38,178 nucleotides of DNA, from contig CALIKQ010000001.1 in the NCBI GenBank assembly GCA_938017975.1, forward strand, positions 1 through 38,178, written 5' to 3'. The notes beneath the pieces are model-generated. The model was not told the origin of the DNA. It made no database searches and saw only the letters and a list, made by a program, of their open reading frames with translations. This document shows, one piece after another, positions 1 through 38,178 of this stretch (positions are counted from its first letter, which is position 1; each line of letters begins with the position of its first letter). This stretch comes from an uncultured Pseudomonadales bacterium (GTDB lineage: Bacteria > Pseudomonadota > Gammaproteobacteria > Pseudomonadales > Azotimanducaceae). A program made the translations under genes and the position numbers.

Positions 1-845
1 TCGAGCGAACCCGAGCTGCTCGTGAAGCGGGCTTAGATACGTTGTTTGTGGGTGATCATCATGTGACGGCAACCAACTACTTCCAAAACAACGTCATTTT
101 GGCTCGTATGCTAGCGGAGTGGGGCGATAAGCCTTTTGGAGCATTGTATTTACTGCCGTTTTGGCACCCCGTTTTATTGGCTGAGCAAATCGGTACGCTC
201 GCAAGCCTTGCGGAGGGTCCTTTCATCATGCAGTGCGGGTTGGGTGACAAAAGACAATGTCAAGCCTTAGGATTTGATTCGGCGCAGCGGGTGGGTCGGT
301 TTACCGCGAGCCTCAGTATCCTAAAAGCGCTCTGGGATGGTGAGACCGTTAACGAATCGAACTACTGGAGCATCCATCAAGCTCGCATCGCCCCCATTCC
401 ATCACAGCACATAGAAGTTTGGGTGGGTGCCGTCGTTGAGCCGGCGATCGAGCGGACGGCGCGTTTGGGTGATGGCTGGCTTGCGGCACCGTCATTGAGC
501 TTTGAGCAGGCTGAGCATGGCCTAAAGCGATATCAATATTATTGCGACCAACTCAACTGTAGCCCAGGAGCCAATGCGATTCGTCGCGATTTTTTGATTG
601 CGCCGACTTCACAAGCGGCCCAAGCCCGGGCGAGACCCTACCTTGAATCGGGCTATCGGGGCATACCCGCCAAGTCACTTCTGATTGGTTCAGTCGCTGA
701 AGTCGTCGATCAGATTGGGCGGATTCAGGCTCTGGGCTTCTCTGATGTGATTGTGCGGAACATCAGTGGTGAGCAATCGGAGTGTTTAAACTCTATTGAT
801 CTATTGAGTGAAGTGAGGCGTCAGGTCGGCGAGGACCCGTTGTAG
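1..845 (+). CDS. LLM-class flavin-dependent oxidoreductase, 5' truncated
   Basis: Luciferase-like monooxygenase (bacterial luciferase fold, FMN- or F420-dependent), a TIM-barrel oxidoreductase; substrate unknown. The frame is open from the first bases of the window: residues before the first possible internal start (TTG at 42) read AAREAGLDTLFVGDHHV, the classic N-terminal beta-strand of the family, so the true start lies upstream of the window. A later stretch QHIEVWVGAVVEPAIERTARLGDGWL matches the typical region of the family where a glycine-rich segment is followed by 'R.A..GDGW'. It ends with TAG at 843-845. About 280 residues are present of a usual 300-350, so only a short N-terminal part is missing. 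The family assignment is secure; the reaction is not. Confidence 0.85.
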   Translation, partial: ERTRAAREAGLDTLFVGDHHVTATNYFQNNVILARMLAEWGDKPFGALYLLPFWHPVLLAEQIGTLASLAEGPFIMQCGLGDKRQCQALGFDSAQRVGRFTASLSILKALWDGETVNESNYWSIHQARIAPIPSQHIEVWVGAVVEPAIERTARLGDGWLAAPSLSFEQAEHGLKRYQYYCDQLNCSPGANAIRRDFLIAPTSQAAQARARPYLESGYRGIPAKSLLIGSVAEVVDQIGRIQALGFSDVIVRNISGEQSECLNSIDLLSEVRRQVGEDPL

Positions 846-1016
846 GGGTTGGTCGCGCTGTGGATTTTGACCCGGGCTGTCCGTCACTCGTTTGAATCTT
901 TTGATGCGCAGCGACTTTATGCGCGCATCGCGAAAGGGCTTGGATGCTTTGAACCGTTTTTGGCTTGAATCTACCTTGTGCTGAAGACCGCCGGTCAATA
1001 AGGGCTGCCCAGCCTT

Positions 1017-2285
1017 CTAGGGCTTAAGGCATCGCAGCACTTCCGCTTGCAAGGTTTTGCCCCGCTCGTTTACAAAATCCAAGACGTGCAAAGATGTTGG
1101 AACAAAAGCGAAGGCGATCTTAAGATTGGGATGCCACTGGAAAATAGACCCCCCCAGCCCCATCCAGCCGAAAAAGCCCTCTCGGCCGTTGTTCAAGCCT
1201 CTGTCAATGGCGCTGACAGGTGTGGGCGGAGGTCCAAAAAGAGCGACTCCGCCTTGCGTGAAGGCCGTGTTCATACCCATATCCCGCTGTATAGGCCTGT
1301 CATGTAGCGCTTGCCAAGCAGAAGCATTGATCACCTGATGCCCGCCGGTAACGCCACCCATGGCCATTGCTGAACCCAATTTTGCAAGGCCGCGAGCGCT
1401 GCAATGGGCGTTGGCCGAGGGTGTCTCCCCTAAAGCGATGGAAGGCTCATTGAACGCGTTGATGCTCTGCATACCCTCAAATGGAACAGGCCGTTTGAGT
1501 CCCATAGTACGACGATTTCTGAGCACAAAGCCTGTAAGTCTTGCAGCTAATTGCATGAAATTGTGGTGGGTTTTGCGGCGACTTTTCATGGGATGCATGC
1601 TGAGTTGTAAATGCTGCTTCAATCCGACGGGCTTAAGTTTGGTGATACGCCCGAGGTCCTCTGGTGGTACACCAATCATAACGTCAGCTTTCAACGGGTT
1701 TTTAATGTTCTGCTCCAAAAACGTGCCCAGGGTTCGCCGTTGTGGGTCGACCCTTCTGAAAATCTCGTTAATGATCCATCCCCGGGTTAGTGCGTGGTAC
1801 TCGCGTCGATCGGCAGCATCTGAAGAGCGGTAATAAAGCGGATGAGATTCAATGATGGCACCGATATGGTTGGCTTGAAGTTTGTCGCGGTGAAGGTCTC
1901 GAGGGTTCAAGGTCTGATTAAGCGCCGCAAGACCGGCCTCATGACGCATGATGTCGGCGACCGTCAAATCAGCCTTGCCCGCATCACCAAATTCAGGCCA
2001 GTAGGTGATCACCTTGGCGTCATAGTCGAGTAACCCCTCCGAGACCAACCAAGCCATGCCGATGGATTCAAGACTCTTGCCGCTACTGAAGACGTTGATC
2101 AGAGAGTCACCAGTAAAATCAGTATCACCATTTGCAGAGCCCCAAAGATCGACGACGCATTGATCATCAACATAGATGCACAGCTGCGCATTATCCTCAA
2201 GATAACGGTGTAAATTTTTTTCAAAGAGCGCCTTGACCGATTCAAAAGCGGGTTTAACGGTGCCACTGACGATGACTTGATTCAT
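1017..2285 (-). CDS. Serine hydrolase, class C beta-lactamase / EstB-type esterase family
   Basis: A 422-residue protein of the beta-lactamase-related serine hydrolase family (family VIII esterases and relatives). The catalytic S-x-x-K is Ser67-Ser-Gly-Lys70 in NVFSSGKSLES, and the second motif is Tyr163-His-Ala in YHALTRG. There is no obvious signal peptide, so the protein is probably cytoplasmic, which suits an esterase or amidase more than a periplasmic beta-lactamase. It is clearly paralogous to the hydrolase at 17182-18324: both share VVDLWG, YWPEFG, a G-K-x-D segment, an H-x-A-G-L segment and YHALT-x-G. It stands alone, convergent with the flavin monooxygenase, and only a weak ribosome site precedes the ATG. 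Substrate unknown. Confidence 0.88.
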   Translation of the reverse strand: MNQVIVSGTVKPAFESVKALFEKNLHRYLEDNAQLCIYVDDQCVVDLWGSANGDTDFTGDSLINVFSSGKSLESIGMAWLVSEGLLDYDAKVITYWPEFGDAGKADLTVADIMRHEAGLAALNQTLNPRDLHRDKLQANHIGAIIESHPLYYRSSDAADRREYHALTRGWIINEIFRRVDPQRRTLGTFLEQNIKNPLKADVMIGVPPEDLGRITKLKPVGLKQHLQLSMHPMKSRRKTHHNFMQLAARLTGFVLRNRRTMGLKRPVPFEGMQSINAFNEPSIALGETPSANAHCSARGLAKLGSAMAMGGVTGGHQVINASAWQALHDRPIQRDMGMNTAFTQGGVALFGPPPTPVSAIDRGLNNGREGFFGWMGLGGSIFQWHPNLKIAFAFVPTSLHVLDFVNERGKTLQAEVLRCLKP

Positions 2286-2465
2286 AAAAGCTACCGAATA
2301 TCAATGAATGGCCCTAAGTCTGCAGGAGTTGAGCCTTAAATGCGAAACCCTTTTGCCCTGCGAGCGCCCTAGGCATTTAGGGGCTATTCCAGGTTTATTG
2401 CGGGCTGGTGGTGAAGGTTCGTGATCTATGAGCGTCAGACCGGTCGAGTAGGGTGGCTGCTGCGC

Positions 2466-3119
2466 TTACTGCATGTGACGAATCACTTTGCCTTCAACCA
2501 TGAAAATGACTTCCTCTGCGATGTTGGTGCATAAGTCTCCAACACGTTCTAGATTCGAGGAGATCGTTGCCAAGGACATGGCTTGACTGACAAGGGAGGG
2601 CGCGTTTTCTACTGCGACCCGGAGGGCTTGGTAGTTCTTTGTGTGGAGGTCATCAACCAAATCATCAATTTGCACCACCCGGCGAGCAAGATCGGGGTCC
2701 TGATTGACCAAGGCTTCAAGGCTCAGAGCAACCATATCCTGAACCGTATCTGTCATCGCGTCGATAGGCAGATCGAAGGCGTGGCTGGGCTCTTTCATCA
2801 ACGCTTTAACGCGCTGAACAATGTTGACGGCTTGGTCGCCCATACGTTCCAAATCATTAGTAACTTTCATAACGACAACGATAAAACGTAGATCGATCGC
2901 GACGGGTTGGTGAAGCGCTAAAATCTTAAGGCAGTTTTCCTCTATGTCTACCTCCAGCTCATTGATATGAAGTTCAAAAGTGTTGACGTCCTCAGCAAGC
3001 GAAAGCTCACGGGTATTAAAGAGCTCGATTGATTTCAAGGTGCTCTCACGGACTAGATCGCCGAGTCGAAGGATATCTTTGCGGAGATTATCTAGATCAC
3101 GCTGTAAATGAATGCTCAT
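2466..3119 (-). CDS. phoU: Phosphate signalling complex protein PhoU
   Basis: A 217-residue all-helical PhoU with two three-helix repeats, residues about 1-110 and 115-215. Each repeat carries the family metal-site pattern: E-x-x-x-D with DLERMGDQAVNIVQR in the first, and NLERVGDLCTNIAEE in the second. PhoU connects the Pst transporter with the histidine kinase PhoR, suppressing the Pho regulon in high phosphate and limiting Pst uptake. It is the last gene of the pst operon, 9 nt after pstB. The length is close to that of E. coli PhoU (about 240). The regulator pair phoB/phoR is not in this window. Confidence 0.96.
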   Translation of the reverse strand: MSIHLQRDLDNLRKDILRLGDLVRESTLKSIELFNTRELSLAEDVNTFELHINELEVDIEENCLKILALHQPVAIDLRFIVVVMKVTNDLERMGDQAVNIVQRVKALMKEPSHAFDLPIDAMTDTVQDMVALSLEALVNQDPDLARRVVQIDDLVDDLHTKNYQALRVAVENAPSLVSQAMSLATISSNLERVGDLCTNIAEEVIFMVEGKVIRHMQ

Positions 3120-3128
3120 AAAAACTCC

Positions 3129-3887
3129 TTAGCCAAACCTTCCTGTAACGTATTCCTCAGTGCGCGTTTCTTTAGGTCGTGTAAATACTTGATCGGTCTC
3201 CCCATATTCAATGAGGACGCCGTTCTCGAGGAACGCCGTATAGTCTGAGACACGTGCAGCTTGCTGCATGTTGTGGGTGACAATAACGATGGTAAATTTC
3301 TTTTTCAGTTCAAACAGCAAGTCTTCGATTCGGGCAGTCGAAACCGGATCAAGCGCTGAACAGGGCTCGTCCATGAGAATGATTTCTGGTTCCATCGCAA
3401 GCGCCCGCGCGATACAGAGCCTTTGCTGTTGTCCCCCAGATAGGTTGAGGGCCGAATCATTGAGCCGGTCAGAAACTTCATCCCAAAGCGCTGCTTGTTT
3501 GAGCGCAGTCTCTACGCGCTCGTTGGGGTCGCCGGGCAGTTTATTGATGCCCGGGCCCCAAGCAACATTTCGGTAAATCGATTTTGGAAATGGATTTGCT
3601 TTTTGGAATACCATGCCAATGCGGAGTCTGGCCTCAACAGGGTCAACATTCTCCGCGTAAAGGTCTGAGCCCCGATAAAGAATTTGCCCTCGATGGGATA
3701 CACCGTCGATGAAATCATTCATTCTATTCAATGATCTCAAGAATGTGCTCTTGCCGCAGCCCGAGGGGCCGATAATGGCGGTAATTTTTTTCTCTAATAT
3801 AGGAAGTGTGACATTTTTTACGGCGTCATCTTTACCATAAGCAATAGAGAGATCGAGTGCGTTTAGGATTGGAACTGCGTCGCTCAT
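3129..3887 (-). CDS. pstB: Phosphate ABC transporter ATP-binding protein PstB
   Basis: A 252-residue ABC ATPase that powers high-affinity phosphate import with PstC and PstA. Walker A is GPSGCGKST at residues 40-48, the signature is LSGGQQQR at 149-156, Walker B is IILMDEP at about 169-175, followed by the D-loop SALD and the switch histidine in IVTHNMQQA. The [17 protein letters not shown] block is diagnostic for PstB among ABC ATPases. The ATG overlaps the pstA stop by 4 bp (ATGA), which implies translational coupling. Confidence 0.97.
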
Positions 3888-4759
3888 GATTTTGAACCTC
3901 GGTATCGGATATAAACGGCTAGTGCATTCATCAGGAGCAGGACTCCGAGCAACACGATGATGCCCCCTGCAGCCAGTTCATGGAAAGTCTCTTGAGGCCT
4001 TGCGGTCCAGTTAAAGATCTGGATTGGCAGTGCGGTGAACTCGTCCATTGGGCTCTCTGGTAGAAACGCGACGTACGTTAATGCGCCAATCATAATCAGT
4101 GGTGCGGTTTCACCAATTGCTCGTGACAGGGCAAGAATGATTCCTGTCAAAATACCTGGCAATGCGGCTGGCAAGACGTGTGCTCTAACCACTTGCCAAC
4201 GTGTTGCGCCTAAGGCAAATGCGGCCTGCCGAAGCGAATTTGGGATCGCTCTGATGGCCTCTTTAGCGGCAATGATGATCACGGGTAAGATCAGCAGCGA
4301 CATGGTCATTGCGCCAGCAATGACGCTTCGATTAAGTCCCATAAAGCGCACAAACAATGCAAGGCCTAAAATTCCAAATACAATCGAGGGAACACCAGCG
4401 AGGTTTGCAATATTGACTTCTATAAGCTGAGTCCACCGGTTCTTGGGAGCGTACTCTTCTAAGTAAATCGCCGCGAGCACGCCGGTTGGAATCGCGAGCA
4501 GCGCAGTCAGCGAAACGAGCCATAATGTTCCGACGAAGGCTGATAAAATCCCGGCTTTTTCAGGAAATCTAGAGGGATAGCTGGTCATAAACTGCCAATC
4601 TACCCAGCGATATCCATCGCTGATAATTTGATAAAGCAGGATGCCTAGGATCAGAACTGCAGAGCCTGTCACTGCAATACAAAAGTACTTAAAGAAAGTT
4701 GCCTTCGCTTGACGCTGGCGCAAACGCTGACTGGTTACAAGATCTTTATTGGTTGTCAT
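3884..4759 (-). CDS. pstA: Phosphate ABC transporter permease PstA
   Basis: A 291-residue inner-membrane permease with about six transmembrane segments and the binding-protein-dependent transport domain. The EAA coupling loop is visible around residues 165-195 ([20 protein letters not shown]). The region [20 protein letters not shown] is typical of PstA. It works as a heterodimer with PstC. It starts 8 nt downstream of pstC and overlaps pstB by 4 bp, so expression is presumably operonic. Confidence 0.96.
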
Positions 4760-4767
4760 TTTAAACT

Positions 4768-5667
4768 CTACTCGTAGACTTCTCTAAAACGTCTCATGAT
4801 CCAAGTGCCAAAAATATTGAGGATCAGAGTGGTCGCAAAGAGCACTGTCGCGACCGCAAACAGTGTCTGATAGGTCAAGCTTCCAGCGGGTGTATCACCA
4901 AGACTGACCTGCACGATATAAGCTGTCATTGTTTGTATAGATTCAAGTGGGTTGAGGGTTAAGTTTGGGGTTGCGCCTGCCGCAAGCGTTACTGCCATTG
5001 TCTCGCCGATCGCCCTAGAGACAGCTAGAACAAAGGCCGCAAAAATTCCAGACAGTCCAGCCGGAACCACGACGCGAGTCGTTACCTCAAATGACGTGGC
5101 GCCCAAAGAATAGGCGCCGTGCCGCAGAGACTGAGGTACTGCCCGGAGCGCATCATCGCAAAGCGACGCCACCATGGGTAAGACCATGATGCCCACCACA
5201 ATGGCGGCGCTGGCAGCATTGAAGACTTGAGTGTCTGGGATAAAGTTACGGATCAGAGGTGTGACAAAGGTTAGCGCAAAAAAGCCATACACCACCGTCG
5301 GAATACCCGCCAAAATCTCAAGGGTTGGCTTGATGATTGATCTCGCTCGAGCACTGGCGTATTCACTCAGAAACACTGCGCAAGCTACGCCGATGGGTAA
5401 TGCAAGCAAGGCGACACCAACCACGATCAGAGCCGTGCCTGCCACCAAAGGCAAAATTCCATAGCTTTTGGGCTCAAGTAGGGGCGTCCAGCGGGTGCCG
5501 AAGAGAAACTCCGTCACCGAGACAGACTCAAAAAAAATCAGCGTCTCTCGGATGAGGATAAAAATCACGACAGCAGTTGTAATGACCGATAGGAACGCGC
5601 AAAGGAAAAAGACGCGCTCCAGTATCGACTCGCCCCAACGGATGGATTTTCTGGAAAGTGCAGTCAT
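4768..5667 (-). CDS. pstC: Phosphate ABC transporter permease PstC
   Basis: A 299-residue inner-membrane permease and partner of Pst[21 protein letters not shown] near residue 80 is the hallmark PstC segment before the permease domain, and the EAA loop reads [20 protein letters not shown]. About six transmembrane helices. An AAGGG ribosome site lies 6 nt before the ATG. It follows pstS after an 85-nt gap, a usual place for differential expression of the binding protein, although I see no convincing attenuator hairpin in that gap. Confidence 0.96.
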
Positions 5668-5752
5668 ACGGAACCCTTTATCCTAGGGGACATTGATTTT
5701 CGCAGACGCGCCAATAGTGCACGTTTCCAGATGGGAGCGCATCGTCGGCACA

Positions 5753-6736
5753 TCAATTTTTGTCCGTGAGGTGCGGCAATGGTGCATCGCCGTGATAGCT
5801 TGAGCCGCTATTGCGATTTGCAACACGTTGCCTTGCTGCCTCGTAAGCAGCCTCGGGAAGAGCGATATAGCCGACTTCCTGAGCTAAAATCGCTGCATTG
5901 TTGAGATAGAAGCTGATGAAACCAGAGATTTGAGGCTGATCAAGTGCGGCAGCGTTGGCGTAAATGTAGATCGGTCTGGAAAGTGGGCTGTAACTCCCGT
6001 CGTTAATGGTTTTTTCGGTGGGTGCGATAGGCCCTTTGCCCCCATCAATGGGCACGATCTTAAGCTTCTCAGCATTTTCAGAGTAGTATGCGTAGCCGAA
6101 ATAGCCCAAAGCATAGGTGTCGCCAGAGATGCCTTGAACAAGAACGTTATCATCCTCGCTCGCAGTGAAATCAGGACGAGAAGCTTGCTCTTTTCCATTA
6201 ATGGTGCCGGTGAAATAGTCAAAGGTGCCGGAATCAGTGCCTGGACCGTAGAGGCGTATGCGCTGATCGGGCCAGCCGCTGCGGACGTCCGCCCAGGTTG
6301 TTACCGGTGAATCGGGTTTCCAGATTAAGTTCAGTTCTGCCACTGTTAGGAAGTCGACCCAGTCGTTTTCGGGGTTAACAACCACTGAGAGACCATCGAA
6401 CGCAACGGGGATTTCTATGTACTCGATCCCTGTCGCGTTGGCTCTTTGGTTTTCGCTGGCTTTGATGGGGCGGGATGCAGCGTTGATATCGATTTCTTGG
6501 TTTAAGAACTTTTTGAATCCGCCTCCGGTCCCGGATACGCCAACCGTAACCCTGACTCTTGGTTGAACCGCTAGATATTCCTCGGCAACAGCCTCGCTGA
6601 TCGGAAACACCGTACTCGAGCCGTCCATCCGTACGGCCCCGGATAATTGAGAGTCATCAGCCGTTGCCGCGGTATCGCGATCGTTGCTGCAGCCGAGGAT
6701 TAGACAAAGTACTGTGAGCATTAGAATGGGTTTCAT
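5753..6736 (-). CDS. pstS: Phosphate-binding lipoprotein PstS
   Basis: A 327-residue periplasmic phosphate-binding protein and first gene of pstS-pstC-pstA-pstB-phoU. The N-terminus is a lipoprotein signal with lipobox I-L-G-C, lipidated Cys16, so it is probably membrane-tethered rather than free. Phosphate-contacting motifs of the PstS family are visible: GSSTVFPISEAVAEEY, SGTGGGFKKF and INAASRPIK, and later YGPGTDSGTFDYF. AAGGAG lies 10 nt before the ATG. Upstream, 6792-6825 carries TTAA-core repeats that I read as a Pho box. Confidence 0.95.
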   Translation of the reverse strand: MKPILMLTVLCLILGCSNDRDTAATADDSQLSGAVRMDGSSTVFPISEAVAEEYLAVQPRVRVTVGVSGTGGGFKKFLNQEIDINAASRPIKASENQRANATGIEYIEIPVAFDGLSVVVNPENDWVDFLTVAELNLIWKPDSPVTTWADVRSGWPDQRIRLYGPGTDSGTFDYFTGTINGKEQASRPDFTASEDDNVLVQGISGDTYALGYFGYAYYSENAEKLKIVPIDGGKGPIAPTEKTINDGSYSPLSRPIYIYANAAALDQPQISGFISFYLNNAAILAQEVGYIALPEAAYEAARQRVANRNSGSSYHGDAPLPHLTDKN

Positions 6737-6791
6737 GAATTGCGATCTCCTTGTTTTTGATTCTTCAATTAGGCCTTCAAAACACTAATTG

Positions 6792-6825
6792 TGGATAAAG
6801 AAAAGGTTAAGATTTGTTAATTGAA
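6792..6825 (-). promoter_or_regulatory. Probable Pho box upstream of pstS
   Basis: Read on the minus strand, the site is ATTAACA-AAT-CTTAACC-TTTT-CTTTATC: three 7-bp units with a TTAA or TTTA core, 10 then 11 bp apart, about 55-90 bp before the pstS ATG. PhoB-type sites are tandem 7-bp units separated by about 4 bp. The CTTAACC form resembles cyanobacterial Pho boxes more than the E. coli CTGTCAT form. The same core recurs before the porin gene, which supports a shared regulator. Inferred from pattern and context only. Confidence 0.55.
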
Positions 6826-6978
6826 TGAACCGCATAATCTCTGTGATCTTTCGACCGTTATCAGGGGCACAAGCGGTACCTGCTGTCTCCAGAATACCAA
6901 TATTATTTTTTGCTTTGTGCCTTAAAAATCTTATATTTTTACAAATAAATCAATGGTTTAGGAATAATTTAAAATCGA

Positions 6979-7917
6979 TTACTTAAACTTATACTCAATG
7001 CCTAGCGAGGTGATATTTTCTTCACCGTCTTTATCAACCGACGAGTGATAAAGATAAGCTTTTGCGTTCTTGGCCAATTTGCGTTCGATACCAAAGTTAT
7101 AAAAATTGGCATCGCTTTTTATTATGTCTGACCGGCCGGTTTGGGCGACGAGCTTGTATTGGTTGAAGGCGTAACTGAGACCTAGGCTGTATCCGCTCTC
7201 GCGCTGCGCACCGATCTGATTGATACGTTTGGACTGCTGAAGGATGGCATTCATCTGCCAGGGCCCAGTCTTGTAGACAGTTGAAAATCGTTGAGTGTCG
7301 TAAACCTTCGTCTTGGCGATGGCCTTATCGTTTTTGCGCATCTTCTGATCAGACGCAAAGCCTAGATAGAGTCCGTTTTTACTCCAGGTGACAGAAGCAG
7401 AGCTGGAAGCATCAAAATTCTCGTCAGAAGGTACGAAAGCGAGTTGTACCCGAAACCGATTGAATTTGGGTGAATGATAAAAAAAAGACTCTTTCGCTCG
7501 AACATCTCCGTTTAAGATGTTTTTGATATCCCCTGCCTGGTCATTGAATAAGTCGGCTTTCCCCTGAGAACGTTTCATTGGCGTGTCATGGGTTCCAAAA
7601 AAGAGCTTACCGAAATTGCCCGAGACACCAATCAATGTGTTCCGCATCGAGAAGAGTTCCTCAGCGCGAAGTCCGCCGCTTACGAGATCGACTTCTTGCT
7701 CGATCTGATAAATAATTTTTAGTGATTCTGTAAGCGGTAGATCACCCTTGACGCCGATGCGAGAAACATGACTTTTAAAGTCGTCATCTGCAGGATCACG
7801 TGCCTCATAGGCAACGTTGATCTCACCATACACCTTGGTCTTTATCTCGGTCGCCTTGGCCTCATAGTTACTAAGGCCAATGAAGATCAAGCTCAAAAAC
7901 AGGGTTAGTCGATACAC
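6979..7917 (-). CDS. Outer-membrane porin, Gram-negative porin family (Porin_4 type)
   Basis: A beta-barrel porin. After a signal peptide it starts TKVYGEINVAYEA, followed by SRIGVKGDLPL, IIYQIEQEVDL and GNFGKLFFGTHDTPM, the ordered strands of the Porin_4 family, and it ends YKFK. An extra Lys after the terminal aromatic is slightly unusual. I place the start at a GTG (complement of 7915-7917) because AAGGAG lies 6 nt before it, and because this gives a compact signal peptide (MYRLTLFLSLIFIGLSNYEA). The in-frame ATG at 7947 has no ribosome site and would make a longer N-region. The neighbouring pst genes and a Pho-box-like array upstream suggest a phosphate-starvation porin, possibly anion- or phosphate-selective; the sequence does not prove selectivity. 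Confidence 0.85.
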   Translation of the reverse strand: MYRLTLFLSLIFIGLSNYEAKATEIKTKVYGEINVAYEARDPADDDFKSHVSRIGVKGDLPLTESLKIIYQIEQEVDLVSGGLRAEELFSMRNTLIGVSGNFGKLFFGTHDTPMKRSQGKADLFNDQAGDIKNILNGDVRAKESFFYHSPKFNRFRVQLAFVPSDENFDASSSASVTWSKNGLYLGFASDQKMRKNDKAIAKTKVYDTQRFSTVYKTGPWQMNAILQQSKRINQIGAQRESGYSLGLSYAFNQYKLVAQTGRSDIIKSDANFYNFGIERKLAKNAKAYLYHSSVDKDGEENITSLGIEYKFK

Positions 7918-7960
7918 AGGCGTCTCCTTCAAATCCATGGTGGGCAAGTTAGAGGAGGTT

Positions 7961-8019
7961 CGTAAAGATTGATTAAGGGCTATGTTAAGATTTTGTTAAA
8001 ATTTTAAGAATCAGTTAAA
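7961..8019 (-). promoter_or_regulatory. Array of Pho-box-like repeats upstream of the porin gene
   Basis: On the plus strand there are TTAA-core units (TAAAG, TTAAG, TTAAG, TTAAA, TTAAG, TTAAA) starting at 7963, 7973, 7985, 7996, 8004 and 8015. The best pair is TGTTAAG-ATTT-TGTTAAA (7983-8000), exactly 11 bp apart; on the minus strand it reads TTTAACA-AAAT-CTTAACA. This is the geometry of PhoB-family sites. The array sits 45-100 bp before the porin start, where an activator would bind. It shares its core with the pstS upstream site. Inference by pattern. Confidence 0.55.
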
Positions 8020-8354
8020 AATGCTTCACAATGGTCGGCAGGTAACTTTTCCCTAGCGGACGACTAAGGCATCGGTTAAATAAGGGCCAATTTCAGCAAA
8101 TCGCTTTTTCAGACATTCTCTATCTTGCAAAGCAGCCTCGACTTGGCACCCAAATTTATTCTGATTCGATACATTTCTCCCAAATGATTCGGCACGACAT
8201 TTAACCTCTGGGCGTCAGTCAGTGAGTTTCCCGTTACTATTTAGCTGGTTTTTGCCGCTAAGGTTCTTGAAGATAGCTAACCTGAAGATAGGTAAATCGG
8301 TGATCAAAGGGTCTTCTACCGGGTCATCACTTTTTAATCAAGGTAGGTAATGAT
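8020..8354. other. Intergenic region between divergent porin and DUF3089 genes
   Basis: About 335 bp between the porin regulatory array and the GTG of the DUF3089 gene. I see no convincing ORF, tRNA or terminator. It must contain the promoter for the plus-strand gene. AGGTAGG at 8341-8347 is the ribosome site for the start at 8355. Confidence 0.5.
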
Positions 8355-9548
8355 GTGAAAAATAACTATCTAAGAGGGCTGCTGACCCTTTTCATTGTCG
8401 CTGCGGTTTTTGGGCTCTTTGTCCTTAAGACGGATGCAGGCGGGGCACTGATGATGAAAGCCTTCGTCACGATGAATAAACCTTCTGGTCGCCTCGACCC
8501 CAGCGATGCAGGGTTGACCCCCGATTACGCCCGACTGGCTAACTGGGCAGCGCATCCAGATCTCGAAGATGCAGCGGATCAGGTTCCTTACGGGGTTCGA
8601 CTCGATGCTGCAATCACGGGCTCGGCCTTGGGTTCTGCGGTGTCGCGCCATGAGGTCAATGTATTTTTTGTTCATCCCACAGGGCTTATGAACCAGGCGA
8701 CTTGGACGTCTCCAATGAACGAGCACTCTGCGACAGAGGAGAACACCCGCTACATGATGGCCAATCAAGCCAGCGTTTTTAACGGTTGCTGCAATATTTA
8801 TGCGCCCAGATATCGCGAGGCCAATATTTTTACTTACTTTATTGAGTCTGATGCTGAGCGGGAGGCCTTGCTAGATTTTGCTTACCAAGATGTCAGACGG
8901 GCATTTGAATATTTCATGCTCCGCGAAAACCTAGGAGCGCCCTTTATTCTGGCTGGTCATAGTCAGGGTAGTCATCATTTACAACGATTGATTGAAGAGG
9001 TCGTTGACCCGAGTGACCTGTCTCAAAAGATGGTTGCTGCCTATCTGCCGGGTACTACGATTAGACCCATTGCACAGTCATGGTTTGATGGTTTGCATCA
9101 CATCCGCCCGTGTTATTCAGCAACAGACACGGGGTGTGTCGTGAGCTGGGATACGATGCCGGATGGAGGGGCCTTGATGCCCAGAGACCGCTCGCATCTT
9201 TGCACCAATCCTTTGTCTTGGAGGGTTAATGAAGCGCGCGCAGCTGCGGCTTTGAATCTCGGTGCGTTGGAGCCAGTTGGGTTCTTCAATTCAAATATTG
9301 GTCAGATGGACGATGCCCTAACCGGCCAAGTCTATGCGCCTCTTTCGGCGCCAGTTAAAGCATTAACCTGGGCCAAGTGCGAGCAGGGCACGTTGTTAGC
9401 GAAGGACAAATTGCCGGATCAATTTCCCCGCGATGCTCTCGGAACCTATCACCAGCTAGACTATGCGCTTTTTTACATGAATATTTTTGAGAACGCGATA
9501 CAACGAGCGAATCAGTATGCGATCGATGCTGCTTCCGTGAATCGCTGA
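8355..9548 (+). CDS. DUF3089 alpha/beta-hydrolase-fold protein, membrane-anchored
   Basis: A 397-residue protein. Residues about 8-25 form a hydrophobic N-terminal anchor, or an uncleaved signal, after a short basic start, so the hydrolase domain is probably periplasmic. DUF3089 landmarks: VNVFFVHPTG near 101-110, then NGCCNIYAPRYREA, and the nucleophile elbow GHSQGSHHL with Ser203. This is the GxSxG of an esterase or lipase-like alpha/beta hydrolase. The start is GTG with AGGTAGG 7 nt upstream. Substrate unknown. It stands alone, divergent from the porin. Confidence 0.87.
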   Translation: MKNNYLRGLLTLFIVAAVFGLFVLKTDAGGALMMKAFVTMNKPSGRLDPSDAGLTPDYARLANWAAHPDLEDAADQVPYGVRLDAAITGSALGSAVSRHEVNVFFVHPTGLMNQATWTSPMNEHSATEENTRYMMANQASVFNGCCNIYAPRYREANIFTYFIESDAEREALLDFAYQDVRRAFEYFMLRENLGAPFILAGHSQGSHHLQRLIEEVVDPSDLSQKMVAAYLPGTTIRPIAQSWFDGLHHIRPCYSATDTGCVVSWDTMPDGGALMPRDRSHLCTNPLSWRVNEARAAAALNLGALEPVGFFNSNIGQMDDALTGQVYAPLSAPVKALTWAKCEQGTLLAKDKLPDQFPRDALGTYHQLDYALFYMNIFENAIQRANQYAIDAASVNR

Positions 9549-9574
9549 ACGCATCCTGGGCCCTGCGTTTTAGT

Positions 9575-9925
9575 CTACTGTTTGGGCGCGTTCATATAAT
9601 CTTTGTAATAGGTGATTTCACCATTGCTTACTCGATAGAGGCCACAGCCGTCTATGCGTCCTTTTGGCGTGACCGCAACCCATTGCGCCCAAGCAGTTTT
9701 GTCGCCGCCATCAATTTCCAGAACTTCAAAATGAGTTGATTGTGCATGCATCTCATGATTCATCTTGGCCATAAATTCTCCAATGGCTTCTTTGCCTTTG
9801 AAGGTCCCAAAAAAGGGATCTTCTAAAAGAGCATTCTCAGCGAAAAGGTCCGTCAAAGCGCTATAGTTTCTGTGATCTTGAACGCGCCAAAATTCTTCTA
9901 TGGTTTCTTTTGCTGATCTTGCCAT
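9575..9925 (-). CDS. SnoaL-like / NTF2-fold protein
   Basis: A 116-residue protein of the nuclear transport factor 2-like superfamily (SnoaL-like). Typical features are the N-terminal helix ETIEEFWRVQDHRNYSALTD, then LFAENALLEDPFFGTFKGKEA, then beta-strands ending in YRVSNGEITYYKDY. Members are small isomerases, hydrolases or binding proteins; function here is unknown. I chose the ATG at 9925 because GAGG lies 7 nt upstream and the domain begins at once. An in-frame ATG at 9982 would add 19 unconserved-looking residues. It is convergent with the DUF3089 gene, 26 bp apart. Confidence 0.8.
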   Translation of the reverse strand: MARSAKETIEEFWRVQDHRNYSALTDLFAENALLEDPFFGTFKGKEAIGEFMAKMNHEMHAQSTHFEVLEIDGGDKTAWAQWVAVTPKGRIDGCGLYRVSNGEITYYKDYMNAPKQ

Positions 9926-10245
9926 GTTGCTACCTCGGCGTTTGGTTGTTGAAAGAATAGGGTTCTCAGCCATGGCATCCACTAAAATGGGTCGAAATGA
10001 AGCATGCTGAAGTCGATTTGTCTTCCGCCAGAGGCGTTAGGTCGTAACCAGCATAGTCTTATGAGGCGATGACGCTCAAGTTTTATGCGGTTAGGGCACC
10101 GCCCTGATGGTCCCTTTCGATCAGTAAAAGGTCAACCGGGGGATGGAGTCTTGAGCCTCGTCAGGTTCAGCAGCGTTTTGCTCAGTGTTTAAGCGACCGG
10201 TCAATTAGGTTAGATTGCAAAGGTTAACATCTGGAGGCAGTTTAA
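9926..10245. other. Divergent intergenic region
   Basis: About 320 bp between the SnoaL-like gene (minus) and the isomerase gene (plus). I see no ORF or RNA gene. TGGAGG at 10231-10236 is the ribosome site for the ATG at 10246. Promoters for both genes must lie here but none stands out. Confidence 0.45.
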
Positions 10246-11034
10246 ATGGAGGAGCCGCTTTGGGCGCTTGCGGCAGGTTGTGTGCCTGACGCACAGCCCT
10301 GGGATATCCCACGGATCGCGCATCACGCTGGTTTTTTGTCCTCCGGTATGTGGGTAGACCCAAAAACAACTTGGGGTTCTAGCGCCTTAATGAAGACCCG
10401 CAGCGCATTGTTGAATACCGGCATTCAACTGGTCGATGTTGAGGTTGGGTGGCTCGAGGAAGCCGCTGCTGCCGTTGAAACACATAAATTGTTGGTAGAT
10501 GTCGCCTTGGAGCTTGGTGCCCGCAATCTTCTGATCGTCTCTCGTCATCCTGATCTTGATGCATCGATCCGCCAGTTTCGTGACATCTGCGATCGTGCCG
10601 ACTCGGGGCTTCGAATTTGTTTGGAATTTGGTGAGTTCACCAGCATTAAGTCGCTGAGCGCAGCAAAGGAATTCATTCGTAAGGTTGATCATCCAAACGC
10701 AGGGATCTTGATTGATCTCATGCATCTCAATCGATCGGGTGAAGCGCTACCGGAACTTGATGATCCACGTTTTCCCTACATTCAGGCCTGCGATTTCTAT
10801 CAAGCTTCATCAGATATGACCGGCCGAGATTATATTTCCGCAGCGGTGGATGACCGGTGTTGTTTGGGTGAGGGAGAGGGGAGACTGGGCGATATCATCT
10901 GCGTTGCCCATTCGGGGAAAGACGTCAGTCTAGAAATTCGATCTAAAGTGCTTCGGACTCGGTTTTCCGATCCTTGGGACCGTGGCGTTGAAATTTTTAA
11001 AAATTGTCAGCGCTCTATAGAAGCTTTGCTTTAA
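10246..11034 (+). CDS. Sugar phosphate isomerase/epimerase-like TIM-barrel protein
   Basis: A 262-residue xylose-isomerase-like TIM barrel (AP endonuclease 2 superfamily). Expected metal ligands appear in order at strand ends: Glu in CLEFGEFTS, Asp in ILIDLMHLNRSG, Asp or His in the QACDFYQ segment and Glu in VSLEIRS. Family members isomerise or epimerise sugars and related hydroxyacids, or dehydrate cyclic polyols; the substrate cannot be told. Strong GGAGG ribosome site before the ATG. Monocistronic, convergent with an MFS transporter. Confidence 0.82.
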   Translation: MEEPLWALAAGCVPDAQPWDIPRIAHHAGFLSSGMWVDPKTTWGSSALMKTRSALLNTGIQLVDVEVGWLEEAAAAVETHKLLVDVALELGARNLLIVSRHPDLDASIRQFRDICDRADSGLRICLEFGEFTSIKSLSAAKEFIRKVDHPNAGILIDLMHLNRSGEALPELDDPRFPYIQACDFYQASSDMTGRDYISAAVDDRCCLGEGEGRLGDIICVAHSGKDVSLEIRSKVLRTRFSDPWDRGVEIFKNCQRSIEALL

Positions 11035-11134
11035 GTTTCGCTGGTCGGCTTTTTTACTACGGGCAAGCGGGGCCCGAGAGGGCATTAGCGTGATAATCGG
11101 CACGATACTCAATGGATTGAGTTGAAGCGGTGCG

Positions 11135-12337
11135 TTAATCGGGTTTTGGCAGTGAAAGCGTTATCACCAGTCCAAGGACGCCAAGCCCCGCAGCGAGTAC
11201 AAACACTAGGGTAAAAGCTCCTGTCAGGTCTGCCAAAAATCCGCCAATTGGAGGCGAAATGACCTGAGCAACTCCAAAAGCCAACGTTGCGGCAGAAAAC
11301 GAGGGCCCATAGTCCTCGGTTGTTGTGTTTTCCACAACGTAAAGCGTCATCAGAGTCGGAAGTGCACTGAATAAAAAGCCAAGGCCAACACAGGCGATCA
11401 GAGTTGCGATTGGCCAGCCTGTAATTATTACGCCGACAAACATCGGCCAGAGACCAAAAGCCAAAGCAACGGCCAATCGGGTGCTGAATCGATTAGCGAG
11501 AGCTGCAAAGGTCGGACCGCCGAATATCATGGCGAAGCCCATCAGACTAAACGCCAGCGCCGCATCTTGGGTTGCCCAACCGCTGTCATCCTCAAGCCGA
11601 GTGGTTAAGAACCCTAAAATCAGTAAATACATAAAACCAAAGGTCGAGTAGGCCAGGATCATGGGGATCCAGCCGGGCATGCGTCGAAGCGCTCCAAAGC
11701 CTCCAATTCCTGATTTGCCATTGGGTCTAGACTGCGCGTGACGAACAAAGGAGAGGGTTAAGATCAGCAGTAGGAATCCGACTGTGAACTGAATGAGATA
11801 CACGCTTGACCAAGCTGCATCACCCTGACTTGATCGCAACTCGCCACTCAAGAGGCTAACAAACATGATGCCCAAGCCGATGCCTGAGCCCATCAGCCCG
11901 ACAGCAAGATGCCGCTTATTGGGTGGTAATGCGTCTGCTGCGATAATGGGCGCGGGTATCCAAAGAAAAGCGCCCCCGATTCCTGCGATCAGAAGGCCGA
12001 AGGCGAGTGTGAGCGGTGTGGTGGCAAGCCCCGCGAGGAGCAACCCGCCCGTCGCGAAGAAAAGTCCCAGACGCATCACGTTAATGAGACGATAGTGGGC
12101 GGTTGCCCAAGCAACGCAGAGGGTTCCAAATAGATAGGCGCCCATGTTGGCGGAGCCGACCAATCCCGCCAGCGTATTGGAAATAGAGAGGTCATCCCGA
12201 ATTGCTGGGAGTAACACGCCGTAGCTAAACCGACCAAAGGCCTGGCCTACTGCGGCGGCCAACGCAACCAACACCACGGTCATCCAGCCGCGGAAAAGCC
12301 AGGAAGGTGTTTGTCGTGCTTCGGGCGGTGATTGCAT
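11135..12337 (-). CDS. MFS transporter, YbfB/YjiJ-like
   Basis: A 400-residue major facilitator superfamily protein with about 12 transmembrane segments split by a central loop near residues 195-215 (VRHAQSRPNGKSGIGG). The N-terminal AAAVGQAFGRFSYGVLLPAIRDDL is characteristic of the YbfB/YjiJ group, whose substrates are mostly unknown. It is convergent with the isomerase gene 100 bp away. The ribosome site is weak. Confidence 0.86.
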   Translation of the reverse strand: MQSPPEARQTPSWLFRGWMTVVLVALAAAVGQAFGRFSYGVLLPAIRDDLSISNTLAGLVGSANMGAYLFGTLCVAWATAHYRLINVMRLGLFFATGGLLLAGLATTPLTLAFGLLIAGIGGAFLWIPAPIIAADALPPNKRHLAVGLMGSGIGLGIMFVSLLSGELRSSQGDAAWSSVYLIQFTVGFLLLILTLSFVRHAQSRPNGKSGIGGFGALRRMPGWIPMILAYSTFGFMYLLILGFLTTRLEDDSGWATQDAALAFSLMGFAMIFGGPTFAALANRFSTRLAVALAFGLWPMFVGVIITGWPIATLIACVGLGFLFSALPTLMTLYVVENTTTEDYGPSFSAATLAFGVAQVISPPIGGFLADLTGAFTLVFVLAAGLGVLGLVITLSLPKPD

Positions 12338-12472
12338 GTGAGGCTATCTGGCAAGGACAGGCCATCCTAACGCGAATCGAACGACAGTGTGAAACCCATA
12401 TTTTTTAGAGGCAGTTGCCGGAACTGAATCAAATGACTAGTCTAGACTTCATGCTTTAGAGAGAACCTAGGG

Positions 12473-12904
12473 ATGAAAAAAACGGGCGTGATCGTTGTGA
12501 TTTTGCTCCTTATAGCAGTGAGCTATCGGGTAGTCACCGCCGGTGATACGAACGCACGTGTCTCGGAGGAAATCCGAACTAATCCCGCTGGCGAGCGGGC
12601 CCAGCGCTCGATGATTGTCATGCTTGCAGATGGTAGGCAATACCCAGTCAACTTTTTGCGAAAGGGCCAACTGGTATTTATGGGCATTGACGGACGTTGG
12701 TGGCGATCGTTTCTTGGGGATGGTCAGCCGGTATCGCTTTACCTTCAAGGTGAGGATTTAAAAGGGCATGCACGCGTTATTCTTGATGATCCCGAATACA
12801 CCCTCAGGGTATTTGCAGAACTGCGCCCGAAATGGCCAGCTTGGTTGCCTACTTGGATCAATGGCAGGTTGGTAGAGATTAAATTAGAAGCCGGGTCGTC
12901 TTAG
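12473..12904 (+). CDS. Hypothetical membrane-anchored small protein
   Basis: A 143-residue protein. It begins MKKTGVIVVILLLIAVSYRVV, an N-terminal membrane anchor or signal, followed by a mostly beta domain (IVMLADGRQYPVNFLRKGQL, FMGIDGRWWRSFL, VSLYLQGEDLKGHARVIL). The last two blocks recall the split beta-barrel of flavin- or deazaflavin-binding nitroreductase-like proteins, but the resemblance is faint and I do not assign it. Residues 119-129 are Trp/Pro-rich (RPKWPAWLPTW). Divergent from the MFS gene. Confidence 0.65.
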   Translation: MKKTGVIVVILLLIAVSYRVVTAGDTNARVSEEIRTNPAGERAQRSMIVMLADGRQYPVNFLRKGQLVFMGIDGRWWRSFLGDGQPVSLYLQGEDLKGHARVILDDPEYTLRVFAELRPKWPAWLPTWINGRLVEIKLEAGSS

Positions 12905-13129
12905 CATCGATGGCAAAATACTTCGGGTCTGTTGCCGAGAATAGTCCGCTTTCATCGCAGATCTGTTGCATCTTTTACATGACGGCTTTCAGAAGATTGC
13001 GTTTGGCAGATCGCTCTTAAAAATGTTCCGCCGTAGGGTCTCTTGCGGAAATTTGATCGCCTCGATGTTTCAAGTTTCGTGTTAGCATCTTTAAGGTCGT
13101 CAATTGTGCTCAAAAATAAGGACCGTCCG

Positions 13130-14095
13130 GTGACCAGTCAGATCGAATCTACGAGGCTCAGATCAAAAATTATAGGACTGCATCATGTGGAACTTGTGGT
13201 TTCTGACATCAAGCGATCCGAGACATTTTATCGTCCAACAGGCGTTGAAATGTCCGTGGTCAGCGCTGAAAACCTCGGAGCACATGGAAAAGATCGCTTT
13301 CTGCTAAAAGCTCCCAACGGCTGTCTTGCGCTGAGACAAAGCGAGGCTGTGACGCGGTTAAATCCCTTGCCTGTGGTGGGTCCAGGCGTGACCCACGCTT
13401 GCTTTCAAGCGCCGGTGCAAGCGTCTCTCTATCAAAAGTTAGTGGCTGAGGGTGCCCAGCCCGTCAGCACCGGGTCGCCGCCCATCGATTTGAATGGTCA
13501 AGGGGTTTGTTATGCCTATGCGCGGGATCCTGATGGAACGATGTTTGAGGTAGAAGAGCTCGAAGTGCCAAAATTTAAGGGCCCCATCTCGCTGGCGCAC
13601 ATCGCTTTGGTGAGCCCGGATATTGATCGAGCGGTGTCTTTTTATAGTCAGCTCCTGGGTGTGGGACCTTACGGTCGCGCAAACAAGGTGCTAGGCCCCC
13701 GATTTGACGAGGTAACGGGTTTGGCATCTGTTCGAATCAGAGCGGCCTGGTTCAATACGGGCAATATGGTGCTCGAGTTTTGGGAGTTTATAAATCCAGA
13801 AACCCCGAAGACAGTCGTCGAACGTAGTGCTGAGGAGGCTGGCTATCATCAGTTTACGCTTGAAACATCTGATCTTGATGGGGAGGTTCAGCGTTTATCC
13901 GCGCTGGGATTGTTATCCAATGCAGAAATTCAATTCGGTTCAGAGCTGAATAAAATAGATATGCAAGACCCTGATGGTAATCGATTTAGTTTGGTGGAGA
14001 CGCACCCTGACGCCCTGATCAGGGTTGAGCACTTTGAGCCGATGCCATGGTTGCCCGCGCCTGCCTGGCCGGGCAATGCCGCGCTTAAACCTTAA
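13130..14095 (+). CDS. Two-domain VOC (glyoxalase/extradiol dioxygenase superfamily) protein
   Basis: A 321-residue protein with two vicinal oxygen chelate modules. Module 1 starts IIGLHHVELVVSDIKRSETFY, module 2 starts ISLAHIALVSPDIDRAVSFY. Both have the usual first-strand His, and the modules close with DPDGTMFEVEELE and DPDGNRFSLVE, the C-terminal Glu ligand motif. This two-module arrangement is that of extradiol ring-cleavage dioxygenases and related enzymes; a ring-cleavage role is possible but not shown. The start is GTG at 13130, with AAGGA 7 nt upstream; the open frame goes back to 13043 without a ribosome site. Its last 11 bp overlap the convergent hydrolase gene. Confidence 0.83.
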   Translation: MTSQIESTRLRSKIIGLHHVELVVSDIKRSETFYRPTGVEMSVVSAENLGAHGKDRFLLKAPNGCLALRQSEAVTRLNPLPVVGPGVTHACFQAPVQASLYQKLVAEGAQPVSTGSPPIDLNGQGVCYAYARDPDGTMFEVEELEVPKFKGPISLAHIALVSPDIDRAVSFYSQLLGVGPYGRANKVLGPRFDEVTGLASVRIRAAWFNTGNMVLEFWEFINPETPKTVVERSAEEAGYHQFTLETSDLDGEVQRLSALGLLSNAEIQFGSELNKIDMQDPDGNRFSLVETHPDALIRVEHFEPMPWLPAPAWPGNAALKP

Positions 14096-14960
14096 AAAAT
14101 TCAAGAAGCAGCGCATTAACCTTTTCGGGAACCTCGAGCATCGGCGTGTGCCCAACTCCCGCCAGGCGACGAACCGTGAGGTCAGTCGCATAATGGGGTA
14201 GGTCGTCAATGAACCAGGGCACAAAGGTGTCGTCCGCTTCTCCCCAAATCAGCATCGCTGGTACAGAAGTCTTAGCGGTTTTTGAAGGCCAATAGTCATG
14301 ATCGGTAATCGCGTCAGGCTCGGGGATGTTGGCACGATACCAGTTGATGCCGCCGTCTATCGCACCAGGTTGAGCGAGTCCCTTATGGAAAATTTCATCG
14401 TCTTCTGAGGTGTAGTGGTGGAGCGGGCGAAATTTAGCGTAGGCCTGCTGCCATAGGTTTCGAGCGCCGTTCTTAGTCATCCACTGATGAGTTTTGCCCT
14501 CGCGCATGGACCACATATAGCGAGACCGCTGGCGCTGCTCTGAGTCGGTTGCCAAGAGGCGCACAAGTTGGTTCGCCGGAGGCGCGTTAATGCTGACGAC
14601 CCGGTGTAATCGATCGGGGTGGGATTGAGCGAAAGCCCAGGCAAGCGCGCCGCCCCAGTCGTGGCCGACTAGATAGAATCGTTTGCCGCTTGCAAGATGC
14701 TCGGCGAGAGCATTGAGCTGCGCGATGAGAGACGGCAGCTGATAGTGAACGAGCGACGTAGGTTTGTCGGATAAATTGATGCCCGGTCCGTCGATTGCAG
14801 CAACGTGGAAATGCCCTGACAGCGCGGCCATCTGGTGATGAAATGAATACCAAAATGAAGGGAAGCCGTGGTAGAAGATGATCAGCGGACCTTGACCAGC
14901 GTCTTGATAATGCAGGTTTATACCCTCATGGGTGAAGGTATTCGATCGAAAAACACTCAT
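14085..14960 (-). CDS. Alpha/beta hydrolase, epoxide hydrolase / haloacid dehalogenase-like
   Basis: A 291-residue alpha/beta hydrolase. HGFPSFWYSF gives the oxyanion-hole motif, and the nucleophile elbow is GHDWGG with Asp101. An Asp nucleophile followed by Trp marks the epoxide hydrolase / haloalkane and haloacetate dehalogenase branch rather than esterases. The acid is an Asp of WGEADDTFVP (242 or 243) and the base His270 in GVGHTPMLEVPE. The start codon overlaps the stop of the upstream SDR by 4 bp (ATGA), so the two are co-translated and probably act on the same substrate. Confidence 0.87.
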   Translation of the reverse strand: MSVFRSNTFTHEGINLHYQDAGQGPLIIFYHGFPSFWYSFHHQMAALSGHFHVAAIDGPGINLSDKPTSLVHYQLPSLIAQLNALAEHLASGKRFYLVGHDWGGALAWAFAQSHPDRLHRVVSINAPPANQLVRLLATDSEQRQRSRYMWSMREGKTHQWMTKNGARNLWQQAYAKFRPLHHYTSEDDEIFHKGLAQPGAIDGGINWYRANIPEPDAITDHDYWPSKTAKTSVPAMLIWGEADDTFVPWFIDDLPHYATDLTVRRLAGVGHTPMLEVPEKVNALLLEFFKV

Positions 14961-15766
14961 TTTTTTTGCTGCGCAATCAGCTCGTCGCGTAATCGCTCTG
15001 GATCTAGCGCTTTGGCACGATCCCGCTCAACTACTTCCGGTGGCACATACCAGTGTAATTGGTCTCCCTCGTATGCAGCCCAGACGCACTCGGCGACCTG
15101 GGCCGCTGATACTGTCCGTCCCGCATCGGTTCGATTTCGATTGAGCTCTGGGAGATTACGAATCGGGCGATGCTCTCCGCGTACAAAACGTTCTCCATTT
15201 TGCCAAAGTGGTGTGTCAATAATACCGGGAGAAACGTCGGCTGCACGCGCGCCGAATCGAGCGAGTTCGACACTCATGGCTTCGGTCAAGCCTTTAACAG
15301 CGACTTTGGTGGCGCCATAGGTTGCCATACCAGGCGTCCCGAAACTTGCGGCCGAGGATGACGTTGTAAAACACAGAGCGTTGGGCGTGCGTTTTAAGAG
15401 CTCGATTCCCGCATGGATGCCATTGAGAACGCCGATAAGGTTCACGTTTACTGTCGCAATCACCTTCTCGAAAGGGACTTCATCTAAAAAGCCAAATATA
15501 GCAATGCCTGCATTGTTAAACAGTATGTCGAGACGCTGGCTGGAGGCCTCCGCAAAATCGGCCATGACTGCATCAAAAGCGGCTTTATCTGTGACATCAA
15601 GCGCCGCAGTAAAACAGTCGTGATTGAGTTCCCCGGCAAGCTGCAATAATCCTTGGGCGTCAACATCGGTTGCGCCGACGAACCAGCCTCGCTCGTAGAA
15701 CTGAAGGGCTGTCGCTCTGCCGATGCCGCTGGCAGCACCGGTAATAAAAATTGCCTTTCTCGTCAT
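14957..15766 (-). CDS. SDR family oxidoreductase
   Basis: A 269-residue classical short-chain dehydrogenase/reductase. The nucleotide site is TGAASGIG at residues 9-16, then NNAG, and the catalytic Ser137 / Tyr150 / Lys154 (Y-x-x-x-K in YGATK). TDVDAQG after beta-2 has an acidic residue, which favours NAD(H) over NADP(H). GGAGG lies 11 nt before the ATG at 15766; a second in-frame ATG at 15775 is only 2 nt after it, and the frame stays open back to 15802. First gene of a two-gene operon with the Asp-nucleophile hydrolase, an oxidation/hydrolysis pair fit for lipophilic carbon sources. Confidence 0.88.
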   Translation of the reverse strand: MTRKAIFITGAASGIGRATALQFYERGWFVGATDVDAQGLLQLAGELNHDCFTAALDVTDKAAFDAVMADFAEASSQRLDILFNNAGIAIFGFLDEVPFEKVIATVNVNLIGVLNGIHAGIELLKRTPNALCFTTSSSAASFGTPGMATYGATKVAVKGLTEAMSVELARFGARAADVSPGIIDTPLWQNGERFVRGEHRPIRNLPELNRNRTDAGRTVSAAQVAECVWAAYEGDQLHWYVPPEVVERDRAKALDPERLRDELIAQQKK

Positions 15767-16159
15767 CGCGCCCATTACCTCCTTAAGAAGAGCATTCATC
15801 ATGCCACTGTACAGGCCCTAAGACACGCTTGGTTGGGCCAGAAAGATGGCTTCGCTTCCTCGCTAGCACTGAAAATAATCGATCGTATACAAGTTGATAC
15901 TGGGTGCCTTGGTGTTTCAGCAGCGAGTGCAATGGTTTACTGCCAATATTATCTACTGCATCACCGCTTGAGTGAATTGAAGACGGCAGAAGCGCTCTGC
16001 ATAAGTGATATGGCTGTTGGAAACTCCATTCTGTTTTAGGCCTCGCGCTCGGCTGGTCCCAAAATCAGGCGTAAAGGGCGCAGCTTCGACGATAAGCGAG
16101 CCCATCTGCCACGATGATAATCAACGATGGGCAGGGCTCGATAACTCGCGGAGTGATTG
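15767..16159. other. Intergenic region with a strong hairpin
   Basis: About 390 bp upstream of the SDR and downstream of the small lipoprotein gene. An open frame crosses it on the plus strand (15653-16039), but it is largely antisense to the SDR and unlike any family. The main structure is the inverted repeat at 16097-16140. Confidence 0.45.
16097..16140. terminator. Inverted repeat downstream of the small lipoprotein gene
   Basis: CGAGCCC at 16097-16103 pairs with GGGCTCG at 16134-16140. Alternatively, GCCCATC pairs with GATGGGC inside it. It begins 20 bp beyond the stop of the minus-strand lipoprotein gene, a typical terminator position, but no clear U-tract follows. It could also be a binding site. 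Confidence 0.35.
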
Positions 16160-16414
16160 CTAGTCGTCGCCGTCTTTGTTTTCTTCTTCTTTCTCTTCTT
16201 TTTCATCGCTCGAAGCTAAGCTGACTGCGGCTTTGACGGGCAGTGTAGCGACGCTCACGGCGGTCTTTGCGGCTGTTGCAACAGCGCTTGTTACGACAAT
16301 CGCGGTGCAGCTGCTTAGGCTGAAAACAATCAGCGTTGCTAGGATCAGTCGCGGAAAAAATGTGGGAGACAGATATTTGCGATGTCTGGTGATCTTATTC
16401 ATAAAAGTGTCCAT
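16160..16414 (-). CDS. Small lipoprotein with acidic tail
   Basis: An 84-residue protein. A basic N-region is followed by a hydrophobic core and the lipobox LSSC (Cys36 from the first ATG; a second ATG at codon 5 gives a shorter signal). The mature part is short and Ala/Val-rich (VATAAKTAVSVATLPVKAAV) and ends in a strongly acidic tail, DEKEEKEEENKDGDD. The coherent lipoprotein layout is the reason to accept it. Function unknown; the ribosome site is poor. Confidence 0.6.
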   Translation of the reverse strand: MDTFMNKITRHRKYLSPTFFPRLILATLIVFSLSSCTAIVVTSAVATAAKTAVSVATLPVKAAVSLASSDEKEEKEEENKDGDD

Positions 16415-16766
16415 GTGAGTCAGTCCGAATCAATTTTTCGGTGCATTGTTGATGCTATCTCAACCCCGGGCCTGAGTCTTGATTAATTCCCGATGTGTTG
16501 AGCTCAGGTCATTTTATCATCTCCTTGCCAGCCACCCATGCGCGTCGGAGTGACCGGGCGCATTAAGCCTTCTCACTCCACTCAGACGTTTTAAGTGTTA
16601 GGGTATAAGCAGTTCGCCGCTAGCTGCGAAAAATCAAAGGCTTCGCATCAGTGTTGCCAGGATAACCATAGGTCGCTGGTCGTTGATCAGTGGAAGGAAC
16701 CAGATCGATGCAGGAACAGCCTGTTACTAACCAGCCTGAAGGCCCTGACGCAAAATCCATGCCTTC
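16415..16766. other. Intergenic region
   Basis: About 350 bp divergent between the lipoprotein and UspB-like genes. An open frame at 16595-16915 overlaps the UspB-like gene in another frame and is Cys-rich without family features; I reject it. No RNA gene or clear repeat seen. Confidence 0.45.
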
Positions 16767-17096
16767 ATGGGGGGCGAGGTCGTGCTGACCTGGGCTGTTG
16801 GGGTTGGCCTGATATGGTGCTGGCTGCTTTATCGTGCTGTTTCTGCAGAGTACCGTTATTACAGAGCGGTTCAGACATTGCTGCCAGATGTTTGGCAGTC
16901 TTTGGGCGCCCCTAGGGGCGCTAAAGTGCCCTGGGTTTTTCTATCGCCTAAAAAAAAGAGGCACCTGGAAACAATCGAAAACAAGGTTGTGCTCGGCCTT
17001 GCCCAGCGGCATCATCGCACCGGGAGGCAGTTCTTGATGTTTGTCGTCGTAACGCTTCTCGTCGCGGTTGTCGGACTCAAGGTTGCCGCGTCGTAA
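16767..17096 (+). CDS. Small two-helix membrane protein, UspB-like
   Basis: A 109-residue protein with a transmembrane helix at each end (about residues 5-25 and 86-107) and a basic central part. The size (E. coli UspB is 111), the pattern YRAVQTLLPDVWQSLGAP after helix 1 and the R-x-x-R-Q-F-L entry to helix 2 all resemble universal stress protein B, an inner-membrane protein needed for ethanol resistance in stationary phase in E. coli. The similarity is by architecture, so the name is tentative. An in-frame stop lies a few codons upstream of the ATG, fixing the N-terminus within narrow limits. Confidence 0.6.
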   Translation: MGGEVVLTWAVGVGLIWCWLLYRAVSAEYRYYRAVQTLLPDVWQSLGAPRGAKVPWVFLSPKKKRHLETIENKVVLGLAQRHHRTGRQFLMFVVVTLLVAVVGLKVAAS

Positions 17097-17181
17097 CGGG
17101 CGGTTTGGGCGTCTAGGGTGAAATGATGCCCGGGTGTGCTTGTAAGCTGGGGCCATAAAATAAATTTGTTGGAGAAAAAGC

Positions 17182-18324
17182 GTGACAGAGATTGTACAGG
17201 GATACTGCGATGAACGATTTCTTGGGGTGAAGTCGGTCATGGCATCGATGCTTGCCAGTGGAGAAGATCTTGGGTCTTCTTTTTGCGCGACATGGAAGGG
17301 TGAGACTGTGGTCGATCTATGGGGCGGCCATCTCGATGTTGCCCAGACGCAGCCTTGGCAGAGCGATTCAATTGTCAATGTGTACTCAACCACAAAAACC
17401 ATGTCTTTTTTATGTGCCTTGATCCTAGCGGATCAAAAGCTTTTAGATTTCGACCAGCGGGTCAGCCACTATTGGCCTGAGTTCGGTGCTTCGGGAAAAC
17501 AAGATGTTCGGGTCTGGCACCTCATGAATCATGCTGCAGGTCTTTCGGGAATGGATGCGGTGGTCAGTGAGGAGGATCTCTATGATTGGGATAAAATGAC
17601 AACATTGCTCTCAGAGCAAACGCCCTGGTGGGAACCAGGGTCGGCCTCGGGTTATCACGCGTTGACCCAAGGTTATTTGATTGGTGAAGTGGTTCGCAGA
17701 ATCACTGGACAAACTTTGGGGCAGTTCTTTGCTGAAACAGTCGCTGATCCTTTAAACGCTGACTTTTTTATTGGTGTGCCTGACTCAGAATTTTCCCGTA
17801 TTGGTGATTTGGTGCCGCCACCCAATGCGGGTGAGCTCACTGGTGCAGGGGATCAAGATTCGATTGCGGTTAGAACTTTTAAGAGTCCGAGTGTTTCAGC
17901 CCTTGCCAGTCGAACCAGTGCTTGGCGCCGAGCAGAAATTCCTGCTGCAAATGGTCATGGCAACGCGCGCGCCGTAGCAAAAATTCACACAGTCCTTGCG
18001 AACGAGGGTCTGGTGGATGGAAAAAGGGTTTTGTCTGCTGAGACGTGTCGTTCGGTGATGCAAGCCCGCATAGAGGGCAAAGACTTGGTGTTTGGTAATC
18101 CGATGGCCTTTGGGTTGGGTTTTGGATTACCGCCAAGCGCAGAGAGTCGCCGTAATTTATGTTTTTGGGGTGGCTGGGGTGGGTCTCGTGCGATCATTGA
18201 TCAAGACAGTCAGCTCAGTTTCTCTTATGTTATGAATAAAATGGCAGACGGATTGCTCGGCGATGAACGCGGCGTTAGGCTCGCCGGTGCTCTGTTTGGA
18301 AGCTTGTCAAACTTGGATGGTTAG
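17182..18324 (+). CDS. Serine hydrolase, class C beta-lactamase / EstB-type esterase family
   Basis: A 380-residue beta-lactamase-fold hydrolase. S-x-x-K is Ser69-Thr-Thr-Lys72 in NVYSTTKT, the Tyr motif is Tyr158-His-Ala in GYHALTQGY, and the C-terminal Gly-Trp-Gly-Gly segment (FWGGWGGSRA) stands where the third motif is found in family VIII esterases. The start is GTG with GGAG 7 nt upstream. No signal peptide. Paralogue of the gene at 1017-2285. Most likely a carboxylesterase. Confidence 0.89.
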   Translation: MTEIVQGYCDERFLGVKSVMASMLASGEDLGSSFCATWKGETVVDLWGGHLDVAQTQPWQSDSIVNVYSTTKTMSFLCALILADQKLLDFDQRVSHYWPEFGASGKQDVRVWHLMNHAAGLSGMDAVVSEEDLYDWDKMTTLLSEQTPWWEPGSASGYHALTQGYLIGEVVRRITGQTLGQFFAETVADPLNADFFIGVPDSEFSRIGDLVPPPNAGELTGAGDQDSIAVRTFKSPSVSALASRTSAWRRAEIPAANGHGNARAVAKIHTVLANEGLVDGKRVLSAETCRSVMQARIEGKDLVFGNPMAFGLGFGLPPSAESRRNLCFWGGWGGSRAIIDQDSQLSFSYVMNKMADGLLGDERGVRLAGALFGSLSNLDG

Positions 18325-18393
18325 AAAGAGAGCGCTGCGGTGGTGCTCTGGCTGCTTGTTCAAAAAAGGCGATGACCCATTGGGTTGGAATCA

Positions 18394-19197
18394 ATGAGTG
18401 AGAAGAGGATCATGCAGGTAACGCGAATGGCGGCTCCCCTCGGGGCGATTGTTGAGCAACTAGATGTACAAGATATCACCGCTGAGCAACTTAGCCGTGT
18501 GCAACAGCTGTTTTTAGAACATAAAGTTTTGGTGTTTCCAGACCAGAATTTGACGCCAGAGGCTCACATGGCCTTTGCCGAACATTGGGGTCAACTGATT
18601 CCGTTTCCCTATGGTGCTTTGCCGGACTATCCCAATATTATTCCGCTCAAAAATAGAGGAAAGTCCAAAGATGTAAACCAGCATTGGCATTCGGACATGA
18701 CCTACAGTCCGATGCCACCAAAGTTGACGATGCTCTACGCGCTTGAAGCACCGGAGCTAGGAGGGGAGACCGCCTTTGCAAACCAAGTGTTGGCCTACCA
18801 AAGCCTCAGTCCAGGGCTCCGTGGCCTTGTGGACAGTCTGTCGGCGCATCATTCAGCGAAGGGTTTGGCAAGACTCTACGGTCAAGATCCCGAACAAGCC
18901 TTGGAGGCGGTGCATCCAGTCGCAAGAACCCATGATGAAACCGGTGAAAAAGCGCTGTATGTTTGTGGCGCCTTCACTCGGCATTTTGAGACTTGGGGAA
19001 GAGATGACAGTAAAGCGTTGCTTGAGTATTTGTTTGAGCATAGCGTGCGTCCGGAGTTTCAAGCGCGTCATCGCTGGCGGCCCGGAGATTTGGTGATGTG
19101 GGATAACCGTTGCTTGCTCCATTACGCGGTTCATGATCATGGGGACGCGCCTAGGCTGCTCCATCGACTACAGGTGCAGGGCCATGTGCCAGCCTAA
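18394..19197 (+). CDS. TauD/TfdA-family Fe(II)/2-oxoglutarate dioxygenase
   Basis: About 267 residues. It uses 2-oxoglutarate, O2 and Fe(II) to hydroxylate, and often thereby cleave, small acids. The facial triad is His99-x-Asp101 in QHWHSDMTYS and His243 in CLLHYAVHD, with the 2OG-binding Arg following in PRLLHRLQ. NQVLAYQSLSP after ETAF and the MWDNR segment are typical of the TfdA/TauD group. The start is uncertain: ATG at 18394 and ATG at 18412 (MQVTRMAAPLG, where family similarity begins) are both possible. It lies 70 bp after the hydrolase gene, possibly one transcript. The substrate could be taurine, an alkyl sulfate or a phenoxy-type acid. Confidence 0.86.
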   Translation: MSEKRIMQVTRMAAPLGAIVEQLDVQDITAEQLSRVQQLFLEHKVLVFPDQNLTPEAHMAFAEHWGQLIPFPYGALPDYPNIIPLKNRGKSKDVNQHWHSDMTYSPMPPKLTMLYALEAPELGGETAFANQVLAYQSLSPGLRGLVDSLSAHHSAKGLARLYGQDPEQALEAVHPVARTHDETGEKALYVCGAFTRHFETWGRDDSKALLEYLFEHSVRPEFQARHRWRPGDLVMWDNRCLLHYAVHDHGDAPRLLHRLQVQGHVPA

Positions 19198-19274
19198 AGA
19201 TGTCTGCATCCCAAAGTTTGCCCAGATCTTTGAACCGTGAAGCGCGGATTAAATTCGATCAAACTGCGCACAGT

Positions 19275-19757
19275 TTAGGTCTTCGGGTTTTGTTTTCGCG
19301 TTCTGTAGTGCTTGATCTGCAACCCCTTTAGAAAATTACGAAGAATTTGATCTTTACACTTTCGATATTGCCTGTGCCCAACTTTTCGAAAAAAAGCGGA
19401 TAGTTCGTGTTTGCTGATACGGAAATCAGCAAGTGCCAAGGTTTCAAGGATTGCTTCAGCATCTAGATTGAAAGCGATTTTTAGTTTCCTAAAGACTGCG
19501 TTGTTGTTGAGTCTTTTTTCCGGTGGCGGCACCGGGCGGTCCGAGGGTCCACGCTGGAGGAGAATTAAACCGTTTAGAAAACGAGAAAAATCGATGTCGG
19601 CAAGCGGCAGAAAGTCTTCATCCTCATCTTTCTTTAGCCAACAGCTGACGGTTTCTCGGCTGACAGGAAGGCCGCCCTCGGCAAAAACGCGAATCATTCG
19701 GTTATCGTTGAGATCAAGAATGAAGCGTAATCTTCTCAAGCAATCATTGGTTTGCAT
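19275..19757 (-). CDS. yehS: DUF1456 family protein (YehS-like)
   Basis: A 160-residue protein made of two related halves, about 1-60 and 86-150, as in E. coli YehS (156 aa). Each half has an L-R-x-x-x-x-L/F helix, a hinge with F-A-x-G-G-L-P-V-S or L-A-D-F-R-I-S and a terminal F-L-x-G-L segment: NDCLRRLRFILDLND with DFSRFLNGLIL, and NAVFRKLKIAFNLDA with ILRNFLKGLQI. The domain is a helical repeat of unknown function, conserved in gammaproteobacteria. Convergent with the TauD-type gene. Confidence 0.87.
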   Translation of the reverse strand: MQTNDCLRRLRFILDLNDNRMIRVFAEGGLPVSRETVSCWLKKDEDEDFLPLADIDFSRFLNGLILLQRGPSDRPVPPPEKRLNNNAVFRKLKIAFNLDAEAILETLALADFRISKHELSAFFRKVGHRQYRKCKDQILRNFLKGLQIKHYRTRKQNPKT

Positions 19758-20191
19758 GTTGTAAGCCCAAAGCGTTCATGGCCGCGGCGGTGAAAGTTAA
19801 TCGCGGATTTTAGATTCGGTTATTCTCGCATTGTTTGCGGCTGATTGCTGGTGGTTGTGTAGGCGGCAGGCCCACGTTTGTAGAAGATGCTTTGTCAACT
19901 TTTCAATTTGAGCCTATGGGCTCGAGACTCCAAACTCCAGTCCTTGCAGCGATGTTAAGTTTGCGCGCCTCCTGGAGCGGTCATCATTCCGTTAAGGGAT
20001 GAACTGGTCAAAAAATCGCCTGGATTTTCGCGACGATTTTCCTCTGTGGTCTTGATATTGTTTTGGTTTTCGTCACGGGTATTCATGCAGCGCGAATGGT
20101 GATTGTGCTATTAGATAAAGTGCCGGAGGGTGACAAACTTGGTCGTAACTCGCGTATCATTCCAGAAAATTTTTTATCGACGAGGTTCGGT
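19758..20191. other. Intergenic region
   Basis: About 430 bp upstream of two divergent genes. The SDR frame stays open back to about 20063, but the part before 20192 does not look like coding sequence. GAGG at 20182-20185 is the ribosome site for 20192. No RNA gene or repeat recognised. Confidence 0.45.
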
Positions 20192-21190
20192 ATGAACAAT
20201 CAATCGCGCGCCGCGCTTCGCTTTGACAATCGGGTCGCTTTGATCACCGGTGCTGGGAGGGGCCTCGGGCGGGCGCATGCATTGCTGCTTGCAAGTCGCG
20301 GTTGCACCGTGGTGATCAACGATCTCGGTGGAGCCTATGATGGTGGCGGCGACGCTCAGCAGAAAGTGGCTGATGAAGTAGTTGCTGAAATCAGAGCCTT
20401 GGGTGGCACTGCGCACGCCAATTACGACTCAGTTGAATCTGGAGCCGATATTGTTGATGACGTCATTCGGCAGTACGGAAGGCTTGATATTGTGATCAAT
20501 AATGCGGGGATATTAACCCCAGAGGTTTGGTCGGAATTAACCCTTGAGTCTTGGCAGAAAACGCTGGCGGTAAATTTGACTGGCGTGTTTTCGGTGATGA
20601 AAGCTGCTTGGCCGCATTTTGTTGAGGCGGGTTATGGTCGCTCTATCATGACCGCGTCGCCGGCGATGCATGGCGCTGGCGTTGCTGCTTATGCGGCGAG
20701 CAAGGCAGGGGTGATTGGGTTGTCGAATTCTTTACAGTTTGAAGCCAAGAAATTGAAATTGGATATCAAGTGCAACGCAATCGTTCCGCATGCCGATACG
20801 CGAATGACACGAGATTTCTCCACCGCGGTAAATGTTCGTCGCGAGAAGATGGGTAAAAAAGCCGCGCCTGTGACACCACAAGAAATCTTGAATCGGCTTT
20901 CTCCCGCTTATGTTTCTCCCCTGGTTGCATGGCTGGCTCACGAGGACTGTACAGAAGAAGCGACGGTCCACGAAGCGGGTGCAGGCTATTTTGCGCGTTT
21001 TAACTGGGCAAGATCCGATCATCTGTACGCCACCGAAAAAGAGGGCATTGAGGGTGTGCCATCGCCAGAGGATGTCCGGGGTGGTGCCGCTGTTTTTTCA
21101 GACTTTGCCGCTGGCGATCTGCCCCCTGCGGGTGATGGCGCAATGGCGGGGTCTGCTTTGGCCCGGGTTTTTGATCACCTCAAGGATTAG
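20192..21190 (+). CDS. SDR oxidoreductase related to the dehydrogenase domain of MFE-2
   Basis: A 332-residue SDR. RFDNRVALITGAGRGLGRAH followed by NDLGGAYDGGG is the signature of the (3R)-hydroxyacyl-CoA dehydrogenase domain of peroxisomal multifunctional enzyme 2 and its bacterial relatives. NNAG at 103-106, Asn129, Tyr167 and Lys171 are in place. At the position of the catalytic Ser (13 residues before Tyr) there is Thr154; a Ser is present at 156. This is a visible departure from the tetrad. The C-terminal part (ATVHEAGAGYFARFNWARS) also fits MFE-2. A role in beta-oxidation of branched or steroid-type acyl-CoA is inferred. The start is at 20192 with GAGG 6 nt upstream. Confidence 0.84.
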   Translation: MNNQSRAALRFDNRVALITGAGRGLGRAHALLLASRGCTVVINDLGGAYDGGGDAQQKVADEVVAEIRALGGTAHANYDSVESGADIVDDVIRQYGRLDIVINNAGILTPEVWSELTLESWQKTLAVNLTGVFSVMKAAWPHFVEAGYGRSIMTASPAMHGAGVAAYAASKAGVIGLSNSLQFEAKKLKLDIKCNAIVPHADTRMTRDFSTAVNVRREKMGKKAAPVTPQEILNRLSPAYVSPLVAWLAHEDCTEEATVHEAGAGYFARFNWARSDHLYATEKEGIEGVPSPEDVRGGAAVFSDFAAGDLPPAGDGAMAGSALARVFDHLKD

Positions 21191-21753
21191 TCTGAAACAG
21201 TGGATGATTGCGTGTAAGGGCGCTGTGCTGAGCCTACTGAAGTCGTGTTGCCCTTTGCCACCAATTGCCTCGGTTGTTCCTTGAGCTTGGCTTACTGTGG
21301 GTGTGCCAAAGCGAAAGTTAGCGAGTAAATGCGCGATCGGCGTGTTCTGAGCGGTACATGCGCTTTAATTCTTGTCTTTGCCTTGGTTAATCTTACGGCA
21401 GCGCACATAATGCGCGCTGCACACGCGTCAGAATCCTTCGTAAACGGCCTGAGCGCTCGTTTTTGATCTTCAGCTGCTCGATGCTTGATGAAAGCTACAG
21501 AGTCGAGTGGGCAGTGCGGTGCTCCATAAATGCGGTGCTCAATAAAAGGCGCTGCCAATGCGTCATATGTAGCGATCAAATTGGTAGCAAGAGAGGTTAT
21601 AGGGGCTGTTTTAATCAAGCCTTCCAAGGTTCAGAGGCCTCGCGTCCGAATGGCGAGCGTTCAGCGGCAATGCGGCAAAGCCGATTAACATTGGGGTTAT
21701 AGCAATTAAGATCGCTGTTGTTGTTTATATGTGATCTATACCGGGAAAGAGAT
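21191..21753. other. Long intergenic region upstream of dbpA
   Basis: About 560 bp. An imperfect hairpin lies at 21398-21420 (GCAGCGCA, loop CATAA, TGCGCGCTGC) without a U-tract. Open frames on both strands here (for example 21292-21627 minus) have no family resemblance. The length could allow an extended 5' leader for dbpA, as is common for RNA helicase genes, but I see no conserved element that I can name. Confidence 0.4.
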
Positions 21754-23130
21754 ATGCTGAGTTTTGATTGCCTTGGCCTGCCCAAGGCACAGATTAAAAA
21801 TCTGAATGATCTGGGCTACACCGCGATGACCGAGGTTCAGGCTGCGGCTTTGCCGGGCGCTCTGGCAGGACGCGATCTTCTGGTCCAAGCCAAAACGGGT
21901 AGCGGAAAAACCGCAGCGTTTGGATTGCCGCTATTAGGTCTGTTAAATCCAAAAGATTTCGGCGTCCAGGCCTTGGTTTTGTGCCCAACCCGTGAATTGG
22001 CGAGTCAAGTGGCGGCGGAGATTCGGAGGTTGGCCCGGTTTCAAGCCAATATTAAGGTGGTTGTTCTTTGTGGTGGACAGCCTATCGGCCCTCAAATCGG
22101 TTCCCTGGAGCATGGTGCCCATGTCATTGTCGGCACGCCGGGCCGTCTCAAGGATCACCTGAGGAAAAAGACGCTGAGACTGTCTCGATTGAAAGTTTTG
22201 GTGCTTGATGAGGCTGACCGAATGCTTGACATGGGCTTCAGTGAAGACCTAGATGACATTGTGCGTCAGACGCCAAAAGATCGGCAGACCTTACTTTTCT
22301 CTGCGACTTTTCCAGATGACATCGTCAGCATCAGCGGCAACTACCAACGTCAGCCCACTCGAGTCAGCGTCTCCGCGCAGGTTGCTGCTGGCCAGATCGA
22401 ACAGCGGGTCTACGAGGTGAATCACAAGCAGAAGTTCGAGGCGCTTCTGGGTCTTTTGCAGTCGGAGCAACCCGGCGCTGCAGTCATTTTTTGCCAAACT
22501 AAAGAGCGTGTTCGTGGGCTTGAGCAGAAGCTTCGTGAGTCTGGTGTCTTTGCGTTGGCACTCCACGGTGATTTGGAGCAAAGAGAACGAGATCAGGTGT
22601 TGATTCAATTTAAGCAACAAAGCTGTCGGCTATTAATTGCCACGGACGTTGCAGCCCGAGGTCTCGATATTGATGCGCTGCCAATGGTGATCAACTTTGA
22701 TATTCCATTGGATGCGGACGTCTACGTTCATCGTATAGGCAGAACCGGCCGAGCTGAGGCGACGGGAGTCGCTGTTACTCTGATGACGCCTAGAGAAAGA
22801 CACCGTTTAGAAGCCATCGAATCGCGAGTTGAGACCGACTTGACCGTTTTGCTGTCGCCGAGATTTGAATCGAATGTTGCGCTCTTACCCCCTCCAGAGT
22901 ATTCGACCATTGAGTTATCAATGGGGCGGAAAGACAAGATACGACCTGGCGACGTATTGGGAGCGGTCACCGGTTCGATGGGTTTTTCTGGAGCAGTGGT
23001 TGGGAGGATTGAAGTTGCCCAACGCGCAACTTTTGTTGCCATAGCGCGTGATCAGGTGAAAGCAGTACTCGCTGCGTTCTCGACAGGTAAGGTGAAGGGG
23101 CGAGCCGTAAAGGTCCGAAGACTGTCTTAA
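21754..23130 (+). CDS. dbpA: ATP-dependent RNA helicase DbpA
   Basis: A 458-residue DEAD-box helicase. The Q-motif region GYTAMTEVQAAALP is followed by Walker A AKTGSGKT (46-53), PTRELA, DEAD at 152-155, SAT at 183-185 and HRIGRTGRA. The C-terminal 75 residues (from STIELSMGRKDKIRPGD to AVKVRRLS) are the DbpA RNA-binding domain, which recognises hairpin 92 of 23S rRNA and directs the enzyme to late 50S assembly. The length equals that of E. coli DbpA (457). The start is at the ATG at 21754 with GAAAGAG before it. Confidence 0.95.
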   Translation: MLSFDCLGLPKAQIKNLNDLGYTAMTEVQAAALPGALAGRDLLVQAKTGSGKTAAFGLPLLGLLNPKDFGVQALVLCPTRELASQVAAEIRRLARFQANIKVVVLCGGQPIGPQIGSLEHGAHVIVGTPGRLKDHLRKKTLRLSRLKVLVLDEADRMLDMGFSEDLDDIVRQTPKDRQTLLFSATFPDDIVSISGNYQRQPTRVSVSAQVAAGQIEQRVYEVNHKQKFEALLGLLQSEQPGAAVIFCQTKERVRGLEQKLRESGVFALALHGDLEQRERDQVLIQFKQQSCRLLIATDVAARGLDIDALPMVINFDIPLDADVYVHRIGRTGRAEATGVAVTLMTPRERHRLEAIESRVETDLTVLLSPRFESNVALLPPPEYSTIELSMGRKDKIRPGDVLGAVTGSMGFSGAVVGRIEVAQRATFVAIARDQVKAVLAAFSTGKVKGRAVKVRRLS

Positions 23131-23159
23131 ACCCAGCTGTTCACAAAAGGTGCAGCACT

Positions 23160-23190
23160 CCCATGCTCGCTCTGGTAAGTGCGAGCAGGG
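23160..23190. terminator. Hairpin between convergent dbpA and haloalkane dehalogenase genes
   Basis: TGCTCGC at 23164-23170 pairs perfectly with GCGAGCA at 23181-23187, and CCC/GGG extends the stem past a bulged A. The loop is 10 nt. Position (30 bp after each stop) and symmetry suit a bidirectional terminator, though no good T-run follows on either side. Confidence 0.5.
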
Positions 23191-23219
23191 ATGCTTGGGA
23201 GGTTTGAGCCGGCCCTGCT

Positions 23220-24287
23220 CTAGGTGCTTTGGATTAGGTCGATAATGACCTTCGCGACTTGATCTGGGGCATTTTCTTGAACAAAGTGTCCGCCACCTTT
23301 AATGGTGGTGTGTGGTAGGCCCTCAGCGCCAGGAACCTTTTCTCTAAATTCAGCTTCCCCTCCCCGGGTAACAGGATCGTTGTCTGCGAAGGCGCAGAGA
23401 AATGGCTTGTTGAAAGTTTTAAAAAATTCCCAGGCTTTACGCTGCTCTTCGAGTGATGCCGATGTCGGCAGCGTCGGCACTTGGCTGGGCATCGCCCTGG
23501 GTCCCATTTTGTAACTTGGATCAGGAAAAGGGGCTTCATATGCTTTAGCCAGCGGGGTGGCGAGGGGTGAGGTCAATCCTAGGGTGTTCAGGAAAACTTT
23601 AAAAATTTGCACTGGGATCGGCGGCGGTTGGATTGACATCGACATTGCCAAACCGATGGGTAAATCCTCTGTTTCCCAGCACCACTTCTGCCAATAGGCA
23701 AACTTGCGCGCGGGATGACCGTCAGAGCCCATCTTGCTAAGGGCGCGTGACATCGCCATCAAGCTTGGCGTGGGCTGGTTTGCTCGAAAGTCTTCAATGT
23801 CTTTGATGAGGTCAGCGGGGGCATCGGGATTGTAGGGTAGTCCAGTATTCGAAATGACCACTCTGTCGAATCGGTCCCCGTGGTTGACAACGAGCCTCAG
23901 GCCAACCAGACCACCCCAGTCCTGACCAAAAAAGGTGATTCCCTTGAAATCATTGGTCTCAAGCCACTGGCCCATCCATTCCACTTGGCGCTCATAACTG
24001 TAGTCTTCTCGCGCCGCGGGTTTATCGGATTTTCCGTACCCGATAAGGTCTGGCGCAATGACCCTCATGCCGGCTTGAGTGAGGTAGGGGATAACGTGTC
24101 GGTACAGGTAGCTCCACACAGGTTGGCCGTGCATACAAAGTACCAGTGGCCCGTCAGCTGGTCCCTCATCCAGATGATGGACACGCAGCGCATCACCTTC
24201 CTGAGTTTGAATGGTGGTGTAGTTCGGTGTGAAAGGATAGTCCTTGAGGCCTTCAAAACATGAATCAGGCGTTCGCAGTATTTTCAT
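23220..24287 (-). CDS. Haloalkane dehalogenase, HLD-I-like
   Basis: A 355-residue alpha/beta hydrolase. HGQPVWSYLYRHVIP holds the oxyanion-hole motif, and the nucleophile is Asp123 in FFGQDWGGLVG with the halide-stabilising Trp124 next to it. The acid lies in LCAFADNDPVTRGG and the base His in KGGGHFVQENAP. F-G-Q-D-W-G-G and the D-P-V-T-R-G-G segment are typical of haloalkane dehalogenases of subfamily I, which hydrolyse R-X to R-OH plus halide without cofactor. It is longer than the usual 290-310 residues because of an N-terminal extension and a long cap (about 150-260). The start is at the ATG at 24287 with AAGGGA upstream. It lies 180 bp downstream of the TauD-type gene on the same strand and could be the third gene of that operon. 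Confidence 0.85.
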   Translation of the reverse strand: MKILRTPDSCFEGLKDYPFTPNYTTIQTQEGDALRVHHLDEGPADGPLVLCMHGQPVWSYLYRHVIPYLTQAGMRVIAPDLIGYGKSDKPAAREDYSYERQVEWMGQWLETNDFKGITFFGQDWGGLVGLRLVVNHGDRFDRVVISNTGLPYNPDAPADLIKDIEDFRANQPTPSLMAMSRALSKMGSDGHPARKFAYWQKWCWETEDLPIGLAMSMSIQPPPIPVQIFKVFLNTLGLTSPLATPLAKAYEAPFPDPSYKMGPRAMPSQVPTLPTSASLEEQRKAWEFFKTFNKPFLCAFADNDPVTRGGEAEFREKVPGAEGLPHTTIKGGGHFVQENAPDQVAKVIIDLIQST

Positions 24288-24467
24288 TATGGAGTGTCCC
24301 TTTAATTGAGCAGCCAAAAGTAATGCAGATCATTATAATCAAAAATGCTGTAGGTGCATTCAACTGGGTGAGGGCGTTGCATAGAGATGCGCTTGAATCA
24401 ATGATGGTCGGTGACGAGTTCCTCAGTCGTCTGGAGGCCGTTTCAAGTAATCGAGTGGACCGAGCTG

Positions 24468-25328
24468 CTAGGCGTTTTTGGGTGGTGCCTCGCGACTTAG
24501 CACTTGGCAGCGCTTCATTAGGCGTCGCGCAGTTTCATCGAAATCGTCCCGACGATGCAACACGCGTCGGTTATCCCAGATGATGAGGTCAAACGGTTGC
24601 CATTGTTGTTGCCAGACATGATCAGGCCGTGCAGCATAAGACCAGATTTCATCGAGTAATGTTTCACTCTCTTGCAGGCTGAGCCCTGGGATATAGGCCC
24701 ATTCTCGCCGACCAAGATACAGGCACTCGGCACCAGTTTCGGGATGCGCCTGAATAATAGGGTGGATGGCGCCAGGTGCTTCCCTCGGGTCATCGAATGG
24801 TTCGTAGCCTGGGCGAAGTTTGCCGATGCTGGTGTGCGCGGCATTGTGCTTGATTGTGAGCTTTCGCAGCCGCGCCTTGAGTGTGCTGGGAATGGCGTTC
24901 AACGCTGCATGCTGATCTGAAAAATATGTATCGCCACCGGTGGCGGGTGTCTCAATACACAGCAGGATGCTCGCAGGCGGCGGAACCTCAACGTAGGTCA
25001 TATCCGAATGCCATGAGGCTTCAGCGTTCCCAAGCCCCCCAATGGGCTTGCCGTCTTTAATGATGTTCGAAAGTTGAGTGACGTAACGATTTTTGATTTT
25101 TGCCCGGTCAGCAGTTGGCATGCGGCCCATTGGAATCTCTTCTAAAGGGCCGAATCTGGCGCTGAAGGTTTGTAGTAGGTCCTCTGTCATCGTTTGTTGA
25201 CGAACTCGCAAGACGCCAAAAGTCAGCCAGGTTGAATAAAGTTGAGCGAATTCGGAGTCTGTGATGGCATTGAGACTGATATCTGAAATGTCTGCGACGA
25301 AGTGCTGGTTAATCGGCGTGATCTTCAT
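24468..25328 (-). CDS. TauD/TfdA-family Fe(II)/2-oxoglutarate dioxygenase, selenoprotein operon
   Basis: A 286-residue dioxygenase. His107-x-Asp109 lies in SWHSDMTYVE, the distal His258 in WDNRRVLHRRDDF, and the 2OG Arg in ETARRLMKR. It is a distant paralogue of the gene at 18394-19197; GGDTYFSDQHAALNAIP is the usual T-x-F/Y-x-N/D block. The ATG at 25328 is 1 nt after the stop of the selenoprotein gene, and AAGGA overlaps the end of that gene, so they are translated in tandem. Substrate unknown; shared function with the selenoprotein is inferred from the coupling. Confidence 0.88.
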   Translation of the reverse strand: MKITPINQHFVADISDISLNAITDSEFAQLYSTWLTFGVLRVRQQTMTEDLLQTFSARFGPLEEIPMGRMPTADRAKIKNRYVTQLSNIIKDGKPIGGLGNAEASWHSDMTYVEVPPPASILLCIETPATGGDTYFSDQHAALNAIPSTLKARLRKLTIKHNAAHTSIGKLRPGYEPFDDPREAPGAIHPIIQAHPETGAECLYLGRREWAYIPGLSLQESETLLDEIWSYAARPDHVWQQQWQPFDLIIWDNRRVLHRRDDFDETARRLMKRCQVLSREAPPKNA

Positions 25329-25329
25329 T

Positions 25330-26529
25330 TTAGGTCCTTTTTTTTGCGCCTGAAACAGCCGACCTAGGTGCCATAATCCTTGCAAAGGCCGACAGGCCAT
25401 CGTCATCACTAAAACGTTCATGCAAAGCTAGCATGGCTTTACCCATAAGGGTTTCTGACCAGAAGATCTGCTCTATGTAGGTGTGCTCATAAGCCCCAGG
25501 TTGTGCAGTGATTGCCTCGAGGTAGAACACCTTTGTATCCTCCAGGGCTGCTTTGAACCACTTAAGCTCAGTGACTGGAAGTTCGTTGTTCTCCAATAAG
25601 TCCGCAAATTTTAGCGCATTATCCATTACGGAGAGCGACGAGAGACCAACCAGTGTGCGGCCTTTTTTGCGTCTGCGACCCAGATCATGCCATGGTTTGA
25701 GTGCCTCGACTTCGGCTCTGAGAGCCTCTGTCCAGCCTTCTATATCGCTGGTTTTTTTAGCGAAGGTAACCGGGCAAGCTGGCGCATGCTCGATCTCTAT
25801 TTGAGGGGCATCTTCCTGGTAGTCCTCAAGGACTGGCCCGTCGTTTCTGTTCAAAAGGTCAAGGGCAGCCGAAATGACGCGATGCTGAAAGGCTGGATCT
25901 CCGGGCTTACCCAAAGGCCGCCCCAAAGGGAAGCTGACCCACAGGGCTCTAGGGGGCTGCATGCTGGCTGTGTTTTCTCGAATCAAACTGATGCCGGTGG
26001 TCATAATGCCTTCACGTTCGAGGTAATAAGACAGCGCGCAGACTGCGCGCGTGCAGTTGGGTCAAACCGGCGTTAAAAACACCGCGTCCACTTTGTCTTG
26101 CTTGAGCATACCCGCAACTTGGACGGCGTTTGCTTCATAGGCTGCGGGCTCAAGTCCCGCGCCCATAAAGCTATAATGAATGTCAGCTAAGGAGCCTATT
26201 TTTCCGGCATCTCGAAGTTCGCGAAAACGTTCTATTGGGAAAACGAGATTGACGTCTTCTGCAAAACCGCTTTTATCGAAATTCACTGAGCTGTGTGACA
26301 TGACTAAATCATCGGCGTTTTCATCGCCTGCTATCGGCCTGAATGTTGCATCAGCAAATTCGAAAGCGAGATCATCTCTAAAGTGAAGCCCGGCCGTCGT
26401 AATCAGTGCGAATCGAAGCGTATTGATGTTTTGATTGAGTCGGTTCCAGGCAGAAGGCCCTAGCGGCGGATCATTTTTAGTGAGTAAGTGCGCTTGCTCA
26501 GCTTCAGAGAGATCTTTGAGTCGCACCAC
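25330..26529 (-). CDS. Selenoprotein, glycine/sarcosine/betaine/D-proline reductase selenoprotein B family (in-frame UGA read as Sec)
   Basis: One 399-residue protein that a standard translation splits into a 155-residue and a 224-residue ORF. Both are in the same frame and separated only by UGA (complement of 26062-26064) plus 19 sense codons before the next ATG. Read through, the junction is LTPV-Sec156-PNCTRAVCALSYYLEREG: a U-x-x-C redox motif with Cys159, and continuous helix and strand on both sides. VFPIERFRELRDAGKIGSLA, HYSFMGAG before it and PPRALWVSFPLGRPLGKPGD after it are, from memory, hallmarks of the family. In clostridial relatives the B subunit attacks the substrate with selenolate; the aerobic proteobacterial members have no known reaction. 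A SECIS-like hairpin follows the UGA. Starts at GTG 26529, AGGAG 9 nt upstream. First gene of an operon with a TauD-type dioxygenase. The alternative, a nonsense mutation of a Cys homologue, is less likely because of the hairpin. Confidence 0.88.
26031..26054 (-). promoter_or_regulatory. Putative bacterial SECIS element
   Basis: On the coding (minus) strand, GCGCGCA (26050-26044), loop GUC (26043-26041) and UGCGCGC (26040-26034) form a perfect 7-bp stem. Past one bulged C (26051), GCA and UGU add three pairs. The loop begins 18 nt after the UGA. E. coli fdhF also has its G-U loop about 18 nt after UGA, flanked by GCA and UGC. SelB binds such a loop to recruit Sec-tRNA during elongation. Confidence 0.7.
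26062..26064 (-). other. Selenocysteine codon UGA (Sec156)
   Basis: The in-frame TGA on the minus strand stands at the first position of a U-P-N-C motif where Cys-containing homologues would carry Cys. It joins the two halves of the selenoprotein B-family gene. Confidence 0.8.
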
Positions 26530-27203
26530 TGCTCGCTACTCCTGGTTGTTTAATCTAAATGGTGGGACCACCTGAAATGTACTCGCTGAGATCATTACGC
26601 TGTGCACTTGATGAAGAGGTCAATTTAACAACACAATGCATGAACGTTAAAGGGATGGGATCAAAAGGGCAGCTCATCGGTCGGGAACACCCCTGTGACC
26701 TTGCGCCTAGATGGGAGCATGATGAATCAGTGTATTGAGATGGGTTTTGAACGCGAGTCCGAGTAAGCCTTTCGTGGCTGATGTCACAGTATTGTTCATC
26801 GTCTTCGTTGCTTTTGGGGTATCTGATGGCGATGATGTTTTTTGCACGTTGGCAAAACGCGAGGTCAGTGCGTTATAATGGTAAGCATTAAATTTTATGG
26901 GCGTGCCAGAAATTCAAGAGGGCATTGGCATGGATGCTGGGGCGGCGGGCCAACAAGTTCCGTGACTGGGGCTCTGTGGACAAGCTAGCAGTGTCATGCT
27001 GCAAAAACGCCAGTCATGAGATTCTGAAGCCATCGTATAAATAGTCTTTGCTGGCCCGTCTTGGTAAGGTTTTTATAGCGCGCTTGCAGGCCTTAATGGC
27101 GCGCTTAGCTGATCGTCATCGCCTTCGCTCACCGCAGAGATGACGCAGTTTTTAGCGCTGGCCCGGAACAAGAAAATTGATGACGACAATTAGGAGCAAC
27201 AAG
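26530..27203. other. Long divergent intergenic region
   Basis: About 670 bp between the selenoprotein operon (minus) and the GST-like gene (plus). It holds only short open frames without family features (for example about 59 codons from 26561). A sigma-70-like pair is present at 26849-26879. No tRNA is visible; in particular I did not find selC here. AGGAG at 27192-27196 serves the start at 27204. Confidence 0.45.
26849..26879 (+). promoter_or_regulatory. Possible sigma-70 promoter
   Basis: TTGGCA at 26849-26854 and a perfect TATAAT at 26874-26879, with a 19-bp spacer, slightly longer than optimal. If used, it would transcribe the GST-like gene with a leader of about 315 nt. Confidence 0.25.
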
Positions 27204-28265
27204 ATGAGTGACAGCAGAATCGTTCAAGAATTAATGGGTGCTCCAGGTTCGCCCTACACTCGCAAGATGCTCAGTTTGATGCGTTTTCGACATATTCCTT
27301 ATCGGTTAGAACGTCAGTCCCGCGTTGCAAACTCCAGTGAGGACAGGCATCGAAAAAAACGGGTGCAACCTAAGGTTCCATTGTTGCCCACTTTCTATTT
27401 TAAGGATGATGCCGGGGGTGAAATCGCTGTGACGGACTCTAGTCCGTTGATCCGACGATTTGAGTCAGAATACGAGGGCCGCTCGGTGATTCCCACAGAT
27501 CCTGCTTTGGCGTTTATTGACATGTTACTCGAAGACTATGGCGACGAATGGTTGACCAAAGCGATGTTTCATTATCGTTGGCACTACGATGCTGACATTA
27601 AAAAAGGTGGGGATATTCTGCCGAGATGGGGCGGTATTGCTCAACCCGAATCTGAAGTGCAGCCAATCAGTGAGTTTATTAGATCGCGACAGATTGCGAG
27701 GCTCTCCTATGTGGGTTCAAATGAAATTACGAAAGCCACCATTGAGGAAAGTTTCAAGCGTTTTATACACCTGCTTGATAAGCATCTGACGTTGCACCCT
27801 TTTTTAATGGGGGAGCGTCCCGGTGCTTCCGATTTTGCGATCTATGGTCAGCTCACATGCTTGGCACTGTTTGACCCAACACCCCAAGCAATCATTCTTT
27901 CTGAGTGCCCACGCGTTTATGCCTGGGTCGAGGTCGTTGAGGAGCTATCGGGTTATTTGGTGTCCGATGACGATTGGTTGGATATCGATCATCCACCTGA
28001 AACATTAAAAGATATACTCAATGAAGTGGGTCGAATTTATGCGCCTTATCTTCTCGGCAATGCCCAAGCCGTGATGGAGCGGGCTGATCTCCTAGAGATG
28101 GAACTCGATGGCAAGGCCTGGGTGCAAAATCCCTTTACCTATCAAGCCAAATGCTTGCAATGGCTGAGAGAGGCTTATGCAGCGCTCAGCGATAACGACC
28201 GGTCGCGAGTAGACGGAATTTTAGAAGGCACTGGGGTTCCTCAGATTTTTGTTGATGGCTCCTAA
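27204..28265 (+). CDS. Glutathione S-transferase-like protein
   Basis: A 353-residue protein. The N-terminal thioredoxin-fold domain starts VQELMGAPGSPYTRKMLSLM (Ser/Tyr in the glutathione-activating region), has a cis-Pro-like VPLLPTFYF and then TDSSPLIRRFE (the T/E-S-x-x-I motif that binds the gamma-glutamyl part). The C-terminal helical domain includes FLMGERPGASDFAIYGQL, the N-capping box (S/T-x-x-D) of GSTs. An extra C-terminal region of about 100 residues makes it longer than usual (200-240). AGGAG is 7 nt before the ATG. Conjugation or isomerisation of a lipophilic substrate is likely. Confidence 0.83.
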   Translation: MSDSRIVQELMGAPGSPYTRKMLSLMRFRHIPYRLERQSRVANSSEDRHRKKRVQPKVPLLPTFYFKDDAGGEIAVTDSSPLIRRFESEYEGRSVIPTDPALAFIDMLLEDYGDEWLTKAMFHYRWHYDADIKKGGDILPRWGGIAQPESEVQPISEFIRSRQIARLSYVGSNEITKATIEESFKRFIHLLDKHLTLHPFLMGERPGASDFAIYGQLTCLALFDPTPQAIILSECPRVYAWVEVVEELSGYLVSDDDWLDIDHPPETLKDILNEVGRIYAPYLLGNAQAVMERADLLEMELDGKAWVQNPFTYQAKCLQWLREAYAALSDNDRSRVDGILEGTGVPQIFVDGS

Positions 28266-28379
28266 AGCCGCGTTGAAAGACATTGAGGTCAAAGCGCTGC
28301 GATAAAGTTTGCCGATAGCAGAATGGTTGATAGAAAGGGCCCTGCCTTGAGGGGTGATCCTGAAAAGCTCGGAGGAGCC

Positions 28380-28405
28380 AGCAGGAAACCCCAGCAGGAA
28401 ACCCC
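28380..28405. repeat. 13-bp perfect tandem duplication
   Basis: AGCAGGAAACCCC occurs twice in direct succession, followed by a partial third copy (AGCA). It lies in the 283-bp gap between the GST-like gene and the giant lipoprotein gene, which otherwise shows nothing I can name. Confidence 0.8.
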
Positions 28406-28548
28406 AGCAAAGAGGAATCTTGCCTTAGCTCGATGACTTTGTTGGTTGCCTGTCTTGGCCATCGACTTTGCGCTCAAAATAAAAAGATGCTCAAGATTTA
28501 GCCTCAGTGACCGTTAACCCACTAGGAGCTATTTCAATTGGCAGTCCC

Positions 28549-31500
28549 ATGCTGAAATCAGTGTCGTATCTATGGATCGTGTTACTGCTGATCGGTTGTG
28601 GGCGCAATCCAGCCGAAAACAGTGGCGAAGTCGCCGTTGTGAGCAACAACCTGCCGATTCTTTCTGTCACCCAAGATCCCTTCTTTCTCTCTGGTGATAC
28701 CCAGGTTGCTGCTGTGATTGCTTTTTCGGATGCCGAGGGAGATACAGTCTCCTTATCGATAGTTGGCGATGATGCAGCACAATTCTCTGTTGCAGACAAT
28801 GGTGAGTTAACCTTTTTAAGTCCACCGCGATTTAGTCAGCCATCAGATATAGACCGAAATAGCGTCTATCGCGTTGATGTTGCCGCCTTCGATGGAACCG
28901 GCACCACAGAAATCGCTGTGTCGATTCAAGTGGTGGATGCTATTTACGGGATTGTGGGAACGCCACCTTTGGTAGGCGCTGAAGTGACCTATGATCAAAA
29001 TTTTACCGGCGTCAAGGCAGGCTCTGGCTTTTCAATGGTGACGCCAAGCAGTGGCAAATTCCGATTTCGACGTCTAATGGTTTCCGAAAATCAGCAACAG
29101 GTGGCTTATAGCTTCATGGGATCGCCAGCTGATGCGGCACGGCCAATTCAGTACGCTTTGGTTTCAAGGGTCCCCGCTGACCCTGTGATCGAGGCAATTC
29201 GCATCACGCCAATATCCACAATGTTATACAGTCTGCGAGACCCTGCTCGTAAAGCAGCATTTTTGTCGACCCTGGGGCTTAGAGCACGGCTTGGCAGTGA
29301 GCCAGGCCGCCCTTATTGGGAAGAGTTCGTTTTAAGCGCCGGGAATGCTGATCAGCTGGCACGCCTCAATTTGCAGTTTGCGGTCATGATGTCGGTGGGT
29401 GCGAGCCTTTTTATGCCTGAACCGGAGGATGTCACGCTCGAGGGATCCCTGCTTTTAGCCCGAACGCTGGCTGACGGTATCATCACGGAAGGTCCAGAAA
29501 TGCTGACCGAAAGTGCGAAGTTACAAGAGCCGCTCAAGCAACTCGCGAGCGCTTCGAAGAACCCGCGGTTGGTTCAAGCTGATCGCTTGCAGAAGGTCGC
29601 CAGAGCGATAACCGATCTAACTGGACTGTTGGCTGATGAACGTCTTGCCCCCAGCGGCGTTGATGCTGCATTGATTGCGGCAGCCGGTAGTGACGACTTG
29701 GCTGGGGCAACCGTCAACCTTTTTGATGAACTGCTGAGTGATTCAGATTTTGAGGCTGCTGTGCAAGTACCGGCGCTACTGCCAATGAGCAAAGCTGTTG
29801 TGGCCGATGATTTAGATGGTGACGGAATGCCGGATGTCTTTGATTTGGACAATGACGGCGACGATGTCAACGATGTCATGGATGCTTTTCCAATGAACCC
29901 ACTAGAGGCACGTGATGATGATCGCGATGGTATTGGGAATAATGAGGACCCTGACGACGACAATGATGGAGTCGCTGATCAAATCGATGCCTTTCCCTTG
30001 GACCCGATTGAAACCAATGACTCAGATGGGGACGGCGTAGGGGATGAGTCAGATGCATTTCCTTTTGATGCGGGCGAGACACGGGATTCGGACCAGGATG
30101 GTTTGGGAGATAACGCCGACACCGACGATGATGGTGATGGCATTGCTGATGCCCAAGACGATTTTCCCCTCGACCCAAGTGCGTCCCTTGATTCTGACGG
30201 TGATGGGTATGATGACGCGGTTGATGCGTTCCCAATGGACCCGGCTGAGCACGCCGATGAAGACGATGATGGTGTGGGGAATTTTCTTGACGAGGATGAC
30301 GATAACGACGGCGTAGCGGATGCGCTAGACGATTTCCCTTTTGATCCAAGTGAAAACAGCGACAGTGACTTTGATGGCATCGGTGATAACCAGGATGCTT
30401 TTCCATTTGGGGCTTCCGAGTTTGAGGATGCCGATGGTGATGGGCTTGGTAACAACGAGGATGACGATGATGACAACGATTCAGTCATCGATGCCGAGGA
30501 CGCTTTTCCTTTTGACGGCTCAGAATCCGCTGATGCTGATGGGGATGGTCGGGGCGATAATGCGGATTTTGATGATGATAATGATGGCGTCGAGGATGGC
30601 GATGACGCATTTCCTTTTGATCCAGACGAGGTTGCTGATGCTGATGGCGATGGAGTTGGCGACAATGCTGATGCATTCCCCTCGAATGCAAGCGAGTCTT
30701 TCGACACGGATGGTGACGGCACCGGAAACAACGCCGATGACGATGACGACGGCGATGGCGTCTCCGATAAAGATGATTTATTTCCGTTAGACGGTTCTGA
30801 GACATTGGATTCTGATGGTGACGGGATTGGGGATAACTCAGACACCGATATAGATGGCGATGGTGTTGAGAATGATGATGACGCTTTGCCACTCGACCCT
30901 TCAGAGTCCTTGGATACCGATGGGGACGGAGTTGGAGACGGTGTTGACCCTGATGTTGATGGGGATGGCGTGCTCAATGCAGATGATGCCTTCCCTTTAC
31001 AAGCCGGCGAGACGGTGGACACAGACGGCGATGGGATCGGTGATGGCCTAGATTTGGATGATGACGGAGATGGCGTTGAGGATGTCCTTGATGCATTTCC
31101 CAAAGATGCAGCCGAAACGATGGATACGGACGGTGATGGGGTTGGTGACGGCGCCGACTTAGATGATGACGGAGACGGCGTCAACGATGAAGATGATGCA
31201 TTTCCATTAGATGGGTCAGAAACCTTGGATACCGATGCCGATGGCGTTGGCAACACAGTCGATCAAGATGACGACGATGATGGCATTGCTGATGCTGAGG
31301 ATGCTTTTCCTCTGGATCCAGAAGAGGCGAGCGACACAGACGGTGATGGCATCGGCAACAATGCTGATGACGATGATGATGGGGATACTATCTTAGACGA
31401 AGATGACGCCTATCCCTTGGTGCCGATCGGCGAGCTGATTGATACCGACGGTGATGGCCGTCCGGATGATTGTGATGCGGCCTGTCGAGCCTTAGGAATG

Positions 31501-34056
31501 CTGGCTGATATCGACGATGATGCGGACGGAATTCAAGATGCTGAAGATGCTTTCCCCCTAGATGCAACTGAGACGCTCGACACCGATGCGGATACGGTTG
31601 GCAACAATGCCGACCCTGACGACGATGGTGATGGTGTTGAGGATGCGAACGATCTGTTTCCACTCGACAGCACCGAAAATCTCGATACGGATGGGGATGG
31701 TATAGGCAATAACGCTGACACCGATGATGATGGTGATGGGGTGCCTGACGCAATTGATGATTTTCCCCTCGATGCGGAAGGAGCGACTGACTCTGATGGC
31801 GATGGTGTTGAGGACAGAAGCGATGCGTTTCCTTTCGATGCCGCCGAGTCAGTCGATACTGACGGTGATGGAACTGGCAACAATGCGGATGCGGACGACG
31901 ATGGCGACGGTGTCGCTGACACGCTCGATGTTTTCCCGTTGAATTCGGCGGAATCAGTCGATAGCGATGGTGATGGTGTTGGTGATAACGCTGACGGCGA
32001 TGATGATGGCGATGGCGTTGCGGACGTGATTGATGTTTTTCCACTCGATGCCGAAGAGAGTGTTGATACTGACGGAGATGGAACTGGCGATAACGCGGAT
32101 ACCGATCGTGATGGCGACGGTGTTTTCAACGATATCGATGCGTTTCCCTTAGATGCCTCTGAAACGCTTGACACGGACGGAGACGGCACAGGCGATAATG
32201 TGGATTTGGACCGTGATGGTGATGGCGTTGAAAACGAACAGGATGCATTTCCTCTGGATGAAACGGAAACGATTGACACCGATGGCGACGGGGTTGGTGA
32301 CAATGCGGACACGGATCGCGATGGTGACGGTGTTGCCAATGATGAGGATGCGTTTCCGCTCGATGAAACCGAAACCCTAGACACTGATGGGGATGGCACG
32401 GGCGATAATTCGGATGCGGACCGCGACGGTGACGGCGTTGCTAACGAGGAAGATGCGTTCCCCTTGGATGAAACTGAAAGCTTGGACACGGATGCCGATG
32501 GTATTGGTGATAATGCAGATCCAGACCTTGACGGTGATGGTGTTGCTAACGATGAGGACGCTTTCCCACTTGATGAGACCGAAACCCTAGACACGGATGG
32601 GGATGGCACGGGTGACAACGCGGACACGGATCGTGATGGTGATGGCGTCGCAAACGATGAAGATGCGTTCCCCTTGGATGAAACCGAAAGCTTGGACACG
32701 GATGCTGATGGCATTGGTGACAACACGGATACCGACCTTGACGGTGATGGCGTTGCAAACGACGAGGATCTTTTCCCGCTCGATGAGACCGAATCCCGAG
32801 ATACTGATGGGGATGGGACGGGTGACAATGCCGACACGGACCGTGATGGTGACGGTGTTGAAAACGATGAAGATGCATTTCCGCTCGACGATTCAGAGAC
32901 GTTAGACACAGATGGAGACGGTGAAGGGAATAACGCTGACGCTGACGATGACGGAGACGGTGTCGCTGATGATGTGGATCTATTTCCATTAGATGACACC
33001 GAAACCATTGATTCTGACGGTGATGGCACTGGTGATAACGCCGATATCGATGATGATGGTGATGGCGTGAATGATGATGAGGATGCCTTTCCGTTAGATG
33101 CCAGTGAGAGTTTGGACTCTGATGGTGATGGGATTGGTAACAACGTGGAAACCGATGACGATGCTGATGGGGTGGATGATGAAGATGACGCCTTTCCGCT
33201 TGATAGCTCAGAGACACGAGATACTGATCAAGATGGAATTGGCGATAACGCTGATCTCGATGACGATGGTGACGAAGTCTCCGATGAGAACGATGCGTTT
33301 CCGCTCGATGCAACCGAGAGCCTGGACACGGATAACGATGGTGTCGGCAATAACACAGATACGGATGACGACGGAGATGGCATTTTGGATACGGGGGATG
33401 GCTACCCCTTAGTTGCTATCGGCGCTCTTTTGGATACAGATGGCGACGGCCGGCCCAACGACTGTGACACCGCTTGTCAGGGTTCTGGAATGCAAGCGGA
33501 TCTTGATGATGACGCCGACGGTGTGGCTGATGTCAGTGATGCATTTCCCTTGAATGCCAGTGAAACGTTGGATACGGATCTCGATACCATTGGTAATAAC
33601 GCTGATGCCGATGACGATGGGGATGGCGTTATCGATACCAATGATGCCTTTCCTCTAGATGCAACAGAGACGGTTGATACGGATGATGATGGCGTTGGCG
33701 ACAACGCGGATGCAGATGATGACGGTGACGGTGTCGATGATGATGCTGACCCTTTTCCATTGGATTCGACGGAGAGTGTCGACACTGATGGCGACGGGGT
33801 TGGCAATAATGCAGACACGGATGATGATGATGATGGCTTTGCAGATGCCAGCGATGCATTTCCTCTGGATGCCTCGGAGAGACAGGATACCGATGGTGAT
33901 GGCATCGGAAACAATGCCGACACGGACGATGACGGTGATGGGCTCACCGATGACGAAGAAGACGTGCTGGGGACTAACAAGCTGCTTGCCGACACCGACA
34001 ACGACGGCGTCAATGATGGTGAGGATGCTTTCCCGTTGGATCCAACAAGAAGTTAG
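28549..34056 (+). CDS. Giant thrombospondin type 3 repeat lipoprotein
   Basis: An 1835-residue surface protein. MLKSVSYLWIVLLLIGC is a lipoprotein signal (lipidated Cys17). Residues about 34-133 form a cadherin-like beta domain (AQFSVADNGELTFLSPP, VYRVDVAAFDG). A mixed region runs to about 415, then thrombospondin type 3 calcium repeats fill the rest: units of about 35 residues such as DTDGDGVGDNADTDDDGDGV followed by D-A-F-P-L-D. I count 41 D-x-F/Y/L-P motifs. The end is EEDVLGTNKLLADTDNDGVND, the common closing unit, without a C-terminal sorting signal. The protein should bind many Ca2+ ions and form a stiff acidic rod, suggesting adhesion, surface layer or matrix contact. The ATG at 28549 was chosen because the lipoprotein signal starts there; the frame is open from 28507. 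Confidence 0.9.
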   Translation: MLKSVSYLWIVLLLIGCGRNPAENSGEVAVVSNNLPILSVTQDPFFLSGDTQVAAVIAFSDAEGDTVSLSIVGDDAAQFSVADNGELTFLSPPRFSQPSDIDRNSVYRVDVAAFDGTGTTEIAVSIQVVDAIYGIVGTPPLVGAEVTYDQNFTGVKAGSGFSMVTPSSGKFRFRRLMVSENQQQVAYSFMGSPADAARPIQYALVSRVPADPVIEAIRITPISTMLYSLRDPARKAAFLSTLGLRARLGSEPGRPYWEEFVLSAGNADQLARLNLQFAVMMSVGASLFMPEPEDVTLEGSLLLARTLADGIITEGPEMLTESAKLQEPLKQLASASKNPRLVQADRLQKVARAITDLTGLLADERLAPSGVDAALIAAAGSDDLAGATVNLFDELLSDSDFEAAVQVPALLPMSKAVVADDLDGDGMPDVFDLDNDGDDVNDVMDAFPMNPLEARDDDRDGIGNNEDPDDDNDGVADQIDAFPLDPIETNDSDGDGVGDESDAFPFDAGETRDSDQDGLGDNADTDDDGDGIADAQDDFPLDPSASLDSDGDGYDDAVDAFPMDPAEHADEDDDGVGNFLDEDDDNDGVADALDDFPFDPSENSDSDFDGIGDNQDAFPFGASEFEDADGDGLGNNEDDDDDNDSVIDAEDAFPFDGSESADADGDGRGDNADFDDDNDGVEDGDDAFPFDPDEVADADGDGVGDNADAFPSNASESFDTDGDGTGNNADDDDDGDGVSDKDDLFPLDGSETLDSDGDGIGDNSDTDIDGDGVENDDDALPLDPSESLDTDGDGVGDGVDPDVDGDGVLNADDAFPLQAGETVDTDGDGIGDGLDLDDDGDGVEDVLDAFPKDAAETMDTDGDGVGDGADLDDDGDGVNDEDDAFPLDGSETLDTDADGVGNTVDQDDDDDGIADAEDAFPLDPEEASDTDGDGIGNNADDDDDGDTILDEDDAYPLVPIGELIDTDGDGRPDDCDAACRALGMLADIDDDADGIQDAEDAFPLDATETLDTDADTVGNNADPDDDGDGVEDANDLFPLDSTENLDTDGDGIGNNADTDDDGDGVPDAIDDFPLDAEGATDSDGDGVEDRSDAFPFDAAESVDTDGDGTGNNADADDDGDGVADTLDVFPLNSAESVDSDGDGVGDNADGDDDGDGVADVIDVFPLDAEESVDTDGDGTGDNADTDRDGDGVFNDIDAFPLDASETLDTDGDGTGDNVDLDRDGDGVENEQDAFPLDETETIDTDGDGVGDNADTDRDGDGVANDEDAFPLDETETLDTDGDGTGDNSDADRDGDGVANEEDAFPLDETESLDTDADGIGDNADPDLDGDGVANDEDAFPLDETETLDTDGDGTGDNADTDRDGDGVANDEDAFPLDETESLDTDADGIGDNTDTDLDGDGVANDEDLFPLDETESRDTDGDGTGDNADTDRDGDGVENDEDAFPLDDSETLDTDGDGEGNNADADDDGDGVADDVDLFPLDDTETIDSDGDGTGDNADIDDDGDGVNDDEDAFPLDASESLDSDGDGIGNNVETDDDADGVDDEDDAFPLDSSETRDTDQDGIGDNADLDDDGDEVSDENDAFPLDATESLDTDNDGVGNNTDTDDDGDGILDTGDGYPLVAIGALLDTDGDGRPNDCDTACQGSGMQADLDDDADGVADVSDAFPLNASETLDTDLDTIGNNADADDDGDGVIDTNDAFPLDATETVDTDDDGVGDNADADDDGDGVDDDADPFPLDSTESVDTDGDGVGNNADTDDDDDGFADASDAFPLDASERQDTDGDGIGNNADTDDDGDGLTDDEEDVLGTNKLLADTDNDGVNDGEDAFPLDPTRS
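29803..34050 (+). repeat. 105-bp-type coding repeat array (about 41 units)
   Basis: DNA encoding the thrombospondin type 3 units. The typical period is 105 bp (35 codons), with some shorter units of 22-24 codons. Between about 32260 and 32800 copies are nearly identical and alternate in a two-unit, 210-bp super-repeat: the same string (CCCTTGGATGAAAC) starts at 32461 and 32671, and GAAACCCTAG at 32371 and 32581. This indicates recent expansion by unequal crossing over. Confidence 0.85.
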
Positions 34057-34370
34057 GGTCGAGCGAAAACCCTTGGTCGCACCGATCCAAGCTTAACCTG
34101 AGGGTGAATGTAGGCATTAAATTAATCTAGGCCACCAGGGAGTAGGCGAGTCAAAGGCGCTGTGCTGAATCAACGAGGGTGCAGGCGGCGCTATAGCATG
34201 CAAAATCTCTGCAAGAAGGGATATTATTCGAAGCTAGTTCCTCGACTAGCATGTATTCTCTTTGGCCAAGTGTGTAACCCTTAGGTCGTAAGGTGGAGAC
34301 ATAGCCCATGAGTTGTCGAAGGTTTTGTTTTTGGCGACCAAACCAGAAAACAGAAAGATAGGAATTCCCA
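34057..34370. other. Intergenic region
   Basis: About 315 bp between the giant lipoprotein and the PhyH gene. I see no ORF on the plus strand; a minus-strand open frame (34151-34552) lies antisense to PhyH and has no family features. AGGA at 34360-34363 serves the GTG at 34371. Confidence 0.45.
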
Positions 34371-35180
34371 GTGAGTTCAAAAACAATTCCAAGTTGTGGG
34401 CCGAGCACCTCGGCAGACGAAATGTACGCGATACTTGGACGAGATGGCTGCCTAGTTGTTAGAGACCTTGCGGACTCAGATACAATCAGGCAAGTGCAGG
34501 AAGAATTGAGCGAGCCTTTCGCTCGGATAGCCGTCGAAGCAGATGACCCCAAAGAATTCTACCCGGGCAATACGCGGCGAATGACTGCCCTTATGCACCG
34601 CTCTAAAACGGCTCGGCACCTGATGATGAACCCAGTGGTCGAGCAGTTGGGAAATCGCCACCTATCGCGAAACAGCAAAAAGTGGCAGTTGAATGTTTCA
34701 GCTGCACTCGAGATTGGGCCCGGAACCCGGGATCAAATTTTGCATCGAGAGGAGGATCTTTACACATTTTGGGAGCCTCCCAGACCTAACTTGATTTTGG
34801 CCAGCATGTGGGCAATTTCTGATTTTACGGCTGAAAATGGTGGTACCCAGATCGTGCCTGGAAGCCACACCTGGCAAGCAGGGCGCAAGGCTACGCCGGA
34901 CGAGGTGGTTCGTGCAGAGATGTCCTCGGGCTCTGTGTTATTTTGGCTCGGGGGCACATTGCATGGCGGCGGCGCCAACGTCACCAAAGGCGATTGGCGT
35001 TATGGCGTTATTCTCACCTATACACTGGGCTGGCTTCGGCAAGAAGAAAACCAGCATTTATCAATACCACTGGCAGAGGCGCTTGCACTTCCTCCGGCGA
35101 TGCGATCGCGTATGGGTTTTGATCAAGAATATGATGGGGCGCTGGGTTTTTACGATGAGTCGGTATTGCTTGGTGATTGA
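34371..35180 (+). CDS. Phytanoyl-CoA dioxygenase (PhyH) family protein
   Basis: A 269-residue Fe(II)/2-oxoglutarate oxygenase. MWAISDFTAENGGTQIVPGS followed by HTW is the core PhyH signature. The distal His198 is in GGTLHGGGANVT and the 2OG Arg210 in WRYGVIL. At the proximal site the sequence is ILHREEDLY: His125-x-Glu127, so the usual Asp of the H-x-D triad appears to be Glu. Glu can replace Asp in some 2OG oxygenases, so activity is still possible. The start is GTG with AGGA 7 nt upstream. Substrate unknown; the family hydroxylates fatty acyl and secondary-metabolite substrates. Confidence 0.86.
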   Translation: MSSKTIPSCGPSTSADEMYAILGRDGCLVVRDLADSDTIRQVQEELSEPFARIAVEADDPKEFYPGNTRRMTALMHRSKTARHLMMNPVVEQLGNRHLSRNSKKWQLNVSAALEIGPGTRDQILHREEDLYTFWEPPRPNLILASMWAISDFTAENGGTQIVPGSHTWQAGRKATPDEVVRAEMSSGSVLFWLGGTLHGGGANVTKGDWRYGVILTYTLGWLRQEENQHLSIPLAEALALPPAMRSRMGFDQEYDGALGFYDESVLLGD

Positions 35181-35310
35181 GCCGCTCCAGACTTGATCAA
35201 ACATGACGGCGCTGTCGGTTAAGGTCCCTGCTGACCAATAAAGACGATCGGCTATGCTGGCTTGCTCAATGGAGGTAAGTGGCTATTTGCGCTTTCGAGG
35301 GAGGCCTGCT

Positions 35311-35787
35311 TTAAGTGAGCAACAGATGTGTCCCCTGTGCCGTTGCCCTCAAAGAGGATAGAACGTCTTCAACTGTTCTGCGCTGTAGAGCATTCATGGA
35401 TGCTTTCGGATGTGCGACCGGATTGTGATCGGGGTGATAGGCCTCAGCAATGATCGCATAGGGAAGCGTCTGCTCATTGCAGCAGACATTGAGTGCGTAG
35501 ACCTGAGCGCGCAGGCGTGTCCCGATTGCGACTTCTCTGTTGGTTAGCTCATAAAACGTTGGGCCCGATAACAGCGTCGTCTCCGTAAACGTCGCTTTGC
35601 TGATGGCAAAGCCGCTCCGGCGCAGCGTCGCGCCGACACTGAGTCCGCTCTTGATCAATTGGTCACACTCATCGAGCGAAGGATCTGTCTGTAAAAAGTG
35701 AGTGACCGCTAGGGTCCGGCAAATTTTTGTTGCCCCAGTGCTGCTGAAAAGGTTAACCAAGCGCTGCTGTTTGGATTGACTGAGCAC
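35311..35787 (-). CDS. Hypothetical protein, N-terminus uncertain
   Basis: 158 residues from a GTG at 35787. I do not recognise the family. The frame stays open upstream to 35901, and that extension reads like protein (FTNTPQQRGQKINLTLNS, then DAITTAYGNYGIEVLSQSK), but it has no ATG, GTG or TTG before a TAG at 35902-35904. Either the start is non-canonical, or the gene has lost its 5' end by a frameshift or nonsense change. The body is mixed alpha/beta (ICRTLAVTHFL, RLRAQVYALNVCC, IIAEAYHPDHNPV). It could be a periplasmic protein that has lost its signal peptide. Confidence 0.55.
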   Translation of the reverse strand: MLSQSKQQRLVNLFSSTGATKICRTLAVTHFLQTDPSLDECDQLIKSGLSVGATLRRSGFAISKATFTETTLLSGPTFYELTNREVAIGTRLRAQVYALNVCCNEQTLPYAIIAEAYHPDHNPVAHPKASMNALQRRTVEDVLSSLRATAQGTHLLLT

Positions 35788-36154
35788 CTCGATGCCGTAG
35801 TTCCCATAGGCAGTGGTGATGGCGTCACTGTTGAGTGTGAGATTGATCTTTTGGCCTCTTTGCTGCGGTGTGTTGGTGAATGGATGGGTTACCTGAACGA
35901 TCTAGCGGTGCGCTTGCGGCGAGCCTGAAATGTTGCGGTTTTAGCGGAATGCATTTTAACACTCAAACGACTTTATAGGCGCTATTGTGGGTTCAAGAGA
36001 GGGTCTGTGCTCTAAAGGTTATTGTCAGCCGGCTAATGTACCGTGCTGTGTAGAGCGTGCTGAGAGGTACGTATTTGATAGATCGAGTCGGCGTGACTTG
36101 CTGCCACTGTTGACGCTTTGATCCTTGCCCTTGAAGCCGGGTTGGTGCGGTGCC

Positions 36155-37789
36155 TTAAAGCGAGTCACCCAAAGCCGCCATGCGCTCTACAAGCTCAAGG
36201 TGCCCAAACGATTGTACTGATGCCTCGAGAGTACCCGGGCAGCTGTTTCTGGCTGTGCAAGTGACTGGATAATTGGGTGGAACGCTTGTCAGATCTAGAA
36301 CGTACCCTTGCTCCACCGGATGCGAATACTGCGAGAGCACGACAACGACCACATCTTCTTCCGGCCAAATAAAGATATACTGGCCATCTAGGCCCTGCGC
36401 AGCCGAAACCTCGATAGGAACTGGTTCTCCTGAGAAGTATGCTGAATTCATAATCCACCACTGATAGCCGTACCATCCATTGGCCGTCAGGCTACTGGTG
36501 ACGTAATCAGTGGGCACAATTTGGGTGCCGCGCCATTGACCACCTCGGGCATAGAGCAAACCAAATCGGGCAAAATCAGTCGGCTTCATATCAATACAGC
36601 AGTAGGTCATAGGGTTATCACCGGTTGCATCCAGCCAAAGGCCGACGTCATTCAGGTTGATTCCGATTGGCTCAAGTATCTTGAGGCTAAGATAATCATG
36701 GGCAGATAATCCTGTTGTTCTTTTTAAAATGGGTTCGAAAAGCTGGGAGTTTGCATTTGAGTAAGCGAACCGTGCGCCAGGAACTCGAATCCTGGGTCGA
36801 TCAATCGAATACGCTGTTTGATCGGTCGAAAAGAACACATCGTCAATGCTCGAGTAGCCCGATCTCATCTGCAACATGTTATGAAGTGTAACTTCTGCTT
36901 TAGCAGTGCCTTGCCATTCGGTGATGATCTCGCTGGCTTTTAGGTTCACAGAGCTGATCAGGCCCTCTCCGATGGCCGCACCAATTGCGGCGCTGTAGAA
37001 GCTTTTAGCGACAGACCAACTGGTGCCCAGCGAGTCTGCATCATATCCAGGACTAAAACGCTCACCGATGAGGTAACCATCCTTGGTGACAAGTGCTGCC
37101 TGAACCGCAATGTCTGTAAAAATGTGGTCGATTACACGGTCAACTGCCGTTTGCGTCGTGCCAACCTTTGATGCAGGCGCGGGCGCGAAATCCCAAGCCA
37201 GTTCCGGAGTCGCGGTCGGATCGTTTTGCGTTTCCGGTAGGTGGGCCAGGATAAAACCTTCGATTGATGATGGTGTTGCACGAGTGGCAGCGCTGCTGGT
37301 TGCTCCGTCGGTCAGCGCAAAGCCGTCAAAGCCAAAAAGATAACGGAGCAGCAGGAGTCCGTCGGTGAGTGGCTCACTGCGATCATCGCCGTCGATGTCG
37401 AGTTCCGCTTCATGGGTTTTCAAGAAGCTGGTCAGTGCCTCGCTTGACGTTCTCGAAGCATTGTTGGCTAGCGCGCCGCTGATTAGTGCCTCATCGCTAA
37501 ACCCAAAAAGGTACCGCAGTACAATCAGACCGTCGGTTAAAGGCTCTGCCTTGCCGCTTCCGTCGATATCCCAAGAAAAACAATCGTCGCAATCGGCGTT
37601 CCCCGAGGTTTCGGTCATTTTTGCGGCAGCTGGCCGCCATTTCTGGTTCTGTTGGAGCACGCCGCCCAGCGCGTTTTCGTACGGACTGAGGCTTGACCCG
37701 TGGTTTGTGTCGCCAAACGTGTTCAAGCTCACGGCCATCTGCAGCAGCATGCCGATGATGAAAAGTGCTTGGAGTTTCGAACAAGTCAT
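36155..37789 (-). CDS. Secreted serine hydrolase (beta-lactamase family) with two dockerin-like calcium repeats
   Basis: A 544-residue protein. MTCSKLQALFIIGMLLQMAVS is a signal peptide. Residues about 73-98 and 131-156 are two near-identical calcium repeats (DIDGSGKAEPLTDGL and DIDGDDRSEPLTDGL, each followed by a x-x-L-R-Y-L-F-G-F helix), dockerin/EF-hand-like. Residues about 215-540 form a beta-lactamase-fold domain: S-x-x-K is Ser259-Val-Ala-Lys262 in SWSVAKSF, Tyr343-Ser-Asn in YSNANSQL. Cys pairs near 67-70 (CDDC) and late in the protein (CTARNSC) suggest disulfides in an extracytoplasmic location. The ATG at 37789 fits the signal peptide; the frame is open to an ATG at 37855. It may attach to a surface partner through the calcium repeats. 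Substrate unknown. Confidence 0.85.
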   Translation of the reverse strand: MTCSKLQALFIIGMLLQMAVSLNTFGDTNHGSSLSPYENALGGVLQQNQKWRPAAAKMTETSGNADCDDCFSWDIDGSGKAEPLTDGLIVLRYLFGFSDEALISGALANNASRTSSEALTSFLKTHEAELDIDGDDRSEPLTDGLLLLRYLFGFDGFALTDGATSSAATRATPSSIEGFILAHLPETQNDPTATPELAWDFAPAPASKVGTTQTAVDRVIDHIFTDIAVQAALVTKDGYLIGERFSPGYDADSLGTSWSVAKSFYSAAIGAAIGEGLISSVNLKASEIITEWQGTAKAEVTLHNMLQMRSGYSSIDDVFFSTDQTAYSIDRPRIRVPGARFAYSNANSQLFEPILKRTTGLSAHDYLSLKILEPIGINLNDVGLWLDATGDNPMTYCCIDMKPTDFARFGLLYARGGQWRGTQIVPTDYVTSSLTANGWYGYQWWIMNSAYFSGEPVPIEVSAAQGLDGQYIFIWPEEDVVVVVLSQYSHPVEQGYVLDLTSVPPNYPVTCTARNSCPGTLEASVQSFGHLELVERMAALGDSL

Positions 37790-37857
37790 AGTGCATTTAG
37801 CTCTTGGGTCGGTGGTTATAGGACCAATTTTTTCCGCGCTGGGACCGTTTGTCATCT

Positions 37858-38023
37858 GCTCAAGGTTTTTTTATTTTTGCTCAAGGTTTTTTTATTTTTG
37901 CTCAAGGCTGTTTTTAATTTCGCTCAAGGCTGTTTTTAATTTCGCTCATGCTTTTTTATCTTCGCTCAGGGCTGTTTCGAGATCCGCTCAAGGCTGTTTT
38001 TAATTTCGCTCAAGGCTGTTCCA
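37858..38023. repeat. Minisatellite of about 20-22 bp units
   Basis: Eight head-to-tail units starting at 37858, 37879, 37900, 37922, 37944, 37964, 37986 and 38008. Units 1 and 2 are identical 21-mers (GCTCAAGGTTTTTTTATTTT plus T). Units 3, 4 and 7 are identical 22-mers (GCTCAAGGCTGTTTTTAATT plus TC). Units 5, 6 and 8 are degenerate. It lies just upstream of the secreted hydrolase start and covers the stop codon of the partial minus-strand ORF that enters from the right. Confidence 0.9.
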
Positions 38024-38178
38024 CTCTCTTCTGAGCAATTGACGATAGAGCCCGTCGATGAAAATCTTCTCGTGCCAGTCTGCAGCTCGGAGTTTAGCCA
38101 GCATAACGTTAAAGCAATTCGGATGAAAACAGTGCCGCAAGCAGTGGACGCTAAAACGAGAGCGCGTTGCGACTGGAT
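38000..38178 (-). CDS. Possible 3' end of an unrecognised gene, truncated by window end
   Basis: A minus-strand frame open from the window edge to a TAA (complement of 38000-38002) encodes about 58 residues, including CFNVMLAKLRAADWHEKIFI, then DGLYRQLLRREWNSLERN. The composition looks protein-like and the strand agrees with the next gene, but no family is recognised. The stop codon falls within the minisatellite. Confidence 0.3.
   Translation of the reverse strand, partial: PVATRSRFSVHCLRHCFHPNCFNVMLAKLRAADWHEKIFIDGLYRQLLRREWNSLERN

What the first reader, a model, noticed from the sequence alone, without database searches (positions are those of the whole stretch)
25330..26529. A hidden selenoprotein: two ORFs are one gene with an in-frame UGA at a U-x-x-C site
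Seen: ORFs 26529-26065 and 26004-25330 share a frame, and the 19 codons between UGA and the next ATG are sense codons that read PNCTRAVCALSYYLEREGI, a natural continuation. UGA falls at the first position of U-P-N-C. Known: selenoproteins of the glycine/sarcosine/betaine/D-proline reductase B family carry Sec in such a motif. Inference: this organism makes selenocysteine, and standard annotation would report two fragments. The catalytic role of this family in aerobic marine bacteria is undescribed as far as I know.
Basis: partly seen in the sequence, partly recalled or inferred. Interest (0 to 1): 0.92.

Follow-up and report, generated by a model that had tools for sequence, protein, structure and literature searches.

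The report
Selenoprotein hidden behind a UGA codon
Two neighbouring open reading frames are really one gene in which a "stop" codon is most likely read as selenocysteine; the protein seems to belong to a selenoprotein family already catalogued from seawater as a proline reductase, but it appears to lack that enzyme's usual partner and sits next to an oxygen-using enzyme, so its chemistry is open.

Summary
ORFs 26529-26065 and 26004-25330 are one 399-codon gene with a single in-frame TGA (codon 156, 26064-26062) at U-P-N-C. It is very probably a selenoprotein. All 15 full-length orthologues aligned have TGA in that column, with purifying selection on both sides. A hairpin just after the UGA covaries strongly: score 0.70 against 0.17 shuffled. 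The stretch folds more stably than synonymous recoding predicts in 35 of 36 sequences. The genome has a tRNA-Sec (UCA), selD and two paralogues with one TGA each. A distant paralogue carries Cys there. selA and selB were not found in this assembly, but genes beside them in same-genus relatives are missing too, which suggests an assembly gap.

The best NCBIfam model is PrdB (113.9 bits, below cut-off), ahead of GrdB types (at most 50.9). Seawater metagenome papers already list such 'proline reductase PrdB' selenoproteins. The pyruvoyl partner was not found in 57 of 58 genomes. A TauD-type dioxygenase gene follows directly in 11 of 15 loci. I read it as a partner-free Sec reductase, substrate unknown.

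The parts
25330..26529 (-). selenoprotein gene (PrdB/GrdB-related), 399 codons, GTG start, TAA stop
   Evidence: Pfam GRDB 34.4 bits, cut-off 22; most orthologues begin M-V-R-L at the same place
26062..26064 (-). in-frame UGA, codon 156, most likely read as selenocysteine (U-P-N-C)
   Evidence: Cys at this position in the distant paralogue L081
26033..26051 (-). SECIS-type hairpin, nt +13 to +31 with the U of UGA counted as 0; loop with GU. The outermost pair (+13/+31) is weakly supported, so +14 to +30 is the firm part
24468..25328 (-). TauD/TfdA-family Fe(II)/2-oxoglutarate dioxygenase gene, starting 1 nt after the selenoprotein's stop
   Evidence: Pfam TauD 190.7 bits, cut-off 27; adjacent in 11 of 15 loci
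23220..24317 (-). alpha/beta hydrolase gene (haloalkane-dehalogenase subfamily model) downstream; possible, weak link
   Evidence: NCBIfam PRK00870 385.7 bits, cut-off 265; cluster F5, in 4 of the 16 neighbourhoods, the window included
27177..28265 (+). glutathione S-transferase-like gene upstream, divergent; possible, weak link
   Evidence: Pfam GST_N_3 39.4 bits, cut-off 22; cluster F3, in 5 of 16 neighbourhoods, the window included

Best explanation
One gene encodes a 399-residue selenoprotein. During translation the UGA at codon 156 is read as selenocysteine because a stem-loop directly downstream (SECIS) recruits SelB with Sec-tRNA-Sec; the next gene, a TauD-type dioxygenase, is translated behind it. 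The protein has a PrdB-like alpha/beta domain, with Sec between a strand and a helix, and a mostly helical C-terminal part of its own. I think Sec156, helped by Cys159 (a UxxC pair that can form and release a selenenylsulfide), reduces a small organic substrate or cleaves a carbon-heteroatom bond in it, without the pyruvoyl partner that proline and glycine reductases need, in one pathway with the dioxygenase. Shown: the frame, the conservation, the covarying hairpin, tRNA-Sec and selD, no partner found, the gene pair. Inferred: Sec insertion in the cell, the redox chemistry, the shared pathway. Unknown: the substrate. Odds: 0.95 for selenoprotein status alone; the confidence below is for the whole statement, chemistry included.
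For: Frame and UGA. TGA in the same column in 15 of 15 orthologues, purifying selection on both sides. In 8 of 11 orthologues L023-L033 the next in-frame stop after codon 156, the apparent end of the gene, is also TGA, so the two TGAs must be told apart by context. Hairpin: 86.4% of cells paired, 35 cells changed on both sides, covariation score 0.701 (shuffled mean 0.174; slid versions at most 0.150) on 22 sequences picked by hand from 38. Over the 37 rows kept (one a repeat), pairs +17/+27, +18/+26 and +19/+25 are formed in 37 of 37. The 30-nt stretch folds below the synonymous-recoding mean in 35 of 36 distinct sequences, mean z -2.03; window z -3.5. tRNA-Sec, anticodon UCA; selD 272 bits, cut-off 125. 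Two paralogues with UPVC. Cys form CPVC in L081. In 58 genomes, homologue and any selA match: both 31, homologue only 5, selA only 4, neither 18; P = 6e-7, kinship not corrected. Pyruvoyl-partner family in 1 of 58 genomes, or 1 of the 36 that have a homologue. TauD next door in 11 of 15 loci.
Against: selA and selB have no match over cut-off in this assembly; four same-genus assemblies (G003, G004, G006, G014) with a homologue also lack both. The tRNA-Sec scores 45.8 bits, under the Rfam gathering score of 47, and Rfam matches of that kind ring in all 14 control genomes, so it rests on ARAGORN. No Cys form was seen inside the orthologue clade, only in a distant paralogue on a long branch. The hairpin's outermost pair forms in only 4 of 22, one measure (pairs with a double change) does not beat its shuffles (5 against 3.8; 116 of 500), and L027, with TGA, has no stable hairpin (z +0.83). 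The model is weak (pLDDT 68.6, pTM 0.54) and has no fold match at E <= 0.001. TauD is not adjacent in 4 of 15 loci. The neighbours give no substrate. No protein evidence.
Confidence: 0.55

Rival explanations
1. The selenoprotein is a redox helper: Sec156-Cys159 works as a thiol/selenol oxidoreductase for another protein, for example keeping the neighbouring dioxygenase or its product reduced, and has no substrate-cleaving activity of its own.
For: UxxC is a common redox pair (passages of PMC2398784); TauD directly behind it in 11 of 15 loci.
Against: Paralogues lie beside other genes (an acyl-CoA thioesterase in L083) and a genome can hold up to seven matches (G057), which looks more like a set of enzymes for different substrates. 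The characterised PrdB and GrdB act on small molecules (passages of PMC13188914).
Confidence: 0.3
2. The gene is a real D-proline reductase subunit (PrdB) or glycine/betaine/sarcosine reductase B subunit, so its chemistry is the known pyruvoyl-dependent reductive C-N cleavage.
For: TIGR04483 PrdB is the best NCBIfam model, 113.9 bits over residues 25-227; earlier metagenome papers use this name for marine sequences.
Against: Below the PrdB cut-off (300) and below the broad TIGR01918 cut-off (47.3 against 65.45). PF09338, the pyruvoyl partner, was not found in the window's genome, nor in 57 of 58 genomes in all, while the same search finds it at 468.8 bits next to a full GrdB in G029. It has about 170 C-terminal residues beyond the PrdB match (model length 238). 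PF09338 members match the PrdA model only weakly (34.4 bits), so a divergent PrdA could be missed.
Confidence: 0.05
3. The species has lost selA and selB; the gene is now a truncated protein of 155 residues or a decaying pseudogene.
For: No selA match and no selB match over cut-off in the assembly.
Against: Frame, hairpin (z -3.5), two more one-TGA paralogues, tRNA-Sec and selD are intact. Three genes near selAB in same-genus relatives have no close match here: none for an ABC permease, 34% or less for a D-cysteine-desulfhydrase-like gene, 37% or less for a LolC/E-like gene, while the same queries match same-genus loci at 65-96%, 52-90% and 44-87% identity. So a whole block seems to be missing from the assembly.
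Confidence: 0.04
4. UGA is read by another route (near-cognate read-through, or a changed code) and not as Sec.
For: None direct; Sec insertion was not measured.
Against: 8 of 11 orthologues apparently end in TGA as well, so TGA is not a general sense codon; tRNA-Sec present; hairpin kept by compensation; Cys at the site in L081.
Confidence: 0.02

Closest known systems
D-proline reductase subunit PrdB (TIGR04483; 'proline reductase PrdB' of the Sargasso Sea and GOS selenoproteomes)
   Same: Best NCBIfam match; Sec at U-x-x-C; same domain (profile 17-219 of 238). Probably the same marine family that the two metagenome papers counted (inferred from name, Pfam number and motif; their sequences were not compared).
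   Different: Far below the equivalog cut-off; no PrdA-type partner found; an extra C-terminal part, of which residues 248-399 have no Pfam match; TauD partner gene.
GrdB/GrdF/GrdH, glycine, sarcosine and betaine reductase selenoprotein B (PF07355, TIGR01918)
   Same: Over the Pfam GRDB cut-off (34.4 against 22 bits); Sec in the homologous C-terminal half.
   Different: Matches only from profile position 269-275 on, so the N-terminal half of GrdB is not matched; UxxCx4C in place of UxxCxxC; no GrdE/G partner found. A pair of that type (UGTCTRC) exists in G029 for contrast.
Fluoroacetate-cleaving FarB/FarE of a rumen bacterium (PMC10838667, passages)
   Same: Precedent for a GrdB relative with Sec proposed to attack a carbon-halogen bond.
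   Different: An anaerobic GrdB/GrdE-type pair with a partner; no partner was found for the window protein. The hydrolase gene of the haloalkane-dehalogenase subfamily downstream is only a hint.

Membership tests
bacterial selenoprotein | in-frame UGA conserved at one aligned position | tested here: met
   15 of 15 orthologues
bacterial selenoprotein | SECIS hairpin just after the UGA | tested here: met
   recoding z -3.5 for the window; covariation 0.701 against 0.174. No published SECIS model was run
bacterial selenoprotein | Cys homologue aligned at the Sec position | tested here: met
   CPVC in L081, a distant paralogue; none seen in the orthologue clade
bacterial selenoprotein | tRNA-Sec and selD in the genome | tested here: met
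   ARAGORN tRNA-SeC UCA; Rfam 45.8 bits against 47; selD 272 bits
bacterial selenoprotein | selA and selB in the genome | tested here: inconclusive
   not found here; selA over cut-off in 33 of 58 and selB in 32 of 58 genomes searched; flanking genes missing here too
bacterial selenoprotein | selenium in the protein | not testable with these tools
   needs 75Se labelling or mass spectrometry
D-proline reductase PrdB | score over the TIGR04483 cut-off | tested here: not met
   113.9 against 300 bits
D-proline reductase PrdB | PrdA-type pyruvoyl partner (PF09338) in the genome | tested here: not met
   no match in 57 of 58 genomes, G000 among them; a very divergent PrdA could be missed
D-proline reductase PrdB | UxxC with Sec | tested here: met
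   UPNC, on the Sec reading
GrdB family selenoprotein B | Pfam GRDB domain over gathering score | tested here: met
   34.4 against 22 bits
GrdB family selenoprotein B | TIGR01918 over cut-off, with the N-terminal half | tested here: not met
   47.3 against 65.45 bits; profile positions 269-418 of 431 only
GrdB family selenoprotein B | UxxCxxC motif | tested here: not met
   UPNCTRAVC; the second Cys is Ser or Gly in several orthologues

The most novel reading that the evidence does not exclude
The abundant marine 'proline reductase PrdB' selenoproteins are, at least in this lineage, not proline reductases: they are partner-free selenol enzymes of oxygen-using bacteria, duplicated into several paralogues for different substrates, and this 400-residue subfamily forms a two-step unit with a 2-oxoglutarate dioxygenase (oxidise, then reductively cleave, or the reverse), a chemistry of which I know no described example.
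Probability: 0.4. Interest if true: 0.72.

Novelty: new variant of a known kind. Interest (0 to 1): 0.5.

Why it matters
Standard gene callers split such genes, so the protein is seen as two fragments. The Sargasso Sea and GOS papers ranked 'PrdB' among the commonest marine selenoprotein families; the former gave it D-proline reduction as its role (passages). If those sequences are of this family, the lack of the catalytic partner (found in 1 of 36 genomes with a homologue) and the pairing with an oxygen-dependent enzyme make that role doubtful, and they give a concrete gene pair to test.

Tried and rejected
Pseudogene or sequencing error: rejected by conservation in 15 of 15 orthologues and by the covarying hairpin.

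Loss of the Sec machinery: thought unlikely; selAB not found, but neither are genes that flank it in relatives (same queries against same-genus loci as control).

GrdB as the family name: replaced by PrdB-like; the partner test was negative.

Structure: the AlphaFold2 model from 6 sequences is weak (mean pLDDT 68.6, pTM 0.54) and Foldseek found nothing at E <= 0.001. PDB sequence searches gave only matches with E above 1. Rfam at gathering scores gave nothing in the window.

Literature: 'GrdB-like' with selenoprotein and proteobacteria, Halieaceae with selenoprotein, 'betaine reductase selenoprotein B' with selenoprotein, and Congregibacter with selenocysteine found no paper. Selenoprotein with PrdB and gammaproteobacteria found two reviews, of which I read passages. 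Proline reductase with PrdB, selenoprotein and aerobic listed 8 papers; I read passages of three of them and only the listing of the other five. One search listed 10; passages of four were read. So I found no functional study of this subfamily in these searches; most subscription papers are not held.

Rows dropped or repeated: L039 (broken copy) was left out of the SECIS means; L068 is the same sequence as L029, and was removed and not counted among the 15 loci. L034 (partial) and L073 (interrupted) were left out. The 22 sequences were chosen by hand from 38 to thin out near-identical ones; one search holds all. Searches covered 58 genomes, searched 97. The 31/5/4/18 table counts any selA match at E <= 0.001; two of the 31 (G030, G032) have only pieces below the cut-off.

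Full report
What is there. On the minus strand, GTG 26529 opens a frame that runs to TAA 25332-25330 with a single TGA at 26064-26062. With TGA as Sec it is 399 residues with the motif U-P-N-C at 156-159. The best NCBIfam models are D-proline reductase PrdB (113.9 bits, cut-off 300), then betaine and sarcosine reductase B subunits (about 51 bits), all below their own cut-offs. Pfam GRDB is over its cut-off, 34.4 against 22 bits, and its match runs to residue 153, three before the Sec.

Is UGA read as selenocysteine? Four lines say so. First, 15 of 15 full-length orthologues have TGA in the same alignment column, and both sides are under purifying selection: pN is 0.15-0.37 before and 0.18-0.40 after the codon, pS 0.74-0.94. 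In 8 of the 11 orthologues L023-L033 the next in-frame stop, the apparent end, is also TGA. Second, a hairpin at +13 to +31 (U of UGA = 0) has GU in its loop in 36 of 37 rows (part of a mostly conserved Val codon) and is kept by compensation. On 22 sequences chosen from 38, 86.4% of cells pair, 35 cells changed on both sides, and the covariation score is 0.701 against 0.174 shuffled; slid versions reach at most 0.150. The outermost pair forms in only 4 of 22, and the number of pairs with a double change (5) does not beat the shuffles (mean 3.8). Against random synonymous codons drawn with the gene's own usage, the 30-nt stretch folds more stably in 35 of 36 distinct sequences, mean z -2.03; the window has z -3.5, and L027 is the exception at +0.83. 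Third, the genome has selD (272 bits) and a tRNA-Sec with anticodon UCA by ARAGORN; Rfam scores it at 45.8 bits, under its threshold of 47. It also has two paralogues, each with one TGA, at UPVC. Fourth, a distant paralogue has CPVC there.

selA and selB. Neither was found over cut-off in the window's assembly. Of 58 genomes searched, 33 have selA and 32 have selB over cut-off. Counting any selA match, homologue and selA are both present in 31, homologue only in 5, selA only in 4, neither in 18 (Fisher P = 6e-7, kinship not corrected). In same-genus relatives with long enough contigs, selA and selB sit together, flanked by a D-cysteine-desulfhydrase-like gene and an ABC-permease-like gene and, further out, a LolC/E-like gene (the gene names are my reading of the sequences). 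In G000 the permease has no match, and the other two have only distant matches, 24-37% identity, whereas the same queries match same-genus loci at 65-96%, 52-90% and 44-87% (the query's own locus left aside). A missing block in a 79-contig, 96.5% complete assembly is the simplest reading; it is not proven.

What kind of protein. The GrdB models match only from position 269-275 on, so the N-terminal half of GrdB is not matched, and UxxCxxC is not there. It carries about 170 residues beyond the PrdB match; residues 248-399 have no Pfam match and are mostly helical in a weak model (pLDDT 68.6). PF09338, the family of pyruvoyl partners, was not found in 57 of 58 genomes, G000 among them; 36 of the 58 have a homologue. 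The one hit (468.8 bits, G029) stands beside a full-length GrdB with UGTCTRC, which shows that the search works; it matches the PrdA model only weakly, so a divergent PrdA could be missed. So by these tests it is not filed as a D-proline or glycine reductase.

Neighbourhood. A TauD-family gene begins 1 nt after the stop. Of 15 distinct loci, 10 have this TauD cluster directly downstream and an eleventh (L070) a divergent TauD; L092, L069 and the two betaproteobacterial loci L071 and L072 do not. Relatives of the downstream alpha/beta hydrolase are in 4 of 16 neighbourhoods and of the GST-like gene in 5 of 16, the window included. One paralogue in G000 overlaps the end of an acyl-CoA thioesterase gene. 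The tree puts the window within a supported clade of 16 rows (100/100), next to L023.

Who it is. A named relative inside the same clade is an uncultured Halieaceae MAG (L070), so a halieacean-type gammaproteobacterium is likely; a marine, aerobic life is inferred from this and from the dioxygenase. Neither was tested.

What was known. The Sargasso Sea study lists 42 and the GOS study 235 'proline reductase PrdB' selenoproteins with UxxC; GOS also counts 110 Cys homologues (passages of PMC1088965 and PMC2398784). Two reviews keep PrdB as D-proline reductase (passages of PMC13188914 and PMC9312934), and a 2016 survey counts proline reductase in 110 bacteria (passages of PMC5029168). I did not compare sequences with those sets. 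A GrdB relative is proposed to cleave a C-F bond in a rumen bacterium (passages of PMC10838667).

Mechanism. I propose a partner-free selenol reductase: Sec156 attacks the substrate, Cys159 resolves, a thiol recycles. I put selenoprotein status alone at 0.95. The confidence of 0.55 is for the whole statement including direct action on a small molecule; the redox-helper rival stands at 0.3.

Noticed in passing
window 28507-34056 (+): A 1849-residue ORF made largely of DGDG-type acidic repeats that look calcium-binding; the opposite strand carries long ORFs that look spurious.
   Followed up: no
window 2466-6736 (-): Genes that look like a phosphate-uptake operon (phoU, pstB, pstA, pstC, pstS), judged by eye from the translations.
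   Followed up: no
L073 6001 to about 10217: An alphaproteobacterial homologue seems cut near residue 199 by an insertion with transposase-like ORFs (by eye); a matching remainder appears about 3 kb on.
   Followed up: partly
L039: The homologue in same-genus genome G012 is broken, with several stops and frame changes, although its UGA site survives.
   Followed up: partly
L099 155-2733 (-): One relative (G029) has a GrdG/GrdB-type pair with UGA in UGTCTRC, the only PF09338 hit in 58 genomes.
   Followed up: yes
L083 3208-4062 (+): A second G000 paralogue overlaps the end of an acyl-CoA thioesterase gene, just after genes that look like S-adenosylhomocysteinase and a methyltransferase (the last two by eye).
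   Followed up: partly
L009 1387-3624 (-): selD of this genome is fused behind what looks by eye like an NADH-dehydrogenase-type flavoprotein.
   Followed up: no
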